The translations under genes were made by a program, and so were the position numbers. This document shows positions 1-64,000 of a DNA stretch of 64,000 nucleotides, piece after piece; positions within the stretch are counted from its first letter, which is position 1, and every line of letters starts with the position of its first letter. Source of the stretch: Planctomycetota bacterium. Its GTDB lineage: Bacteria; Planctomycetota; Planctomycetia; Gemmatales; Gemmataceae. Under the pieces are notes generated by a model. It did no database searches. It saw only the letters and a program-made list of their open reading frames with translations, and was not told the origin of the DNA. The stretch spans positions 1 to 64,000 of the forward strand of contig VGZJ01000002.1 of the NCBI GenBank assembly GCA_016872595.1, read 5' to 3'.

Positions 1-390
1 CCGGATCGGCGTGGTGAGCGCTGTGCCTGCCATCGGTCCCGCCTCCTTCCTCCTTGGCTCCAACACCAAGTAGGGGAGGCGTTTCCGTTTCAACTGTCAA
101 GTAACTTCCACACTGGGTGAACTCCAGATCACTGGGGGAGTTCCGCGGCGCGAGGTGCGAAAGCGGTTTGGTGGCCGGGGGCTGCGGTGAGAGGGCGATG
201 GGATCGACGCCGGTGTTAGATTGCAATACGCCGCAATCTAACGCGGACTCACTACGCCTCGCTTTGCGCGCAAGAACCTGCCGCTCGTGGCGAACAACAC
301 TTACCGCGGCGCGCGGTATTTGGTTGCCTCTCGGCTTCGCCCGGCGCACCATGATCGTATCCGCCGCACGTCACCCTTTGGAGGCGCGTC

Positions 391-1542
391 ATGGGACTGC
401 TGGATTGGGCCAAGGGCCAGTTCATCGACATCATCGAGTGGACCGAGCCGAGCCAGAACGAGATCTTGGCCCACCGCTTCACGCGGCACAAGAACGAGAT
501 CAAGAACGGGGCCAAGCTCATCGTACGCGAGGGGCAGGCCGCGTGCTTCGTTAAGGAAGGGCAACTCGCCGACGTGAAGCTGCCGGGCATGTACACGCTC
601 GACACCAAGAACATGCCGATCCTGTCCACTATTCTGGGGTGGAAGTACGGGTTCGAGTCGCCGTTCAAGTGCGAGGTGTACTTCATCTCCACGCGGCAGT
701 GGACGAACCAGAAGTGGGGTACGCAGAACCCCATCATGTACCGCGACCCGGAGTTCGGCCCGGTGCGGCTGCGGGCGTTCGGCAACTTCGCGTTCAAGGT
801 CACCGACCCCGGCACGTTCCTCAAGGAACTGGTCGCCACTGATCCGTCGTTCGAGCTGTACGAAATCTCGGCGCAGTTTCGAAACGTCGTGGTCTCGCGG
901 TTCATCGACGCCATCGGCGGATCGCGCATCCCGATGCTCGACCTCGCGGGGAACTACGAGAAGGTCGGCAAGGTCGCGCTCGAGCGCATCGCGCCCGAAA
1001 TGGCGAAGATGGGCGTTTCGCTGACGCAGTTCTTCGTCGAAAACATCTCGCTCCCGCCCGAGGTGGAAGCGGCGCTCGACAAGCGCTCGCAAATGGCCGT
1101 GCTCGGCAACCTCGACCAGTACGCGAAGTTCCAGACGGCCGAATCGATCCCGACGGCGGCTGCGAACCCCGGCGGGTTGGCCGGACTGGGGGCGCAGCTC
1201 GGCGTCGGGGTCGCGGTGGGGCAGCAGATGGGCGGGGCGTTCGCTGGGGCCGCGGCGACACCGGGCGTCGTCGTACCGTCGAACACCACGCCGCCGGGTG
1301 CCGCCCCCGCGGCTGGTGGCCCGCCACCGCTGCCCAGCGCGGTCGCGTTCCACGCCTCGATTGACGGTGCCGCGGCCGGGCCGTTCGACATGGCCGCGCT
1401 CGCGGGGCACGTCGGCAGCGGCAAGCTCACGCGCGCGTCGCTGGTGTGGCGCACCGGCATGGCCGGGTGGGTCCGCGCCGACAGCGTGCCCGAACTGCAA
1501 CCGCTATTCGCGCACCTGCCGCCACCGCTGCCCGGCGCGTAG
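391..1542 (+). CDS. SPFH-domain protein (virion-core-protein-like) with C-terminal GYF_2-type domain
   Basis: ORF 383 aa; SPFH-like N-terminal region (VREGQAACFVKEGQLADVKLPGMYTLDT); C-terminal FHASIDGAAAGPFDMAALAGHV..LVWRTGMAGWVRADSVPEL resembles GYF_2. Confidence 0.8.
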   Translation: MGLLDWAKGQFIDIIEWTEPSQNEILAHRFTRHKNEIKNGAKLIVREGQAACFVKEGQLADVKLPGMYTLDTKNMPILSTILGWKYGFESPFKCEVYFISTRQWTNQKWGTQNPIMYRDPEFGPVRLRAFGNFAFKVTDPGTFLKELVATDPSFELYEISAQFRNVVVSRFIDAIGGSRIPMLDLAGNYEKVGKVALERIAPEMAKMGVSLTQFFVENISLPPEVEAALDKRSQMAVLGNLDQYAKFQTAESIPTAAANPGGLAGLGAQLGVGVAVGQQMGGAFAGAAATPGVVVPSNTTPPGAAPAAGGPPPLPSAVAFHASIDGAAAGPFDMAALAGHVGSGKLTRASLVWRTGMAGWVRADSVPELQPLFAHLPPPLPGA

Positions 1543-1553
1543 TCTGTGTCAGA

Positions 1554-1657
1554 AGAAAGGCAGTTTCGACAGGATCACAGGATTAGACAGGATGAAGAGT
1601 TCCAATCTCTTTCCTTCATCCTGTCTAATCCTGTGATCCTGTCGAAACTGCCTTTCT
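1554..1657. repeat. 44-bp perfect inverted repeat with 16-nt spacer containing ATCCTGT heptads
   Basis: 1554-1597 agaaaggcagtttcgacaggatcacaggattagacaggatgaag is the exact reverse complement of 1614-1657. Confidence 0.95.
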
Positions 1658-1692
1658 GCCATTCTCTTCCTGCCCACTGTACACACTCAACG

Positions 1693-3168
1693 ATGTCACA
1701 GCCGCCGCCGCTGCCGCCATCCGATGCGCCCCCGCCGCTCCCCGGCGCGGCCCCGCCGCCGCTGCCGGTACCTGACATGCCGGCGGAGGTCCGCGCGCCG
1801 GCGCTCTCGAAAGCGCCCCCAAAGGGCAAGCTGTTCCCGTGCCACAACTGCGGGGCGAAGGTCGAGTTCGACCCGCGCGAGCGCGCGCTCAAATGCCCGT
1901 ACTGCGGACACACCTCGGAACTCGACTCCGGCGGCGGTGAGGTGGAGGAGCGCGACTTCAACGAGTACGCCAGCAAACTCGTTCAGGGCGCGGTGCGCGG
2001 CATCGAGGGCCGCAGCACGCAGACCAAGTGCAGCGGGTGCGGGGCGATGGTCCTGCTCGAAGACAAGGTCGTTACCGAACAGTGCCCGTTCTGTAGCACG
2101 CACTTAGAAAACAATCCCGAAGCCGTCGAGGGGATGCTGCCGCCGGAATCGCTGATCCCGTTCCGCGTCGACCTGCGGCACGCGCGCGAGTCGTTCGAGA
2201 AGTGGCTCGGCAAGCTCTGGTTCGCGCCGACCGAACTGAAGAAGATCGCCAACCTCGGCCAGCTACAGGGCGTGTACATCCCGCACTGGACGTACGACGC
2301 AATGACGTACACGAAGTACCACGGGATGCGCGGCGACAATTATCAGGAAACCGAGTACTACACTGAGCGCGACGCCAGCGGCAACACCGTGCAGCGCTCG
2401 CGCACAGTCACGAAAACGCACTGGTACCACGTCTCCGGCGAGGTGCAACACTTCTTCGACGACCTGCTCGTGTGCGGGTCGAAGAGCGTCCCGCCGCACC
2501 TGCTCCGCGGGCTGGAACCGTGGGACACGACCGAGCTGGAGCCGTTCCAAGACTCGTTCCTCGCCGGGCTAAAGACCGAGCGCTACGCGGTCGGCCTCAA
2601 AGCCGGTTTGGTGATCGCAAAGGACATGATGCAGCCCACCATCATGAACCTGATCCGCCGCGACATTGGCGGTGACCACCAGCGCATCGAGGGCACGGAC
2701 ACGCGGTATCTGGGCATCACGTTCAAGCACTGCCTGCTTCCGGTCTGGCTGGCGAACTACCGCTACCACGAGAAGCTGTTCCAGATTCTGATCAACGGGC
2801 GCACGGGCAAGGTGTCCGGCGAGCGCCCGTGGAGTTGGATGAAGATCGGCCTCCTCGTCGGCGCGATCCTGCTCGCCATCACGCTGCTGATCGTCGGCAT
2901 CATAATGGTGCAGAAGGGCAACAGCAGCACCGAGCCGCAACAGTCGGCCCCGCGGCAGAACAAGGGCAAGCGCACAGAGGCAGCGCCCGCAGAGCGCGCG
3001 CCGGTGGTCGCGTTACGGCCGCCGCCCGCACGCGGACACGCTCGCGAGCGGGGCGATCCGCACGAGGTCGTACGAACCGTGCCGCGCCACGACTTCCACC
3101 TGTGGCCCGGTCAGGCGCGTCTTCTGCGCCCGTTGGACGACGACCGCCCCGTCCGGCACCGGGTCTGA
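1693..3168 (+). CDS. Zinc-ribbon, single-TM protein (TFIIB-type zinc ribbons); C-terminus may be read-through into degenerate sequence
   Basis: CHNCGAKVEFDPRERALKCPYCGH and CSGCGAMV..EQCPFC ribbons; TM IGLLVGAILLAITLLIVGIIMV; ATG at 1693 follows the inverted repeat. Confidence 0.7.
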   Translation: MSQPPPLPPSDAPPPLPGAAPPPLPVPDMPAEVRAPALSKAPPKGKLFPCHNCGAKVEFDPRERALKCPYCGHTSELDSGGGEVEERDFNEYASKLVQGAVRGIEGRSTQTKCSGCGAMVLLEDKVVTEQCPFCSTHLENNPEAVEGMLPPESLIPFRVDLRHARESFEKWLGKLWFAPTELKKIANLGQLQGVYIPHWTYDAMTYTKYHGMRGDNYQETEYYTERDASGNTVQRSRTVTKTHWYHVSGEVQHFFDDLLVCGSKSVPPHLLRGLEPWDTTELEPFQDSFLAGLKTERYAVGLKAGLVIAKDMMQPTIMNLIRRDIGGDHQRIEGTDTRYLGITFKHCLLPVWLANYRYHEKLFQILINGRTGKVSGERPWSWMKIGLLVGAILLAITLLIVGIIMVQKGNSSTEPQQSAPRQNKGKRTEAAPAERAPVVALRPPPARGHARERGDPHEVVRTVPRHDFHLWPGQARLLRPLDDDRPVRHRV

Positions 3169-3960
3169 GTCGATCGGCCACGCCGGGCACGGCGCGACGA
3201 TGTTACTAATCCACAGGCACCCCGGGTTGACGAGCTGAACGCGGTGGTGCCGCCCGTGGTAGTACAGCGCCGCGGACGCGACCATCGGGTCCGGGTCGTC
3301 GTCGAGCGCGAGCACCACATCGCCGCCGGGCCACGCCCGCAGGTCCGCACACACGGTTTGCAGGTCGTCGCCGTTCCTCCGCGTCGCGGGGCCGGCGCGC
3401 ACCGAATCCGGCTGTAGGTAGTTGCAGTGTTCGCGATAGTGGTGGAGCGCGAAGCAGCACGGCAGCAGCCCGAACGCGCACAGCGCCGCCGCGCGCCTGA
3501 GAATTGCATGAAGCACGCACGCCGAGCGGACTGCCACAAACGGCGTCAGCCTCCACAGGAGCTTGCAGATCAGGTAGGTGGATTCCGGCCGCGCCAGCGC
3601 CAAGAGAAGCGGGGGGCCGACGAGCGAACAGACCGCGGCGGCGCTCGCGAGGTCGCGCGGCCCGCGCCGAACGGCCCGAATCGCGACGAGCGCGAAACCC
3701 GCCTGCGCGACGGTCAACCCGCCGAACACGAACGCGCGCAACCCGAGCGCGCGCCCCGGTACGGCGATCCGCCCCGCGTCGTTCATGTTCACCCACTTCG
3801 CCGCGACCCACACTTGGACCGGCGCGCCGCCCGAGCCGGAACTGCGCGGCCAGCAGCACCACCGCCGGGCACAGCAGCGCCGCGCCGAGGCCGCATGTGG
3901 GAACGTGGGCCGCGCACGCCGCCCGCACCCGGCGCGCGCCCGCCGCGAGGCGGCGCGATT
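3013..3960 (-). pseudogene. Possible remnant of a multi-TM glycosyltransferase-like membrane protein
   Basis: Minus-strand ORF with hydrophobic segments (VFGGLTVAQAGFALVAIRAV; SLVGPPLLLALA); a further TM-like segment (GLGAALLCPAVVLLAAQF) sits in a different frame just upstream. Confidence 0.35.
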
Positions 3961-4006
3961 CGATACAACCTGCCTGTCGGCAACTCTTCCCCGAACTGGA
4001 GCAGAC

Positions 4007-4561
4007 ATGGCCGGGCGTATCGTGATGCGGACGGGTGAGGCACTCGTCGAAGGCGATAAGGACTACCTCTGCGCAGAACCGGAAATCGTCATCGGCGAAC
4101 TCGACGGGCCGGTCGGTACCGCGCTCGCCACACTGGTCGGCGATCAGGTGAAGGGCCACACGCGCGTGTTCGCCATCCTCAACAGCGACGTGCAGGTGAA
4201 GCCCGCGACGCTGATGGTGAGCAAGGTCACGGTCACGAGCTCGCGCTACACGAACATCCTGATGGGTAGCGTGCAGGCCGGCATCGCCAACGGTGTGCTG
4301 GACGCGGTGCGCGAGGGGATCATCCCCAAGAAGAAGGCCAACGACCTCGGCATCATCTATTCCGTGTGGCTCGATCCGAGCGTGCTAAAAGTGCCGGAAG
4401 CCGAGATCGACTACGCCGGGCTGTTCGCGGTCAACCGCGAGGCGACCGTGAAGGTCATCAAGAAGGCGCTCGCGGGCGAACCGAAGATTGACTGGCTGCT
4501 GAAGAACCAAGACAAGGTCACGCACTACTTCCACCAACTGGGGTTGGATAAGAAGGGGTGA
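4007..4561 (+). CDS. fae: Formaldehyde-activating enzyme family protein
   Basis: MAGRIVMRTGEALVEGD..GPVGTALATLVGDQVKGHTRVFAIL..KPATLMVSKVTV..GVLDAVREGIIPKKKANDLGI matches the Fae pattern. Confidence 0.85.
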   Translation: MAGRIVMRTGEALVEGDKDYLCAEPEIVIGELDGPVGTALATLVGDQVKGHTRVFAILNSDVQVKPATLMVSKVTVTSSRYTNILMGSVQAGIANGVLDAVREGIIPKKKANDLGIIYSVWLDPSVLKVPEAEIDYAGLFAVNREATVKVIKKALAGEPKIDWLLKNQDKVTHYFHQLGLDKKG

Positions 4562-4597
4562 GTACACCACCCAAATACATGTCTGCCCCCGGAGCGC

Positions 4598-5206
4598 GTG
4601 GGCTTTAGTTGGGTGATCGTGGAACGCGACGACGAAGCGCCCGGTCGGGCCACGCCGGAGGCCGACCGGATTGTGGTCGAGGTGCTCGCTGGGAACACCC
4701 AAGCGTTCGCGCAACTCGTGCGCCTGTATCAGGATGCCGTGTGGCGCATCGCAGCGGCGCTGTTACGCGACCGCGACGCCACCGAAAACCTCGTGCAACA
4801 AGTTTTCGTGGACGCCTACTTCCACCTCGACCAGTACGCGCCCGGCACCGACTTCGGCGCGTGGATCCGCACCGTGGCGCGGAACCAGCTCCGCAAGGAA
4901 TTGCGCTCCGCGGGGCGCGAGGACCGGCGGCTCGCCACCTACCGCGCGCGACTGGCCGAGCGCCTGAAGGCCGAATCCGCGGCCACACGGGACGATTCCG
5001 AGGCCTACGTTGCGGCGCTCCGCGGGTGCCGCCAATCACTGCCGCCTCGCGACGCGGAGTTGGTCGCCCTGCGGTACGAGCGCGGGCTATCGTTCGAGGC
5101 CATCGCCGCGAAGCAGGGCCAGTCGCCCGAAGCGGTCCAACGAATGCTCTCGCGGATCCGTTTCCGGCTCCGCGACTGCATCCAGAGTAAGCTGAGCGAC
5201 CAATGA
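4598..5206 (+). CDS. RNA polymerase sigma factor, ECF/sigma-70 family
   Basis: FAQLVRLYQDAVWRIAAALLRDRDATENLVQQVFVDAYFHL (region 2) and YERGLSFEAIAAKQGQSPEAVQRMLSRIRFRLRDCI (region 4). Confidence 0.85.
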   Translation: MGFSWVIVERDDEAPGRATPEADRIVVEVLAGNTQAFAQLVRLYQDAVWRIAAALLRDRDATENLVQQVFVDAYFHLDQYAPGTDFGAWIRTVARNQLRKELRSAGREDRRLATYRARLAERLKAESAATRDDSEAYVAALRGCRQSLPPRDAELVALRYERGLSFEAIAAKQGQSPEAVQRMLSRIRFRLRDCIQSKLSDQ

Positions 5207-7053
5207 ATCGCACAGTAGAATTGACGGCGAAGCTCCTCGACGGCGCGCTCTCGGACGACGAGTGCGCCGAACTCGAAGCGCTCGTCGCCGCCGACCCCAC
5301 GGCAGAGGCCGAGTACCTCGCCCTACTCGATCTTGAAGCGGAACTGCGCGCGACGCGGACCGGTTTGGACTTCACCGTTGTTACACTCGCTCGGATTCGC
5401 GCCGCGCAAGCCGAGCTCACCGCGAGCGCGGTGCTGGACCGGATCGAGCGCGCACCCGCGCCGGCGTGGGCCGCGCGCCCCGCCGCTCGTGCGCAGCGCC
5501 GGGGCTGGGCCGCGGCCGGCGCGCTCGCCGCCTGCGCCGCGGCCGTCTCACTTGCCCTCTGGTTCGGCTCGCGCCAATCGCAAGTTATTGAACCCGGTCC
5601 GAACGGCCCTGCGCCGGAGGCGTTCGCGAAACTCACTCGCAAAACCGGCGCGGTGGAGGTGCTATCGCCCGCAGGAGAGGCGCTCGTCGCGGAAGAGGGT
5701 GGCGATCTGCCCGCCGGGTTCACCGTCCGCACCGTCGGCGACGACAGCCACGCCGTAGTCGAGTTGCTCCGCGACCAGACGCGCGTCGAGATCGACCCGG
5801 ACTCGGTGGTACGATTCACCGGCGACGCGCCCGAAACGCGCGGCCAGCCGCGCATGTTCCTCGCGTCCGGCCAGCTCACGGCCGCGGTGCCGGAGCGCCC
5901 GGACGACCGGCCCTTCATCGTCGCCACGTCGGTAACGGATATCCTCGCGCGCGGCAGCACGTTCGTTCTCTCGTCGGCCGGCCCGGAGTCGGCGCGCGTC
6001 GACATCAAGAAGGGGAAAGTGGAACTGGTGCGCGCGCTCGCGCCGAAGCCGGTGCCGGTGGGCGTCGGCTCGGCCGTCGTCCGGGCGGACACCGAGAAGG
6101 TGGACATCCAGCGCACGTTCGTGCTCGACCGCACGCCGCGGCGCGCCCTTGCGGCCCCGGCCGTGCGCGACGCGACCTTCTCCCCGGACGGCTCCGAGGT
6201 GTGGGTCGCCAGCCCGCGCCACCTCGCCCGCTGGTCTGCCGACGGCGGGCTAAAGGAGACGGCGTTTTACCCGCGGAAGGGGAACGACGGCGGTGCAGCG
6301 TTCTCGCGCGACAAGCGCCTCATGGTGTCGTTCCGTCCGGGGGACGTGTCCACGCTCGCACGGACCGTGCCGGACGGGGGCGAGCACGCCGCGATCAATG
6401 TGCGACTCAACGAGATGCGCCATTGGGCGCTCGCCGCGGACGGCGCGTGGCTGGCCGTGACCGAGCCGAAGCCGCACCTGAAGCGCGTTCGCGTGTTCGA
6501 CGCCGCGACCGGCGACGAGCGGTTCGCGCGCGAGTTCGAGGAAGTTACCGCCGCGATCGCTGCCGCGCCCAACGGCGAAACGCTCGCTGTGGGGTTGAAC
6601 GACCCGTCGCGCGGCGTCAACAATAAGATCGTGTTCCTGAACGCCGCGACCGGCGACCGGCTGTTCGCGCTCTCCACGCAGCGCCGCCCGCTGACCGCGC
6701 TGGCGTTCTCGGCCGACGGCCGGTACCTCGCGGCCGGTTTCAACGGCGCGGTGCAGGTGTGGGACGTGAAGGCCCGCGAACTGGTGCGCACCATCACCGG
6801 GTTCGAGCGGGCGCTCGTGTGCCTCGCGTTCGCGCCTGACGGCAAGCGTCTCGCGGCCGGTACGCAGGACGGCCACGTCTGGATGTGGGAGCCGAGCACC
6901 GGGCGGCAGACGCAACTCATCGAGACCGGGGGGCGCGCGGTTCGTGCACTCTCGTTCGGCCCGAACGGGAAGCAGCTCGTCACGGTCGCCAACGTGAGCG
7001 GCGTCGCAGTGTGGGACGTGACCGACGTTCCCCCCGCGCCGGTCGTGCAGTGA
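5203..7053 (+). CDS. Anti-sigma/FecR-like N-terminal region with C-terminal WD40 repeats
   Basis: ATGA overlap with the sigma-factor stop; TM AAAGALAACAAAVSLALWF; FecR-like GDDSHAVVELLRDQTRVEIDPDSVVRF; WD40-like FSADGRYLAAGFNGAVQVWDV repeats. Confidence 0.75.
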   Translation: MNRTVELTAKLLDGALSDDECAELEALVAADPTAEAEYLALLDLEAELRATRTGLDFTVVTLARIRAAQAELTASAVLDRIERAPAPAWAARPAARAQRRGWAAAGALAACAAAVSLALWFGSRQSQVIEPGPNGPAPEAFAKLTRKTGAVEVLSPAGEALVAEEGGDLPAGFTVRTVGDDSHAVVELLRDQTRVEIDPDSVVRFTGDAPETRGQPRMFLASGQLTAAVPERPDDRPFIVATSVTDILARGSTFVLSSAGPESARVDIKKGKVELVRALAPKPVPVGVGSAVVRADTEKVDIQRTFVLDRTPRRALAAPAVRDATFSPDGSEVWVASPRHLARWSADGGLKETAFYPRKGNDGGAAFSRDKRLMVSFRPGDVSTLARTVPDGGEHAAINVRLNEMRHWALAADGAWLAVTEPKPHLKRVRVFDAATGDERFAREFEEVTAAIAAAPNGETLAVGLNDPSRGVNNKIVFLNAATGDRLFALSTQRRPLTALAFSADGRYLAAGFNGAVQVWDVKARELVRTITGFERALVCLAFAPDGKRLAAGTQDGHVWMWEPSTGRQTQLIETGGRAVRALSFGPNGKQLVTVANVSGVAVWDVTDVPPAPVVQ

Positions 7054-7066
7054 CTACAATGCCCGC

Positions 7067-7942
7067 ATGAAACGCACAGTCCTCGTCGCTCTCGTCGCGC
7101 TCACGACCGCGCCCGCGCGCGCGGCCGACATCTACGCACAGGACAACCTCGTCGCGTGGTGCATCGTTCCCTTCGACGCCAAGAAGCGCGGCCCGGCCGC
7201 GCGCGTCGAGATGCTCCAGAAACTCGGCTTCAAGAAGTACGCCTACGACTGGCGCGCCGAACACCTGCCGACGTTCGACGAAGAAGTCGTGCTACTGAAA
7301 GAGGCGCAAATCGAACTGACGGCCGTGTGGTTCCCCGCGAACCTCGGCCCGGACGCGCAGAAACTCCTCGCGGTCCTGAAGAAGCACGAGATCAAGACGC
7401 AGCTTTGGATCACGACGGGTGAACCCGCGGGCGCGGACAAGGCCGCGAAGGTGGCGAGCGCCGCGAAGGCCATCAAGCCCATCGCGGAGGAAGCCGCGAA
7501 GCACGGCTGCACGGTCGCGCTCTACAACCACGGGGGCTGGTTCGGCGAACCCGCCAACCAAATCGCCATCATCGAGGAACTGAAACTCAAGAACGTCGGC
7601 ATCGTTTACAACCAGCACCACGGCCACGACCATTTCGACACGTTCCCAGAACTGCTGAAGCAGATGAAGCCGCACCTGTTGGCGCTGAACCTGAACGGCA
7701 GCGTCAAGGGCGGGGACAAGGCCGGGAAGAAAATCGCGCCGCTCGGCGCGGGCGAACTCGACGTGCAACTTCTGAAAGAGATCCGTGCCAGCGGCTACGC
7801 CGGGCCGGTCGGCGTACTGGGCCACACGCAGGACGACGCGGCCGAGCGCCTCGCCGACAACCTCGACGGCCTTAAGTGGCTGCTGCCGCAACTGGACGGA
7901 AAGGTCGCCGGCGCGCGCCCGAAGTACCGCACGTCGAAGTGA
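7067..7942 (+). CDS. Sugar phosphate isomerase/epimerase (TIM barrel)
   Basis: Secretion signal then LQKLGFKKYAYDWR..VALYNHGGWFGEP..GIVYNQHHGHDHFD..LLALNLNGS. Confidence 0.75.
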   Translation: MKRTVLVALVALTTAPARAADIYAQDNLVAWCIVPFDAKKRGPAARVEMLQKLGFKKYAYDWRAEHLPTFDEEVVLLKEAQIELTAVWFPANLGPDAQKLLAVLKKHEIKTQLWITTGEPAGADKAAKVASAAKAIKPIAEEAAKHGCTVALYNHGGWFGEPANQIAIIEELKLKNVGIVYNQHHGHDHFDTFPELLKQMKPHLLALNLNGSVKGGDKAGKKIAPLGAGELDVQLLKEIRASGYAGPVGVLGHTQDDAAERLADNLDGLKWLLPQLDGKVAGARPKYRTSK

Positions 7943-7995
7943 AGAGTGGCCGCACGATCCGCGCCGAAGAAAGCCACGATCTGAGGAGACCGAGT

Positions 7996-8841
7996 TCAAT
8001 CCGGCTCTCGTCTGCTCTGCTCGTGTCTTTGTCTGTGTTCATCGTGCGGCTCTTGCTTTTCTGCGTCCGTGACGGGCCGCACAGCCATTTGCTGCGCGTC
8101 GAGGCCGCCGTCCACGGTGAACACGCTGCCGGTGCTGTAGCCGGCGCGGTCGCTCGCCAGAAACACGTACCACCACGCCACGTCTTCCACGGTCGCAATC
8201 TTGCGGAGCGGAATCTGCGCGATAACGGCCTCGCGCTCAGCGGGGTTCGACTTCAATCCGAAGTCGGTCAGCGGCGTCTCGACGAGGCCCGGCGCGACCG
8301 CGGCAGTCGTGAACCCGTGCGGGGCCAGTTCCACCGCGAGCTGCCGCGTGAGCGCGTTCACCGCGCCTTTACTGGCGTCGTATAGTGTGTGCAGTGGCTC
8401 GGACCGGGTCGCGTTCAGCGACGTGCTGAACAGGATGCGCCCGCCGCGATTCGCCGCCACCGCGCGGCGCACGACTTCGCGCGCCAGCGCGACCGGAACC
8501 CACACGTTCAACCGAAATATGAAATCGAAGTGGTCGCGTGTCAGGTTCGTGAGCGTCGGTTCCTTGTACGTGCCGAGGTTGTTCACCAGCACGTCGGTGC
8601 CGCCGAACGCGGCCCACGCCTCTGCGACGAGGCGCTCCGGTTCGCCGTCCGCGAGCAGGTCGGCTTGAACGTACCGGGTGTGTTCGTAGTCGCTCAGGAG
8701 GCGCTGCACCTCCGGGCACTTCGTCAGGGGTTTCTCGCTGGTCACGACGACCTTCGCGCCGCTCGCGGCGAACGCCTGCGCGACACCGAGGCCGATCCCC
8801 TGACTGCTGCCGGTCACGAGCGCGGACTTGCCGTTCAACAT
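7996..8841 (-). CDS. SDR-family oxidoreductase
   Basis: MLNGKSALVTGSSQGIGLGVAQAFA, NNLG, YDASKGAVNALTRQLAVELAPHGFTTAAVAPGLVETPL. Confidence 0.9.
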   Translation of the reverse strand: MLNGKSALVTGSSQGIGLGVAQAFAASGAKVVVTSEKPLTKCPEVQRLLSDYEHTRYVQADLLADGEPERLVAEAWAAFGGTDVLVNNLGTYKEPTLTNLTRDHFDFIFRLNVWVPVALAREVVRRAVAANRGGRILFSTSLNATRSEPLHTLYDASKGAVNALTRQLAVELAPHGFTTAAVAPGLVETPLTDFGLKSNPAEREAVIAQIPLRKIATVEDVAWWYVFLASDRAGYSTGSVFTVDGGLDAQQMAVRPVTDAEKQEPHDEHRQRHEQSRREPD

Positions 8842-8930
8842 GGTGCGGCCTTCGGAGGAATCGACACACGCCGTGTGCCGTAGCGATAAGGTAGGTGTAG
8901 TGTGCGCCGACTTCACTGAGGAGCCCGCCG

Positions 8931-9908
8931 ATGCGCAGCACCGAAGCCACAGTGTACATCGACTACAACGACGACGACGAGCGGTATCTGCCCGAAGGCC
9001 CGCGGATGATCGACATCGGGGGCCGGCCGGCGCTCGTGTGGGTGAACATCCAGTACGACGCGACCGCGGACGTGGGCGACGTGAACATTCATTTCCCCGA
9101 CACCGACGGGGGCGACGACGCCGGGATCGGCTGCCCCGGCCGGCCGGGGTTCCTCCTGCCGATCGACGAAGACGACCGCGCGCTCGTCGGCGTGGACAAC
9201 GACCTACTCATCCTCGATCTGGCGGAAGGGTTGTGGTCCGAACCGCTGGCGTCGATCCCCGACCGCGACCCGCGCACGATTATCAACGACGCCGAGGTGG
9301 TGCCCGGCGGCGGCGCGGTCGTGTTCGGCACGAAGGACACGCAGTTCAAGGACGCGATCGCGCACTTGTACCTGTACACGCCCGCAGACAACCGCGTCAC
9401 AGTCCTCGCAGACAAACAACTCTGCTCGAACGGCAAAGTGTTCGCGACCGACGCGCGCGGCGTGATCCTGTACGACATCGACACGCCGACGCGCAAGGTC
9501 GCGCGGTACAGGCTCGACGTGGCCGCGCGCACGCTCACGCCCGACGGAATCGCGCTCGATCTCTCGAACGAACCGGGCTTCCCGGACGGCATGTGCGACT
9601 GTGGCGACGGCACGGTGATCGTGGCTTTTTACAACCCGGAGCCGGTGGCCGCGGGGCGCGCCGTGCGCTACGACCTCGCCACCGGCGCGGCGGTCGAGGA
9701 GTGGCTGACGCCCGGCTCGCCGCGGGTGACGTGCCCGCTGCTGGTCAAGCGGCCCAACGGTGTGAAGTTGTTCCTCACAACGGCGACCGAGGGGATGCCG
9801 CCGGCGCAGCGCGCGAAGTGCCCGAACGCCGGCTGCATCTTCGTCGCGGACACCACACTCAAGGATTGCCCCGCGCCGGAGGTGGTGAGGTTTCCAGAAA
9901 CCGAATAG
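8931..9908 (+). CDS. SMP-30/gluconolactonase-like beta-propeller protein
   Basis: CSNGKVFATDARGVILYDIDTPTRKVARYRLD..TPDGIALDLSNEPGFPDGMCDCGDGTVIVAFYNP. Confidence 0.75.
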   Translation: MRSTEATVYIDYNDDDERYLPEGPRMIDIGGRPALVWVNIQYDATADVGDVNIHFPDTDGGDDAGIGCPGRPGFLLPIDEDDRALVGVDNDLLILDLAEGLWSEPLASIPDRDPRTIINDAEVVPGGGAVVFGTKDTQFKDAIAHLYLYTPADNRVTVLADKQLCSNGKVFATDARGVILYDIDTPTRKVARYRLDVAARTLTPDGIALDLSNEPGFPDGMCDCGDGTVIVAFYNPEPVAAGRAVRYDLATGAAVEEWLTPGSPRVTCPLLVKRPNGVKLFLTTATEGMPPAQRAKCPNAGCIFVADTTLKDCPAPEVVRFPETE

Positions 9909-9991
9909 CGCTCGTCCGCGCGGCGCAACTACGGTGCTTGAACGGCGCGCCGCGAGCGCGTACCATCTCTCCACCGCTTCTGGGACGACCA

Positions 9992-11758
9992 ATGGCTCGG
10001 GCGCGACCGCCACAACCGCCGACCAGTGACCCGAACTGGGAGCGCACGCTCCGCATGTTCGAGTCCGGCGCGCCCGAGTTCGTGGACGCGGTGCGCCAGC
10101 GGGTCACCGCCGCGGCACTCGCCACCTTCGCCGAGACGTGGTACACCGATTCGCGCATCGAAGCGAAGCGGCTCCTGTTCGCGTACCTCGACCGGCCGTT
10201 CAACTCGCCGCGCCACGAGCCGCTGGTGAAGCGCCTGTTCAAGTTCGCGGACGCCGCCGGCGACGACGCGGTGATGGCCCGGTTCCTCGTGGGGTTCGAC
10301 CGCACCATCCGCCGGCGGCGCGCGACGACGGAAAAGTACAACCACAAGACGCGCGCCTATGAACCGCGCGAGAAACTGAGCACGCCGCCGGACACGGTGC
10401 TGTCGCGCGAGGACCGCAACTACGCCGGTGCGTGGTTCGCGCAGAACCGCGAACAGTTCGTCGCCGGCAAGTTCCTCTTTTCGCTGGCGACGCGCCGCTA
10501 CCTGCGCCGCCGCGCGTGGCGCTACTTCCGCAAACTCGGGCGCAACAAACCGGAGCGCTACGTACCCGCGGTGTGCGCCGCGCTGAAGTTGTACACCGAC
10601 GCCGACGTTCCCGACGGCCTCGCGCTGCTCGATAACTGGGGACTTGTTCACGTCTTGTTTCACCACTCGCCCACCATCGAGTCGAAGCCAAACGGTTGGG
10701 TGGTCGCGTCCGGCGGCACGCTGGCGAAGTTGCAACCGGACCCAATGTTTCGCAAACTGTGGCTGCGCGGCCCGGAACCGATCTTCGACCTGTTGGTTAA
10801 CGCGCGGTGCCGGCCGGTCAGCATGTGGGCGGTGCAGATGCTGCGCCGCAACTTCCCCGACCGGCTCAAGCGCCTGACGCTCGACGAACTGCTCGCGTGG
10901 GTGATCTCGCCGAACCCGGTGTTGAACGACATCGCGCTCGAGGTGCTGGAATCCCGCGGCGGCCTCGAAGGCGTCACCATCGAGCAATGGCTGACGCTGA
11001 CCGAAGAGGCGCGCCCGGAACTGCTCGACCGCATCTGCGAGATGGTCGCGCGGAACGTGAAGCCGGAACAGGTGGCGTTCGCGGACGCGGTGAAGTTGGC
11101 GATGCAGCGCCCTGTGCCGCTCGCGCGCCTCGGCTTCGCATTCCTCCAACACAAATCGCCGAAGACTGCCGCCGAAGTTGCCGCGGTGTTCGGCCTGCGC
11201 GACGCCGCGGCCGATCCGCTGCGCGCCGATCTGGTGCGCTGGGCGGCGCGCGTACTGAGCGCGCGCCCGGAGTTCAACCCGCTGTGGGTGCTGGAGTTCC
11301 TCGACAGCAGGTACGAAGAGGTGCGCGAGATCGGCTGGGAGTGGCTGCAGACCGACGCTCGCGCGCGCGAATCGCCGCTCGTGTGGCAGCGGCTCCTCGA
11401 ATCGCCGTACGATAACGTGCGGCTGCGCATGATCGGGATGCTAGAGGACCGAGCGAAGTACGGCGACGCGCTCGCGGGCTTCGCCCCGGAGCGCGTGCGG
11501 TTCCTGTGGGCGGCGGTGCTACTGAACGTCTCGCGCGGCGCGCGCGCGAAGCCGTTCGTGGTGCGCCAGATGATCGACCGCTTGGGCGCGCACCCGGACG
11601 AGGCCGGCGACCTGCTCCCGATCCTCGCGGTGGCCCTGCGCTCGGTGCGCGGTCCGGAGTTCCGCGCGGGCTTGGCCGGCGTTGCCGGGTTCGTCGCGCG
11701 CCACCCGACCCGCAAGAACTTGGTGGAGGCGGTGTTTCCCGAACTGAAGTGGAGTTGA
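9992..11758 (+). CDS. ARM/HEAT-like helical-repeat protein, putative retron accessory
   Basis: In-frame ATG at 9992; long helix-rich protein (WAVQMLRRNFPDRLKRLTLDELLAWVISPNPVLNDIALEVLESRGG...); first gene of the WHSWIM/RT block. Confidence 0.6.
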   Translation: MARARPPQPPTSDPNWERTLRMFESGAPEFVDAVRQRVTAAALATFAETWYTDSRIEAKRLLFAYLDRPFNSPRHEPLVKRLFKFADAAGDDAVMARFLVGFDRTIRRRRATTEKYNHKTRAYEPREKLSTPPDTVLSREDRNYAGAWFAQNREQFVAGKFLFSLATRRYLRRRAWRYFRKLGRNKPERYVPAVCAALKLYTDADVPDGLALLDNWGLVHVLFHHSPTIESKPNGWVVASGGTLAKLQPDPMFRKLWLRGPEPIFDLLVNARCRPVSMWAVQMLRRNFPDRLKRLTLDELLAWVISPNPVLNDIALEVLESRGGLEGVTIEQWLTLTEEARPELLDRICEMVARNVKPEQVAFADAVKLAMQRPVPLARLGFAFLQHKSPKTAAEVAAVFGLRDAAADPLRADLVRWAARVLSARPEFNPLWVLEFLDSRYEEVREIGWEWLQTDARARESPLVWQRLLESPYDNVRLRMIGMLEDRAKYGDALAGFAPERVRFLWAAVLLNVSRGARAKPFVVRQMIDRLGAHPDEAGDLLPILAVALRSVRGPEFRAGLAGVAGFVARHPTRKNLVEAVFPELKWS

Positions 11759-11760
11759 GT

Positions 11761-11880
11761 TCGTCTCTGGGGCCGCGGGCGTCCCGCCCGGCGCTGCACA
11801 CGGGTCGAGACCATGCGGTTCGACGACATGCCACACGGCGCGCTGAGCGGCGGGCGGGACGCCCGCGGTCCCAAAGACGA
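11761..11880. repeat. Interspersed palindromic element, family 1
   Basis: 11761-11790 tcgtctctggggccgcgggcgtcccgcccg pairs with 11851-11880 (28/30). Confidence 0.9.
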
Positions 11881-11893
11881 CTGTTTGAGCCAC

Positions 11894-12100
11894 GGTGTCC
11901 GGCGCGGTCCGAGACTACCTCTGCGGTGTTCCGCCGCGGGTGAGCTTGCTCGCGATTGCGCCCCCCGGCGCGTTGTTCTTTTCGCCCGGACAGTACAGGT
12001 CAGGCGGAGCTGAATCAACCTGCGTCCTCCGCCCGACCTGTACCGGCCGGGCGTCGTGAACGCACCGGGTCCGGGATCGAAGTCGGTCGCGCCGGACATC
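11894..12100 (+). ncRNA. Putative retron msr-msd ncRNA, copy A
   Basis: a1 ggtgtccggcgcg (11894-11906) pairs with a2 cgcgccggacatc (12088-12100, one G-U); hairpin ctgcggtg-ttc-cgccgcgg; msd-like hairpin 11983-12053 with 17-bp stem (one mismatch) and loop ctgaatcaacctgcgtc. Confidence 0.8.
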
Positions 12101-12142
12101 TGGATTTTGTTGCGAAGCCGCAGGCGGCGCTAAGAGAAAGCC

Positions 12143-13840
12143 ATGCAAGTTGCGTTCGCCTATCGCGGTCGGAGCGGCGTCACCCAGACGAACGTCGGGT
12201 TGGCGGTCGCACTCGCGCCGAACCTGCGCCGCGACCGCGTCAGCTTCGTGGGCACACTCAAGCAGCCGCTGCGGTTCCGCGAGGCCATGAGCGCCTTGCA
12301 CGACGTGGTCGTTTCCGACCTGCGATACAAGCCGAAGGACAAGACCGCGTACGAGCAGTGGAAGAAGGCCGAGGCCGAGAAAGAAGCCGCGATCCGCCGC
12401 GACGCGGCGAAGATGAAGCGCGCCGAGTTGGAGAAAGCCGCCAAGCGCCCGATGCCGCCCGGCCTCGAACGGGCGTACGAGAGGTGCCGCCAGCAGTACT
12501 GGGGCGCGCGGACGCGCTACGGCACGATGCTGTCGCGCGAAGACCCGGAACTCTGGCGCATGCTCATGCCGTGCGACCCGGTCATCACCGTTTCGCCGGA
12601 CGTGCTGTTCTTCGAGTGCTTCAGCGCCGACGAGAGTAGTTACGGCTGCCTGAACGTCGAGCGCGAGGCGTTCGAGGCGCAAACCGACATCGCGCTCGGC
12701 ACAACGAACGTCGACTACTCGTGGCGACTGTACGAGCACTTCCAGACGATTCGCAGCTACCGCGAGACACGATTCAGCATCGACCCTACGGGCTTCGAGG
12801 TGCAAACGAGCGCCGACGAGGGTGCATACCGCGAGGAAAAGATCGACCTGCCGCAGTCGTGGCTCCGCGGGTTCTCGTCGCTCCAGTCCGCGATGAGTCT
12901 CCCCATGCGCCGCGTCCCGGTCAGTCGTGAGGGGCTGTACTCGCTCATCACGTTCCTGAAGACGCACAAGGCGAAGTCGTCGCCGCGCGCGGTGCGCTTC
13001 GAGCTGACGCCGGGCGCGCCCGTCAAGATCGTGCTGGAGCCGTGGAACAAGGAGATCGTGTTGCACGACACGCCGTACCCCGGCGCGAAGGCGGAAGTGA
13101 TTCGGACGTGGGGCCGCGACCGGCTCCGCGTGTTGGGGCGTTTGCTCCCACTGCTCGACGGCTGCGATGTGTACCTACTCGGCAGCGGGCTACCGAGCTT
13201 CTGGGTCGCGCGGATGGGCGAGATGAAACTGACGCTCGGCCTGTCGGGGTGGACCGCGAACGACTGGACGAGCGGCGGGAGCGCAATCGACCAACTCGCC
13301 CCCCCGGTCGCGCCGTCGAACGACGCGATGCGCGCGATGACCGATGCCTTCAAGCAGAACCCGACGTGGACCCTCGACGCGCTCGCCACCAAGACGCGCA
13401 CGAGTGCGCCCGCGGTTTCGGCCGGGCTGAACAAGCTCGCGCTACTCGGTCAGGTGATCCACGACCTGCCGCACGGCGTGTACCGCTGGCGGCAGATTAT
13501 GCCGGTCACGCTCTCGGCCGAAGTGATCGGCCCGGACAACGAGGAGACCGTGGCCGCGCGCGACCTGACTGGCTGGAAGTGCCGTGTCACGTCAGACAAG
13601 ACCGACGCGAAGGGGCAGCGCACGGTGGTGGGTGTGGTCGAAGGGCGCTCGTCCAGTGAGCTGACGCTCGACCGCGACGACTGCATCGTGGCGGGGAAGT
13701 GCGGCTGTTCGTACTTCTACACGGGTGGCCTCCGCAAAGGCCCGTGCCGGCACCTGCAAGCGCTCCGCAACAAGGCACTTGGCAACGGCGAGAGCGGCGG
13801 CACGTTAGAAAACTGGTTCAAGCGGTTCAGGAACTCATGA
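12143..13840 (+). CDS. Winged-helix + SWIM zinc-finger protein (WHSWIM-type retron accessory)
   Basis: WH-like TWTLDALATKTRTSAPAVSAGLNKLALLGQVIHDLPHGVYRWR; SWIM CxC..CxH: CGCSYFYTGGLRKGPCRHLQAL. Confidence 0.8.
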   Translation: MQVAFAYRGRSGVTQTNVGLAVALAPNLRRDRVSFVGTLKQPLRFREAMSALHDVVVSDLRYKPKDKTAYEQWKKAEAEKEAAIRRDAAKMKRAELEKAAKRPMPPGLERAYERCRQQYWGARTRYGTMLSREDPELWRMLMPCDPVITVSPDVLFFECFSADESSYGCLNVEREAFEAQTDIALGTTNVDYSWRLYEHFQTIRSYRETRFSIDPTGFEVQTSADEGAYREEKIDLPQSWLRGFSSLQSAMSLPMRRVPVSREGLYSLITFLKTHKAKSSPRAVRFELTPGAPVKIVLEPWNKEIVLHDTPYPGAKAEVIRTWGRDRLRVLGRLLPLLDGCDVYLLGSGLPSFWVARMGEMKLTLGLSGWTANDWTSGGSAIDQLAPPVAPSNDAMRAMTDAFKQNPTWTLDALATKTRTSAPAVSAGLNKLALLGQVIHDLPHGVYRWRQIMPVTLSAEVIGPDNEETVAARDLTGWKCRVTSDKTDAKGQRTVVGVVEGRSSSELTLDRDDCIVAGKCGCSYFYTGGLRKGPCRHLQALRNKALGNGESGGTLENWFKRFRNS

Positions 13841-14355
13841 CGCCCGACACCCCGCCCCCCACCGTTTCGCCGTCCCACCAGAAGTACATCTTGTGGGCCG
13901 GGATCGCGGGCGGGCTGATCGGCGCGCTCGTGTCGTTCGCGCTGGCGCGTACGTTCCCGCCGAAACCGGCGGTCGCGCCGCCCGCGCCGCCGAGCGAGGC
14001 CCGCCAGTTCGCGGACCATGTGATCGGCAAACTGAGAGCCGGCGACCGCGCCGAGTTCACACGCCTGATCCGCCCGGCGTTCGCGGGGATGACGAACGAG
14101 CAGTTCGCGGAGTTTTGTCAGAAGAGCGTGTTCGACAACCGCGACCAGTTCGCGAAGTCGAACGGCGGCGCGGTCGAGATCGAGTTCGCGCGCGAGACCG
14201 TGCTCAGTCCGTCGCTGGTGCGCCTCGCCTACGCCGACAAGTACGCGCGCGGGTGCCTCATTTGGGTGCTCGTGGTTTACAACACCCCGGAGGGCTGGCA
14301 GGTGCTGGCCTTCAGTTTCGACAGCGAAACGACCGGGTTCCGCGCGCTGCAGTGA
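13837..14355 (+). CDS. Small single-TM protein, translationally coupled to the WHSWIM gene
   Basis: ATG at 13837 overlaps the TGA at 13838-13840; TM ILWAGIAGGLIGALVSFALA; soluble domain ADHVIGKLRAGDRAEFTRLIRPAFAGMTNEQFAEFCQK... Confidence 0.75.
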   Translation: MTPDTPPPTVSPSHQKYILWAGIAGGLIGALVSFALARTFPPKPAVAPPAPPSEARQFADHVIGKLRAGDRAEFTRLIRPAFAGMTNEQFAEFCQKSVFDNRDQFAKSNGGAVEIEFARETVLSPSLVRLAYADKYARGCLIWVLVVYNTPEGWQVLAFSFDSETTGFRALQ

Positions 14356-14369
14356 GAGAGTGTGAAACC

Positions 14370-14575
14370 AAGCGGCCGGCTCCGAGACTTAAACGTCCTG
14401 CGGCGTTCCGCCGCGGGTGAAGTCGCCAGCGATTGCGCCCCCGAGCGCGTTGTTCTTTTCGCCTCCAGAAATAGGTAGTTGGCGAACTGAACCGACCTGC
14501 GTTTTCGCCAACTACCTATTTCCGGAGGCGTCGTGAACGCGCTCGGTCCGGGTCGGAAGTCGGAGCCGGCCGCTT
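14370..14575 (+). ncRNA. Putative retron msr-msd ncRNA, copy B
   Basis: a1 aagcggccggctccg (14370-14384) perfectly complementary to a2 cggagccggccgctt (14561-14575); hairpin cctgcggcg-ttc-cgccgcggg; msd-like hairpin 14460-14530 with perfect 18-bp inner stem, 7-bp outer stem and 17-nt loop ctgaaccgacctgcgtt. Confidence 0.85.
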
Positions 14576-14581
14576 TGTCTT

Positions 14582-14653
14582 GGCGAACGGCCGGTGTCAG
14601 ACGGCCGGTTCTTTGCGTCGCCCTTACCAGCCGGCTGACACCGGCCGTTCGCC
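14582..14653. repeat. Inverted repeat (19-bp perfect arms) directly upstream of the RT start codon
   Basis: 14582-14600 ggcgaacggccggtgtcag / 14635-14653 ctgacaccggccgttcgcc. Confidence 0.9.
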
Positions 14654-14662
14654 GGGGCTGTC

Positions 14663-16234
14663 ATGGGCCTGTTCGACTGGATGTTCCGCCGCGGGCGCAA
14701 GGTCGAACCGGACCCGGTCGCGCCCCCATCTACCGACGCTTCCCTTCGGGGTGCGGCTAAGCCGGCAGAGCCTGCGCCGCCGCCACCACCCGCGGATCAG
14801 TACGCCGCGACCGATTTCCTGCCGATCACGCGCGAAGAGATCGTGGACGCGGCGAAGGAACACGGGCGACTGCTCTGGACCGCGTTCCAATTCGGGCGGC
14901 CGTCGCAGATTCCCCCAACCAGCGACCCGCGGACGCAGATCATCGACCGCGCGCTCGTCACCCACGGCCTGCTCACGCCAGAAGATTTGACCGAGATTCA
15001 CACAGTCGGCGCGGAATACGACGAGGTGAAGCCGACCGAGATGGCGATTGCCGCCGCCGCGGGGCTGGCCGGCAATGCAGCGGTGCAGGAGTACCGCGAG
15101 GCGAAGGAGCGCGAGAAGGCCCGCAAGAAGGCCGAGAGCGCCGCGCGCAAGAAGGCCCGCGCCGCTGAGGTCAAGCGCCGCCGCGATACCGACATCATCT
15201 TCTTGGGGCGCGGCGTGTCCGGGCGGCTCCACATGCGCCTCAGCGACGAGGCGAGCCTGACGGCGCGCGGCCTGCCGGTGCTGCACGCGCCCGCGGACGT
15301 CGCGAAGGCATTGGGCCTGACGATCAAGCAACTCCGCTGGCTCGCGTACCACACCGAGGCCGCGACCCGAACGCACTACGTTAAGTTCGAGATTCCCAAG
15401 AAGTCTGGCGGGATGCGCACGCTCGCCGCGCCCCACAAGCGGCTGAAGGCGGCGCAACACTGGGTGCTCGCGAACGTCGTCAACAAGCTGCCGACCACGG
15501 ACGCGGCGCACGGCTTCGTGCCCGGGCGCGGGATCGTCTCCAACGCGAACCCGCACGTCGGCAAAGCCGTCGTCGTGAACCTCGACCTGTCGGACTTCTT
15601 CCCGACGATCACCTTCTTTCGCGTCCGCGCCGTGTTCGAGCGCTACGGCTACTCCGGCAGTGTGGCAAGCGTCCTTGCCCTGCTGGCGACCGAGTGCCCG
15701 CGCGCGAGCGTGACCTACGCCGGCACGAAGTACGAGGCCGCGACCGGCCCGCGCGGGTTGCCGCAGGGCGCGCCGACCAGTCCCGGCCTGTCGAACCAAG
15801 TGGCGCGCAAGCTGGACAAGCGGTTGCTCGGCGTCGCCACGAAGCTCGGCCTGACGTACACTCGCTACGCGGACGACCTCACGTTCAGCGGCGGTCCGGA
15901 ACTGGCCGGCAAGATCGGCTGGCTGCTCGCGAAGGTGCGGCACGTCGCAAAGGAAGAGGGCTTCGCGGTCAACGAGAAGAAGACGCGCGTGATGCGCCGC
16001 AGCGCCGCCCAGATGGTTACGGGGGTCGTGGTGAACGACAAGCCGTCCGTCTCGCGCGACGAGTTGCGCCGGCTGCGCGCGATCCTGCACCGCGCGAAGA
16101 GCGAAGGGCTGGACGCGCAGAACCGCGAGAACCGCCCCAACTTCACCGAGTGGCTCCGCGGCAAGATCGCGTTCGTGAGCATGGTGCGCCCCGACACCGG
16201 CGCGAAACTAAAGGCCGCGTTCGACGCGCTGTAA
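14663..16234 (+). CDS. Retron-type reverse transcriptase with long N-terminal extension
   Basis: VVVNLDLSDFFPTITFFRV; GLPQGAPTSPGLSNQVARKLDKRL; YTRYADDLTFSG; NANPH (NAxxH) at 15542-15556; VTG at 16016-16024. Confidence 0.9.
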   Translation: MGLFDWMFRRGRKVEPDPVAPPSTDASLRGAAKPAEPAPPPPPADQYAATDFLPITREEIVDAAKEHGRLLWTAFQFGRPSQIPPTSDPRTQIIDRALVTHGLLTPEDLTEIHTVGAEYDEVKPTEMAIAAAAGLAGNAAVQEYREAKEREKARKKAESAARKKARAAEVKRRRDTDIIFLGRGVSGRLHMRLSDEASLTARGLPVLHAPADVAKALGLTIKQLRWLAYHTEAATRTHYVKFEIPKKSGGMRTLAAPHKRLKAAQHWVLANVVNKLPTTDAAHGFVPGRGIVSNANPHVGKAVVVNLDLSDFFPTITFFRVRAVFERYGYSGSVASVLALLATECPRASVTYAGTKYEAATGPRGLPQGAPTSPGLSNQVARKLDKRLLGVATKLGLTYTRYADDLTFSGGPELAGKIGWLLAKVRHVAKEEGFAVNEKKTRVMRRSAAQMVTGVVVNDKPSVSRDELRRLRAILHRAKSEGLDAQNRENRPNFTEWLRGKIAFVSMVRPDTGAKLKAAFDAL

Positions 16235-16243
16235 GGAGCTGTC

Positions 16244-17518
16244 ATGCGCTTCGTGCTTGTGCTGTTCGCGCTCGCCGGCGGCTCGTCGTTAACGGCCGCA
16301 GAAAAACCCAATGTGCTCTTCGTTCTCGCCGACGACCAGCGATTCGACACGATTGCCGCGCTGGGCAACTCCGAGATCAAGACCCCGAACCTCGACAAAC
16401 TCGTCGGTCGCGGGTTCACGTTCTCCAACGCCTACTGTCAGGGGAGCATGGTGCCGGCGGTGTGTACGCCGAGCCGCACGATGATCCTGACGGGGCGCTC
16501 GCTGTTCCGCATCCCGAACCCGCAGGCCAAGACCTACGACGGCCCCGCGCTGCCCACCGCGTTCGCCGCGGGCGGCTACACCACGCTGCACGTCGGCAAG
16601 CCCGGCAACTCGTTCCGCGCCGCGCACCAGAAGTTCGACAAGGTGGTGGAGATCGCGCACCAGAACGCGCCGACCGCGAAGAAGAGCGCCGACGCGGTCA
16701 TCGACTTCGTGAAGGCCCACGACGGCAAGAAGCCGCTCTTCGTGTACCTCGCGCCATCTGTGCCGCACGACCCGCGCGTCGCGCCGGCCGAGTTCCACAA
16801 GCTGTACGACCCGGCGAAGCTGACGCTCTCCAAGAACTTCATGCCGCGGCACCCGTTCGACAACGGCGAGCTCGCGATCCGCGACGAGAAGTTGGCCGCG
16901 ATCCCGCGCACCGAAGACGAGATGCGGAAGCACCTCGCCGACTACTACGCGACGATCACCAACCTCGACACCGAACTCGGGCGCGTACTCGACGCGCTGC
17001 GCGAGGCGAAGCAACTCGACAATACGATTGTCGTGTTCACCAGCGATCAGGGGCTGGCCGTCGGCGGGCGCCACGGGCTGATGGGCAAGCAGAACCTGTA
17101 CGAGCACTTTAAGTCACCGCTTGTGGTCGCAGGGCCGGGCGTACCGAAGGGCAAGTCGGACACGCTCGTGTACCTCTTCGACTTGTTCCCCACAATGTGC
17201 GACCTGAGTGGCATTGCGGCCCCGAAGGGTTTGGAGGGCGAGTCGCTCGCGCCGCTCATCACGGGGAAGAAGGCGACTGGCCGCGCGCACCTGTTCGCCG
17301 CGTACAAGGACGTGCAGCGCATGGTGCGCGACGAGCGCTACAAGCTGATGTGGTACCCGAAGATCGAGAAGGTCCAGTTGTTCGACCTGCGCGCGGATCC
17401 CGACGAACTCAAAGACCTGAGCGAAGACAAGGCCCATACGAAGCCGCTGGCCGATCTGCGCGCCGCGATGGCGCGCGAGCAGAAACTCTGGGGCGACACC
17501 GCACCGCTGTTGAAGTGA
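16244..17518 (+). CDS. Sulfatase family protein
   Basis: KPNVLFVLADDQRFDTIAALGN..CQGSMVPAVCTPSRTMILTGRS; secretion signal. Confidence 0.9.
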   Translation: MRFVLVLFALAGGSSLTAAEKPNVLFVLADDQRFDTIAALGNSEIKTPNLDKLVGRGFTFSNAYCQGSMVPAVCTPSRTMILTGRSLFRIPNPQAKTYDGPALPTAFAAGGYTTLHVGKPGNSFRAAHQKFDKVVEIAHQNAPTAKKSADAVIDFVKAHDGKKPLFVYLAPSVPHDPRVAPAEFHKLYDPAKLTLSKNFMPRHPFDNGELAIRDEKLAAIPRTEDEMRKHLADYYATITNLDTELGRVLDALREAKQLDNTIVVFTSDQGLAVGGRHGLMGKQNLYEHFKSPLVVAGPGVPKGKSDTLVYLFDLFPTMCDLSGIAAPKGLEGESLAPLITGKKATGRAHLFAAYKDVQRMVRDERYKLMWYPKIEKVQLFDLRADPDELKDLSEDKAHTKPLADLRAAMAREQKLWGDTAPLLK

Positions 17519-17527
17519 GATACTCCC

Positions 17528-19231
17528 ATGCGCGCGATCCTCTCGCTGTTCTCTCTGTTCGTGCTCGCCGGCGGCTCGCGGCTAACTGCCGCCGAGAAGC
17601 CCAATATCGTTGTCATCCTGACCGACGACATGGGGTTCTCCGATCTGGGCTGTTACGGGGGCGAGATCGCCACGCCGAACCTCGACGCGCTCGCGGCCGG
17701 CGGCGTGCGGTTCACGCAGTTCTACAACACCGCGAGGTGCTGCCCGACGCGCGCCAGCCTGCTCAGCGGCCTGTACCCACATCAGGCCGGCGTCGGGCAC
17801 ATGATGGAGGACAAGGGCGACAAGTTCCCCGGCTATCGCGGCGACCTGAACCGGAACTGCGTCACGCTGGCCGAAGCCATGAAGCCCGCGGGCTACCGCG
17901 CGTACGCGGTCGGCAAGTGGCACGTCACCCGGCACAACGGCCCCAAAGCCCCGAACCACAACTGGCCGCTCCAGCGCGGGTTCGACCGCTACTATGGCAC
18001 CATCCACGGCGCGGGCAGCTTCTTCGACCCCTCGACGCTGACGCGCGACAACACGCCCATCTCGCCGTTCGCCGATCCGGACTACAAACCCAAGACCTAC
18101 TACTACACCGACGCCATTTCTGACCACGCGGTCAAGTTCGTCGCGGACCACGACAAGGACCATAAGGACAAGCCGTTCCTTATGTACGTCGCCTACACCG
18201 CGGCGCACTGGCCCATGCACGCGCTGCCCGAAGATATCGCCAAGTACAAGGGGAAGTACGCCGACGGTTACGAGGCGGTCCGCAAGGCCCGGTTCGCGAA
18301 GGCCGCGAAGCTGGGCCTCATCGACCCGAAGCAGGCCATGAGTCCCGGCGCGGCCGACTGGTCCGCGGTGGGTGACAAGGAATGGGAGGCCGCGGGCATG
18401 GAGGTGTATGCGGCGATGGTGGACCGCATGGATCAGGGCGTCGGCAAGATCGTCGCGGAGCTGAAGCGCACCGGCCGGCTCGACAACACGCTGATCCTGT
18501 ACATGCAGGACAACGGCGGCTGTGCCGAACCGCAGGGGCGCACCGGCAACAAGAACCACCCCAACATCGAGCGCCCCGCGAAGCCGACGTTGCCAGTGAT
18601 GGCGGCCGACGCGCTGCTGCCGCCGGGGAGCGTGCCGCCGCAAACGCGCGACGGGTTCCCGGTACGCATGGGGCCGAAGGTGATGCCCGGCCCCGCGGAC
18701 ACCTACGTCGCCTACGGCCGCGCGTGGGCGAACGTGTCGAACACACCGTTCCGTGAGTACAAGCACTGGGTCCACGAGGGCGGCATCAGCACGCCGCTGA
18801 TCGCGCACTGGCCCAACGGCATCACCGCAAAGGGCGAACTGCGCGCGCAACCGGGCCACCTGATCGACGTGATGGCGACGTGTGTCGAACTGAGCGGCGC
18901 GAAGTACCCGACGAAGGTGGGCGAGCACGCGATCACACCGCTCGAAGGCAAGAGCCTCGTGCCGGCGTTCGCGAACAAGCCCATAGAGCGCGACGCCATC
19001 TTCTGGGAGCACGAAGGCAACCGGGCTGTGCGCGCCGGCGACTGGAAGCTGGTGGCGAAGGGCGCGGCCGGCAAGTGGGAGCTGTACGACCTGAAGGACG
19101 ACCGCGTCGAGGCCACCGACCTCGCCGCGAAGCAACCAACGAAGGTGAAGGAACTCGTCGGCATGTGGGAGGCATGGGCGACACGCGCGAAGGTGTTGCC
19201 GTGGATCGTGACACCGGAATACAAAAAGTAG
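17528..19231 (+). CDS. Arylsulfatase
   Basis: KPNIVVILTDDMGFSDLGCYGGEIATPNLD..TARCCPTRASLLSGLYPHQAGVGHM. Confidence 0.95.
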   Translation: MRAILSLFSLFVLAGGSRLTAAEKPNIVVILTDDMGFSDLGCYGGEIATPNLDALAAGGVRFTQFYNTARCCPTRASLLSGLYPHQAGVGHMMEDKGDKFPGYRGDLNRNCVTLAEAMKPAGYRAYAVGKWHVTRHNGPKAPNHNWPLQRGFDRYYGTIHGAGSFFDPSTLTRDNTPISPFADPDYKPKTYYYTDAISDHAVKFVADHDKDHKDKPFLMYVAYTAAHWPMHALPEDIAKYKGKYADGYEAVRKARFAKAAKLGLIDPKQAMSPGAADWSAVGDKEWEAAGMEVYAAMVDRMDQGVGKIVAELKRTGRLDNTLILYMQDNGGCAEPQGRTGNKNHPNIERPAKPTLPVMAADALLPPGSVPPQTRDGFPVRMGPKVMPGPADTYVAYGRAWANVSNTPFREYKHWVHEGGISTPLIAHWPNGITAKGELRAQPGHLIDVMATCVELSGAKYPTKVGEHAITPLEGKSLVPAFANKPIERDAIFWEHEGNRAVRAGDWKLVAKGAAGKWELYDLKDDRVEATDLAAKQPTKVKELVGMWEAWATRAKVLPWIVTPEYKK

Positions 19232-19241
19232 GCTCCGTTCT

Positions 19242-19345
19242 GGGACCGCGGGCGTCCCGCCCGCTGCAACGCGCGTCGTGTGGGTTGGCGAGAAGCCGCA
19301 CAGCCTCGACCCATGTGCAGCAGCGGGCGGGACACCCGCGGTCCC
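19242..19345. repeat. Interspersed palindromic element, family 1
   Basis: 19242-19266 gggaccgcgggcgtcccgcccgctg pairs with 19321-19345 (24/25); same core as 11761-11880. Confidence 0.9.
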
Positions 19346-19376
19346 GGGGGCGGAAAACCAACAACGGAGGCTCTCC

Positions 19377-20342
19377 ATGCGATTCCTTCTTTCCCTCGCG
19401 CTGGTTGCGCTTGCAACTACACAGGGGGCTTACGCCCCCCGCGCAGGGGCCGCCGAACCCTCGGCGCACCCCGGCTATCGCGTGCTCGCGCAGGACAAGG
19501 GCCGGGTCGCCATCGTCGGGCGCGACGGCAAAGTCGAGTGGGAGGTCGAGTGCCGGCACGGGTCGCACGACGTTCACCTGCTGCCCAACGGCAACCTGCT
19601 GCTGCACACCGGTGCGACCGTCGTGACCGAGATGACGCCGAAGAAAGAGGTCGTGTGGAAGTACGAGGCCAAGCCCAAAGAGGGCTACAAGGGCCGGGTC
19701 GAGGTTCACGCGTTCCAGCGCCTCGCGGACGGCAACACGATGGTCGCGGAGAGCGGCAACCGGCGCATCGTCGAGGTGAACAAGGACGGGAAGATCGTGG
19801 TCGAAATCGCGCTGAAGGTGGACAAGCCGAACCCGCACACCGACACGCGGATGGTGCGGAAGCTCGACAGCGGCAACTACCTCGTGTGCCACGAAGCCGA
19901 CGGCTGCGTGCGCGAGTACGACGCGAAGGGCAAGGTCGTGTGGGAGTACAAACTCGACCTTGGCGGGCGCGCGGCCGCGCCGGGCCACGGCCCCGAAGGG
20001 TACGGCACGTCGGTGTACGGCGCGATCCGCTTGGAGAACGGCAACACCGTCATCGCCGGCGGCAACAACAACCGCGTCCTCGAAGTGAACAAGGAGGGCA
20101 AGGTTGTGTGGAGCATCGACCAGAAGGAACTGCCGGGCATCACGCTGGCGTGGGTGACGACGCTGCACGCGCTCCCCAACGGCAACCTGATCGTCGGCAA
20201 CTGCCACGCCGGGCCGGACAACCCACAACTGTTCGAAGTCACGCGCGAGAAGAAAGTCGTGTGGCAGTTCAAGGACTTCAAGACCTTCGGCAACGGCACG
20301 GCCGCGGCGCACGTGCTCGACCTGAAGGGCGCGCGGCGCTAA
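19377..20342 (+). CDS. Secreted PQQ-like/arylsulfotransferase-like beta-propeller protein
   Basis: Signal peptide; repeated blades LPNGNLLLHTG, LADGNTMVAESGNRRIVEVNKDGKIV, LENGNTVIAGGNNNRVLEVNKEGKVVW. Confidence 0.75.
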   Translation: MRFLLSLALVALATTQGAYAPRAGAAEPSAHPGYRVLAQDKGRVAIVGRDGKVEWEVECRHGSHDVHLLPNGNLLLHTGATVVTEMTPKKEVVWKYEAKPKEGYKGRVEVHAFQRLADGNTMVAESGNRRIVEVNKDGKIVVEIALKVDKPNPHTDTRMVRKLDSGNYLVCHEADGCVREYDAKGKVVWEYKLDLGGRAAAPGHGPEGYGTSVYGAIRLENGNTVIAGGNNNRVLEVNKEGKVVWSIDQKELPGITLAWVTTLHALPNGNLIVGNCHAGPDNPQLFEVTREKKVVWQFKDFKTFGNGTAAAHVLDLKGARR

Positions 20343-20346
20343 TCGC

Positions 20347-20682
20347 ATGGACGAGCAACCCAACCGCCGCGCGCACTTCCGGCTCCCGTACCCGCCGGGC
20401 GCGGGGCCGGTGCTCGAACTGGGCGGCGCGCGGTTCGAGGTGACGGAGCTGTCCGAGGGCGGACTGCGGCTCGCGCCCGCGGCCGACTCCCCAGCGCACG
20501 GCGCGCGCGTCAGCGGCGTGTTACACTTCGACGCCGGCGTGGAGCAACGGATCGAAGGAACCGTAAAGGTCGCTGACGGCGTGGTCCTGATCCTCACACG
20601 CGGCGTCGAGCTGTCGCGCATGTTGACCGAGCAGCGCCGCATCCTGCGAGCGTTCCCCGATTTCCTGCGCACCGAGGGCTAG
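20347..20682 (+). CDS. PilZ domain protein
   Basis: RRAHFRLPYPPGAGP..FEVTELSEGGLRL motif. Confidence 0.75.
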   Translation: MDEQPNRRAHFRLPYPPGAGPVLELGGARFEVTELSEGGLRLAPAADSPAHGARVSGVLHFDAGVEQRIEGTVKVADGVVLILTRGVELSRMLTEQRRILRAFPDFLRTEG

Positions 20683-20684
20683 CC

Positions 20685-21509
20685 ATGCATCGCGCAGCAC
20701 TGGTGACGCTCGCCGCCGCATTCATCGGCTGCGGCGGCGAGGTAAAAGACTCCGCCAAAGCCCCACAACCGGGACCGCCCGACCCACTACCGCGCGCCGA
20801 CGACCCGGCGGGCAACCAGAAGGGACTGCGCGTCCTCTTCGTGGGCAACAGCCACACCTTCACGAACGACGTACCCGGCCTCGTGGCGAAACTGGCCAAG
20901 GCCGCGAACGAGGAGCGCCCGCTGCTGGCCGCGTCTGAGGCTCCCGGCGGCACGTCGTTCCAACTGCACTGGAACAACGGGCGCGTACAGCAGCGCCTCA
21001 CCGAGGTGAACTGGGACCTAGTCGTTCTGCAAGACCAGAGCGTGATGCCGAACCTGACGCGCGCCGAGTTCGAGGAGCAAACACTGCCGTTCGCCCGCAA
21101 GCTGAACGAGCAGATTCAGGCGAGTGGGGCGCGCACCGTGCTGTTTATGACGTGGGGCTACAAGCACGACTTCGTTCCGATGCAGCGCCGGTCCGATGCC
21201 GCGTACCGCGAATTGGCGGCCGACCTAAAGGCCGATCTTGTGCCGGTCGGCGGCGCGTGGGCGAAGGCCCGCGCCGCGCGCGCCGAGATCGAACTGTGGA
21301 GCGGTGACGGCAACCACGCCGACGTCCGCGGCTCCTATCTCACCGCGTGCTGCTTCTACGCCGCCTTCTATGGCAAGAGTCCGGTCGGCAACACGTTCAC
21401 CGCAGGGCTGAGTGCGGACGACGCCAAGTTCCTGCAAGAGACCGCGGCGGGCGCGGTCGCGCCGAAGTCCGGTGGCCTCGCGGCGCTCGCGCCCGTCCGC
21501 GTGCCGTAG
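20685..21509 (+). CDS. SGNH/GDSL-type hydrolase-like lipoprotein
   Basis: LRVLFVGNSHTFTNDVPGLVAKL; lipobox-like AAAFIGCGG. Confidence 0.75.
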   Translation: MHRAALVTLAAAFIGCGGEVKDSAKAPQPGPPDPLPRADDPAGNQKGLRVLFVGNSHTFTNDVPGLVAKLAKAANEERPLLAASEAPGGTSFQLHWNNGRVQQRLTEVNWDLVVLQDQSVMPNLTRAEFEEQTLPFARKLNEQIQASGARTVLFMTWGYKHDFVPMQRRSDAAYRELAADLKADLVPVGGAWAKARAARAEIELWSGDGNHADVRGSYLTACCFYAAFYGKSPVGNTFTAGLSADDAKFLQETAAGAVAPKSGGLAALAPVRVP

Positions 21510-21566
21510 TCTTCGCTCTTGCTTGCGCTGCGGGTTGGTCGAAGTGCTCTCCGCACGCGCCCCAAC

Positions 21567-22034
21567 TCACGGCGCGAGGATGTGCTTCCCGTCCTCGAAC
21601 TTCTTGTGACAGGCGTTGCAATGGTCGAGCATGGCGACGTATGCTTTGCGCGCCGCGGTGTAGTCCTTCGCTTTCGCGGCCTTCAGCAGTTCCGCGCCGG
21701 AGTCGCGCGAAGCAACGCTGTGCTTCGACCACAGCTCCGCGTCGGCCTTCGGCTTCCGCGTCAGCAGCAGGTTGCTGCCCTCGGCCAGAATCAGCGCGTC
21801 CGAGCGCACGGCCTTCCACCCGCCGGCGTCCTTCGGCTCCGCCGCGAGCGCGACCTTGAGCCGGCGGTACGGGGCTTGAAACATCCCCTCCATAAAGTCG
21901 TGCATGTTCACATCGACGGGCACGAGCGCAGGCGGTTTCTCCTTTTCCTCGGCTCGGGCGCGATCCGAGGAGCTGAGCGCGAGCGCGCCCAGAGCGAGCA
22001 CGGCGGGAACGGTGAACACGGCGAGCGAGCGCAT
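21567..22034 (-). CDS. Secreted cytochrome c'-like protein
   Basis: 155 aa with signal peptide and C-terminal CNACH heme motif. Confidence 0.7.
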   Translation of the reverse strand: MRSLAVFTVPAVLALGALALSSSDRARAEEKEKPPALVPVDVNMHDFMEGMFQAPYRRLKVALAAEPKDAGGWKAVRSDALILAEGSNLLLTRKPKADAELWSKHSVASRDSGAELLKAAKAKDYTAARKAYVAMLDHCNACHKKFEDGKHILAP

Positions 22035-22051
22035 AAGCGGCCCCAGTGAGG

Positions 22052-23026
22052 TCAGCGCGGGCGCTGGGCCACACACATCATGCAGTCCGCCGCGCCTGCG
22101 GCATAGCACAGCCAAGCTACGGCTTTGGCCGCGGGCTTCCAAGTGAGGGCGCGGGCCAAGAACCCGCCGCTGGCGCGGCGGCGCGCCAGCTTCGCGCTGG
22201 AGCGCAGCCAGTCGCTGTGGCGGATCAGGCGCACCGGCTCGGTTCGGAACCCGGCCGTCTGCAACATGGTCGCGAGCGTGGGCGGGGTGAAGTGCGTCAG
22301 GTGCCGCGGCAGGTCGAGGCCGAACCACGAGCGCCCGAACAAGCGGTACGGTAGGCTCGCGATGTTCGGCGTCGCTACCACGAGCTTCCCGCCGGGCACA
22401 AGCAGTTCGTAGGCGGCGCGGAGGATCGCCAGCGGTTGATGGACGTGTTCGAGCGAGTGCCACATCGTGACCACGTCGAACGAACCGGGGCTGAGTTCCG
22501 GGTGCGGGAGAGTACCAACGAGCGCGGCGAGGCCGTGTTGCGTGCGGATGTGATCGACCGCGCCGACCGCGGCGTCGAGGCCCGTTACGGCCCAGCCCTG
22601 ATCGGCCATGATCTTGAGGAAGCTGCCGCCGCCGCATCCGAAGTCGAGCAACCGACCGGGGCCGGGCCACGGCAGCACCCCGCGGCGCTCGGCGCACGGT
22701 CGCCCGAACAGGCGCGCCCAGAAGGTGCGTGGGGCGCGCGACTCGCGCATCTTCGCGGGGCGGCGGTGCGGGCGGTAGTCGGCCGGGTAGAAGCGCCCAA
22801 TGTCGTCCGCGTCCGGGCGCGGGTTCGTGTACGTGAGGTCGCAGCGCGGGCAGCGGACCACGGCGAACACGAGGCCGGTGCCGTCCGCGGGGAGCGGGTC
22901 CGGGGCTTCGAGGACCGGCGCGCCGGCGTCGGTGCCGCACAAGGGGCAGGGGGTCTCTTCCCAAGAAACGGCCGGGCCGCGCTCGGCGCGCGGCTCGACG
23001 TTCAGAACGGGGCGAGTGGGGGTCAT
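22052..23026 (-). CDS. Class I SAM-dependent methyltransferase with N-terminal CxxC zinc motifs
   Basis: CPLCGT..CPRCDLTYTNPRP; LLDFGCGGGSFLKIM; FDVVTMWHSLEHV. Confidence 0.9.
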   Translation of the reverse strand: MTPTRPVLNVEPRAERGPAVSWEETPCPLCGTDAGAPVLEAPDPLPADGTGLVFAVVRCPRCDLTYTNPRPDADDIGRFYPADYRPHRRPAKMRESRAPRTFWARLFGRPCAERRGVLPWPGPGRLLDFGCGGGSFLKIMADQGWAVTGLDAAVGAVDHIRTQHGLAALVGTLPHPELSPGSFDVVTMWHSLEHVHQPLAILRAAYELLVPGGKLVVATPNIASLPYRLFGRSWFGLDLPRHLTHFTPPTLATMLQTAGFRTEPVRLIRHSDWLRSSAKLARRRASGGFLARALTWKPAAKAVAWLCYAAGAADCMMCVAQRPR

Positions 23027-23071
23027 CGCGCTGGCCCTTCCGTGAGCCGGGAGCGGGTCCGGGGCGGGAGC

Positions 23072-23839
23072 TTACCCCGCTTCGGGTTCGGGCGTCAACG
23101 GGACCCGCGCGTGGCGCTTCCGCACTCCGCGCACCGCGCGGCGCTCCTTCGCGCCGGCCAGAATCCAGTCGCGGATCATGTTCTTCTCGGCCTCGGTAGG
23201 CTGCGGCTTGTCGTCCGGCGGCATCTTCTCGTTCGCGCCCGGCAGCATCGAGGTGTACAGCGTACTCTTCTTCGGGTCGCCGGGAGTCAGCACGTCCCCG
23301 TTGTCGCCGCCCTTCTTAATAGCCGCGAGCGTGCGCAGGTCGAGGCCGCCCTTCGGCTTGCCCGAATTGCCGTGGCAGATCAGGCAGTACTTGTCCATGA
23401 ACCCGCGCACTTCCTTGAACGCCACAGCCTTCACCGGCACAGTCGGCGGATCCTTGGGCTTCGGTTCCGGGTCTTTGGGCTTCGGTTCGGGGTCTTTCGG
23501 TTTCGGTTCGGGGTCTTTCGGTTTCGGGTCTGGCGGCTTGATCTCCGGTTTCGGGTCCGGGTCTTTCGGTTTCGGGTCTGGCAGCTTGATCTCCGGCTTC
23601 GGCTGGGGCTTGGGGTTCTGCGCGACCGGCTTTTCGGTGTTGTCCTTGTCCTTCTGTTTGGCTTCGGGGTCGGTCGGCTTCGACTTGGGTACCCCGGCCC
23701 ACACGCCGAAGCCGAAGCCGACGAGCAGCAGGCCCGCGAAGATGGAGCCGAAGACCCAGTGCCCGTTGGCCGAAAGCTGGCCCGGTTTGGTCGGGGCGTC
23801 GTCTTCGTCGTCGAATCGGCTGTCGGTAAACTCGGACAT
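23072..23839 (-). CDS. Planctomycete-type cytochrome c domain protein with Pro/Lys/Asp repeat linker
   Basis: N-terminal TM; PKPKDPEPKPKDPEPK linker; YCLICHGNSGKPKGGLDLRT. Confidence 0.85.
   Translation of the reverse strand: MSEFTDSRFDDEDDAPTKPGQLSANGHWVFGSIFAGLLLVGFGFGVWAGVPKSKPTDPEAKQKDKDNTEKPVAQNPKPQPKPEIKLPDPKPKDPDPKPEIKPPDPKPKDPEPKPKDPEPKPKDPEPKPKDPPTVPVKAVAFKEVRGFMDKYCLICHGNSGKPKGGLDLRTLAAIKKGGDNGDVLTPGDPKKSTLYTSMLPGANEKMPPDDKPQPTEAEKNMIRDWILAGAKERRAVRGVRKRHARVPLTPEPEAG
23456..23600 (-). repeat. Degenerate tandem repeat encoding the (PKPKDPE)n linker
   Basis: Repeated gggtctttcggtttcggttcg-type units on the plus strand. Confidence 0.8.
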
Positions 23840-23957
23840 GGTGCGTGCCCGGTAGGGGGTTGGGGGGTACGAGCGTGCGGCGCGCGGGACGCGCCGACGG
23901 GTGTGAACAATCCTAGCACTGTTCCCGCGCCCGCACCAGACGGCGTGCGAAAACCCG

Positions 23958-26357
23958 TCAGCCGTGGTCCGCTGCGGTGTCGGTGGGGACCACGCCCGAG
24001 GCGCTCGCGCCCCACTTCCAGTCGCTGACTTCGGGCATATCCGTTCCGCGCTGGCGAATGTACGCGCGGTGTTCGGCGTGCTTCGCGCGCATCCGGTCGG
24101 CCGCGCTCGCGGCCCGCGCCGCGAGGCCCGGCGTGCGCTCGATCACATCCAACACCAGCTTGTAGCGGTCGGTTTCGTTCAGCACGCACATATCGAACGG
24201 CGTCGTGGTCGTTCCCTCTTCCTTGTACCCGCGTACGTGCAGGTTGTCGTGGTTCTTGCGCCGGTACGTCAGCCGGTGGATGAGCGACGGGTAGCCGTGG
24301 AAGTTGAAGATGATCGGTCTGTCCTTCGTGAACAGCGCGTCGAAGGCGTCGTCAGTGAGGCCGTGCGGGTGCTCCTTCGGCGGTTGCAGCTTCATCAGAT
24401 CGACCACATTCACGACACGCACCTTCAGGTCCGGAAGGTGCCGGCGCAAGAGGTCGGTCGCGGCGAGCGTTTCGACTGTGGGCACGTCACCGCAGCACGC
24501 GAGCACAACGTCCGGTTCGCCGGTGCAACTCGCCCACTCCCAGATGCCCGCGCCCGCGGAGCAGTGTTTCACGGCTTCGTCCATCGTTAGCCACTGCGGG
24601 CCGGGTTGCTTCCCCGCGACAACCACGTTCACATAGTTCCGGCTCCGGAGACAGTGATCGGTGACCGATAGCAGGCAGTTCGCGTCCGGCGGCAGGTACA
24701 CGCGAATGACCTCGGCCTTCTTGTTTACGACGTGATCGATGAAGCCGGGGTCTTGGTGGCTGAAGCCGTTGTGGTCCTGCCGCCAGACGTGTGAACTGAG
24801 CAAGTAGTTGAGGCTCGCCACCGGCGCGCGCCACGGGATGTGGTTGCACACCTTCAGCCACTTCGCGTGCTGGTTGAACATCGAATCGACGATGTGGATG
24901 AACGCCTCGTAGCAGCTAAAGAACCCGTGCCGCCCGGTCAGGAGGTAGCCCTCGAGCCAACCTTGGCACTGGTGTTCGCTCAGTACCTCCATCGCGCGCC
25001 CGTCCGGCGCGAGGTGGTCGTCGCCGGGGAGAATGGCGTCGGCGGCGTAGCAACGGTTCGTGACTTCGAGGACATCCTGCCAGCGGTTAGAAGCCAGTTC
25101 GTCCGGGCTGAACAGGCGGAAGTTCGCGGCGCTCGCGTTCAGCCTCATCACGTCGCGGAGGAGCTTGCCCTGCTCGCGCGTCGATTCCGCGACCGACGCG
25201 CCGGGCGCGGGCACGGCCACCGCGTACCGCCTGTAGTCGGGCAGATCGAGGTCGCGCAAGAGTAGGCCGCCGTTGGCGTGCGGGTTCGCGCCCATGCGGC
25301 GCGCGCCCGTTGGGGCGAGTTCGGCCAACTCCGGTTTCAGTCGACCGTTTGCGTCAAACAGTTCTTCCGGCCGGTACGACCTCAGCCACCCTTCGAGCAC
25401 CTTCAGGTGTTCCGGCTTGCCCGCGTCGCCCATCGGCACTTGGTGGCTGCGCCACGAGTCCTCGCACTTCTTCCCGTCGATGTACTCCGGGCACGTCCAG
25501 CCTTTTGGCGTGCGCAGCACAATCATCGGCCACGCGGGGCGCGCCGCGTTGCCGTTGGCGCGGGCGTCGTGCTGGATGTGCGCGATCTCGTCGAGACAGG
25601 AGTCGAGCGCCGCGGCCATCTGCTTGTGAACCGGCAGCGGGTCGTGGCCGCTCACGAAGTGCGGGGCGTAGCCGTAGCCTTCGAGCAGCTTGCGGAGTTC
25701 GCTTTCCGGGATGCGCGCGAGGAAGCACGGGTTGGCGATCTTGTAGCCGTTGAGGTGCAGGATCGGCAGCACCGCGCCGTCGCGCGCGGCGCTCAGGAAC
25801 TTGTTGGAGTGCCACGCGGTCGCGAGCGGGCCGGTTTCGGCCTCGCCGTCGCCGATCACGCACGCGGCGATCAGGTCGGGGTTGTCGAACACCGCGCCGT
25901 AGGCGTGCGAGAGCGCGTAGCCCAGTTCACCGCCCTCGTGAATGCTGCCCGGTGTTTCGGGCGCGACGTGGCTCGGAATCCCGCCCGGAAAGCTGAACTG
26001 CTTGAACAGCTTCGCCATGCCCGCCGCGTCCGGCGTGATCTGCGGGTACACCTCGGTGTACGTCCCTTCGAGGTACACGTTGGCGACGAGCGCCGGCCCG
26101 CCGTGGCCGGGTCCGCACACGTACAGGACGTTCAGGTCGCGCTCTTTGATCGCGCGGTTCAAGTGAACGTAGACGAAGTTCAGGCCGGGCGTGGTGCCCC
26201 AGTGCCCCAGCAACCGCGGCTTGACGTGCTCCTTCGTCAGCGGTTGGCTGAGGAGTGGGTTGTCGAGTAAGTAAATCTGGCCGACGGAGAGGTAGTTCGC
26301 GGCCCGCCAGTAGGCGTCCATCCTGTGAAGCAGCGCGTCGGAAACTGAGTCAGCCAT
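23958..26357 (-). CDS. xfp: Phosphoketolase
   Basis: [84 protein letters not shown]. Confidence 0.95.
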
Positions 26358-26384
26358 TTTTGGTTCCAGTGAAGCCCTTCATCG

Positions 26385-26477
26385 TAGACCTCACGCTCCG
26401 CGTGAGGACCGCTGGCGTAAACGGTTCTACTCTGACCTGTGCACGTCAACGCCCACGGTCCTCACGCGGAGCGTGAG
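26385..26477. repeat. Palindromic element, family 2 (CCTCACGCTCCGCGTGAGG core)
   Basis: gtagacctcacgctccgcgtgaggaccg and cggtcctcacgcggagcgtgaggactac, each arm internally palindromic. Confidence 0.85.
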
Positions 26478-26479
26478 GA

Positions 26480-27571
26480 CTACACTCCTAGAAGTCGGAA
26501 CGCGGCGCGGGCGAGCACGGCCTCTTCGTCGGTGCGGATCACGCGCACCGCGACCGGCGCGCCGGGTACGGAGATCACGGCCGCGTTCACGTCGTTTTGG
26601 GTGGCGTCGAGGTGAACGCCGAGGAAGCCGAGGCCGTCGCAAATGCGGGCGCGAACCTCCGAGGCGTTCTCGCCGATGCCGCCGGCGAACACCAGCGTAT
26701 CGAGGCCACCCAGCACCGCGAGCAGCGCGCCGATGTGCTTCCGCGCCTGATAGCAGAACACCGCGACCGCGTCGGCCGCGCGCGGGTCGGACGCTTCGCG
26801 CGCGAGCAACTCGCGAATGTCGGCGCTCGTTTCGGAGATGCCGCGCAAGCCGCTGTCGCGGTTCACGAGCGCGTCAAGTTGGTCGGCGGTCAGCTTCTCG
26901 TTGCGCAACAAGTGAACCAGCGCGCCGGGGTCGAGGTCGCCGGTGCGCGTGCCCATCACGAGGCCGCCGGTCGGCGTGAAGCCCATTGTCGTATCAACGC
27001 ACACGCCGCCGCGCACGGCGGCGAGGCTCGCGCCGGAGCCAAGGTGAGCGAGAACGACGCGGCCGTGCGCTGCGTACGCGCCCGCGACGCGCGCGAGTTC
27101 TTCCATCAGGTATTCGTAGGAGACGCCGTGGAACCCGTACCGGCGCAGACCGAACCGCCGCGGCAGCGGTAACGTGCGCGCGACGGTCGGCAGGTCGCGG
27201 TGGAACCCGGTGTCGAAGCACGCGACCTGCGGCACACTCGGCCAACGTGCCGCACACGCGGCGATGAGATCGAGTTCTGCCGGTAGGTGCGTTGGGTCGA
27301 GTGGCTTGAGCGCGTCGAGGTCGCGCAGAAGTTTGGGGGTGACGAACGCTGGCGCGGCGTAATCCGGTCCGCCGTGAACGAGCCGGTGCGCGATCACCGC
27401 GTGGTTCGCTGTCGCGCCGTTCGCGTCGAGCCAGTGGAGTACGTCGTCCGGCGAAGCGGCCCGTTCGAGCCGGCCGCGGAACCGCTCGACCGGCGGCGCT
27501 CCCTCCTCGAATAGGGCGGCCTTCACACTCGACGAACCGGCGTTGAGTGCGAGTGCAGTGGTGACCGGCAC
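26480..27571 (-). CDS. ackA: Acetate kinase
   Basis: LALNAGSSSVKAALFEEG; ACFDTGFHRDLPTVARTLPLPR; YGFHGVSYEYLM; HLGSGASLAAVRGGVCVDTTMGFTPTGGLVMGTRTGDLDPG. Confidence 0.95.
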   Translation of the reverse strand: MPVTTALALNAGSSSVKAALFEEGAPPVERFRGRLERAASPDDVLHWLDANGATANHAVIAHRLVHGGPDYAAPAFVTPKLLRDLDALKPLDPTHLPAELDLIAACAARWPSVPQVACFDTGFHRDLPTVARTLPLPRRFGLRRYGFHGVSYEYLMEELARVAGAYAAHGRVVLAHLGSGASLAAVRGGVCVDTTMGFTPTGGLVMGTRTGDLDPGALVHLLRNEKLTADQLDALVNRDSGLRGISETSADIRELLAREASDPRAADAVAVFCYQARKHIGALLAVLGGLDTLVFAGGIGENASEVRARICDGLGFLGVHLDATQNDVNAAVISVPGAPVAVRVIRTDEEAVLARAAFRLLGV

Positions 27572-27611
27572 GACGGTACCTCACACGGGCGACCAAGTTG
27601 TCCTCTGGGCG

Positions 27612-28853
27612 CTACTGCACGGTAAGCGCCGCGGGCCCAACCGTCACGAGGGTCACGTCGCGCACTGGGTATCGCTCGAGGTGGGCGACGATCGCACCCG
27701 GCGTCAGGCCGTCGATGAGTGCCTGTATCTCGTCGAACGGCCGCACGCGGCCGAGGTAGTACCAATCGGTGGCGATGGCCCCGGCCCGCGCGCCGGTCGA
27801 TTCGTCCTGCATGATGAGCGACGACTTCAACCCGGCCTTCACGCGGTCGATCTCGTCGTCCTCGATCCCGTCCTTCAGGCGCGACAGTTCCGCGAGCGTC
27901 ACGTCGAGCGTCTCCTGCGCGCGCTCGGCCCGCGTGCCGGCGTAGGCCATCATGGTGCCCTGCGTCTTGAACGTCTCGTGGAAGGCGTAGACGGAGTAGC
28001 ACAGGCCGCGCTTCTCGCGCACCTCGGTGAAGAGGCGCGAACTCATGCCGCCGCTGAGTACGGCCGCCGCCGCGCGCGCGTTATAGTAGTCCGGGTGCGT
28101 GACCGGCACGCTGGGGAACGCGAGCGCGATCTGCGTCTGCTGCGTCTCCTTGTGGATGTGTGCCGAAGTGGGCGTGTGCGCCAGCGGCGCGAGGGTGGCC
28201 GGCTCGCCCTGCTCCCAGCGCGCGAACAGGCGCTCGACTTGCGCTTTCAGCGGTTCCCACTCGATGTTGCCGGCGACCGAGAGGATCGCGCCGTTTGGGC
28301 GCACGAACCGTTTGTACTGGTCGCGAACCGCGTCGATAGTCAGCGCCTCAATGTCCTCGGCGGTGCCGCGCCGGTCCTTGTTCAGCGGGGCCGGGTAGTA
28401 CCGGCGGCGGAGCTCGACCATCACCTTCGACTGCGGCGCGTCTTCGAGCGCCTGAATGTCCTGTAGCGCGAGCGCCTGCACCGGCTCCAGTTCGTCCTCG
28501 GGCAGGTGGGGGCGCAGGACGATGTCGGCGTAGATGTCGAGTGCCGCGGGCACGTTGCGGGCGAGGGTCGAACCCCAGAACCGCATGTTCACGGTGCCGA
28601 CGCTCTCGTCGCGGTCCACCCCGAGGTTGTCGAGCGCGAGCGCGAGCTCGCGGCTGTCGCGGTCGCCGGCCCCGCGGGTGATGAGTTCGGCGAGGACGCT
28701 CGCCACCCCGAGCTCGCCGGGTGGGTCGAACGCGGACCCCGCCGGGACGAGGAAGTTGATCGCGGCGGAGCGGACGTGGTCCATGCGCTCCGCGAGCAAC
28801 ACGAGGCCGTTGGGCAAAGTGTGCTGATAGACCTGTTGTCCCACGCGGTTCAT
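27612..28853 (-). CDS. M16 family zinc peptidase
   Basis: M16-like N-terminal region and LSGGMSSRLFTEVREKRGLCYSVYAFHETF. Confidence 0.85.
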   Translation of the reverse strand: MNRVGQQVYQHTLPNGLVLLAERMDHVRSAAINFLVPAGSAFDPPGELGVASVLAELITRGAGDRDSRELALALDNLGVDRDESVGTVNMRFWGSTLARNVPAALDIYADIVLRPHLPEDELEPVQALALQDIQALEDAPQSKVMVELRRRYYPAPLNKDRRGTAEDIEALTIDAVRDQYKRFVRPNGAILSVAGNIEWEPLKAQVERLFARWEQGEPATLAPLAHTPTSAHIHKETQQTQIALAFPSVPVTHPDYYNARAAAAVLSGGMSSRLFTEVREKRGLCYSVYAFHETFKTQGTMMAYAGTRAERAQETLDVTLAELSRLKDGIEDDEIDRVKAGLKSSLIMQDESTGARAGAIATDWYYLGRVRPFDEIQALIDGLTPGAIVAHLERYPVRDVTLVTVGPAALTVQ

Positions 28854-28926
28854 CCTGTGCGGGAGGGGGCTGCGTCCCGGCATTCTACGGCGCGGGCGCG
28901 GCGAACCCAACCGGCACCGGGCCGGC

Positions 28927-29385
28927 TCACCAACCGGCGGGCGTGCCCCACACGCCCGGTGTCGCCAGTTCGACCGCGTTCCCGGCCGGGTCGCGGAAGT
29001 ACAACGAGCGCCCGCCGCGCGGCCACGCGACCTCTTGTTCGACCGCGACCCCGCGCGCCACGAGGTGCGCGCGCCACGCCTCGAGCGCGTCGGCCCGAAT
29101 GCCGAGCGCGAAGTGGCCCGGCCCGGTCGTTCCGTGCGGCGGGAGCGCGCCGCCGGTCCTCGTCGTCGTGGGGTTGAACACGAGTAGCACGCTCGCCGCC
29201 CCGACCCGGAAGAAGACGTGCCGCGCGGCGTCGCGACCCAACAGCGGGAGACCGAGTACGTCGGCGTAGAATGCCTCGGCCGCGTCGAGATCGGTGGCGT
29301 ATATCGCCGTCTCGGTCACGGTTTCGATTGGCGGTGCGTCTCGGTCCACGGGAACACCTCCGAACGGAGAGGTCGGTGATGCCAA
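28927..29385 (-). CDS. VOC (glyoxalase/bleomycin resistance) family protein
   Basis: ETAIYATDLDAAEAFYADVLGLPLLGRD..HFALGI..SLYFRDPAGNAVELATPGVWG; TTG start. Confidence 0.85.
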   Translation of the reverse strand: MASPTSPFGGVPVDRDAPPIETVTETAIYATDLDAAEAFYADVLGLPLLGRDAARHVFFRVGAASVLLVFNPTTTRTGGALPPHGTTGPGHFALGIRADALEAWRAHLVARGVAVEQEVAWPRGGRSLYFRDPAGNAVELATPGVWGTPAGW

Positions 29386-29885
29386 CTATTCGAGCGGAGC
29401 GGCCCGCGGATCGCACCGCGGTGTTCCGCGTTCACGAGCGGGCCTTCGGGCGCGCGGACGAGGCCCGGCTGGTTGACGAGCTGCGCGCCGGCGGGTTCGT
29501 GCGCGCCGCGCTCGTGGCCGACCTCGGTGGTGATGTCGTCGGGCACGTGCTGTTCGGCGCGCTGGAGATTGTAACCGCATCGGGCGACGTGCCGGGGCTT
29601 TTCCTCGCGCCGCTCGCGGTCGTGCCGGGGCACCAGCGGCAGGGGATCGGGGCGGCGTTGGTGCGCGCCGGCCTCGACGAGTGCCGCGCCGCCGGGCGCG
29701 GGTTCGTGGTGTTGTTGGGCCACGCCGACTACTACCCGCGGTTCGGGTTCGCTCCCGCGCTCGCGGCACAATTGGACTCGCCGTTCCGCGGGCGCGCTGA
29801 ATGGATGGCGTCGGAACTGACCCCCGGCGCGCTCGCGGGCGTCGCGGGCCGCGTGCGCTACCCGCCGCCCTTCGGCATCGAGTAG
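29379..29885 (+). CDS. GNAT family N-acetyltransferase
   Basis: MPTIRAERPADRTAVFRVHERAFGR..LAPLAVVPGHQRQGIGAALVRAGLDECRAAG..YYPRFGF. Confidence 0.9.
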   Translation: MPTIRAERPADRTAVFRVHERAFGRADEARLVDELRAGGFVRAALVADLGGDVVGHVLFGALEIVTASGDVPGLFLAPLAVVPGHQRQGIGAALVRAGLDECRAAGRGFVVLLGHADYYPRFGFAPALAAQLDSPFRGRAEWMASELTPGALAGVAGRVRYPPPFGIE

Positions 29886-29887
29886 CT

Positions 29888-32800
29888 CTACTTTTCGGCG
29901 TCGAGGACGCGGAACGCCGGCAGGTCGGCGGGGTGGATGTTCCGCGCGTCGAGGCCGCGGGCCTTCGCCGCTTTGAACGCGACCCGCGCTTGTTCGGCGT
30001 TGGGCTCCGACTGCTTGGTCCGCAGGAGCGCAACGTGGAACCAGCGGAGCGCGCTCGGCTCGTGCGCGATGGCCTCGCCCAAGTCGCGCTCGGCCGCGGC
30101 GAACTGCTTGAGCGTGATGCGGACGCGCGCCCGGGTGTCGAGCAGTTCGCCGGTCAACCCGCCCTCGCGGGTGGCGCGCGTCACCAGTTCCAGCGCGCGC
30201 TCGGCGGTCTTCGGGTCCGCGGCCAGCAGCCACGCGAGGTTGTTGAGCGCGACAACGTTGCGCGGCTCCTTCGTCAGCACCTTCTCGAACGCGGCGCTCG
30301 CGCCGGCGATGTCGTTGCGGCGCGCGAGGAACTCGCCGCGGTTCAGCGCGAGCTGCGCCGCGTCCGGGTCTTCGGCGAGGCAGGCGTCGAGCCACTTGAG
30401 GATCAGTTCCGCCTGCCGGTCGGACACCGGCCCGCCGCGGACGACGGCGAGCCCGGCGCTGGCGCGCACGCGCGCCGGGACGTAGCGGGCGAGGCGCTCC
30501 AGACGTTCAAGCGCCTCGGTGACGCGCCCATCCGCGGACAGCACGCCGGCCGCGCCGACGACCGCTTCGGGCCGGTTCGGGACGATCGCGCAGAACCGGT
30601 CCGCGGCGGCGGTGGCGAGCTGCCGCCCCGCGTGCGTGCCGCGCACGTTCGGCAGCCGGCTCAACTCGTCCAGCAGTTCCGCGACCTGCGCGGAGCGGAC
30701 GAGATAATCGCCCGCGGCCCCGTCCGCGAGGCGGGCGTAGTCCTCGGCGACGGCCAGCCCGCGCTCCGGGTTCCCGGCGCGGCACTCGTACCGGGCCAGC
30801 GCCGCCAGCGACTTGAAATCGGCCGCGCGCGTTGCGCGCAGTTCTGTGGCGAACGTCTTGGCCGCGTCGAGGTGCCCGTCTTCGAGCAACTCCTCCAGCG
30901 CCGCGGTCAGGTAGAACGGGTACGCCGGGTTGGTCTTCTGTTTGAGCAGTTCGTTCAGGCACTTGCGGCCGTTGGCGCGGTCGCCGGCGGCGCGGTAGAG
31001 CTGCGCGAGGCCGAACAGGTCGGTGGGCGCGCTGGTCGCCTTGTGGACCGCTTCGAGCGCGGTCGTCGCGTGCTTGAGAACCGCGCGGCGGTCCGGGCCT
31101 TCGAGGTAGCGCGCGAGGGTCGCGAGCACGCTCGCGGTGGCGCGCAGTTCGTGCGGCGCGGCGCTCGCGTCGGTGGTCACGTCCTTCAGCAGCACCATCG
31201 CGCGGTCGCGGTCGGCCTGTGTGCCTCCGGCCGCGTAGAGCATCGCGAGATTCCGCCGCGCCCAGTCCGCGTCCGCGGGGGCGGTGTCCTTCTCCGCGAG
31301 GAACGCTTCCAGCACCGTCGCGGCCCCGGCTTGGTCCGCGCGGGTCAGCTTGACCGAGAGCCGCGCCTGCGCCAGCAATCGCGCCTCGGCCGCGCCCGCC
31401 GGCGGCGGAACGAACGTGCTGCCGGCGGCGCTCTCGACGTACAACGCGACGAGGTCGGCGTGGGCCGCGGGGCGCAGCTTGGCCTTCGCCGCGTCCAGCA
31501 GCGCGGGGCCGGCCGCGGGGTCGGCCTTCGAGACCGACAGCGCCTTGCGGAGCCAGTCGTCGCCGGTCGCCGTGGGCCGGCGCAGCGCGGCCTCGAGGAT
31601 TGCCGGCGCGTCCGGCAGGTTCAGCGCGACGGCGCACTCGGCGACCCACGCCGCGCCACCCGGTTCGCGCTCGGCCGGAGTGCGGCACGCGCTGAAGAGT
31701 GAACCCGCGAGCGGGGCCGGGAGCGCCGCGAGGACGTGCCCGACCGCGCGGCGGAACGGCTCCCCGGCCCAGCGCGGGTCGGCCGCCAGCCGCGAGACTA
31801 GCGCCGCGGCCCGGTCGTTGGCCCCGGTCCGCACGAGGTGTTCGAGCAGCGCCTCGGCGCTCTCGTACTTGGTCGGTTCGATCAGGAACGCGCGCTCGAC
31901 GAGCGCGCCGGCGGCGCGGGTCTCGTTCGTCAGGCGCTTGAGGCGCGCGAGCGCGAGGCAGGCATCGGCGCGCGACGGCGACGCCCCGAACGCGGACTCC
32001 ACGCGCGACGCGACCGCGGGCGCGGCCTCGGCGGTGGCAGCGCGGGCGTCGCAGATCGCGACCGCCGGTCCGCTTTCTCCTTCCAGTTTCGCGAGCGCTA
32101 CTCGGGCGCGGCCGGCGGCTCCGGAATCGTGGCCGGCGGCGCACTCGTTCAGCTTGAGCCACATCGCCGCGTTCGCCGGCTGCCGCGCGACGATACGCTC
32201 CAGCGCGCGGACCACGTTCGCCCGGTCGCCGAGACGGTCGAACACCTCCACCAGCCCCGCGAGCAGCCGCAGCTGCTCGTTCTCCGGCCAGCCCTCGATG
32301 CGCTCACCAAGCGGGGCGACGGGGCGCACGCGGCCCGGCTCGCGGGCGTAGAGCGCGGCCCGCGCGAGGCGCAGGTCCACGCAGTCGCCGGCCGCCGCCT
32401 GCGCCTCATCGACGACTACCAGCCCCGCGGCGCACCCATTCTGGTCGGAGGTGGCGAGGGCGAGCGCGGCCCACAGGCGCGCGTCGCCGGCGCGCAGAGC
32501 GGTCTCGCGCCGCAGCAGTCGAACCGCTTCGTCGGTGCGGCCTTGCGCGGCCAACAAGTCGGCGCGGAGGATCAGCGGTTCCGACGAGCCGGGGCCGAAC
32601 TTCGGGGCGTGCGCGCTGATCGCCACGTCGAGTTTCGTCCACTCGCCGGGCGCGTTCGCGCTCTGAATCAGCCGCGTCTTGAGCTTCAACCACTGCGACA
32701 CGACCACGCCGGTCGAGTACGGCGATTGAACGGCCGCGTCGAGTTCGCGGGCCGCGTCGTCGAACCGGCCGAGGTTCATGTACAGGTTGCCGAGGCCGAC

Positions 32801-34090
32801 GCGCGCGACGACGTTGCCGGCGTCGGCGTTCGTCACGCGCTGGTACGATTTCTCCTCCGCGCCGGGGTCGCCCAGCCGCTGGTAGCACCCGGCGAGCAGG
32901 ACGTTCAGTTGCGTGTCGAGGCCGGGCAGGTTGGTGATCTCGGCGCGGAGCGCGACGAGTTGGTGTACGGCCTCTTGCCACTGCTGGTCGCGCATGGCGA
33001 CGCGGGCCTTGAGGTACTTGATCTGCGTGGGCGGGGCCTTGCGCTCCTGAAGCCGCTGGAGCAGGTCCGCGGTGCGGGTGGTGTCGCCCTGCTGAACGAG
33101 CAGGTCCGCGAGTGGCACCATGAGGTCGAACCCGTTGGGGCTGGCCTTGAGCGCATCTTCGAGCACGGCGATGGCCGCCGCCGCGTTGCCGCGGATCAGT
33201 TCGAGCCACGACAGCGCGCGCACGAGTTTGAGGTTCTTGGGGTAGAGCGCGACGCCGTCGCGAAGCAGGGCGTGCGCGGCGGGGACGTTGCGGGTCCGCT
33301 GCATGTTCTCGGCGAGGAGCAGCGTCGCCTCTGCGTGTTCGGGGTCGAGTTCGAGGACGCGGCGCAGGTCTGCGGCGGCGCGGGCGAGGTGTGCCGCGTT
33401 CGACGCGCCGGCGTCGTCCGCGGTGAAGGTCTCGAACCGCGCGCGGATCAAGAAGGCGTCCGGTTCCTGCGGGAGCGCCGCGGCCATGCGGTCGAGGACG
33501 CCGCGCGCGCCGGGCGCGTCGTTCAGGTTCCGCCACACGAGCTGCGCGAGTCGCTGGTAGCCGATCATCGCGCCGGGTGCGTGCTTCACGGCCATCTCGT
33601 ACGACTGGCGCGCAGCGCGGAGCTCGTTCAGTCCGACCTGCGCGGTCCCGAGTTGCTGCCACAAATCGGCTTCGGTGGGGAACGTTTTCAGGAGGTACTC
33701 GGCGTGCGTCACCGCGTCGGGATTGCGGCCGATGCGCAGGCTGACGGCGAGTGCCTCGCGGCGGATCGCGTGCCGGTCGGGGTCGAGCCTCAGGATGCGG
33801 TCGTACAGGAACAGCAGTTCCGAGTAACCGCGCTGGGTGGGCGCGCGCTTGCCCAGCAGTTCGGAGAGCCGCACGAGCGAATCGGTGTCGTCCGGGTGGA
33901 ACTCGAGGTACTGGCGCAGGTAGTGGATCGCGAGGTCGAGTTTGCCGGCGTCGGCGGCGCGCTCGGACTGCTGCTTGAGAGCCGCCGGGATGCGCCGGGC
34001 CTGCACCGCGTGCGCCGCGAACAGCACTCCCACGGTGCCGCACATCACGAGGAGCAACTTGAAGAGGAACCGTTTGTTGATGGTCGGCAT
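29888..34090 (-). CDS. Large TPR-repeat protein with N-terminal TM
   Basis: ~1400 aa; TM LLVMCGTVGVLFAAHAV; many TPR-like helical pairs. Confidence 0.85.
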   Translation of the reverse strand: MPTINKRFLFKLLLVMCGTVGVLFAAHAVQARRIPAALKQQSERAADAGKLDLAIHYLRQYLEFHPDDTDSLVRLSELLGKRAPTQRGYSELLFLYDRILRLDPDRHAIRREALAVSLRIGRNPDAVTHAEYLLKTFPTEADLWQQLGTAQVGLNELRAARQSYEMAVKHAPGAMIGYQRLAQLVWRNLNDAPGARGVLDRMAAALPQEPDAFLIRARFETFTADDAGASNAAHLARAAADLRRVLELDPEHAEATLLLAENMQRTRNVPAAHALLRDGVALYPKNLKLVRALSWLELIRGNAAAAIAVLEDALKASPNGFDLMVPLADLLVQQGDTTRTADLLQRLQERKAPPTQIKYLKARVAMRDQQWQEAVHQLVALRAEITNLPGLDTQLNVLLAGCYQRLGDPGAEEKSYQRVTNADAGNVVARVGLGNLYMNLGRFDDAARELDAAVQSPYSTGVVVSQWLKLKTRLIQSANAPGEWTKLDVAISAHAPKFGPGSSEPLILRADLLAAQGRTDEAVRLLRRETALRAGDARLWAALALATSDQNGCAAGLVVVDEAQAAAGDCVDLRLARAALYAREPGRVRPVAPLGERIEGWPENEQLRLLAGLVEVFDRLGDRANVVRALERIVARQPANAAMWLKLNECAAGHDSGAAGRARVALAKLEGESGPAVAICDARAATAEAAPAVASRVESAFGASPSRADACLALARLKRLTNETRAAGALVERAFLIEPTKYESAEALLEHLVRTGANDRAAALVSRLAADPRWAGEPFRRAVGHVLAALPAPLAGSLFSACRTPAEREPGGAAWVAECAVALNLPDAPAILEAALRRPTATGDDWLRKALSVSKADPAAGPALLDAAKAKLRPAAHADLVALYVESAAGSTFVPPPAGAAEARLLAQARLSVKLTRADQAGAATVLEAFLAEKDTAPADADWARRNLAMLYAAGGTQADRDRAMVLLKDVTTDASAAPHELRATASVLATLARYLEGPDRRAVLKHATTALEAVHKATSAPTDLFGLAQLYRAAGDRANGRKCLNELLKQKTNPAYPFYLTAALEELLEDGHLDAAKTFATELRATRAADFKSLAALARYECRAGNPERGLAVAEDYARLADGAAGDYLVRSAQVAELLDELSRLPNVRGTHAGRQLATAAADRFCAIVPNRPEAVVGAAGVLSADGRVTEALERLERLARYVPARVRASAGLAVVRGGPVSDRQAELILKWLDACLAEDPDAAQLALNRGEFLARRNDIAGASAAFEKVLTKEPRNVVALNNLAWLLAADPKTAERALELVTRATREGGLTGELLDTRARVRITLKQFAAAERDLGEAIAHEPSALRWFHVALLRTKQSEPNAEQARVAFKAAKARGLDARNIHPADLPAFRVLDAEK

Positions 34091-34186
34091 GTGTCGCGCG
34101 TCCGTGCGTCCCGGTCGCGGCCCCCGCCGCGAGAGAACGGGAATGGTACGCGGTCGCGCGCGCGATTCAAGCCCAGTGCGGCAAAG

Positions 34187-34262
34187 GGCGAACCCGGAGC
34201 GTGAGCGACGGGGTGGCGCGTCACTCAACGCGCCACCCCGTCGCTCACGCTCCGGGTTCGCC
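34187..34262. repeat. Inverted repeat, family 3 (CCGGAGCGTGAGCGACGG core); possible terminator hairpin
   Basis: 35-bp perfect arms 34187-34221 / 34228-34262, 6-nt loop cactca. Confidence 0.95.
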
Positions 34263-34280
34263 GGAGCCGTCTGGCGGCGG

Positions 34281-35351
34281 TTACTTCTTCTTCACGTGCG
34301 GCGGCGGGGCGACCGGCAGGGACGACTTCGGCGGTTCGACCACGGCCTTCGCCGGCGCGTGCTTACCGGCCTTGAACTCGACTAGCAGCGGCTTAATGAT
34401 CTCGGTCGGCAGCACCCACGTTTCGACGCGCCCGGCGCGGGCGATGTTGATGCCCAGCACGTTGCCGTCCAGATCGACGACCGGACCGCCGCAGTCCTTC
34501 GCCTCGACGACCATGTCGGTTTGGAGGACCTCCGGGAACCCCGTGCGTCGGCCGGAGAGCGTGCTGCCCATCGCGTTCTGAATGTCGCCCCGGTCCTTCG
34601 GCGCGCTGCCGAGGGTCAGCTTGAACGTCTTCGCCTCGCCCTTGCGGAGCGCCTTCACGTTGATCGTGTCGCCGCCCTTGAGGGATTCGAGCGTCGAGCG
34701 GAGCGACGTTTCGCCCTCGATCTTGGTGCCGTTGATCTCGATGATGATGTCGTCCACGATGAGGCCGGCTTTGCTGGCCGCGCCGTCGGCGGGCACGCTG
34801 GTCAGGCGCGCGCCGAGGAGCTTGCCGGTCGCGTCCTTCTCGTCGGTGGGGATCACGCCCATGTAGCCGCGGTTCGGGTTGGTGATGATGGCGTCGCGGC
34901 CGTTCAGCGCGCGGGTCATCACGCTGACGATGCCGACCGAAACCGGGTCGCTGCTCGGCCCGCTCGCGGCCACCCACTGCCCGCGCGGGATCTTCTTCGT
35001 GTCCGCGAACTTCACGGCCTTCAGCCCTTTCACGTCCACCTTCAATAGCGCGAGGTCGGTTTCCTTGTGCGCCGCGACCGTGGTGGCCTCGTACTCGGTG
35101 CCGTCGGTGAACCGCACCGACACGGTGCCGCGGAGCTCGCTCAACTTGGTGAGGATGAACCCGTCGGCGTCCACGATGGTGCCGAGGATCGCGTCCTTGT
35201 CGTTGCACTTGATGCGCACGGTGGACTCGGTGACCGCGGCGACCACCGGCTTGAACGGCGCGAGCAGCTTCGAGTCCTTCGAGATTTGCGCGGATGCGGG
35301 CGCGGCGAGTGCGGCGAGTACCACCGCAGCGGCGGACACACGTGCGAACAT
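34281..35351 (-). CDS. Degenerate trypsin-like (HtrA-related) secreted protein with PDZ nested before the Ser motif
   Basis: Signal peptide; TDLALLKV retained; GFILTKLSEL lacks catalytic His; AKDCGGPVVDLDGNVLGINIA has Cys for Ser; PDZ-like segment between GIVSVMTRAL and the CGGP motif. Confidence 0.75.
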   Translation of the reverse strand: MFARVSAAAVVLAALAAPASAQISKDSKLLAPFKPVVAAVTESTVRIKCNDKDAILGTIVDADGFILTKLSELRGTVSVRFTDGTEYEATTVAAHKETDLALLKVDVKGLKAVKFADTKKIPRGQWVAASGPSSDPVSVGIVSVMTRALNGRDAIITNPNRGYMGVIPTDEKDATGKLLGARLTSVPADGAASKAGLIVDDIIIEINGTKIEGETSLRSTLESLKGGDTINVKALRKGEAKTFKLTLGSAPKDRGDIQNAMGSTLSGRRTGFPEVLQTDMVVEAKDCGGPVVDLDGNVLGINIARAGRVETWVLPTEIIKPLLVEFKAGKHAPAKAVVEPPKSSLPVAPPPHVKKK

Positions 35352-35452
35352 CGGTCGTGGCTCCAGCGGAGGGTCGGGGGTGTAATGCGCGAGAGAGTTC
35401 CGGTGTGCGGGGCAGGGGCCGCGCCGCGCGTGCGCGGCGCGGACGGGAGCCG

Positions 35453-36529
35453 TTAGGACTTCTTGCCGAGGGTGACGGTGGGCGTGAGAATGTTGATCCC
35501 GCGGCGCACGGTCATCTTCACCTTGTCACCGGGCTTCGCGACCTCGAGCAGCTTGCGGAACTGTTTCACCGACTTCACGGCGGTCTCGTTGAACTTCGTG
35601 ATGGTGTCGCCGGCCTTCAACCCGGCCTTGTCCGCGGGGTCGCCCTCGATCACGTCCTTGAGCCAAGCGTCCTCCTCGTCGTCGTCCGGGAACACGACGC
35701 CGATGTACGCGCCCGTGGCCTTCGCAGTGGCCGGCTTGTCAACCCATTCGCCGGCGACGAGTTTGTCCCACTCGCCCTTGAACTGGTCGGTGGGCACGGA
35801 GATGTTCGAGTTCAGCGTGAACCCTATGCGGCTGTGGATGCCGATGACGCGGCCCTGAAGGTCGAACAGCGGGCCGCCGGAGTCGCCGCCCACGAGCGTG
35901 CCGTTGGTCGAAATGAGCGTACTCTCGCTCGCCATGACGCGGCCGAGGCGCGCGACCGGCGAGCGCCCGTCCTTCGGCCCGTTCGGGTGGCCCAGCGACA
36001 CGATCCACTGGCCCTTCTTAACGTCCGCGGACTTGGCGATTGGCACGAACGGCCACTTGCCGTTGTTCGGCCCCTTCGTGGTGATCTGTACCATGCCGCT
36101 GTCCATACGGGCGTTGATCCCGAGGGTCTTGCCGTCCACGTTCTTTCCGTCCGGCAGGCGGATCTTCACGTTTTTGCCGCTCTCGAACGGCTTGGCCTTG
36201 CCCTCGAGCGCGCCCTTGCCCGGCAGTTCGTAATCTCGAATCACGTGCGCCGCGGTCAGCACGAGTCCGTCTTCACTGACGATGACGCCGCTACCGGCGC
36301 TCATCCCGGACAGCACCGCGACCGTTGCCGGCGTACACTTCTCGACCACGGTTTGCACGGTGGACTGGAGCGATTTGAGTTCGGCGAGGTCTTCCGGCAC
36401 GGTGATGCGCGCCGGGTCCCACTTCGCAGCTGGGGCCGGGGCGGGGTCCGCGGCCGGAGCCGCCGCGGTGACGATTCCGACGACGAGAACGAGACCGGCC
36501 GCGAAGCGGGCCGACCGTGGCAGGGTCAT
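35453..36529 (-). CDS. HtrA/DegP-like serine protease with C-terminal PDZ
   Basis: GLVLTAAHVI; GGDSGGPLFDLQGRVIGIHSRIG; PDZ DPADKAGLKAGDTITKFNETAV. Confidence 0.9.
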   Translation of the reverse strand: MTLPRSARFAAGLVLVVGIVTAAAPAADPAPAPAAKWDPARITVPEDLAELKSLQSTVQTVVEKCTPATVAVLSGMSAGSGVIVSEDGLVLTAAHVIRDYELPGKGALEGKAKPFESGKNVKIRLPDGKNVDGKTLGINARMDSGMVQITTKGPNNGKWPFVPIAKSADVKKGQWIVSLGHPNGPKDGRSPVARLGRVMASESTLISTNGTLVGGDSGGPLFDLQGRVIGIHSRIGFTLNSNISVPTDQFKGEWDKLVAGEWVDKPATAKATGAYIGVVFPDDDEEDAWLKDVIEGDPADKAGLKAGDTITKFNETAVKSVKQFRKLLEVAKPGDKVKMTVRRGINILTPTVTLGKKS

Positions 36530-36776
36530 GGTGTGACTCCGGCGGTAGAGCATGAGCTTCTAATGAAGAATATCGGAGGGCCGGGGCGGAATCACCACCT
36601 CGACCCCTTTTCTCCACTTTCTCTCATCTCTCTTTCCCGTGCAAGGGGTTGGTCCTATTGTTCGCGCCCGAAGTGACCAATCGGAAGGGTGAACCAGAAA
36701 TGCCGGTGGCGAGAGATGCGCAGGCGCGTCGAGCCGATGGCGGCTTCGCACGCGCGAGGCCGCCAACGCTTCCGGA

Positions 36777-37538
36777 TCACACCAGCGATTCGAGCAGGTA
36801 CTTCAGCTTGCGCGTTTCGGGCTCGACCGGGAACGGGCTGTCCGGCGCGTCGCGCACGTCAACCGTGAGGGCGCGGTCGTAGCGGCAGCGGTCCAGTTGC
36901 GAGAGGATGCGCCCGTACTCGAGTTCGCCCTGCCCGATCCGCACTTGGAACAGCTCCGGCTTGTTGCCGGTGTCGCGCAGGCGCACATGGCGCACGAACT
37001 TGAATAGTGCGTCGTAGTCCGTCGGCCCGTGGGGGCCGGCGTGGTAGTGGCTGGGGTCGAGCGTGAGCGCGAGTCCGGGCACGCGGCGGCACAGTTCGGC
37101 CGCGCCCAGCGGGTCCGCGGTTACAGTCGCGGAGTGCGTTTCGACGGTGAGAATCAGTCCTTCGCCCTCGGCCACCTTACACCAGTCCTTCAGGCGGCAC
37201 ACCTCGGCGTCGAAGTCGCTGCCCAGTGGTGCGGCGGCAATCGTAACAAGCGGGACCGTCGAGACGCGGGCAAGGTTGCACACGGCACGGAACCGCGCGC
37301 GGGCCTTCGCGGGGTCGTCCGGCGCGGTACTCAGGTGGATCGCAGCGAGCGGCAGGTTCGCGGCCTTGAGCCGGTGCGCGGCGCGCGCCGGGTCCGCGAT
37401 CACCTCGTCCGGGGTCAGGTGCGGGCCGCCGTCGTGAATGGCGAGGTCCGCTTTCGTGAACCGCATTTCGCGGACGGTGCGGAGCGCGTCTTCGAGCGAC
37501 AGTTTCCCGAACGCGAGCGTCGAGCAGGCTACGTACAT
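36777..37538 (-). CDS. Sugar phosphate isomerase/epimerase (TIM barrel)
   Basis: LILTVETHSATVTADPLGAAELCRRVPGLALTLDPSHYHAG. Confidence 0.8.
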   Translation of the reverse strand: MYVACSTLAFGKLSLEDALRTVREMRFTKADLAIHDGGPHLTPDEVIADPARAAHRLKAANLPLAAIHLSTAPDDPAKARARFRAVCNLARVSTVPLVTIAAAPLGSDFDAEVCRLKDWCKVAEGEGLILTVETHSATVTADPLGAAELCRRVPGLALTLDPSHYHAGPHGPTDYDALFKFVRHVRLRDTGNKPELFQVRIGQGELEYGRILSQLDRCRYDRALTVDVRDAPDSPFPVEPETRKLKYLLESLV

Positions 37539-37763
37539 GCCGAGTCCTCCCCGCGCGCGGCGTCAGGCAAACGTCGCGCACGTCCCCCAGTTTCCGGCCG
37601 CGCCCCAACCCCCGCTGGCGCGCGGCCGAAGCCCCCGATTTCGAAGCGGGGCGATAGCATCCGCCACGACCCGCACGCAAGGATAAAGTCTGCAAAACTC
37701 GGCTTGCGAGCCGGGCCGCGCGGGGCTACGAACCCCCCCAGCTTGCGCACGCGAGGGAAACGC

Positions 37764-38096
37764 ATGGGGCCGCTTCCGATTGCCCAGTGGAACGCCGCGC
37801 TCGACGACATGGAGACCGCGCTGACCGGCGCGGCCCGCGCGCTGGAACGGTCCGACGAGCGCTGGGAACTGGCCGGCGCGCCGTCCGCGGGCGAGGGCGA
37901 AGCGCCTGTCGCGCTCGACCGCCTCGACGTGCGCTTGGTCGATTGGGAAGCGCGGGCGCGCGCCGCGGAGGGCGTGACCCGCGCGGCCGAGGCCGAAATC
38001 GCCGACCGCGCCGAGGCCGTCGGCCGTTGGCGCGCGCTGTTCGCGCAGTGGGAGCATGTGCTACAACAGGAACAGCCCACTCACCCCGCGTCGTAG
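37764..38096 (+). CDS. Hypothetical small helical protein
   Basis: ATG at 37764; 110 aa, immediately upstream of ispD. Confidence 0.55.
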   Translation: MGPLPIAQWNAALDDMETALTGAARALERSDERWELAGAPSAGEGEAPVALDRLDVRLVDWEARARAAEGVTRAAEAEIADRAEAVGRWRALFAQWEHVLQQEQPTHPAS

Positions 38097-38103
38097 GTGC
38101 GGC

Positions 38104-38862
38104 ATGTCGCGGTTCGCGGTCATCATCCCGGCGGCCGGGCGGTCGTCGCGGTTCGGCGGCATGGAGAAGAAGCCGTTCGTTTCGCTCGACGGTCGCCCCG
38201 TCTGGCAGCGCGCCGCGGAACCGTTCTGGTCGCGCGAAGACGTTAGCAAGGTCTACGTCGTAATCGCGCCCGACGACCGCGCCGACTTCCTCGCGCGGTT
38301 CCGGCACCTGATCACCTTCGTCGATAAGGTCGAGCTGGTCGAGGGCGGGGCCGAGCGGTTCGAGTCGGTGGCGAACGCGCTCGCGCGCGTGCCGACCGAG
38401 GTGCCGTTGGTCGCGGTCCACGACGCCGTGCGCCCACTCATCACGGCCGCGCTCATTGATGCCGTCGTTCGTACGGCCGAGGAACACGGGGCCGCGATGC
38501 CCGCAGTGCCGGTCGCTGACACGCTCAAGCAGGTCGATCCCGCGACGAACCGAATTACCGGCACGGTGCCGCGCGCCGGCGTGTGGCAGGCGCAAACGCC
38601 GCAGGTGTTCCGCCGCGACTGGCTCGCGGAGGCGTACGCCAACCGCGCCGCGCTCAATTCACCCATTACTGATGACGCGCAGCTGATCGAAGCCATCGGC
38701 CACTCGGTGGTGGTCGTGCCGGGCGCGCCGACCAACTTCAAGATCACCACGAAGGAAGACCTCGAGCTGGCCGACGCGATCCTGAAGGCGCGAACCGCGA
38801 AGCGCGGCGCGGAACCGGCCGCGCCGAAGTGGGGTGCGTTCGACGACGAGGCAAAGTGGTAA
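38104..38862 (+). CDS. ispD: 2-C-methyl-D-erythritol 4-phosphate cytidylyltransferase
   Basis: MSRFAVIIPAAGRSSRFGGMEKKPFVSLDGRPV; VAVHDAVRPLIT; TPQVFRRDWLAEAY; TDDAQLIEAIG; FKITTKEDLELA. Confidence 0.95.
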   Translation: MSRFAVIIPAAGRSSRFGGMEKKPFVSLDGRPVWQRAAEPFWSREDVSKVYVVIAPDDRADFLARFRHLITFVDKVELVEGGAERFESVANALARVPTEVPLVAVHDAVRPLITAALIDAVVRTAEEHGAAMPAVPVADTLKQVDPATNRITGTVPRAGVWQAQTPQVFRRDWLAEAYANRAALNSPITDDAQLIEAIGHSVVVVPGAPTNFKITTKEDLELADAILKARTAKRGAEPAAPKWGAFDDEAKW

Positions 38863-38863
38863 C

Positions 38864-39751
38864 TCAACCCTTGACCAACTTATCCCAAGTGGCCTTGTAC
38901 TCCTTGAAGAAGGCCGCGCCCTTTTCGGGGTCGTAAGCGGTGCCCACTTCGCAGAGCGTGTAGCGGTCGTAGCCGCTCTCGCGCAGCAGCTTAAACAGTT
39001 CGCGGTACGGGTACTTGCCGCTCGCGTCGTTGCCCAGCTCGTTGATGTGGCACGACTTGATCCACGGCTTCAGCAGCTCGAACGCCGCGGCCACGGACCC
39101 CTTCTGCACCTCGTCGGCGTTCGGGTTGGAGTTCCACGTCACGCCGACGGACTTGTGCCCGCACGCCTCCATGATGATCTTCATGTTCTTGGGGATCTGC
39201 GTGATCGCGCCGTGAACCTCGACCCAGATTTCGACGCCCGCGTCCGCCGCGGCCTTGCCGCACTGCTTGAGCGCGTAGCCGATCTGCTCGAACGTCTTCT
39301 GCTCGTCCGCGCCTTTGGGCACGCCGTTTGGCCGGACCTTCACTCCCGTGCCGCCGATGTCTTTGACGAGATCGACGAACTTCTTGCAGTCCTCGATGTT
39401 CTTCTTCACGACGCCGGTATCGGCCGCGTGGAACTCGCACACGCTGCCGCAGCCCCAGAACACGACGCCGCTGTCCGCGAACTGCTTCTTCACGTCTTTG
39501 CGCTGGTCCGCGGTCAGCGTCACCTCAACGCCGTGCTTGTGCGTGGTGCGGCACTCGACGGCCGCGACGCCGGTTGCTTTGCACACCTTCAGTAGCGTGG
39601 GCAGGTTCCAGTCTTTGGGCACGTTGTAAGTGACGGTGCCCAGTTTGAACTTGGGAGCGACCTCTGCGGCACTGAGCGGGGGGCGCAAGCCCCCTGTGGC
39701 ACCGAGCGCCGCAGCAGACGCGAGAAACGAACGTCGGGAGAGGGTTTCCAT
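38864..39751 (-). CDS. TAT-exported sugar phosphate isomerase/epimerase-like protein
   Basis: SRRSFLASAAALGATGG twin-arginine signal; TIM-barrel motifs GVEIWVEVHG..SVGVTWNSNPNAD..IKSCHINEL. Confidence 0.85.
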   Translation of the reverse strand: METLSRRSFLASAAALGATGGLRPPLSAAEVAPKFKLGTVTYNVPKDWNLPTLLKVCKATGVAAVECRTTHKHGVEVTLTADQRKDVKKQFADSGVVFWGCGSVCEFHAADTGVVKKNIEDCKKFVDLVKDIGGTGVKVRPNGVPKGADEQKTFEQIGYALKQCGKAAADAGVEIWVEVHGAITQIPKNMKIIMEACGHKSVGVTWNSNPNADEVQKGSVAAAFELLKPWIKSCHINELGNDASGKYPYRELFKLLRESGYDRYTLCEVGTAYDPEKGAAFFKEYKATWDKLVKG

Positions 39752-39870
39752 GTCAGGTTCCGCGAACGAGTGAGTGGGTCGGAACCCATGATGCGCGTTC
39801 GTGACGCGCGAGCAAGCGAAAAAAGTATCGGTGCCGGGCAATAAGTGGCGGGTGGCGCGCATCGGACTTG

Positions 39871-39978
39871 ATGAGCGGGGAGTTGTTTGGCAGCGTCTTC
39901 CCGCTCATGTGGGAGCGACTGTGTCGGGCCGGTTGAGTCAGGGGGTTGGCAGCGTCCCCCAAAGCTCACCGGCCCGAC
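39871..39978. repeat. Two adjacent hairpins sharing the loop sequence ttggcagcgtc
   Basis: Hairpin 1: 39871-39879/39900-39908; hairpin 2: 39923-39933/39968-39978 with inner ggggg/ccccc. Confidence 0.75.
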
Positions 39979-40007
39979 CTTCATTTCTGGCCCCTCAAAC
40001 CACCCTA

Positions 40008-40439
40008 CTAATGGCGCGGCTCCGCGTTCGGCCCGATCCCGTATTGCGTGATCGGCGTTCCGTCCGGCGCGGTCGTACGCACGAGGATGAACCGCGTTGC
40101 GTCGGGGAGCGTGCGGAACTCGAACTCGTAAGGCCTCCCCCACGGGTCTATCAAGTCGGCTTCGCCGTTTTCGAGTAACGTCTGACCACCCCATGGAGGT
40201 TGGGGCAAGTCGCGCGGCACAGTCGGGAGTGTTCCCTGTTTATTGTCTGGAAGCTCACAGTAGACCTTGATGGCTTTCGCTAGGTGCACACACTGCAACT
40301 GCGCAATACTCGGCTTCCTTGGCGCACCCCATCGCGTTGTTGAGAGTACCCAGAGTTGCGACCCGACGAAGAGCACGAGCGCACCGCAGCCGATGGTCGG
40401 CCACCACGACCGGCTCTGTGACTCTGGTTGTGCGCTCAC
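40008..40439 (-). CDS. GspG-like pseudopilin C-terminal-type protein
   Basis: GTG start overlaps the upstream TGA; TM CGALVLFVGSQLWVL; YCELPDNKQGTLPTVPRDL..LIDPWGRPYEFE. Confidence 0.65.
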   Translation of the reverse strand: MSAQPESQSRSWWPTIGCGALVLFVGSQLWVLSTTRWGAPRKPSIAQLQCVHLAKAIKVYCELPDNKQGTLPTVPRDLPQPPWGGQTLLENGEADLIDPWGRPYEFEFRTLPDATRFILVRTTAPDGTPITQYGIGPNAEPRH

Positions 40440-40900
40440 TTCACTGCTTCCGCAGAGGTGTGGTCGTGGGTGATCTTCCAGCCGTCGGGGAACTTCTTCA
40501 AGATCAGTGTGAACCGGCCGCGGGCCAGCTTCTTCTTCTCGTCCTTCTCCTTCTCGAACGCCACCTCGAACTGCCCGCGCAGCATGGCCGCGGTCGGCGA
40601 CAGCACCTCGACGTGCAGCTCGCTGAACGTCAGCTTGCCCATCTCCTTGCCCTCGCCCTTGTAGCGCTTCTCGTAGCGCTCCTTCGTGGCCTTCCACCCG
40701 CTGGTGATCGTGCCGCCGCTGATGAACGACAGCTTTTCGCTGTTCCAGTACCCGGCCATGAAGCCGTCGAGGTCGCCCTTGTTCCACGCGACCACTTGGG
40801 CTTCGAGCACGGCGCGGACGTCTTTGTCGTCGTCCGCAGCGCGCGCGCCGGGCGCGAGGAGGAGTGCGGTGGTGACGAGTGCGAGTAGGCGCGCGCGCAT
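40436..40900 (-). CDS. Secreted SnoaL-like/DUF4440-type protein
   Basis: VRAVLEAQVVAWNKGDLDGFMAGYWNSEKLSFISGG..RFTLILKKFPDGWKITHDHTS. Confidence 0.85.
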   Translation of the reverse strand: MRARLLALVTTALLLAPGARAADDDKDVRAVLEAQVVAWNKGDLDGFMAGYWNSEKLSFISGGTITSGWKATKERYEKRYKGEGKEMGKLTFSELHVEVLSPTAAMLRGQFEVAFEKEKDEKKKLARGRFTLILKKFPDGWKITHDHTSAEAVK

Positions 40901-40996
40901 GGTGGAGCTCCCGAAGGGAAGGGGAGGGTGTTGTACGCGCCGCGCACGCGCCGCGCGTTCGTATACTGTAGGAACCGTACCCGAAGGGCACTTCTC

Positions 40997-42400
40997 ATGC
41001 AAACCGCGGCACTCGATTGGCTCACCAAGCACCACGAAGACATCGTTCACGGCTTGGCCGAGCTGGTCGCGATTCAGAGCATCAGCACCGACGGCGAACA
41101 CAACCCGGAGATCGAGCGCACCGCCAAGCTCACCTGCGACCAGATGCGGCAGGCCGGGCTGCACAACGTCGACGTCCTGCGCGTCGGCCAGTCGCTCCCC
41201 TACGCCTACGGCGAGTGGCTCGAAGCGCCCGGTAAGCCGACGGTGTTCCTATACGCGCACCACGACGTGCAGCCGGTGAACTTCGTCGAGCAGTGGCTCA
41301 GCGACCCGTGGAAGCTGACCCGGCGCGACGGGCGCTTGTACGCCCGCGGTTCGGCCGACGACAAGGCCGCGATCTCGGCGTTCCTCGGCGCGATTGCCGC
41401 GTACCGCAAGACCGGCAACGCCCTGCCGTGCAACATCAAGATGCTGGTCGAGGGTGAGGAAGAGGTCGGCTCCAAGAACCTGCTGAAGTTCTTCGAGACC
41501 CACCGCGACCGGCTCAAGTCCGACGTGATCGTTGTGTGCGACACGGAGAACATCGAGGTCGGGATTCCGAGCATCACCTACTCGCTCCGCGGCATCGTCG
41601 CGGTGAAGGTGGACGTGAGCACCGCGAAGGTGCCCTGCCACAGCGGGATGGGCGGCGGCGCGCTCCCGGACGCGGCCATCGCCCTGAACGCGATCCTCGG
41701 CCGCCTCTACTGGGACAACGGCCCGCTGCCGATCCCCGGGTTCTACGAGCAGGTGCGCCCGCTCACGGAAAAGGAAAAGGTCGCGTTCAACAAGCTCCCG
41801 TTCGAGGGGGAGAAGTTCCGCCAGATGCTCGGTATCGTACCGACCGCGCGGTTCGCGACCGAAACCGGCTACAACGCCTACGGGCAGACGTGGCGCAGGC
41901 CCGCGGTCACGGTGATCGCGCAGGAGGCGAGTTCCATCAAGGGCGCGTCGAACCAAGTGCTGCCGAAGGCGTCGGCAATCGTGAGCTGCCGCATCGTGCC
42001 CGATCAGAAGCCGGAGCACGTCCTTGAGAAGCTGACGGCGTTCCTCGCCGCCAACCCGCCGTGGGGCTGCGAGGTGAGCGTGTCGCCCGCCGGCCCGCCG
42101 GTCGATTGGTGGATGACGGACCCCAACGGCCCGGCGTTCGAGGCCGCGCTGGGCGCGATGCGCGACGGGTTCGAGCACGACCCGGTCGCCATCGGCTGCG
42201 GCGGCACCATCGGGTTCGTTGGCCCGCTCTCCGAACTGTTCGGCGGCGCGCCGGCGCTGCTCATGGGCATCGAAGACCCGGCGAGCAACGCCCACGCCCC
42301 CAACGAGAGCCTGCACGAGGGCGACTTCAAGAAACTGATGTCGTCGCTGGTCCGCCTCTTCGATAACCTCGGTAAACTCACCCCGGACCGCGTGAAGTAG
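40997..42400 (+). CDS. M20 family dipeptidase
   Basis: FLYAHHDVQPV; RLYARGSADDKAAISAFLGA; LVEGEEEVGSKNL. Confidence 0.95.
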   Translation: MQTAALDWLTKHHEDIVHGLAELVAIQSISTDGEHNPEIERTAKLTCDQMRQAGLHNVDVLRVGQSLPYAYGEWLEAPGKPTVFLYAHHDVQPVNFVEQWLSDPWKLTRRDGRLYARGSADDKAAISAFLGAIAAYRKTGNALPCNIKMLVEGEEEVGSKNLLKFFETHRDRLKSDVIVVCDTENIEVGIPSITYSLRGIVAVKVDVSTAKVPCHSGMGGGALPDAAIALNAILGRLYWDNGPLPIPGFYEQVRPLTEKEKVAFNKLPFEGEKFRQMLGIVPTARFATETGYNAYGQTWRRPAVTVIAQEASSIKGASNQVLPKASAIVSCRIVPDQKPEHVLEKLTAFLAANPPWGCEVSVSPAGPPVDWWMTDPNGPAFEAALGAMRDGFEHDPVAIGCGGTIGFVGPLSELFGGAPALLMGIEDPASNAHAPNESLHEGDFKKLMSSLVRLFDNLGKLTPDRVK

Positions 42401-42607
42401 TTTTTGAGCCGCACGATCAAGACACGAAAAGGGCACGATCAAGGCAGAAAGCAGAGGAAATGAACTCTGCCTATTGTCCGGATCGTGTCTTTCATCGGTG
42501 TTCATCGTGCGGCTACTCTTCATTTCTGGGACGGAGTCACTTGGCAACTGAGCGAATACCGGGCACGATGGAATAGGAACTTCCGCGCGCCGGTTCAGGA
42601 TGCCACC

Positions 42608-45298
42608 ATGTCGCACGCTCTCGCACGCACGACCCTCGCGGCCCTCGTACTCGTTAGCAGCGCCACACTCGCGCCGGCGCAGCCGGTGACGCCGAAGGAG
42701 CCGAAGCGCGCCGACAAGATGGACGTGCAGATCCGGTACCGCATCCGGGCCGACCGCGACGAGCGCATCCGCCAGTATCGCGTACTCGAAAAGCACCTCG
42801 CCGGTCTCGGCTTCGTGGACGCGCTCAAGGACGACCCGATCCACGAACTCGACATCCTCGACCCGACCGCGGAGCGGTTCGTCGGCACCATTCCCGGCGA
42901 CAAGGTCGAAGCGATTCTGGACGACGTGCGGGTCCAGAACATCCTGTTCGCGCCGACCGGGTTCGCGTACCCGGACGCCCCGGACAAGCCCGTTGCGATC
43001 AAGCTCGGCCTGCGCAGCGGGTTGCTCGGCCCGGTCCAACAGCAACTCCATCGCCAAGTGGTCGCGCACCTCGCCCAGCTCGGCTTCGTCGAGGCGCTCG
43101 GATACGAGACGCGCGGCTACACGCTCGTTCGCGGGTACATCCAGTACAAGAGCCTGAACCTGCTGGTGAAAGACCTACGCGCGGAACCGAGCGGCTGGTT
43201 CACGGTGAACACCAACATCGACAAGCTGCCCGTGCCGCTGCGCGAGCGCAACCCGGTGCGATGGGCCGAAGTACTGCCGATCACCGAGTTCCCCGCGCCG
43301 TACTCGCCGCCGCCCGTGTTGCCGGCGCAACTGCGCTACTCCGCGGACCTGCGGGCGCTCTTGCTCGCGCCGCCGGGTAAGGACGTGCCGATCCGCGCCG
43401 AGGTCGTGTTCGAGAACCGCATCGACGACGTGGAAGCGCTACGCACGCTCGTATCCGGGCGCTACGTCGGCTCGTCGCTCGACGGCGTGATCGGCAACGT
43501 CGCCAGCATCCGCTTCGCGCGGCAGGCGCTACTGGAAGCGTTCGCGCTCGAACCCGGCGTGGCGCACCTGCGCTTGCCGCGCGAGGGGGCGGAGACGGTC
43601 GGCCTCGCGCAAGGCGGGAAAGGTACCGCGCCCGCGGACGCACTCGCCGCCGCGAACCTCGACAAGCTCCGCGCGCTCGGCTACACCGGCACCGGGGTGA
43701 AAGTGATCCTCATCGCCTCCGACTTCACCGGCGCGGACAAGCTCGTCGGCACGGCGCTCCCGAAGCGCACCAAGATCGTGGACCTGACGACGGAACTGAC
43801 GCCCGAACTGGTCCCGGCGAAGGCCGACTTCGCGCGCCTCGGCACCGGCACGGCCGCCGCGAAGGCACTCGCCGCGGTCGCCCCGGACGCAGAACTGGTG
43901 CTCGTCCGCATCGACCCCGGGTGCTTCTTCCACCTGCACACGATCATCAAGCTCGCGCGCGGCGAGATCCAGTACACCGACGCGATGCGCGCGCGGCTTA
44001 ACGAGTTGGCCCTGCGCTCCGCGATCATCGACCGCGAGAAGCTCGTCGCCATCGACGCCTACAAGAAGGCGTTCGCGGACCTGAGCGACGCGCCCGAAGC
44101 GGTGAAGCTGCGCCTGAAAACAAAGGCCGACCTCGAAGCGGTGATCAAGAGGGAACAAGACCTGACGCAGTACCTCAACCGCTTCAACGCCTATCAGAAG
44201 GAGCTGAGTACGGCCCTGACCGGGGCGCAGGTGTTCGTGAACACGCTGGCGTGGGAGTCGGGGTACCCGCTCGACGCGCTGAGCGAGTTCGCGCAGATCA
44301 TCGACCTGCGCGCGAACGTGCTGCCGCCGCGCGTGAACAAGCGCCCCGGCGACGCGGACGCGGCCCCGAAGCCGCCGCTGGTCTGGGTACAGGCCGCCAG
44401 CGCCGGCGGTGCGGCCGTGTGGGGCGGCCCGTTCCTCGACGCCAACCGCGACGGCCTCATGGAGTTCATTCCGCCGGGCGCGAAGCTCCCCGCGGACAAC
44501 TGGTCGCCGCAACTCAGCTTCCTCGGCACCCGCGTCGCGACCGGCGCGGTCGCGCCCGAACTGGCGAAGGACGCGAAGCTGCGCATCGTGGTGCAGTGGC
44601 GCGAGCCAGCCGACCCGAACTTCCCCGAAACCGACATCCCGGTTCACGCTCTGACCGTGCGCCTGATGAAGCAACTGGACCCGACCGGCGACAAGCGCGC
44701 CAGCGACGAGATGGTCGAACTGGCGCGCAGCGGCAGCTCGCCGAACGTGGTGTTCCGCACGCGGACGTACCTCGTGTTCGAGCAGATGTTGGAGTTCACG
44801 GTGCCCGAAGCCGGGCGGTACGCGCTGGCGCTGGAAGCGCCCGCGCGCCCGGACCCGCTCATCCCCGCTCTGCGCCGCGACGTGGAAGTTTATCCGCGCA
44901 TCGTAATCGAAACCGTGGGCACGCCGCTGAACGACGCGAAGGTGGTGTTCCGCTCGTACACGACGACGAGCGCCGGGGTGGGGCTGCCCGGCGACGCCAA
45001 GTTCGCGCTCACGGTCGGCGTCGAGGCCGAGGGCGCGCAGGTGGGCGGCGGCACCGGCCTGACGCTGCGCACGAAGCCCGACGTGTACGGCCCGGCGGCG
45101 CTGACGTTCGGGAACGATACGTTCACCGGGCCGGGTACCGCGACCGCGTTCGCGGGCGGGGCCGCGGCGCTGCTGACACAGGCCCGCGCCGGCGCGCCGA
45201 ACCTGTTCGACTCCGCGCGCATCGAATCGGGCAAGAAGCTGGTGCTGCCCGAAGCGTGGCTGAAGATCGTCCCGCCCGCCGACAAGCTGAAACCGTAG
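42608..45298 (+). CDS. Secreted subtilase-like protein lacking canonical catalytic residues
   Basis: GYTGTGVKVILIASDF; TGTAAAKALAAVAPDAELVLVRI; GPGTATAFAGGAAALL align to S8 Asp/His/Ser motifs with all three substituted. Confidence 0.65.
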   Translation: MSHALARTTLAALVLVSSATLAPAQPVTPKEPKRADKMDVQIRYRIRADRDERIRQYRVLEKHLAGLGFVDALKDDPIHELDILDPTAERFVGTIPGDKVEAILDDVRVQNILFAPTGFAYPDAPDKPVAIKLGLRSGLLGPVQQQLHRQVVAHLAQLGFVEALGYETRGYTLVRGYIQYKSLNLLVKDLRAEPSGWFTVNTNIDKLPVPLRERNPVRWAEVLPITEFPAPYSPPPVLPAQLRYSADLRALLLAPPGKDVPIRAEVVFENRIDDVEALRTLVSGRYVGSSLDGVIGNVASIRFARQALLEAFALEPGVAHLRLPREGAETVGLAQGGKGTAPADALAAANLDKLRALGYTGTGVKVILIASDFTGADKLVGTALPKRTKIVDLTTELTPELVPAKADFARLGTGTAAAKALAAVAPDAELVLVRIDPGCFFHLHTIIKLARGEIQYTDAMRARLNELALRSAIIDREKLVAIDAYKKAFADLSDAPEAVKLRLKTKADLEAVIKREQDLTQYLNRFNAYQKELSTALTGAQVFVNTLAWESGYPLDALSEFAQIIDLRANVLPPRVNKRPGDADAAPKPPLVWVQAASAGGAAVWGGPFLDANRDGLMEFIPPGAKLPADNWSPQLSFLGTRVATGAVAPELAKDAKLRIVVQWREPADPNFPETDIPVHALTVRLMKQLDPTGDKRASDEMVELARSGSSPNVVFRTRTYLVFEQMLEFTVPEAGRYALALEAPARPDPLIPALRRDVEVYPRIVIETVGTPLNDAKVVFRSYTTTSAGVGLPGDAKFALTVGVEAEGAQVGGGTGLTLRTKPDVYGPAALTFGNDTFTGPGTATAFAGGAAALLTQARAGAPNLFDSARIESGKKLVLPEAWLKIVPPADKLKP

Positions 45299-45452
45299 CG
45301 CGCAAAAGTTCACTCCGCCCCTTGACGTGACATGCCATCCCGTATACTATAAACTGGTGTCACGTTGCAGGTGCGCCGCGCGAATCTCGCGCGGCGCTGA
45401 GGGGCCGTCGTGCTTCGCGCCGAACAACCCTGCCATCGATCCGCGAACGAGC

Positions 45453-45778
45453 GCGTTGTGCAACCGCGCGCGGCTTCGCCACTTCGGTACGCGCGGCAGT
45501 CGGGCCACATTCTAATAAGCGCCAGTTGTACCAGAGTTTCTCGTTTTGCAACTTCGGCGGCGCGCCGGTGTTGTGCAACCGTTTTTGAAACGGCCACGTT
45601 GGGGAGTGCGGGCGTTGTGCAACCGATTTTGAAATTGCCCCAGTAGGTGCCGCGAGCCGAGCGGCACCGCGATGGCATGGGTGAAGCAATCGACGCGCGC
45701 CAATAACTGTCCCCGTTCAGAAGCGGTGCCGCTCGGCTCGCGGCACCTACCAAGAGGAGCGCGCGTGTTGTGCAACCG
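45453..45778. repeat. Four direct repeats of G(C/T)GTTGTGCAACCG
   Basis: 45453-45466, 45568-45581, 45612-45625, 45765-45778; the last three are followed by (a/t)ttttga. Confidence 0.9.
45643..45750. mobile_element. MITE-like element with perfect 28-bp terminal inverted repeats
   Basis: 45643-45670 gtaggtgccgcgagccgagcggcaccgc is the exact reverse complement of 45723-45750; flanked by CA on each side. Confidence 0.6.
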
Positions 45779-45814
45779 ATTTTGATTTCGCCCCACTTCG
45801 GGGCGCACCACCGT

Positions 45815-45915
45815 AGGCATCACGCTCTGCGTGATGCCGCTTAGACACTGGTTTCGGCTCTTGGGAATCGCAACCGGGCGGGCATCGCGGCATCACGCGG
45901 AGCGTGACGTCTCCG
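45815..45915. repeat. Palindromic element, family 2-like
   Basis: ggcatcacgctctgcgtgatgccgc ... gcggcatcacgcggagcgtgacg. Confidence 0.75.
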
Positions 45916-45916
45916 G

Positions 45917-46501
45917 TTACGCCTTCCCCAACACCAGATCGACGACCCAGCACCCACGGACGTGCGTTGCGGTTGTGTCGCGGCAGTGGTTGAGGATGTC
46001 GTCGTTGTCGCACCCGGCGTCTTGCAGCGCGTCGGCCAGAATCGGCATCGCGCTAAACTCGCGCGCGTCGTACATCGTCCGCGCGAGGGTAACTACGGTG
46101 TTGGTGCGCCAATCGGTGGTGAAAGTCACAGGGCGGAACGGGTTGCCGAAGATGTCACGGAGCAGCGGCACGACTACGATCGGGAGCGGGTACTCGTTCT
46201 CGCTGTCCGCGCCGTCCTCGCAGTCGGTCGCGAACTGGTGCGCCCAGTGGTACGGGCGCTCCGGCCACGTTCCACCCGGTCGCATTCGGCCCCAGTGCTT
46301 GCGAATCGCCTTGAGGTCGGCCCGCCCGTCGGCGAACCGCACGACGACCTCGAATTTCTCCTTCGGCTTGCGCGCGAGCGGCTTGCACAGGTAGCAACCG
46401 GCGACCGCGAACAGCGATAGCTTCCGCGTGCTGGTCCGTTCGCCGAGCGCCGCGATCATCTGCGACGGGGCCTCGCATGCGCACCACTCGGCTTCCTTCA
46501 T
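45917..46501 (-). CDS. Planctomycete-typical hypothetical protein (TIGR02996-associated type)
   Basis: RKLSLFAVAGC..LLRDIFGNPFRPVTF..PILADALQDAGCDNDDILNHCR..HVRGCWVVDLVLGKA. Confidence 0.75.
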   Translation of the reverse strand: MKEAEWCACEAPSQMIAALGERTSTRKLSLFAVAGCYLCKPLARKPKEKFEVVVRFADGRADLKAIRKHWGRMRPGGTWPERPYHWAHQFATDCEDGADSENEYPLPIVVVPLLRDIFGNPFRPVTFTTDWRTNTVVTLARTMYDAREFSAMPILADALQDAGCDNDDILNHCRDTTATHVRGCWVVDLVLGKA

Positions 46502-46506
46502 CGGCG

Positions 46507-47827
46507 TCACCCCATGCGGGTCATCTTCACTTCGCCGCCGACGATGGTTGCCAGCGCGCGGCCCACGACCGGCGTGCCGTGGAACGGCGTGTTGCGGCTC
46601 TTCGACTTCGTTTCGTCCTTGCTGATCGTCCACTTGGCCTTTGGGTCGATCACGGTCACGTCCGCGGGGCGGCCCACTTGGAGCGTGCCGCGGTCGATGC
46701 CGAGCACGGCGGCCGGGTTGCACGTCATCTTTGCCAGCATCCGCGGCCACGTCAAATGGCCCGGCTCGATCAGGTGCGTCACGCACAGCGGCAGGAACGT
46801 TTCGAGGCCGAGGATGCCGTTCGGGGCTTGGTCGAACTCGCGCTCCTTCTTCTCCGGGGCGTGCGGGGCGTGGTCGGTCGCCAGTACGGTTAGTGTGTCG
46901 TCCTTCAGCCCTTCGAGGATCGCGAGCCGGTCGGCCTCGGTGCGCAGCGGGGGCGACATCTTGTAGTTGCTGTCGAACCGGCGCATCTCCTCGTCGGTGA
47001 GGATGAAGTGGTGCGGACACGCCTCGCCGCTGATCCAGAACGACGGCTTCCCCGACAGTTTCAGAACCTCCGCGCGCTTGCGGCCTTGGCGGATCAGATC
47101 GACGCCGCCCGCGGTGGAGACGTGCAGGATGTGGACCTTGCCGCCGGTCAGCTCCGCGAGGACGATGTCGCGATAGATCATGATGTCTTCGGCCACGCCC
47201 GGCATCCCGCGCAGGCCCAGCTGCGTGCTGACGAACCCCTCGTTCATCACGCCGCCCTGCGTGAGTTCGAGGATTTCGGCGTGTACGAGCACCGCCTTGT
47301 CGAACATCCTGCAGTACTCGAGCGCCCGCCGCATGATCTCCGCGGAGTACACCGGCGCGCCGTCGTCGGTGAACGCGACCGCCCCGCCCTCGACCAGCCC
47401 GCCGAGTTCGGCCAGTTCCTTGCCGTCGCGGTTCTTCGAGACCGCGCCGATGGGGAACACGTTGCAGAACCCCGCGCGCTCGGCCTGATGAATGACGAAC
47501 TCGACGGCCATGCGCGTATCAAGCGCCGGCTCGGTGTTGGGCATACACGCGACCGACGTGACCCCCCGCGACCGCGCACGCGGTGCCGGTTGCAATGGTC
47601 TCGTCCTCCTCGCGGCCCGGCTCGCGCAGGTGAACGTGCATGTCGATGAGGCCCGGCGACACGATGAGGCCGGTGCAGTCGAGTTCCTTCACGTCGCCGT
47701 TCACCCACGCCGGGCGCGCGCCGGTGCCCGCCACCTTGCCCTCGGCGAGCCACAGGTCGGTGACGGTATCGAAGTCGCGCGACGGGTCGATCACGCGGCC
47801 GTTGTGGAGCAGAATCGGGAGCGCCAT
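46507..47827 (-). CDS. pyrC: Dihydroorotase, split by an apparent frameshift near 47560-47570
   Basis: N-terminal MALPILLHNGRVIDPSRDFD..GLIDMHVHLREPGREEDETIATGTACAVAGG in one frame; GVTSVACMPNTEPALDT..EACPHHFILTDEE..LATDHAPHAPEKKEREFDQAPNGILGLET in another. Confidence 0.85.
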
Positions 47828-47855
47828 GAGTGCCGGGGGGAAGGAGTAAGAGTTT

Positions 47856-47960
47856 GATCCACAGATTACGCAGAGAGACACAGATTGAAAGGCAGAAGAG
47901 TAAGTCGTCGCGCGGTGTTCGCCGTCTTCAAGCTGTGTCCCTCTGCGTAACCTGTGGATC
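47856..47960. repeat. Inverted repeat, family 4 (GATCCACAGATTACGCAGAGAGACACAG)
   Basis: 47856-47883 / 47933-47960, 26/28 complementary. Confidence 0.9.
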
Positions 47961-48040
47961 GAATTCTTTACGGGTGGGCGCGAAGAAACGCCGGGTGCCG
48001 CACCGTTGCGGCACCCGGCGTCGAGTGTGTGCGAGCAACC

Positions 48041-48550
48041 TTAGCGGGCGCGCAGGCGGCTGAGGAAGCTGCCGCGGGTGCCCGTGGTCGTCGTGCCAGT
48101 GCCGATGCGCGAGCCACTGGTCGTGGTGCCACCGACTTGCACGATGGTGCCGTCGGTGGTGGTGTAGCGGCCGGCGGGCAGGGTGCCGGTGGCCGGGACG
48201 ACCTTGCCGCTGGTGGTGGTGCCGGCGGCCGGCTTCACCGGGGGCATCGGGGTCGGCGTGGTGCCGGGCATCGGCATCGGTGTGGCGACCGGGGGTGTCA
48301 CGACCGGGGCCGGGGTGTACGACGAGGTGGCGCGGCGACCGAACACCCCGTTACCGCTGCGGAGCCGGCTGAACAGCCCGCGGCGCGGGGCATCCGTGGT
48401 GCTGTAGTCTACGATCGGAGTGCCGGTGGCCGGGGTCGCTGCGGGCGTCGCCGGGGTCGCCGGCTTTGTGCCCGTGGTCGGCTTTTCGTCGGCGCTCACA
48501 ACCGACGCGCTCAGAACCGCGACCGCAACCGCCATCAGGAACCGCTTCAT
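48041..48550 (-). CDS. Secreted Thr/Pro-rich low-complexity protein
   Basis: Signal peptide MKRFLMAVAVAVLSASVVSA then TTGTKPATPATPAATPATG. Confidence 0.6.
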   Translation of the reverse strand: MKRFLMAVAVAVLSASVVSADEKPTTGTKPATPATPAATPATGTPIVDYSTTDAPRRGLFSRLRSGNGVFGRRATSSYTPAPVVTPPVATPMPMPGTTPTPMPPVKPAAGTTTSGKVVPATGTLPAGRYTTTDGTIVQVGGTTTSGSRIGTGTTTTGTRGSFLSRLRAR

Positions 48551-48681
48551 GATGCTTCCTCCTGAAACCCTCTGATTCCCGCACCGTCCGTCGGTCGGGC
48601 GATCAGGTGTGTCTAGTCTAGCGGCCCGAACCGGACACGGGAATAGTCCGGTTGTAAGGATTGTAAGGATTATTCGTGCGA

Positions 48682-49596
48682 TTAAGCAGCCTTGTTCAGT
48701 TCGCTCAGCACGGCCATTCGGACCGCGAGGCCAATAGTCACTTGATCGAGGATCGCGGAGTTCGGGCCGTCCGCCACGTCGGGCGAAATCTCCACCCCGC
48801 GGTTGATCGGGCCCGGCGCGAGCAGCAGAACATTCGGCTTCGCCTTCTTCATCCGGTCGCCGTCCACCCCGAACAGCAGCCGGTATTCGCGGATGGAGGG
48901 GAAAAGCCCGCTGCGCTGGCGCTCGAATTGGACGCGCAGCAGGTTCAGCACGTCGCACCGCGGCAGCACGTCGTCGAGCTTGTCCGCGATCTCGACGCCC
49001 ATCTCCGCCACATACGACGGTACGAGCGTGGTGGGGCCGCAGACGATCACCTTCGCGCCTAGCGTCGTGAGCGCGTGAATGTTGCTGCGCGCGACGCGGC
49101 TGTGCGCGATGTCGCCGATCAGCCCGACCGTCAGCCCGTCGAGCTTCTTCAGCTTCTTGCGAATGGTCAGGATGTCGAGCAGCGCTTGCGTGGGGTGTTC
49201 GTGCGCGCCGTCGCCGGCGTTCACGACGCGAACGTGCGGTTTCAGGTGCTTGGCGAGCATGTGCGGCGCGCCCGGTGACGAGTGCCGGACCACCACCATA
49301 TCGATGCCCATCGCCTCGATGTTCTTGGCGGTGTCGATGAACGTCTCGCCCTTCGACGTGCTGGACCCGCTAGGTGAGAAGTCGAGTACGTCCGCACCGA
49401 GCCGCCGCGCCGCGAGACCGAAACTCATGCGCGTTCGCGTGGACGGCTCGTAGAAGAGGTTGACGACGACTTTGCCCTTGAGGTCGTCGCGCTTGGGCAC
49501 GTCGCCGAACCCGACGCCGGCGAACCCTTCGGCCGCGTCGAGCAGGCGCGTGAGCTGCGCCGCTGTGAGGCCTTCCAGTCCTAGCAAGTGCTTCAT
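48682..49596 (-). CDS. pyrB: Aspartate carbamoyltransferase catalytic subunit
   Basis: [66 protein letters not shown]. Confidence 0.95.
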
Positions 49597-49606
49597 GTTA
49601 TCCCCC

Positions 49607-49674
49607 GTCGAACCGCCGGCGTAAGCCGGTCGGGCGAGCCAAGCGACCCAGCCGGCTTCCGCCGGTGGTTCGAC
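49607..49674. repeat. Palindromic repeat between pyrB and the amidohydrolase gene
   Basis: 49607-49629 / 49652-49674, 21/23 complementary. Confidence 0.85.
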
Positions 49675-49678
49675 ATAC

Positions 49679-51232
49679 TTACTTCCTTTTCAACCCGCGG
49701 CCCGGTCGCGCGCTCGTGCGCTCGCCGCGGAGCAACACGGGCACACCGTTCACGAATACGCTATCGACACCGACCGCCAGTGCTTTCCCGTCGTCGTAGG
49801 TCGAACGGTCGGCGATGGTCGCGGGGTCGAAGATGACGACGTCAGCAGCCAGCCCTTCGCGGATCAGCCCTCGGTCCTTCAAGCTGTAGCGCCGGGCGAC
49901 GTGGTACGTACACTTCATCACGGCTTCTTCGAGTGGCCAGTCGCCGTTGCGGACGTGGTGGCCGATGTAGCGCGCGTAGCAGCCGGTGCCGCGCGGGTGC
50001 GGCTTGCCCCCAACGTAAATGCCGTCGCTGCCGCCCATCATTAGGAGATGGCGCATCAACTTCGGGATGTCCGACTCTTGGCGCTCCGCGAAGTGCCGCA
50101 CGACGCACCCCGCCGCGAGGTTCGTCGCCACGAGCAGATCGCAGGTGAAGTCGAGCATCGACTGGTTGCAGGCGTTGGCCGCGTCTGGCAGCGTCATGCC
50201 TTCGAGCTGGCGATACTTGTCGTGCGGCACGCTGGCGAGACGCAGCGTGTGGATGGGGAACCGCGGGTTGGCGAACGCCGGTTCCAGCTTCTTGCGGGTC
50301 GCGGGCAGCTTCAGGCGCTCGACGGTCGCCTCCACGCCGCCTTCGAGGAACTCCGGCGGGAGCGTAATCATCGCGACGATGGTGCTGCCGTACAGGTAGC
50401 AATACAGGTCGAAAGTCACGTCCACGCCGTCGGCGCGGGCCGCGTCGAGCAGCGGAATGGTCTGGTCGGCTAGGCAGTTGAAGTGCGACACATGGACGCC
50501 GCACCCGGCGCGCTTGCCGATGTTGAACACCTCTTGCAGCGCGGCCGGGGCCTTCTGGCCGTTGTAGCCGCGCATGTGCGTGACGTAGATGCCGCCGTAG
50601 GGGGCGATCTCTTCGCACAGGGCCGTTAGCTCGTCCTCGTCCGCGTACAGGCTTGGCACATAGTCGAGGCCGCTGGACAGGCCGACCGCGCCTTGCTCCA
50701 TGCCCTCGCGCACGAGCGCCTTCATCTTGGCGATCTCGCCGGGGTTGGGCCGGCGCGGGTCGAGGCCCATCACCTCCATGCGGACGTTGCCGTTGGGGAT
50801 CAGCGTGCAGGCGTTGATCGAGCACTGCCCGTCGAACTGCGAGAGGAACTTGGTGACGGTGCGCCAGTCGCGCCCCGGCAGCGGGAAGTTGCCGTTGAAC
50901 CCCGCCGTATAGCGCCGCATGTAAGCCATCGTGTCCGGCGACGCCGGCGCGAACGCCACCCCGTCTTGCCCGATCACGTGCGTCGTCACACCCTGCCGCA
51001 CGCCCTGTTCGTGAACCGGATCGGCTAGCAGCGCGAGGTCGCCGTGAACGTGCGCGTCAATGAACCCCGGGCACACGACGCGCCCCGCGGCGTCCACCGT
51101 CTGCTTCGCGCCGGCCTTGCCGAACCGCCCGACCGCAGTGATGCGGTCGCCGGTAATGCCGACATCGGCATGAAACCACGGCAGCCCGGAGCCGTCCACG
51201 ACGCGGCCGTTGCGGATGAGGGTATCGAACAT
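49679..51232 (-). CDS. D-aminoacylase / N-acyl-D-amino-acid deacylase-like amidohydrolase
   Basis: [73 protein letters not shown]. Confidence 0.9.
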
Positions 51233-51408
51233 GGATTCGCGCCGCGAGGAAGGAGTTGCGGAGCAGATTAGCAGTTCCGCAGCGCGGCTACCAGAGGAAG
51301 GGCTTCATGGTCGCCCCACTTGTCGCGCTCCGCGCGCGTCTGAGTGAGGATGCTTCGCCAGACCTCAATACCGCGACTACAGCGACCACAGTGGTGGCTA
51401 CGGCAAGC

Positions 51409-52074
51409 TTATCTGAGCAGGTATACGAATCGTCCATTCTTCAGCACGAACACCAAGATAGTCAGGTGCTTCCCGCTGATCTTGAGAGTTACGGTGCCGT
51501 TGTAGCATGTATCGATCTGGTCGGCGCCGATCATGACGTCTCCTTCCACCCACAAACGCTCTCCCTTTCTCACCACTTCTTGGGGATCACGCCCCCTTCC
51601 CAAATCTACACGCGCGACTGGGATACCGCGGTCTTCAAGTTCCTTCTTGACTGCTGCCTCCAATCGTCCCTTGCTGGAGAGCTGTGGAAGAATCCCTGAC
51701 ATCAACAACACTACGGCGAGAACGAGCGGCACCGACAGTGCGATCAGGATGAGGGCCCATACGGGCAACCTTGCCCGTTTGCGATGCCTGCCACGTTTGC
51801 GTGGTAGCCGCGGCGACGCATCATCTCTGGAATTGTGTCGATCGCGCGCTCGAGCCGGGCGTGGCGTGGGGGCCGGGGTATCCATATCTAACGGTGGCGG
51901 AAGCGGTGGTGGAAGACGTGGTGGAGCGGGCGGGGAAGGCGCAGGAGTTGGAGGCAGCGATGCCGGAATAGTGATCGGAGTATCGCATTTTGGGCAATCG
52001 AATGTTGTGCCCGCCCGGTCATCGCCAAGCGTCAGGCGTGTCTTGCAGTTCGGGCAGAGAATTACGATAGCCAT
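51409..52074 (-). CDS. Zinc-ribbon/proline-rich membrane protein
   Basis: MAIVILCPNCKTRLTLGDDRAGTTFDCPKCDTPITIP; proline-rich linker; TM VWALILIALSVPLVLAVVLLM. Confidence 0.8.
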   Translation of the reverse strand: MAIVILCPNCKTRLTLGDDRAGTTFDCPKCDTPITIPASLPPTPAPSPPAPPRLPPPLPPPLDMDTPAPTPRPARARDRHNSRDDASPRLPRKRGRHRKRARLPVWALILIALSVPLVLAVVLLMSGILPQLSSKGRLEAAVKKELEDRGIPVARVDLGRGRDPQEVVRKGERLWVEGDVMIGADQIDTCYNGTVTLKISGKHLTILVFVLKNGRFVYLLR

Positions 52075-52268
52075 TCGCGGCTCCGTATCGCAGGTTCCGA
52101 GTAGCCGCCCGGTGCTTCGCATAGCAACGCATGGCAACACACGGCAACTGGTCGATCAGGTACAGGTTCGCACAACCCCGATCCGAGTCAAGCCTTCAGC
52201 GCACCTTCACTCCGCGCGCCTCACTTCTTACTCCTTACTGCTGACCCCACGCTTGCCACGAGGTCGCC

Positions 52269-53597
52269 ATGTCCGCACCGTCGACGGTTCCGCACACGCG
52301 TATTCTGATCGGGCTGCTCGGCGGGGCGGTGCTCGGCTGCACGATCAACGCCCTCAAGGGCGAGGGCGTGATTAGCGGCGAGGTCGTCGCGGGCGTCGTG
52401 AAGTACGTCACCAAGCCCGTCGGCGACATCTTCCTGAACCTGCTGTTCATGGCGATCATCCCGCTGGTGTTCGCGTCGCTCGCGGTCGGCGTTACGCGGC
52501 TCGGCGGCGGGCAGAACGTCGGCCGCGTCGGGTTCAAGACCATCACCTACTTCCTCGTCACCACCGCGTGTGCCGCGGCCATCGGCCTTACGCTCGTGAA
52601 CGCCATCCGCCCCGGCGATCAGATTCGCGACAAGAAGGACGAGTTGCGCAAGGAGTACGAGAAGGAGGCCACGAAAAAACTCGAAAAGAAGGAGGGCGAC
52701 GAGGGCTTCGGCGTCAACACCTTCGTGAACATCGTGCCGCGGAACCCGCTCGAAGCGCTGCTCAAGAAGGACATGCTCGCGGTCATCTTCACGGCGCTCG
52801 TCGTGGGCATCGCGCTAACGCGGATGCAGCCCGACCGCGCGAAGCTGATGATCGAACTGCTCGAAGGCGTAAACTTCATCGCCGACTTCATCCTGCGCAT
52901 GGCGATGCGCGTGGCCCCGTATGCCGTGTTCTGCCTCATCTTCTCCACCACTGCGGCGCTGGGCTACAAGGTGCTCATCGCGCTCGCGGCGTTCGTGTTC
53001 ACCGTACTCGGCGGGCTGGCGATTCACCTGTGCATCGTGCTGCCGCTGTTGGTGAAGTTCCTCGGCGGCATGTCGCCAATCGAGTTCTTCCGGAAGAGCC
53101 GCGGGACGATGGTGACGGCGTTTAGCACAAGCTCATCGAGCGCGACACTGCCGACCGCGATGAAGTGCGCGGAGGAAGAACTGGGCGTGCCCGCGACGGT
53201 GTCGCGTTTCGTGCTGCCTCTGAGTGCGAGCATGAACCACAACGGCACGGCCCTTTTCGAGTCGGTCACCGTGCTGTTCCTCGCGCAAGCGTTTGGCATC
53301 GACCTCAGTCTGGGCCAACAACTCATCGTGCTGGTGCTGTGCATCCTGACCGCGACCGGCATGGCCGGCGTGCCGGGCGGGTCACTCCCGCTCATCGGCC
53401 TCATCCTGATGCAGGTCGGCGTCGAACCGGGCGCGATCGCGCTGGTGCTGGGCGTGGACCGCATCCTCGACATGTGCCGCACCACGGTGAACGTGACCGC
53501 CGACCTCACCACTGCGATCTACGTCGCGCGCAGCGAGCCGCAGTTGGAGGAACAGCCCGTCGCGAGCGCGCCGGGCGCAATGGAACCGCCAAAGTAG
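52269..53597 (+). CDS. Dicarboxylate/amino acid:cation symporter (DAACS family)
   Basis: NLLFMAIIPLVFASLAVGV; STSSSSATLPTAMKCAEEELGVPATVSRFVLPLSASMNHNGTALFE; VPGGSLPLIGLIL. Confidence 0.95.
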   Translation: MSAPSTVPHTRILIGLLGGAVLGCTINALKGEGVISGEVVAGVVKYVTKPVGDIFLNLLFMAIIPLVFASLAVGVTRLGGGQNVGRVGFKTITYFLVTTACAAAIGLTLVNAIRPGDQIRDKKDELRKEYEKEATKKLEKKEGDEGFGVNTFVNIVPRNPLEALLKKDMLAVIFTALVVGIALTRMQPDRAKLMIELLEGVNFIADFILRMAMRVAPYAVFCLIFSTTAALGYKVLIALAAFVFTVLGGLAIHLCIVLPLLVKFLGGMSPIEFFRKSRGTMVTAFSTSSSSATLPTAMKCAEEELGVPATVSRFVLPLSASMNHNGTALFESVTVLFLAQAFGIDLSLGQQLIVLVLCILTATGMAGVPGGSLPLIGLILMQVGVEPGAIALVLGVDRILDMCRTTVNVTADLTTAIYVARSEPQLEEQPVASAPGAMEPPK

Positions 53598-53653
53598 TTG
53601 ACAGAACGGCCGGGCGCGTTCAGCATGGAGTATTCGCCCACCTGAGCACGCCC

Positions 53654-55009
53654 GTGCCGGACCTTAGCGCCCCATTGCCGCCCGCCGAACGCGCGTCCGA
53701 TCCGAACCGGACGGACCTGTTGCTCGCGTCGAACACGTCGCCCGGCAACAGTGGCGTCGGCGCGCCGGACACCCTCACCAACGACGTCATCACCACCCCG
53801 GCCCCGGTCCTGCCGTCGCAGGTGGCCCGATACCTTGTCGAGCGCGAATTGGCTCACGGCGGCATGGGCGAGATCCTCGCGGCGCACGACCCGCTGATGG
53901 GCCGCGCCGTCGCGCTCAAGGTTCTGCTCGCGCAGCACCGCGACAAACCCAACTACCGTACGCGCCTACTCGATGAGGCCCGCATCACCGGGCGCTTGCA
54001 GCACCCCGGCACGGTCGCCGTGTACGACCTCGGCGAACTGCCCGACACGCGGCCGTTCTTCGCGATGACTCTCGTCGAGGGCGAAACGCTCGACGCCCAA
54101 CTCGCGGCGCGCAAGACCCCGGCCGAGAACCTGCCACACGTCCTGTCCGTGTTCGAGCGCGTGTGTCAGGCGCTCGCCTACGCGCACGCCCACGGCGTCA
54201 TTCACCGCGACATCAAACCGCTGAACGTGATGGTCGCGCCGTTCGGCGTGGTGAAGCTGATGGACTGGGGCGTCGCGTGCGAGGTGAACGGCGCGTGCAA
54301 GCCGTGTTCGTCCGACGCGCAAGAAGTGTTGGGCACTCCGGCGTACATGTCGCCGGAGCAGGCGCAGGGCGACCCGACGCGCGTGGACGAGCGCGCCGAC
54401 GTGTTCGGGCTGGGCGGCATCTTGTGCGCGATGCTTACCGGCGCGCCGCCGTACCCCGGCGACAGCACGCGCAAGGTGTTCTCCCGGGCCCAGCGCGCCG
54501 ACCTCGCTGAAGCCTACGCCCGGCTCGACGCGGCGGGCCGCGCCGGTGCCCCCGCGGACCTTGTCTCCCTTGCTAAGCGGTGCCTCGCGCCGCACCGCGA
54601 CACGCGCCCCCGCAACGCGCAGGAAGTTGCCGCGGCGCTCACGGCGTACATCGACTCCGACCTGCGCCGGGCCGAGCGCGACCTCGTGCGGTTCTTCGAG
54701 CTGTCCCCGGACCTGTTCTGCATCGCCGGGTTGGACGGGTACTTCCGCCGGGTGAACGGCAACTTCACCCGCGTGCTGGGCTATACGCCGGAACAACTGG
54801 TGTCGCGCCCGTTCGTTGAGTTCGTTCACCCCGACGACCGCGAGAGTACCGAGGCCGAGGCGGAGAAGCTGTCGCGCGGGCTACCGGTGGTACGGTTCCG
54901 CAACCGCTACCGCGACACCCGCGGCGCGTACCGCTGGTTTGAGTGGGAGGCCAAGTCGATCCCCGAAGAGGGGATCATCTTCGCGGTCGCGCGCGTGAGC
55001 CAAGAGTAG
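53654..55009 (+). CDS. Ser/Thr protein kinase with C-terminal PAS domain (start uncertain, possibly GTG at 53654)
   Basis: ELAHGGMGEILAAHDPLMGRAVALKVL; VIHRDIKPLNVMV; LMDWGVA; GTPAYMSPEQAQGD; PAS FFELSPDLFCIAGLDGYFRRVNGNFTRVLGYTPEQL. Confidence 0.85.
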   Translation: MPDLSAPLPPAERASDPNRTDLLLASNTSPGNSGVGAPDTLTNDVITTPAPVLPSQVARYLVERELAHGGMGEILAAHDPLMGRAVALKVLLAQHRDKPNYRTRLLDEARITGRLQHPGTVAVYDLGELPDTRPFFAMTLVEGETLDAQLAARKTPAENLPHVLSVFERVCQALAYAHAHGVIHRDIKPLNVMVAPFGVVKLMDWGVACEVNGACKPCSSDAQEVLGTPAYMSPEQAQGDPTRVDERADVFGLGGILCAMLTGAPPYPGDSTRKVFSRAQRADLAEAYARLDAAGRAGAPADLVSLAKRCLAPHRDTRPRNAQEVAAALTAYIDSDLRRAERDLVRFFELSPDLFCIAGLDGYFRRVNGNFTRVLGYTPEQLVSRPFVEFVHPDDRESTEAEAEKLSRGLPVVRFRNRYRDTRGAYRWFEWEAKSIPEEGIIFAVARVSQE

Positions 55010-55017
55010 GCAACTCG

Positions 55018-55082
55018 CTCCGCGAGTTGCCAGTTCGTATTGCCTAACGACCTCAGAAGTGGTCACTCGCTGAGCGAGTGAC
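55018..55082. terminator. Two short palindromes between convergent genes; possible bidirectional terminators
   Basis: ggcaactcgctccgcgagttgcc and ggtcactcgctgagcgagtgacc between the kinase (+) and UDG (-) 3' ends. Confidence 0.5.
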
Positions 55083-55626
55083 CGACATATTCGCGCAACT
55101 CGCGGAACACCTGCGCCAGCGCCGGTCCTTGGTAGTGCGCGTTCAGCCCGCTGGGGTTGGGTAGCACCCACAGGCGCGTTTCAGCGATGCGCTCCACCTG
55201 CAACCCGATGGCGGCCTTTGGGCGCGCGAACGCGGCGCGGTACGCGCCGATGCCCAGCACCGCGAGCAAGCGCGGCGCGAACCGCAGCACCTTCTCTTCC
55301 AGAACGCGCCCGCCGGCGACGAACTCGCGCGGCTTCAGCTCGTCCGCGGTCGCGGTGGCGCGTGCGACCACGTTCGTAACGCCCAACTTCAGCGGTAACA
55401 GTTCGAGTTCTTCGCTCGGATCGAACAGGCGCGGCGTGAACCCGGCGGCGAAGAGGGTTGGCCAGAAGCGGTTGCCCGGTCGCCCGAAGTGGTGGCCGAT
55501 GGCGGCCGTGTACAGGCCGGGGTTGATGCCGCAGAACAGCACGTCTAGCCCCGGCCCGAGCACGTCGGCCACGGTCTTGTTCTTCGCGGCCTTCAGTTGC
55601 GCCGCGGTCGGGCGCGGCGCGCTCAT
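55063..55626 (-). CDS. mug: Uracil-DNA glycosylase family (Mug-like)
   Basis: VLFCGINPGLYTAAIGHHFGRPGNRFWPTL; LGVTNVVARATATADEL; LWVLPNPSGLNAHY. Confidence 0.9.
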   Translation of the reverse strand: MSAPRPTAAQLKAAKNKTVADVLGPGLDVLFCGINPGLYTAAIGHHFGRPGNRFWPTLFAAGFTPRLFDPSEELELLPLKLGVTNVVARATATADELKPREFVAGGRVLEEKVLRFAPRLLAVLGIGAYRAAFARPKAAIGLQVERIAETRLWVLPNPSGLNAHYQGPALAQVFRELREYVGHSLSE

Positions 55627-56648
55627 GCTCGCGCCCGCCGCAGGCGGTCCAGCCATACCGCCGCGCGCTCCGCGGGAAGCGCTTCGACGAGTTCGACGTT
55701 CGAGCGCAGCGCGTCGTGGAAGTTGGCGAAGAAGTCGCTGCCCCAGTAGCGCGAGCCGAGCAGGTTCGGCCCGACGAGCAGCACCGGCGTGCCCTCGAAT
55801 GTCGGGATCTCGCGCGGCGACGCTTCCACCGGCACCCACGCGGCTAACACGTCGTTCGGTCCGGAAGCGTTGGCGTCGAGTCCGCCCCACGTAGCGAAGT
55901 GAAACCGCGCGTGATCGGGCATCAGTTGTTGCGGGGCGCGCTCACCGTGTGCCACCGCGACGAGGTCTGCGTCGCACGACTCGCGCGCGAGGTGCCCGCC
56001 GTCGATCAGGAGTGCTTGAAGCAGCGTGAACAGGTGGGCGCACGTCGCGATGGCTTCGAGCCGCACGCGGAAGCCTTTGCCCGCATGCGGCGCGAGCACG
56101 AGCAGTTCGAGGTCGTCGGTGAGAGCGAGTACGTCGGCCACGAACCGCGCTTCGCGGTGCGATGACGCCAGCGCCGCCACGTGTTCCGAAATCGCCGCGT
56201 CCGCGCGGAGCGCCTGACGGAACGAGGCGCGCCGGCAGATCGTCGTCATCGTCGCGAGCAGCAGGAATGTCAGCCCGACCGCGGCGCGGGCGGCGTCCGG
56301 GTCGGTGTCGAAATCCGCACCGCGCCGGGCCAGCGCGAGGTGCCTCGGCAGTTCGGCCAGCAGGTGCGGGAACAGAACCGCCGGGTCCGCGCCCCACTCC
56401 ACGAACGTGCCGCAGCACAGCGCGAGCGTCGCACCGCGAAACGGGTCGCTCGCGCGGATCATCGGCGCGACCGCGGCGAGGAGCGCGTCGAGGTCGGGGC
56501 GCGACCCGACGGTGTGCGCGAACTGCATGAGCGGCGCGAGCGGCGGCGAACCGAACAACTCGCCCGGTTCCGCGCGCAGGCAGTGCGCGGTCGCCGGCCG
56601 GTTCGCGTACCGGGCGAGTGCGTCGAGATGCAGAGCCAGATCGGACAC
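55623..56648 (-). CDS. Hypothetical protein, overlapping the mug start
   Basis: 341 aa ORF; 4-nt overlap with the downstream gene. Confidence 0.6.
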   Translation of the reverse strand: MSDLALHLDALARYANRPATAHCLRAEPGELFGSPPLAPLMQFAHTVGSRPDLDALLAAVAPMIRASDPFRGATLALCCGTFVEWGADPAVLFPHLLAELPRHLALARRGADFDTDPDAARAAVGLTFLLLATMTTICRRASFRQALRADAAISEHVAALASSHREARFVADVLALTDDLELLVLAPHAGKGFRVRLEAIATCAHLFTLLQALLIDGGHLARESCDADLVAVAHGERAPQQLMPDHARFHFATWGGLDANASGPNDVLAAWVPVEASPREIPTFEGTPVLLVGPNLLGSRYWGSDFFANFHDALRSNVELVEALPAERAAVWLDRLRRARA

Positions 56649-56651
56649 GGA

Positions 56652-57023
56652 TCACCTCCGCGCGAACCAGAACGCCCACGCGACGAATACGGCTTGGAAC
56701 GGCAGCCGCGCCCACAGGACGGCGTCCGGCACTTCAGGGAACAGATGCGCGTTCGTTGCCATGTACACGTTGGCCGGGAACACGGCGATCAACAGCGCGA
56801 TCAGCCCCCACGCCGCGGTGCGCCGCGCGCGCGGCACGAGCAACCCGACCCCGCCGAGTATCTCGAGCGCGCCGCTGAGCAGCACCAGTTCGTAGTGCCG
56901 CGACAGGTACGGCGGCATGATACGAACGTAGAAGCCGGGGTTCGCAAAGTGGTACGCACCGGTCCCGACGAACAGCGCCGCGAGCGAGTACCGCGCGGCG
57001 CACTTCAACGGCGATTCGGTCAC
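56652..57023 (-). CDS. DoxX-like membrane protein
   Basis: SLAALFVGTGAYHFANPGFYVRIMPPYL; LEILGGVGLLVPRARRTAAWGLIALLIAVFPANVYMA. Confidence 0.85.
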   Translation of the reverse strand: MTESPLKCAARYSLAALFVGTGAYHFANPGFYVRIMPPYLSRHYELVLLSGALEILGGVGLLVPRARRTAAWGLIALLIAVFPANVYMATNAHLFPEVPDAVLWARLPFQAVFVAWAFWFARR

Positions 57024-57147
57024 GGTTGGTCGGCTCCACTGGCTCGGGCGCTGCTGACAGAAGGGAATAATAGGCCGCGCGCGGTGCGTGAATCCTTCGC
57101 CACGGTTCCCACTCTAATTGTTCGATACTCTACCGAGGAGATCGACG

Positions 57148-57834
57148 ATGATTATCGACCCACTCTACCTGCTGTGCCTAGCCCCCGGTGTTCTGTTGGC
57201 CGTGTGGGCGCAGTGGCGCGTGTCGAGCGCGTACCACCGCGCGCAGCGGGTACCCGCGGCGAGTGGCGCGTCCGGCGCGGAGACCGCGGCGCACATCCTG
57301 CACGCGGCCGGCGTCCGCACCGTCGACATCGAGCCGGTGCCCGGCCAGCTCACGGACCACTACTCGCCCGGCGAGAAGGTTCTGCGGCTCAGCACGGACG
57401 TGTACGACGGGCGGTCGCTGGCGGCGCTGGGCATCGCGGCCCACGAAGCGGGCCACGCGCTCCAAGACGCCAAGCGCTACCCGCTGCTCGTGCTACGCAA
57501 CGGGCTGGTGCCGCTCGCCAACTTCGGCGGTAGCGTCGGCTGGCTGATGATCGCCGCCGGGCTGGTGCTGGCGGTGTCCGGGTTGGTCTGGGCCGGGATC
57601 GCGGTGTTCTCCGCGACCGTGCTCTTCCAACTCGTCAACCTGCCGGTCGAGTTCGACGCCAGCCGCCGCGCCCGTGCCGAACTGCTGGCGACCGGGCTGA
57701 TCGCGCGCGGCGAGGAGCGCGAAGTTGCGCGGGTGCTGAACGCCGCGGCGCTGACCTACGTTGCCGCGACGTTGACCTCAATACTGACGCTCGTGTACTT
57801 CGTGTTTCGGGCCGGCCACTCGAACGACGAGTAA
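57148..57834 (+). CDS. Membrane zinc metallopeptidase (YugP-like)
   Basis: ALGIAAHEAGHALQDAKRYPLLVLRNGLVPLANFGG (HEAGH); multiple TMs; LVNLPVEFDASRRA. Confidence 0.9.
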   Translation: MIIDPLYLLCLAPGVLLAVWAQWRVSSAYHRAQRVPAASGASGAETAAHILHAAGVRTVDIEPVPGQLTDHYSPGEKVLRLSTDVYDGRSLAALGIAAHEAGHALQDAKRYPLLVLRNGLVPLANFGGSVGWLMIAAGLVLAVSGLVWAGIAVFSATVLFQLVNLPVEFDASRRARAELLATGLIARGEEREVARVLNAAALTYVAATLTSILTLVYFVFRAGHSNDE

Positions 57835-57853
57835 TACTTCACGCGCCGCGCGC

Positions 57854-58171
57854 TCAGGCGATGGATTGGAGCGCTCGGCGCACGTCGTCCGCGTCGGTCG
57901 GGCGCACGACGCGCGCGACTTCCTTCCCGTCCAGCAGTACAACGAGCGTCGGCCACAGCTTCACCGCGAACGACCGGCCGAGCGGCTTGCCCTTGCCGTC
58001 CGCGATCTTGACGTGCCGCACACCGGGCCACGCGGCCAGCGCCGCGCCGATGTGCGGCTCCGCGCCCTGACAGTGCCCGCACCAGTCCGCGCCGAACTCT
58101 AACACCGCGGGGCCGGTCCACGCTTCGACCTCCGCGCGCGTCGGGCCGGGGTCTTCGTATGGGGGCGTCAT
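57854..58171 (-). CDS. Thioredoxin-like protein
   Basis: VLEFGADWCGHCQGAEPHIGAAL; CGHC active site. Confidence 0.8.
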   Translation of the reverse strand: MTPPYEDPGPTRAEVEAWTGPAVLEFGADWCGHCQGAEPHIGAALAAWPGVRHVKIADGKGKPLGRSFAVKLWPTLVVLLDGKEVARVVRPTDADDVRRALQSIA

Positions 58172-58280
58172 TCTTCACCTCGGTGTTCGTCCGAAGTCAT
58201 GATATGGGCGCGGCGCGGGAAACTTCTTGACCAGCGCCGCGCGCCGCGCGACACTTGGCCTCCGCACCCCGGAGCCTGCC

Positions 58281-60683
58281 ATGCCCGCGCCGAAGTTCCT
58301 TGCCGGTTTGCCGAAGCCGCTGCTGTTCGCGCTGTACGGCGCGGTCGGCGGGTTACTCGGTGCGCTCGTGTTCGCCGAACCGCTGTTCCACATCCTCAAG
58401 CCGCCGGCCGCGCCGAAGGGCGGGCCGCCGGAGCCGCAGGTCGCCGTTGCCGCGTCGAAGGACGTCGAGGTGTTCGTGGACGGGCGCAACACGCTTCCCG
58501 TGCAGATCGCGCGCGCCGACTTCGACGGCCCCGTGACCGTGCGCATGGACGGGTTGCCCGCGGGCGTGAGCGCCGCGCCCGTCGTGATTCCGGCCGGAGC
58601 GGACAAGGGCGAAGTGGTACTGGTCGGCGGTTCGACGGCGCGCGTGGTCGCGGCGCACGGGGCGAAGGCCGTGGCCGAGGCGACCCACGACGGGAAGAAA
58701 GCGACCGCCGAAGCCCCGGTCGCCATCAAGGTCACGGACCCGCCGAAGCCGCTCGCCGACATCGTCATCGTTCTCGACACGTCGGTCAGTATGCAGTGGG
58801 CACTGGACGAACTCAAAGACGGTATCGGGCAGTTGACGCAATCGCTGGGAAAGGCCCGCGTCGATTACCGGCTCGCACTCGTCACGTTCCGCGACCGCAA
58901 CGACGGCGGCGAGAAGGTGACGGTCGTGCAGTTCAAGGGCGGGCCGTTTACCGCCGACGCGGGCGTCTTTCGTGAAGAGGTGGGCCAGATCAAAGTGCTA
59001 ATCGGAACCGGGGTCGATTCGCCGCAGCCGTGCCTCGAAGGGATCGCGCGCGCCAGCGAACTCGACTTCCGCAAAGGCGCGACCAAGATGATGCTGGTGG
59101 TGACGGACAACCCGCCGAAGGTGGGGCCGGGCAACGACGTGACGGCGGCCGTGCAGAACTCCGCGAACCAAGTCAAGGGGGCGAACCTCGACGCCGTTCA
59201 CCTCGTGACGTGGGCCGGAGACAAGGACCGTTGGTACGCGCCGCTCCTCAACGGTGGACTTCAACCGGGCCGGCACTTCAACATCAAGGAAGTCGTTACC
59301 GGCGATCAAGGGTTCGCGGCGCTGCTCGACACGCTCGGCGGCGTGGTCACGGCCGCGGCGCGGGCGAAAAGCCCCGACAGCACGCCGAAGGTGGCCGAGA
59401 GGGTCGAAGGGCCGAAGCTCGGCGTGCGCTCGCTGCAATCGGGCCAGCAGACCGCGGCCGGGACCGAGGGGCGCGTGGTGCTGCAGAGTAGCGTCTGGAC
59501 TGGTGCGATTGCGGCGCTCGTGTGCCTCTTCCTTGTGGGCGGGCAGAGCCACTACCTGCGCGGTAAGCTGCCCGCGGTCGGCGGCACGCTGGCCGGGCTG
59601 CTCGGCGGGCTGACCGTCGGCGTCGTCGGCGGCGCGGCGGGGCAGGGGCTGTTCTTCCTCGCCCCGGAGAGCGACACGCTTGCCAAAATCTTCCGCGTGT
59701 TCGGCTGGGCGCTGCTCGGCGGCATGGCCGGTACCGGGCTGTCGTTGTTCGTTCCGAACATGAAGTGGACGCTCGGCCTCGCCGGGGGCGCGCTTGGTGG
59801 CGCGGTCGGGTGTGTCGGGTTCATCGCGGTGTCGGCCGCGACCGGCGACCTCGTCGGCCGGGCCGGGGGCGCGCTTGGTGGCGCGGTCGGGTGTGTCGGG
59901 TTCATCGCGGTGTCGGCCGCGACCGGCGACCTCGTCGGCCGGCTGGTCGGCGGGCTGGTTCTGGGTTTCTGCATCGGGCTGATGGTGGCCGTGGCGGAAG
60001 CGGCGTTCCGGCGCGCGTGGCTGGAGGTTAAGTACGGCGAGCGCGAGCGCATTACGGTCACGCTGGGGCCGGAGCCGGTGAAAGTGGGGAGCGACGCGCG
60101 GGCCTGCACCGTATGGGCGCGCGGCGCACCACCCATCGCGCTACGGTTCTTCGTGCGCGATGGCGCGGTGATTTGCTCGGACACCGCGACCGGGCGCGAA
60201 GCACCGGTGGGCGACGGGTTCGCGAAGGAAGTGGGTACGCTGACCGTTACCGTGCGCACCGGGAGCGGCACGCCGGCCCCGGTCGCGCCCCCGCCGCTGC
60301 CCAAGCCCAAAGCCGCGCCGCCCAAGCCGAAGCCGCTGGACCTCGACGACGATGACGGGTTCGATCTGCCGATGCCGGTTTCGCCGCCTGCGAAGCCGCA
60401 AGCGACACCTGCGCCACCGAAGCCCACTGCACCGCCCGTGCCGCCGAAGCCGGTCGCGGCCCCAACTCCGCCGAAGCCGCCACCAGCGCCGCCAAAGCCG
60501 GTTGCTGCGCCCGCGCCACCCAAGCCGCCGGCTCCCGCCCCGCCCAAGCCCGTGGTGATCCCGCCGGTCGCGCCCGCGATCAAATCGACGGCAAAGAACC
60601 CGGACGCCTGCCCCGGCTGTTCGCGCGTGATCCCCGGTAAGCCTGGCGCGCGCTACTGTATGATGTGCGACCAGTCGTTTTGA
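58281..60683 (+). CDS. VWA-domain, multi-TM protein with Pro-rich linker and C-terminal zinc ribbon
   Basis: DIVIVLDTSVSMQWALDELKDGI (MIDAS DxSxS); Gly-rich TM block; CPGCSRVIPGKPGARYCMMCDQSF. Confidence 0.85.
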   Translation: MPAPKFLAGLPKPLLFALYGAVGGLLGALVFAEPLFHILKPPAAPKGGPPEPQVAVAASKDVEVFVDGRNTLPVQIARADFDGPVTVRMDGLPAGVSAAPVVIPAGADKGEVVLVGGSTARVVAAHGAKAVAEATHDGKKATAEAPVAIKVTDPPKPLADIVIVLDTSVSMQWALDELKDGIGQLTQSLGKARVDYRLALVTFRDRNDGGEKVTVVQFKGGPFTADAGVFREEVGQIKVLIGTGVDSPQPCLEGIARASELDFRKGATKMMLVVTDNPPKVGPGNDVTAAVQNSANQVKGANLDAVHLVTWAGDKDRWYAPLLNGGLQPGRHFNIKEVVTGDQGFAALLDTLGGVVTAAARAKSPDSTPKVAERVEGPKLGVRSLQSGQQTAAGTEGRVVLQSSVWTGAIAALVCLFLVGGQSHYLRGKLPAVGGTLAGLLGGLTVGVVGGAAGQGLFFLAPESDTLAKIFRVFGWALLGGMAGTGLSLFVPNMKWTLGLAGGALGGAVGCVGFIAVSAATGDLVGRAGGALGGAVGCVGFIAVSAATGDLVGRLVGGLVLGFCIGLMVAVAEAAFRRAWLEVKYGERERITVTLGPEPVKVGSDARACTVWARGAPPIALRFFVRDGAVICSDTATGREAPVGDGFAKEVGTLTVTVRTGSGTPAPVAPPPLPKPKAAPPKPKPLDLDDDDGFDLPMPVSPPAKPQATPAPPKPTAPPVPPKPVAAPTPPKPPPAPPKPVAAPAPPKPPAPAPPKPVVIPPVAPAIKSTAKNPDACPGCSRVIPGKPGARYCMMCDQSF
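59781..59942 (+). repeat. Perfect 81-bp tandem duplication inside the VWA gene
   Basis: 59781-59861 identical to 59862-59942; encodes GGALGGAVGCVGFIAVSAATGDLVGR twice. Confidence 0.97.
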
Positions 60684-60701
60684 AGTGGGCGACGTGGGCA
60701 C

Positions 60702-60812
60702 AACGAGCCGGAAGCGTAAGCGACGGACACGTTACGTTACACGCGTGAGGGGCGTTACGCGAAGCCCTTACTACTTTCAGAGCGTGTCTGTCGCTCACGC
60801 TTCCGGCTCGTT
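60702..60812. repeat. Inverted repeat, family 3-like (CCGGAAGCGTRAGCGACRG)
   Basis: 60702-60731 / 60783-60812, 28/30 complementary. Confidence 0.9.
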
Positions 60813-60826
60813 GCTGCGGTCCGCCG

Positions 60827-62149
60827 TTACTTGATGCAGTACAGGTGGTGGTGGGTGCGCAGGTACAGCTCGCCGCCGACGACAGCGGGGGAGGCCATGA
60901 AGCCCGGGGGCGAGGCCTTGATGCCGTCGGCGAGGCGGTTCTCCGAAACAAGCGCGTACTCGCGCGCGGCCTTCACCACGAACGTTTTGCCCGACTGGTT
61001 GCAGAAGTAGACGTGCCCGCCCGCGAACACCGGCGACGCGGAGAACTCGCCGTCGAGCCGCTCGCGCCACTCGACCGCGCCGGTCTTGGCGTTGAGGCAC
61101 GTTGCGATGCCGTCGTCCGAGTTCATGAACAGGAGCCCGTTTACGACAAGCGGCGAGGGCCGGCTGCTCACGTCTTTCGGCCCGGCCTGCCAGACGATGG
61201 CGTCCTTCGGCACGGCCCCGCTCAAGCCGTTCGGCTTAAGGGCCATCAGCTTCTTGGTGTGCCCGCTGTTCAGGTACAGAAGACCGTCGGCCAAGATCGG
61301 GCGCATCGAGCCGTTCATGCCGCCGTGGGTGAGCCGCCACAATTCCTCGCCGGTCTTCGGGTCGTAGGCGATGCTGCACTCGGCCGACGGGCACACGAGC
61401 CAGTCCTTGCCGCCCACGGTCACGAGCGCGGGTGTCGCGTAGGCTTTCTTGTGGTCGCCGTCGCCGGGGCCGGGGCCGTACTTGATCTTCCGCTCGGCGC
61501 GCCACTTGGTCTCGCCGGTGCGCTTGTCGAGCGCGATCACGAACTGGGCGTCGGCCCCGTCGAGAATCAGGTACAACAGGTCGCCGTACACGACCGGCGA
61601 CGATCCGGGAGCGCGGAAGTGGTCGCACTTCAAATCAGTGCGCTCCCACAGCGTCTTGCCGGTCGCGGTATCGACGCAGAACGTGCCGGGGCTGCCGAAG
61701 TGCGCGTACAAGCGGCCGGCCTCGAGGTACGGCGTACACGAGGCGAAGCTGTTGAACGGGTGGCAATACTGCGGCTTCTCGACCACATGCAACTTGAGGT
61801 CGTGGACGATCTTGCCGCTCGCGCGATCCACGCACACCGCGAACAGCGTGACCTGTTTGACCGGGTTCGCGGGCGGGCCACCCTTCTTCGCGGGCGGCAT
61901 CGGGTCGAGCAACTCGTCGGCGGTCGTCACCCAGACCTGATCGCCGAGCACGACAGGCGACGACCACGCCTTGCCGTGGATCGCGGTCTTCCAACTCACG
62001 TTGTCCTTTTCGCCCCATTTCGTCGGGGCCGTCTTCGACGCGGCGTGCCCGTTGGCGCTTGGGCCGCGGAAGCCGGGCCACGAGTCGTCGGCCGCGAGCG
62101 CCAGCGCGGACGCGAGGAGTACGAACGGGGCCACAACGAACGTGCGCAT
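60827..62149 (-). CDS. PQQ-binding-like beta-propeller secreted protein
   Basis: DDSWPGFRGPSANGHAASKTAPTKWGEKDNVSWKTAIHGKAWSSPVVLGDQVWVTTAD. Confidence 0.9.
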   Translation of the reverse strand: MRTFVVAPFVLLASALALAADDSWPGFRGPSANGHAASKTAPTKWGEKDNVSWKTAIHGKAWSSPVVLGDQVWVTTADELLDPMPPAKKGGPPANPVKQVTLFAVCVDRASGKIVHDLKLHVVEKPQYCHPFNSFASCTPYLEAGRLYAHFGSPGTFCVDTATGKTLWERTDLKCDHFRAPGSSPVVYGDLLYLILDGADAQFVIALDKRTGETKWRAERKIKYGPGPGDGDHKKAYATPALVTVGGKDWLVCPSAECSIAYDPKTGEELWRLTHGGMNGSMRPILADGLLYLNSGHTKKLMALKPNGLSGAVPKDAIVWQAGPKDVSSRPSPLVVNGLLFMNSDDGIATCLNAKTGAVEWRERLDGEFSASPVFAGGHVYFCNQSGKTFVVKAAREYALVSENRLADGIKASPPGFMASPAVVGGELYLRTHHHLYCIK

Positions 62150-62178
62150 CGGCGCGCTCCGGTGGGGTGCGGGACAGG

Positions 62179-63120
62179 TTAACGCGGCTTGCGCGTGAGG
62201 GTGGTTACATCGGTCTGCGTCGTGCCCGGCTGCTTGGCGACGCGGGTGTGCGTCACGGACTTCACCCAGCCGGTGGCGAGATCGAACTCGTACTCGATGG
62301 TGTCCGTCAGCTCGAGTTCGGGCAGGTCTTTGGGGGCCGGTTTGCCGGTCTTAGTCGCCAGCTCCTCGAGCCACTTGCGCAGGACGCGATTTAGCTCTTT
62401 CGGGTCCGGGGACTGCTTGTAGACGATGGTGGCGGTCTTCGCGGCAGTGTCGAGCGCCTTCAGCACATAGGTGCCCTTCGCCGGGAACGGCTCGTCGCCG
62501 CCGAGGACGTTCGGCAAGGTCGTGTCGTACTCGACGACCTTGCCCAGCTCGAACTTGGTGCCGTAGGGGATCACGAGGAGCGCGGCCCGTTTGCTGAACG
62601 CGGCCTCGATAGCCTCCTTCGACGCGAACAGCTTGTCCGTCTCTCTGCGCAGGTAGTCGATGGTGGCCTTAGAAGTGCCGGTCTTCTGCATCTGCGCGAA
62701 CACCGTCTCTTGGACCTTGTGACCGGTGCCGCGCAGTTCCTTCCAGTTGCGCAGACCGGTTAAGGTGCCGGTCGCGTCCAGTTCGAGGTCGATGTCCACA
62801 CTCTTGAGGATCGCGTTCAGCGCGCGCACGGCGGGGTCGTCGTCGAACTTCGGGTCTTCGAATGTGGTGGTGCCTTGTGCCCAGCGGACCGTGGAGCCGT
62901 CGGCGTCCGCGTTCAGCACCTCGACTTCGACCGGGGTGCGCGTGGCGACCTTTCGCACGACCTTGCCGTCGTTCTCGCGGCTCTGGGTCTTGGTCAGTTC
63001 GAAGCGCGCCAGGTCGCCCTTCTTCCACGTGGGTTTCAGGTCGAGCGACTTCTCTTGCGCCCGTGCCGGCGCGAGCGCGGCTAGGGCAACGAGCAGCGCG
63101 AGGCAGCGGCACGGGGTCAT
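62179..63120 (-). CDS. Secreted hypothetical protein
   Basis: Signal peptide MTPCRCLALLVALAALAPARAQ; 313 aa. Confidence 0.7.
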   Translation of the reverse strand: MTPCRCLALLVALAALAPARAQEKSLDLKPTWKKGDLARFELTKTQSRENDGKVVRKVATRTPVEVEVLNADADGSTVRWAQGTTTFEDPKFDDDPAVRALNAILKSVDIDLELDATGTLTGLRNWKELRGTGHKVQETVFAQMQKTGTSKATIDYLRRETDKLFASKEAIEAAFSKRAALLVIPYGTKFELGKVVEYDTTLPNVLGGDEPFPAKGTYVLKALDTAAKTATIVYKQSPDPKELNRVLRKWLEELATKTGKPAPKDLPELELTDTIEYEFDLATGWVKSVTHTRVAKQPGTTQTDVTTLTRKPR

Positions 63121-63152
63121 TGCGGGTTCCGGGAGCGAGAGGGTGGCGAGGG

Positions 63153-63998
63153 TCACTCGGTGCCGTCGAACAGCGGGGCGATGGCGCGCCCGCGGTTCAG
63201 TTGCACCGGGCGGCCGAGGCGGTCGGTAACTTCGGCGTGCGGGTCGAGCCCGAGCACAGAGTACACGGTCGCGCCGAGGTCGTCGGGCGAGTAAGGCGTG
63301 GTCGTGGGGTAGCCGGCGTTCATGTCGCTCTTGCCGATCACCTGCCCGCCTCGGACCCCGGCCCCGGCGACCAGCGCGCTGAAGCACGGGGCCCAGTGTT
63401 CGCGCCCGGCGTTTTTGTTGATCTTCGGCTCGCGCCCGAACTCGCCCATCACGATCACCAACGTGTCGTCGAGCCGGCCGCGCTCGCGCAGGTCGTCGAG
63501 CAGCGCGGACACGCCGTTATCGAGCGGCGGCAACAGGTCGTTCTTCATGCGCTTGAACAGGTCGCCGTGGCTGTCCCAGTTCTGCACGCGGCCCATGTTG
63601 GCTTGCACGACGGGCACGCCGGCCTCGACGAGCCGCCGCGCGAGAAGGCACGACTGGCCGAAGGCGTGCCGGCCGTAGCGGTCGCGCACCGCGGCCGGCT
63701 CTTGGCCGAGGTCGAAGGCTTTCGCCACCTTGCCCGACGTGAGGACCGAAACCGCTTGCTGCTGCTGGTCCGTGAGTTTCTTGGTTTCAGCCTGCTCCGC
63801 GAGCCACTTCTGCTGGCCGTTCACGGCGCTCAACAGCGCCATGCGGTCGCGCATCTGCTGCACGTCGATGCCGGGCGCGGGGCGCAGGTTCTCGACCTTG
63901 AAGTCCGGGCGGTTCGGGTCTTGGGTGATCTGCATCGGGTCGTATTTCGGGCCTACGAACCCGGCGTGCTGGCCGGGCCACAGCAGGGGGCCTTCCAT
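63153..63998 (-). CDS. DUF1501 family protein, C-terminal part (truncated by window edge)
   Basis: YGRHAFGQSCLLARRLVEAGVPVVQANMG..NWDSHGDLFKRMK..LLPPLDNGVSALLDDLRERGRLDDTLVIVMGEFGREPKINKNAGREHW. Confidence 0.9.
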   Translation of the reverse strand: MEGPLLWPGQHAGFVGPKYDPMQITQDPNRPDFKVENLRPAPGIDVQQMRDRMALLSAVNGQQKWLAEQAETKKLTDQQQQAVSVLTSGKVAKAFDLGQEPAAVRDRYGRHAFGQSCLLARRLVEAGVPVVQANMGRVQNWDSHGDLFKRMKNDLLPPLDNGVSALLDDLRERGRLDDTLVIVMGEFGREPKINKNAGREHWAPCFSALVAGAGVRGGQVIGKSDMNAGYPTTTPYSPDDLGATVYSVLGLDPHAEVTDRLGRPVQLNRGRAIAPLFDGTE

Positions 63999-64000
63999 CA

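Follow-up and report, generated by a model that had tools for sequence, protein, structure and literature searches.

A type XIII retron operon with two msr-msd RNAs and one reverse transcriptase in the Gemmataceae

The locus lies in a window of 64,000 nucleotides, the whole stretch of DNA that was analysed, from a member of the planctomycete family Gemmataceae. All parts of the operon are on the forward strand, in the order HEAT-ARM protein, a first structured RNA (copy A), SWIM protein, a small membrane ORF, a second structured RNA (copy B) and a reverse transcriptase (RT), and the features are as follows.

9992..11758, +, HEAT-ARM_XIII protein, the operon's first gene (PADLOC E 1.5e-186; inferred start codon)
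11894..12100, +, copy A, msr-msd ncRNA between HEAT-ARM and SWIM (fold z -6.5)
11913, +, candidate branching guanosine of copy A, in CCGAGAC, directly 3' of the a1 stem
11983..12009, +, copy A msd stem, 5' arm (inverted repeat I4, 89% complementary)
12010..12026, +, copy A msd loop CTGAATCAACCTGCGTC, conserved in alignment A1
12027..12053, +, copy A msd stem, 3' arm (inverted repeat I4)
12143..13840, +, SWIM_XIII protein (PADLOC E 1e-182; CxC...CxH at residues 520-537)
13837..14355, +, small ORF of 172 aa, overlapping the SWIM stop codon, with a likely N-terminal membrane helix (by eye)
14367..14578, +, copy B, msr-msd ncRNA between SWIM/small ORF and RT (fold z -11.9)
14386, +, candidate branching guanosine of copy B, directly 3' of the a1 stem
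14460..14486, +, copy B msd stem, 5' arm (inverted repeat I2, 96% complementary)
14487..14503, +, copy B msd loop CTGAACCGACCTGCGTT, conserved in alignment A1
14504..14530, +, copy B msd stem, 3' arm (inverted repeat I2)
14663..16234, +, type XIII retron reverse transcriptase (PADLOC RT_XIII E 1e-155; NANPH at 294, YADD at 402, VTG at 452)

Judged by PADLOC profiles the operon is a type XIII retron, with an RT of the XIII clade and HEAT-ARM and SWIM partner genes. The RT scores 517 bits with the RT_XIII profile versus 367 for the next-best profile, and its NANPH, YADD and VTG correspond to the NAXXH, YXDD and VTG motifs of retron RTs (PMC6868368). Its closest solved relative is the Ec86 retron RT (E 1.5e-59, approximately 280 residues alignable), whereas the match to Drt2 reaches E 1.6e-5, which does not place it in a DRT clade. 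The HEAT-ARM protein is mainly helical in an AlphaFold prediction of medium confidence (mean pLDDT 70), and the model of the SWIM protein (pLDDT 47) is too poor for use. The small ORF has no match in Pfam or PADLOC and has homologues at 10 other loci within the genus; the idea that it forms a single module with copy B was rejected, each being found without the other (L001; L009, L097). The gene order is identical at L001-L004, L091, L093 and L095. A scan of 9900-14700 found no sigma-70-like promoter, a kind of scan that is uninformative for this phylum.

The preliminary description of this DNA had placed two structurally equivalent msr-msd-like RNAs in the operon, and direct repeats, paired hairpins and folds beyond those of shuffled sequences all agree with this. 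Two direct repeats, one of 66 nt (88%) and one of 37 nt (84%), link the copies, each at the same offset of 2477. The predicted folds, of -121.7 kcal/mol for copy A and -134.4 kcal/mol for copy B, were each equalled by none of 200 shuffles of the same dinucleotide content. Each is built like a retron RNA, from a1/a2 ends that are complementary to each other, msr hairpins and an extended msd hairpin of 27+27 nt around a 17-nt loop (11983-12053 in A and 14460-14530 in B), in which three of 27 stem pairs are mismatched in copy A and one in copy B. The limits first given for copy A, 11894-12100, stand; those for copy B, 14370-14575, are better drawn at 14367-14578 by its a1/a2 arms (14367-14385 and 14560-14578), which are 19 nt long and 95% complementary. 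The gap from the end of copy A to the SWIM start is 43 nt. No Rfam family matched in a scan of the window, and the covariance model R1 scores copy A at 208 bits (E 1.2e-52) and copy B at 202 bits (E 4.4e-51), both being among its 16 training sequences.

The candidate branching guanosines were assigned by the position rule for retron priming guanosines, as in PMC6868368, where known contexts are TAGC, CAGA, CAGC, GAGC or ACGC. The G that follows the a1 stem is invariant in alignment A1, in the context GAGA (GAGC in L105 and L107).

Alignment A1 comprises 16 homologous RNAs, aligned with MAFFT without reference to structure. Paired cells amount to 93.9%, against 73.0% in shuffled alignments and 37-43% with slid partners, a control over which the consensus structure is favoured because RNAalifold derived it from the same alignment. 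The covariation score is 0.547 versus 0.157 for shuffles that ignore relatedness among the RNAs, none of 500 shuffles reaches any observed value, and both sides have changed in 33 of 57 pairs. An alignment-free exchange of arms among 65 RNAs gives the same picture: the mean score of a 5' arm is 19.8 against the 3' arm of the same RNA and 8.2 (sd 1.9) against those of other RNAs. Conservation of the structure across homologues is thus confirmed, and the covariation and the pairing of each arm with its own partner agree with the selection on structure proposed earlier from the two copies. The accompanying proposal of compensatory stem changes covers only half of what is seen: close orthologues swap the stem as a block and not one pair at a time (see below).

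A search with the RT yielded 21 loci, in several of which BLAST found both copies. The covariance model that had been suggested for searching relatives was built from 16 copies and run over the 21 RT loci and 98 genomes of the family, where it found further copies, and another 51 stretches were annotated with home-made profiles of the RT, SWIM and HEAT-ARM proteins. The arrangement with both A and B is kept in at least three Gemmataceae genera. The operon is present in 14 of 19 genomes of the genus Gemmata; all 14 have an orthologue of copy A, and 12 have both A and B, in G413 spread over two contigs. Four of these 12 (G403, G404, G406 and G411) have a third operon copy, A2, adjoining A, and because G408 and G410 carry the operon with copy A alone, two operon copies are not essential. 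In a second genus (g305) A and B occur in all five genomes with hits, some of them cut at contig ends, and G470 also retains A and B together. Loci of other Gemmataceae genera carry either one copy, at the A position (L110, L111, L114, L115), or a tandem pair (L122). Those from other planctomycete families (L128-L134) carry one copy, before the RT at the B position. In G437 the operon appears to be split between separate contigs, one with SWIM and two ncRNAs and one with the RT and one ncRNA (L113, L112).

Common to all copies are the msr hairpins, the sequence surrounding the candidate priming guanosine, and the flanks and loop of the msd; the a1/a2 ends and the long msd stem are particular to each. 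The ends are specific to the locus, with a mean identity of 0.83 within a class versus 0.49 between classes, and the cores are at 0.81-0.86. The protein profiles, the RT motifs, the G after a1, the covariation and the retention of both copies in relatives support the reading as a retron operon in which two RNAs accompany one RT. The earlier picture of one RT with two ncRNAs was nonetheless too small, for the operon can hold three, and additional copies stand alone.

These solitary copies score well and have no RT, SWIM or HEAT-ARM gene in the fetched flanks, which are mostly 5-8 kb. One site lies between nfeD and floA in four of 19 Gemmata genomes (G409, G410, G412, G416), and another (O1) follows a WD40/cytochrome gene in eight of 19 (G403, G404, G405, G406, G407, G411, G418, G419), the neighbours being named from reading their translations. 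Both sites are kept by descent. Most of the intact copies (O1 and O2) score 168-209 bits, that at O1 of G405 scores 99 bits, and the full structure is kept. The O1 copy of G406 is interrupted by about 1.1 kb, and that of G407, a genome without a cognate operon, has decayed; in G418 the solitary copy is intact and no cognate RT operon was found in an assembly of 250 contigs. Seven copies are present in G470, whose genome is one contig of 6.69 Mb: the operon holds two, three form a tandem array and two stand alone. This genome encodes one type XIII RT and two other RTs outside the XIII family. Locus L119 has a tandem array of three solitary ncRNAs (7190-7886), each with a different stem, which follows a recJ-like gene and one more ORF; the genome it belongs to has one type XIII RT.

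Most Gemmata genomes contain a second and third XIII-like RT. These may be able to use the solitary copies, although in G470 such RTs are absent. In the genome under study a second pair of SWIM_XIII and XIII-like RT genes lies on contig C8 (L135, approximately 6733-9920), with equivalents in most Gemmata genomes, and the covariance model found no RNA of the copy A/B family beside this second RT.

The behaviour of the msd stem is clearest among the closest genomes, G403, G404 and G406, whose fourfold (silent) sites are 77-86% identical. Their orthologous A, A2, B and O1 copies mostly have core identities of 96-99% and end identities of 93-100%, and the stems are often unrelated; in the extreme pair the core is 99%, the a1/a2 ends 100% and the stem 23% identical, where shuffles give a chance expectation of 41% (95th percentile 0.64). 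Between G403 and G404, with silent sites at 0.862, the four orthologous stems have identities of 0.45, 0.36, 0.23 and 1.00. For copy A, G403 and G406 share one stem and G404 has another (0.45, 0.23); for A2, G403 and G404 share one stem and G406 differs; for copy B, all three differ (0.59, 0.36, 0.23); and for O1, the stems of G403 and G406 are almost the same and G404 has an unrelated one (0.23). Since unrelated stems sit inside near-identical cores and ends, whole stems are exchanged with their arms still paired. At wider distances, stems of the same class have an identity of 0.53, somewhat above chance, so slower change occurs too.

Two observations suggest exchange between copies inside fixed ends: the stem of copy B in G413 is near-identical (0.91) to that of O1 in G404, the cores of the two being 0.80 identical, and the A2 copy of G406, which has A2-type ends, groups with B copies in the core tree. 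The copy classes do not form strict clades in that tree, which needs 21 label changes, a number that is far below the shuffled mean of 34.7 and fits exchange between copies. No target for the stems is apparent, because five exact scans of 19-21 nt against IMG/VR gave no match to viral contigs, copy B's stem matches nothing in its own genome beyond the retron with up to three mismatches, and copy A's stem finds three other places there at three mismatches, the same count as a reversed control pattern.

Descriptions of retrons pair a single RT with a single ncRNA, and Retron-Eco1 (Ec86), which has an alignable RT domain and a single msr-msd with a1/a2 ends and a long msd stem, differs from this system in having one ncRNA per RT and another effector. 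The nearest known kind is retron type XIII, defined in PADLOC-DB by RT, HEAT-ARM/WGR and SWIM, to which the three proteins match at E <1e-150 and in which the ncRNA adjoins the RT; what sets the present system apart is that several hypervariable RNAs are maintained together, as two or three operon ncRNAs and solitary copies, whereas the L128-L134 families have one. Retron-Nex1 (Ne160) of Nannocystis exedens is also reported to have duplicated msr/msd repeats, with no RT within a kilobase (PMC6868368); compared by description, the copies here differ in lying within the RT operon, in being kept in place across species and in having replaced stems. Diversity-generating retroelements likewise pair an RT locus with sequence that varies rapidly between close relatives, but the variable part here is an RNA hairpin, and no adenine-biased template/variable repeat pair was noticed. 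In the literature searched, from which the type-defining Mestre 2020 was absent, there was no retron operon with several ncRNAs, no solitary orthologue in a fixed place and no block replacement of msd stems.

We favour, as somewhat the more probable account, a type XIII retron in which one RT serves two msr-msd RNAs, and up to seven in relatives, as a set of sensors. By analogy with retron biochemistry, the RT would prime from the guanosine after a1 in each RNA (11913 and 14386), and each RNA would give its own branched msDNA, distinct in its duplex stem. The RT would be expected to recognise the shared msr hairpins, priming-G stretch, and msd flanks and loop, and in the Ec67/Ec73 experiment RT and msr were paired while the msd was exchangeable (PMC6868368). 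Less securely, the RT-msDNA complexes would hold SWIM and HEAT-ARM, the probable effector module, inactive until phage infection released them by altering an msDNA, for instance through cleavage, modification or binding. We infer that several msDNAs are made and used as different sensors; their stems would then perhaps be what is sensed, serving as several tripwires, and rapid stem replacement would alter sensing or evade phage inhibitors.

It is rather unlikely that msDNA comes from a single RNA, probably copy B, which lies immediately upstream of the RT, and that copy A is an RT-bound autoregulatory leader setting the level of SWIM in cis. Its place 43 nt upstream of the SWIM start, the constancy of position and a1/a2 ends of A-class RNAs across species and the single A-position copies of other Gemmataceae genera are consistent with this, and copy A might act mainly in cis. 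However, copy A keeps an entire msd hairpin with replaced stems and a conserved loop, which a binding site would not need, it is the sole copy found in the genera of L110, L111, L114 and L115 and thus their only candidate msDNA template, and solitary copies are not upstream of SWIM. We think it quite improbable that the copies are redundant duplicates or retro-insertions, through selfish spread or dosage, with no distinct role. Copies have long been kept at the same places across species, their core identity of 0.96-0.99 exceeds the 0.77-0.86 of silent sites, and pairing is intact in nearly all of them, even though tandem pairs and a triple array (L113, L119, L122), solitary copies beside unrelated genes (L116, L118), the damaged O1 copies of G407 and G406 and the duplicated msr-msd of Ne160 with no RT nearby (PMC6868368) speak for redundancy.

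The stems themselves might diversify without selection for new sequence, if pairing alone is constrained and template switching at palindromes changes both arms; this is a real possibility, if not the one we expect, and as it covers stem variation only it is compatible with the sensor-set account. Pairing rather than sequence is indeed kept and the stem bases match nothing else, but stem divergence exceeds silent-site divergence in close pairs, and some close pairs have identical stems at one locus and unrelated ones at another, a mixture not expected of uniform drift. That the element is another kind of RT-associated RNA, such as a DRT-like template or a riboregulator, would fit the lack of an Rfam match and is very improbable given the RT signature motifs, the PADLOC retron XIII profiles for three genes and the msr-msd anatomy.

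Beyond the sensor set itself, we consider more tentatively, and regard as doubtful, a retron with a repertoire, in which one RT makes several msDNAs from operon and chromosomal RNAs, block replacement of stems between closely related strains diversifies the sensors, and the RT's own DNA product possibly moves stems between copies. If true, this would be a diversification of sensors comparable to other variable immune repertoires. The hypervariable and always-paired stems offer a natural test of whether stem sequence sets the defence trigger, and RTs from this lineage, which would naturally accept different RNAs, could be used to make several DNAs per cell.

Two dispersed repeats also lie within the operon. 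An inverted repeat, GCGGGCGGGACGCCCGCGGTCC, occupies 11761-11880 of the window, between HEAT-ARM and copy A, and recurs at 19243-19344, with 37 matches in the genome; a palindromic repeat beginning CGAACGGCCGGTGTCAG occupies 14582-14653, between copy B and the RT start, and has 19. Both were rejected as parts of the retron because of their many copies in the genome.
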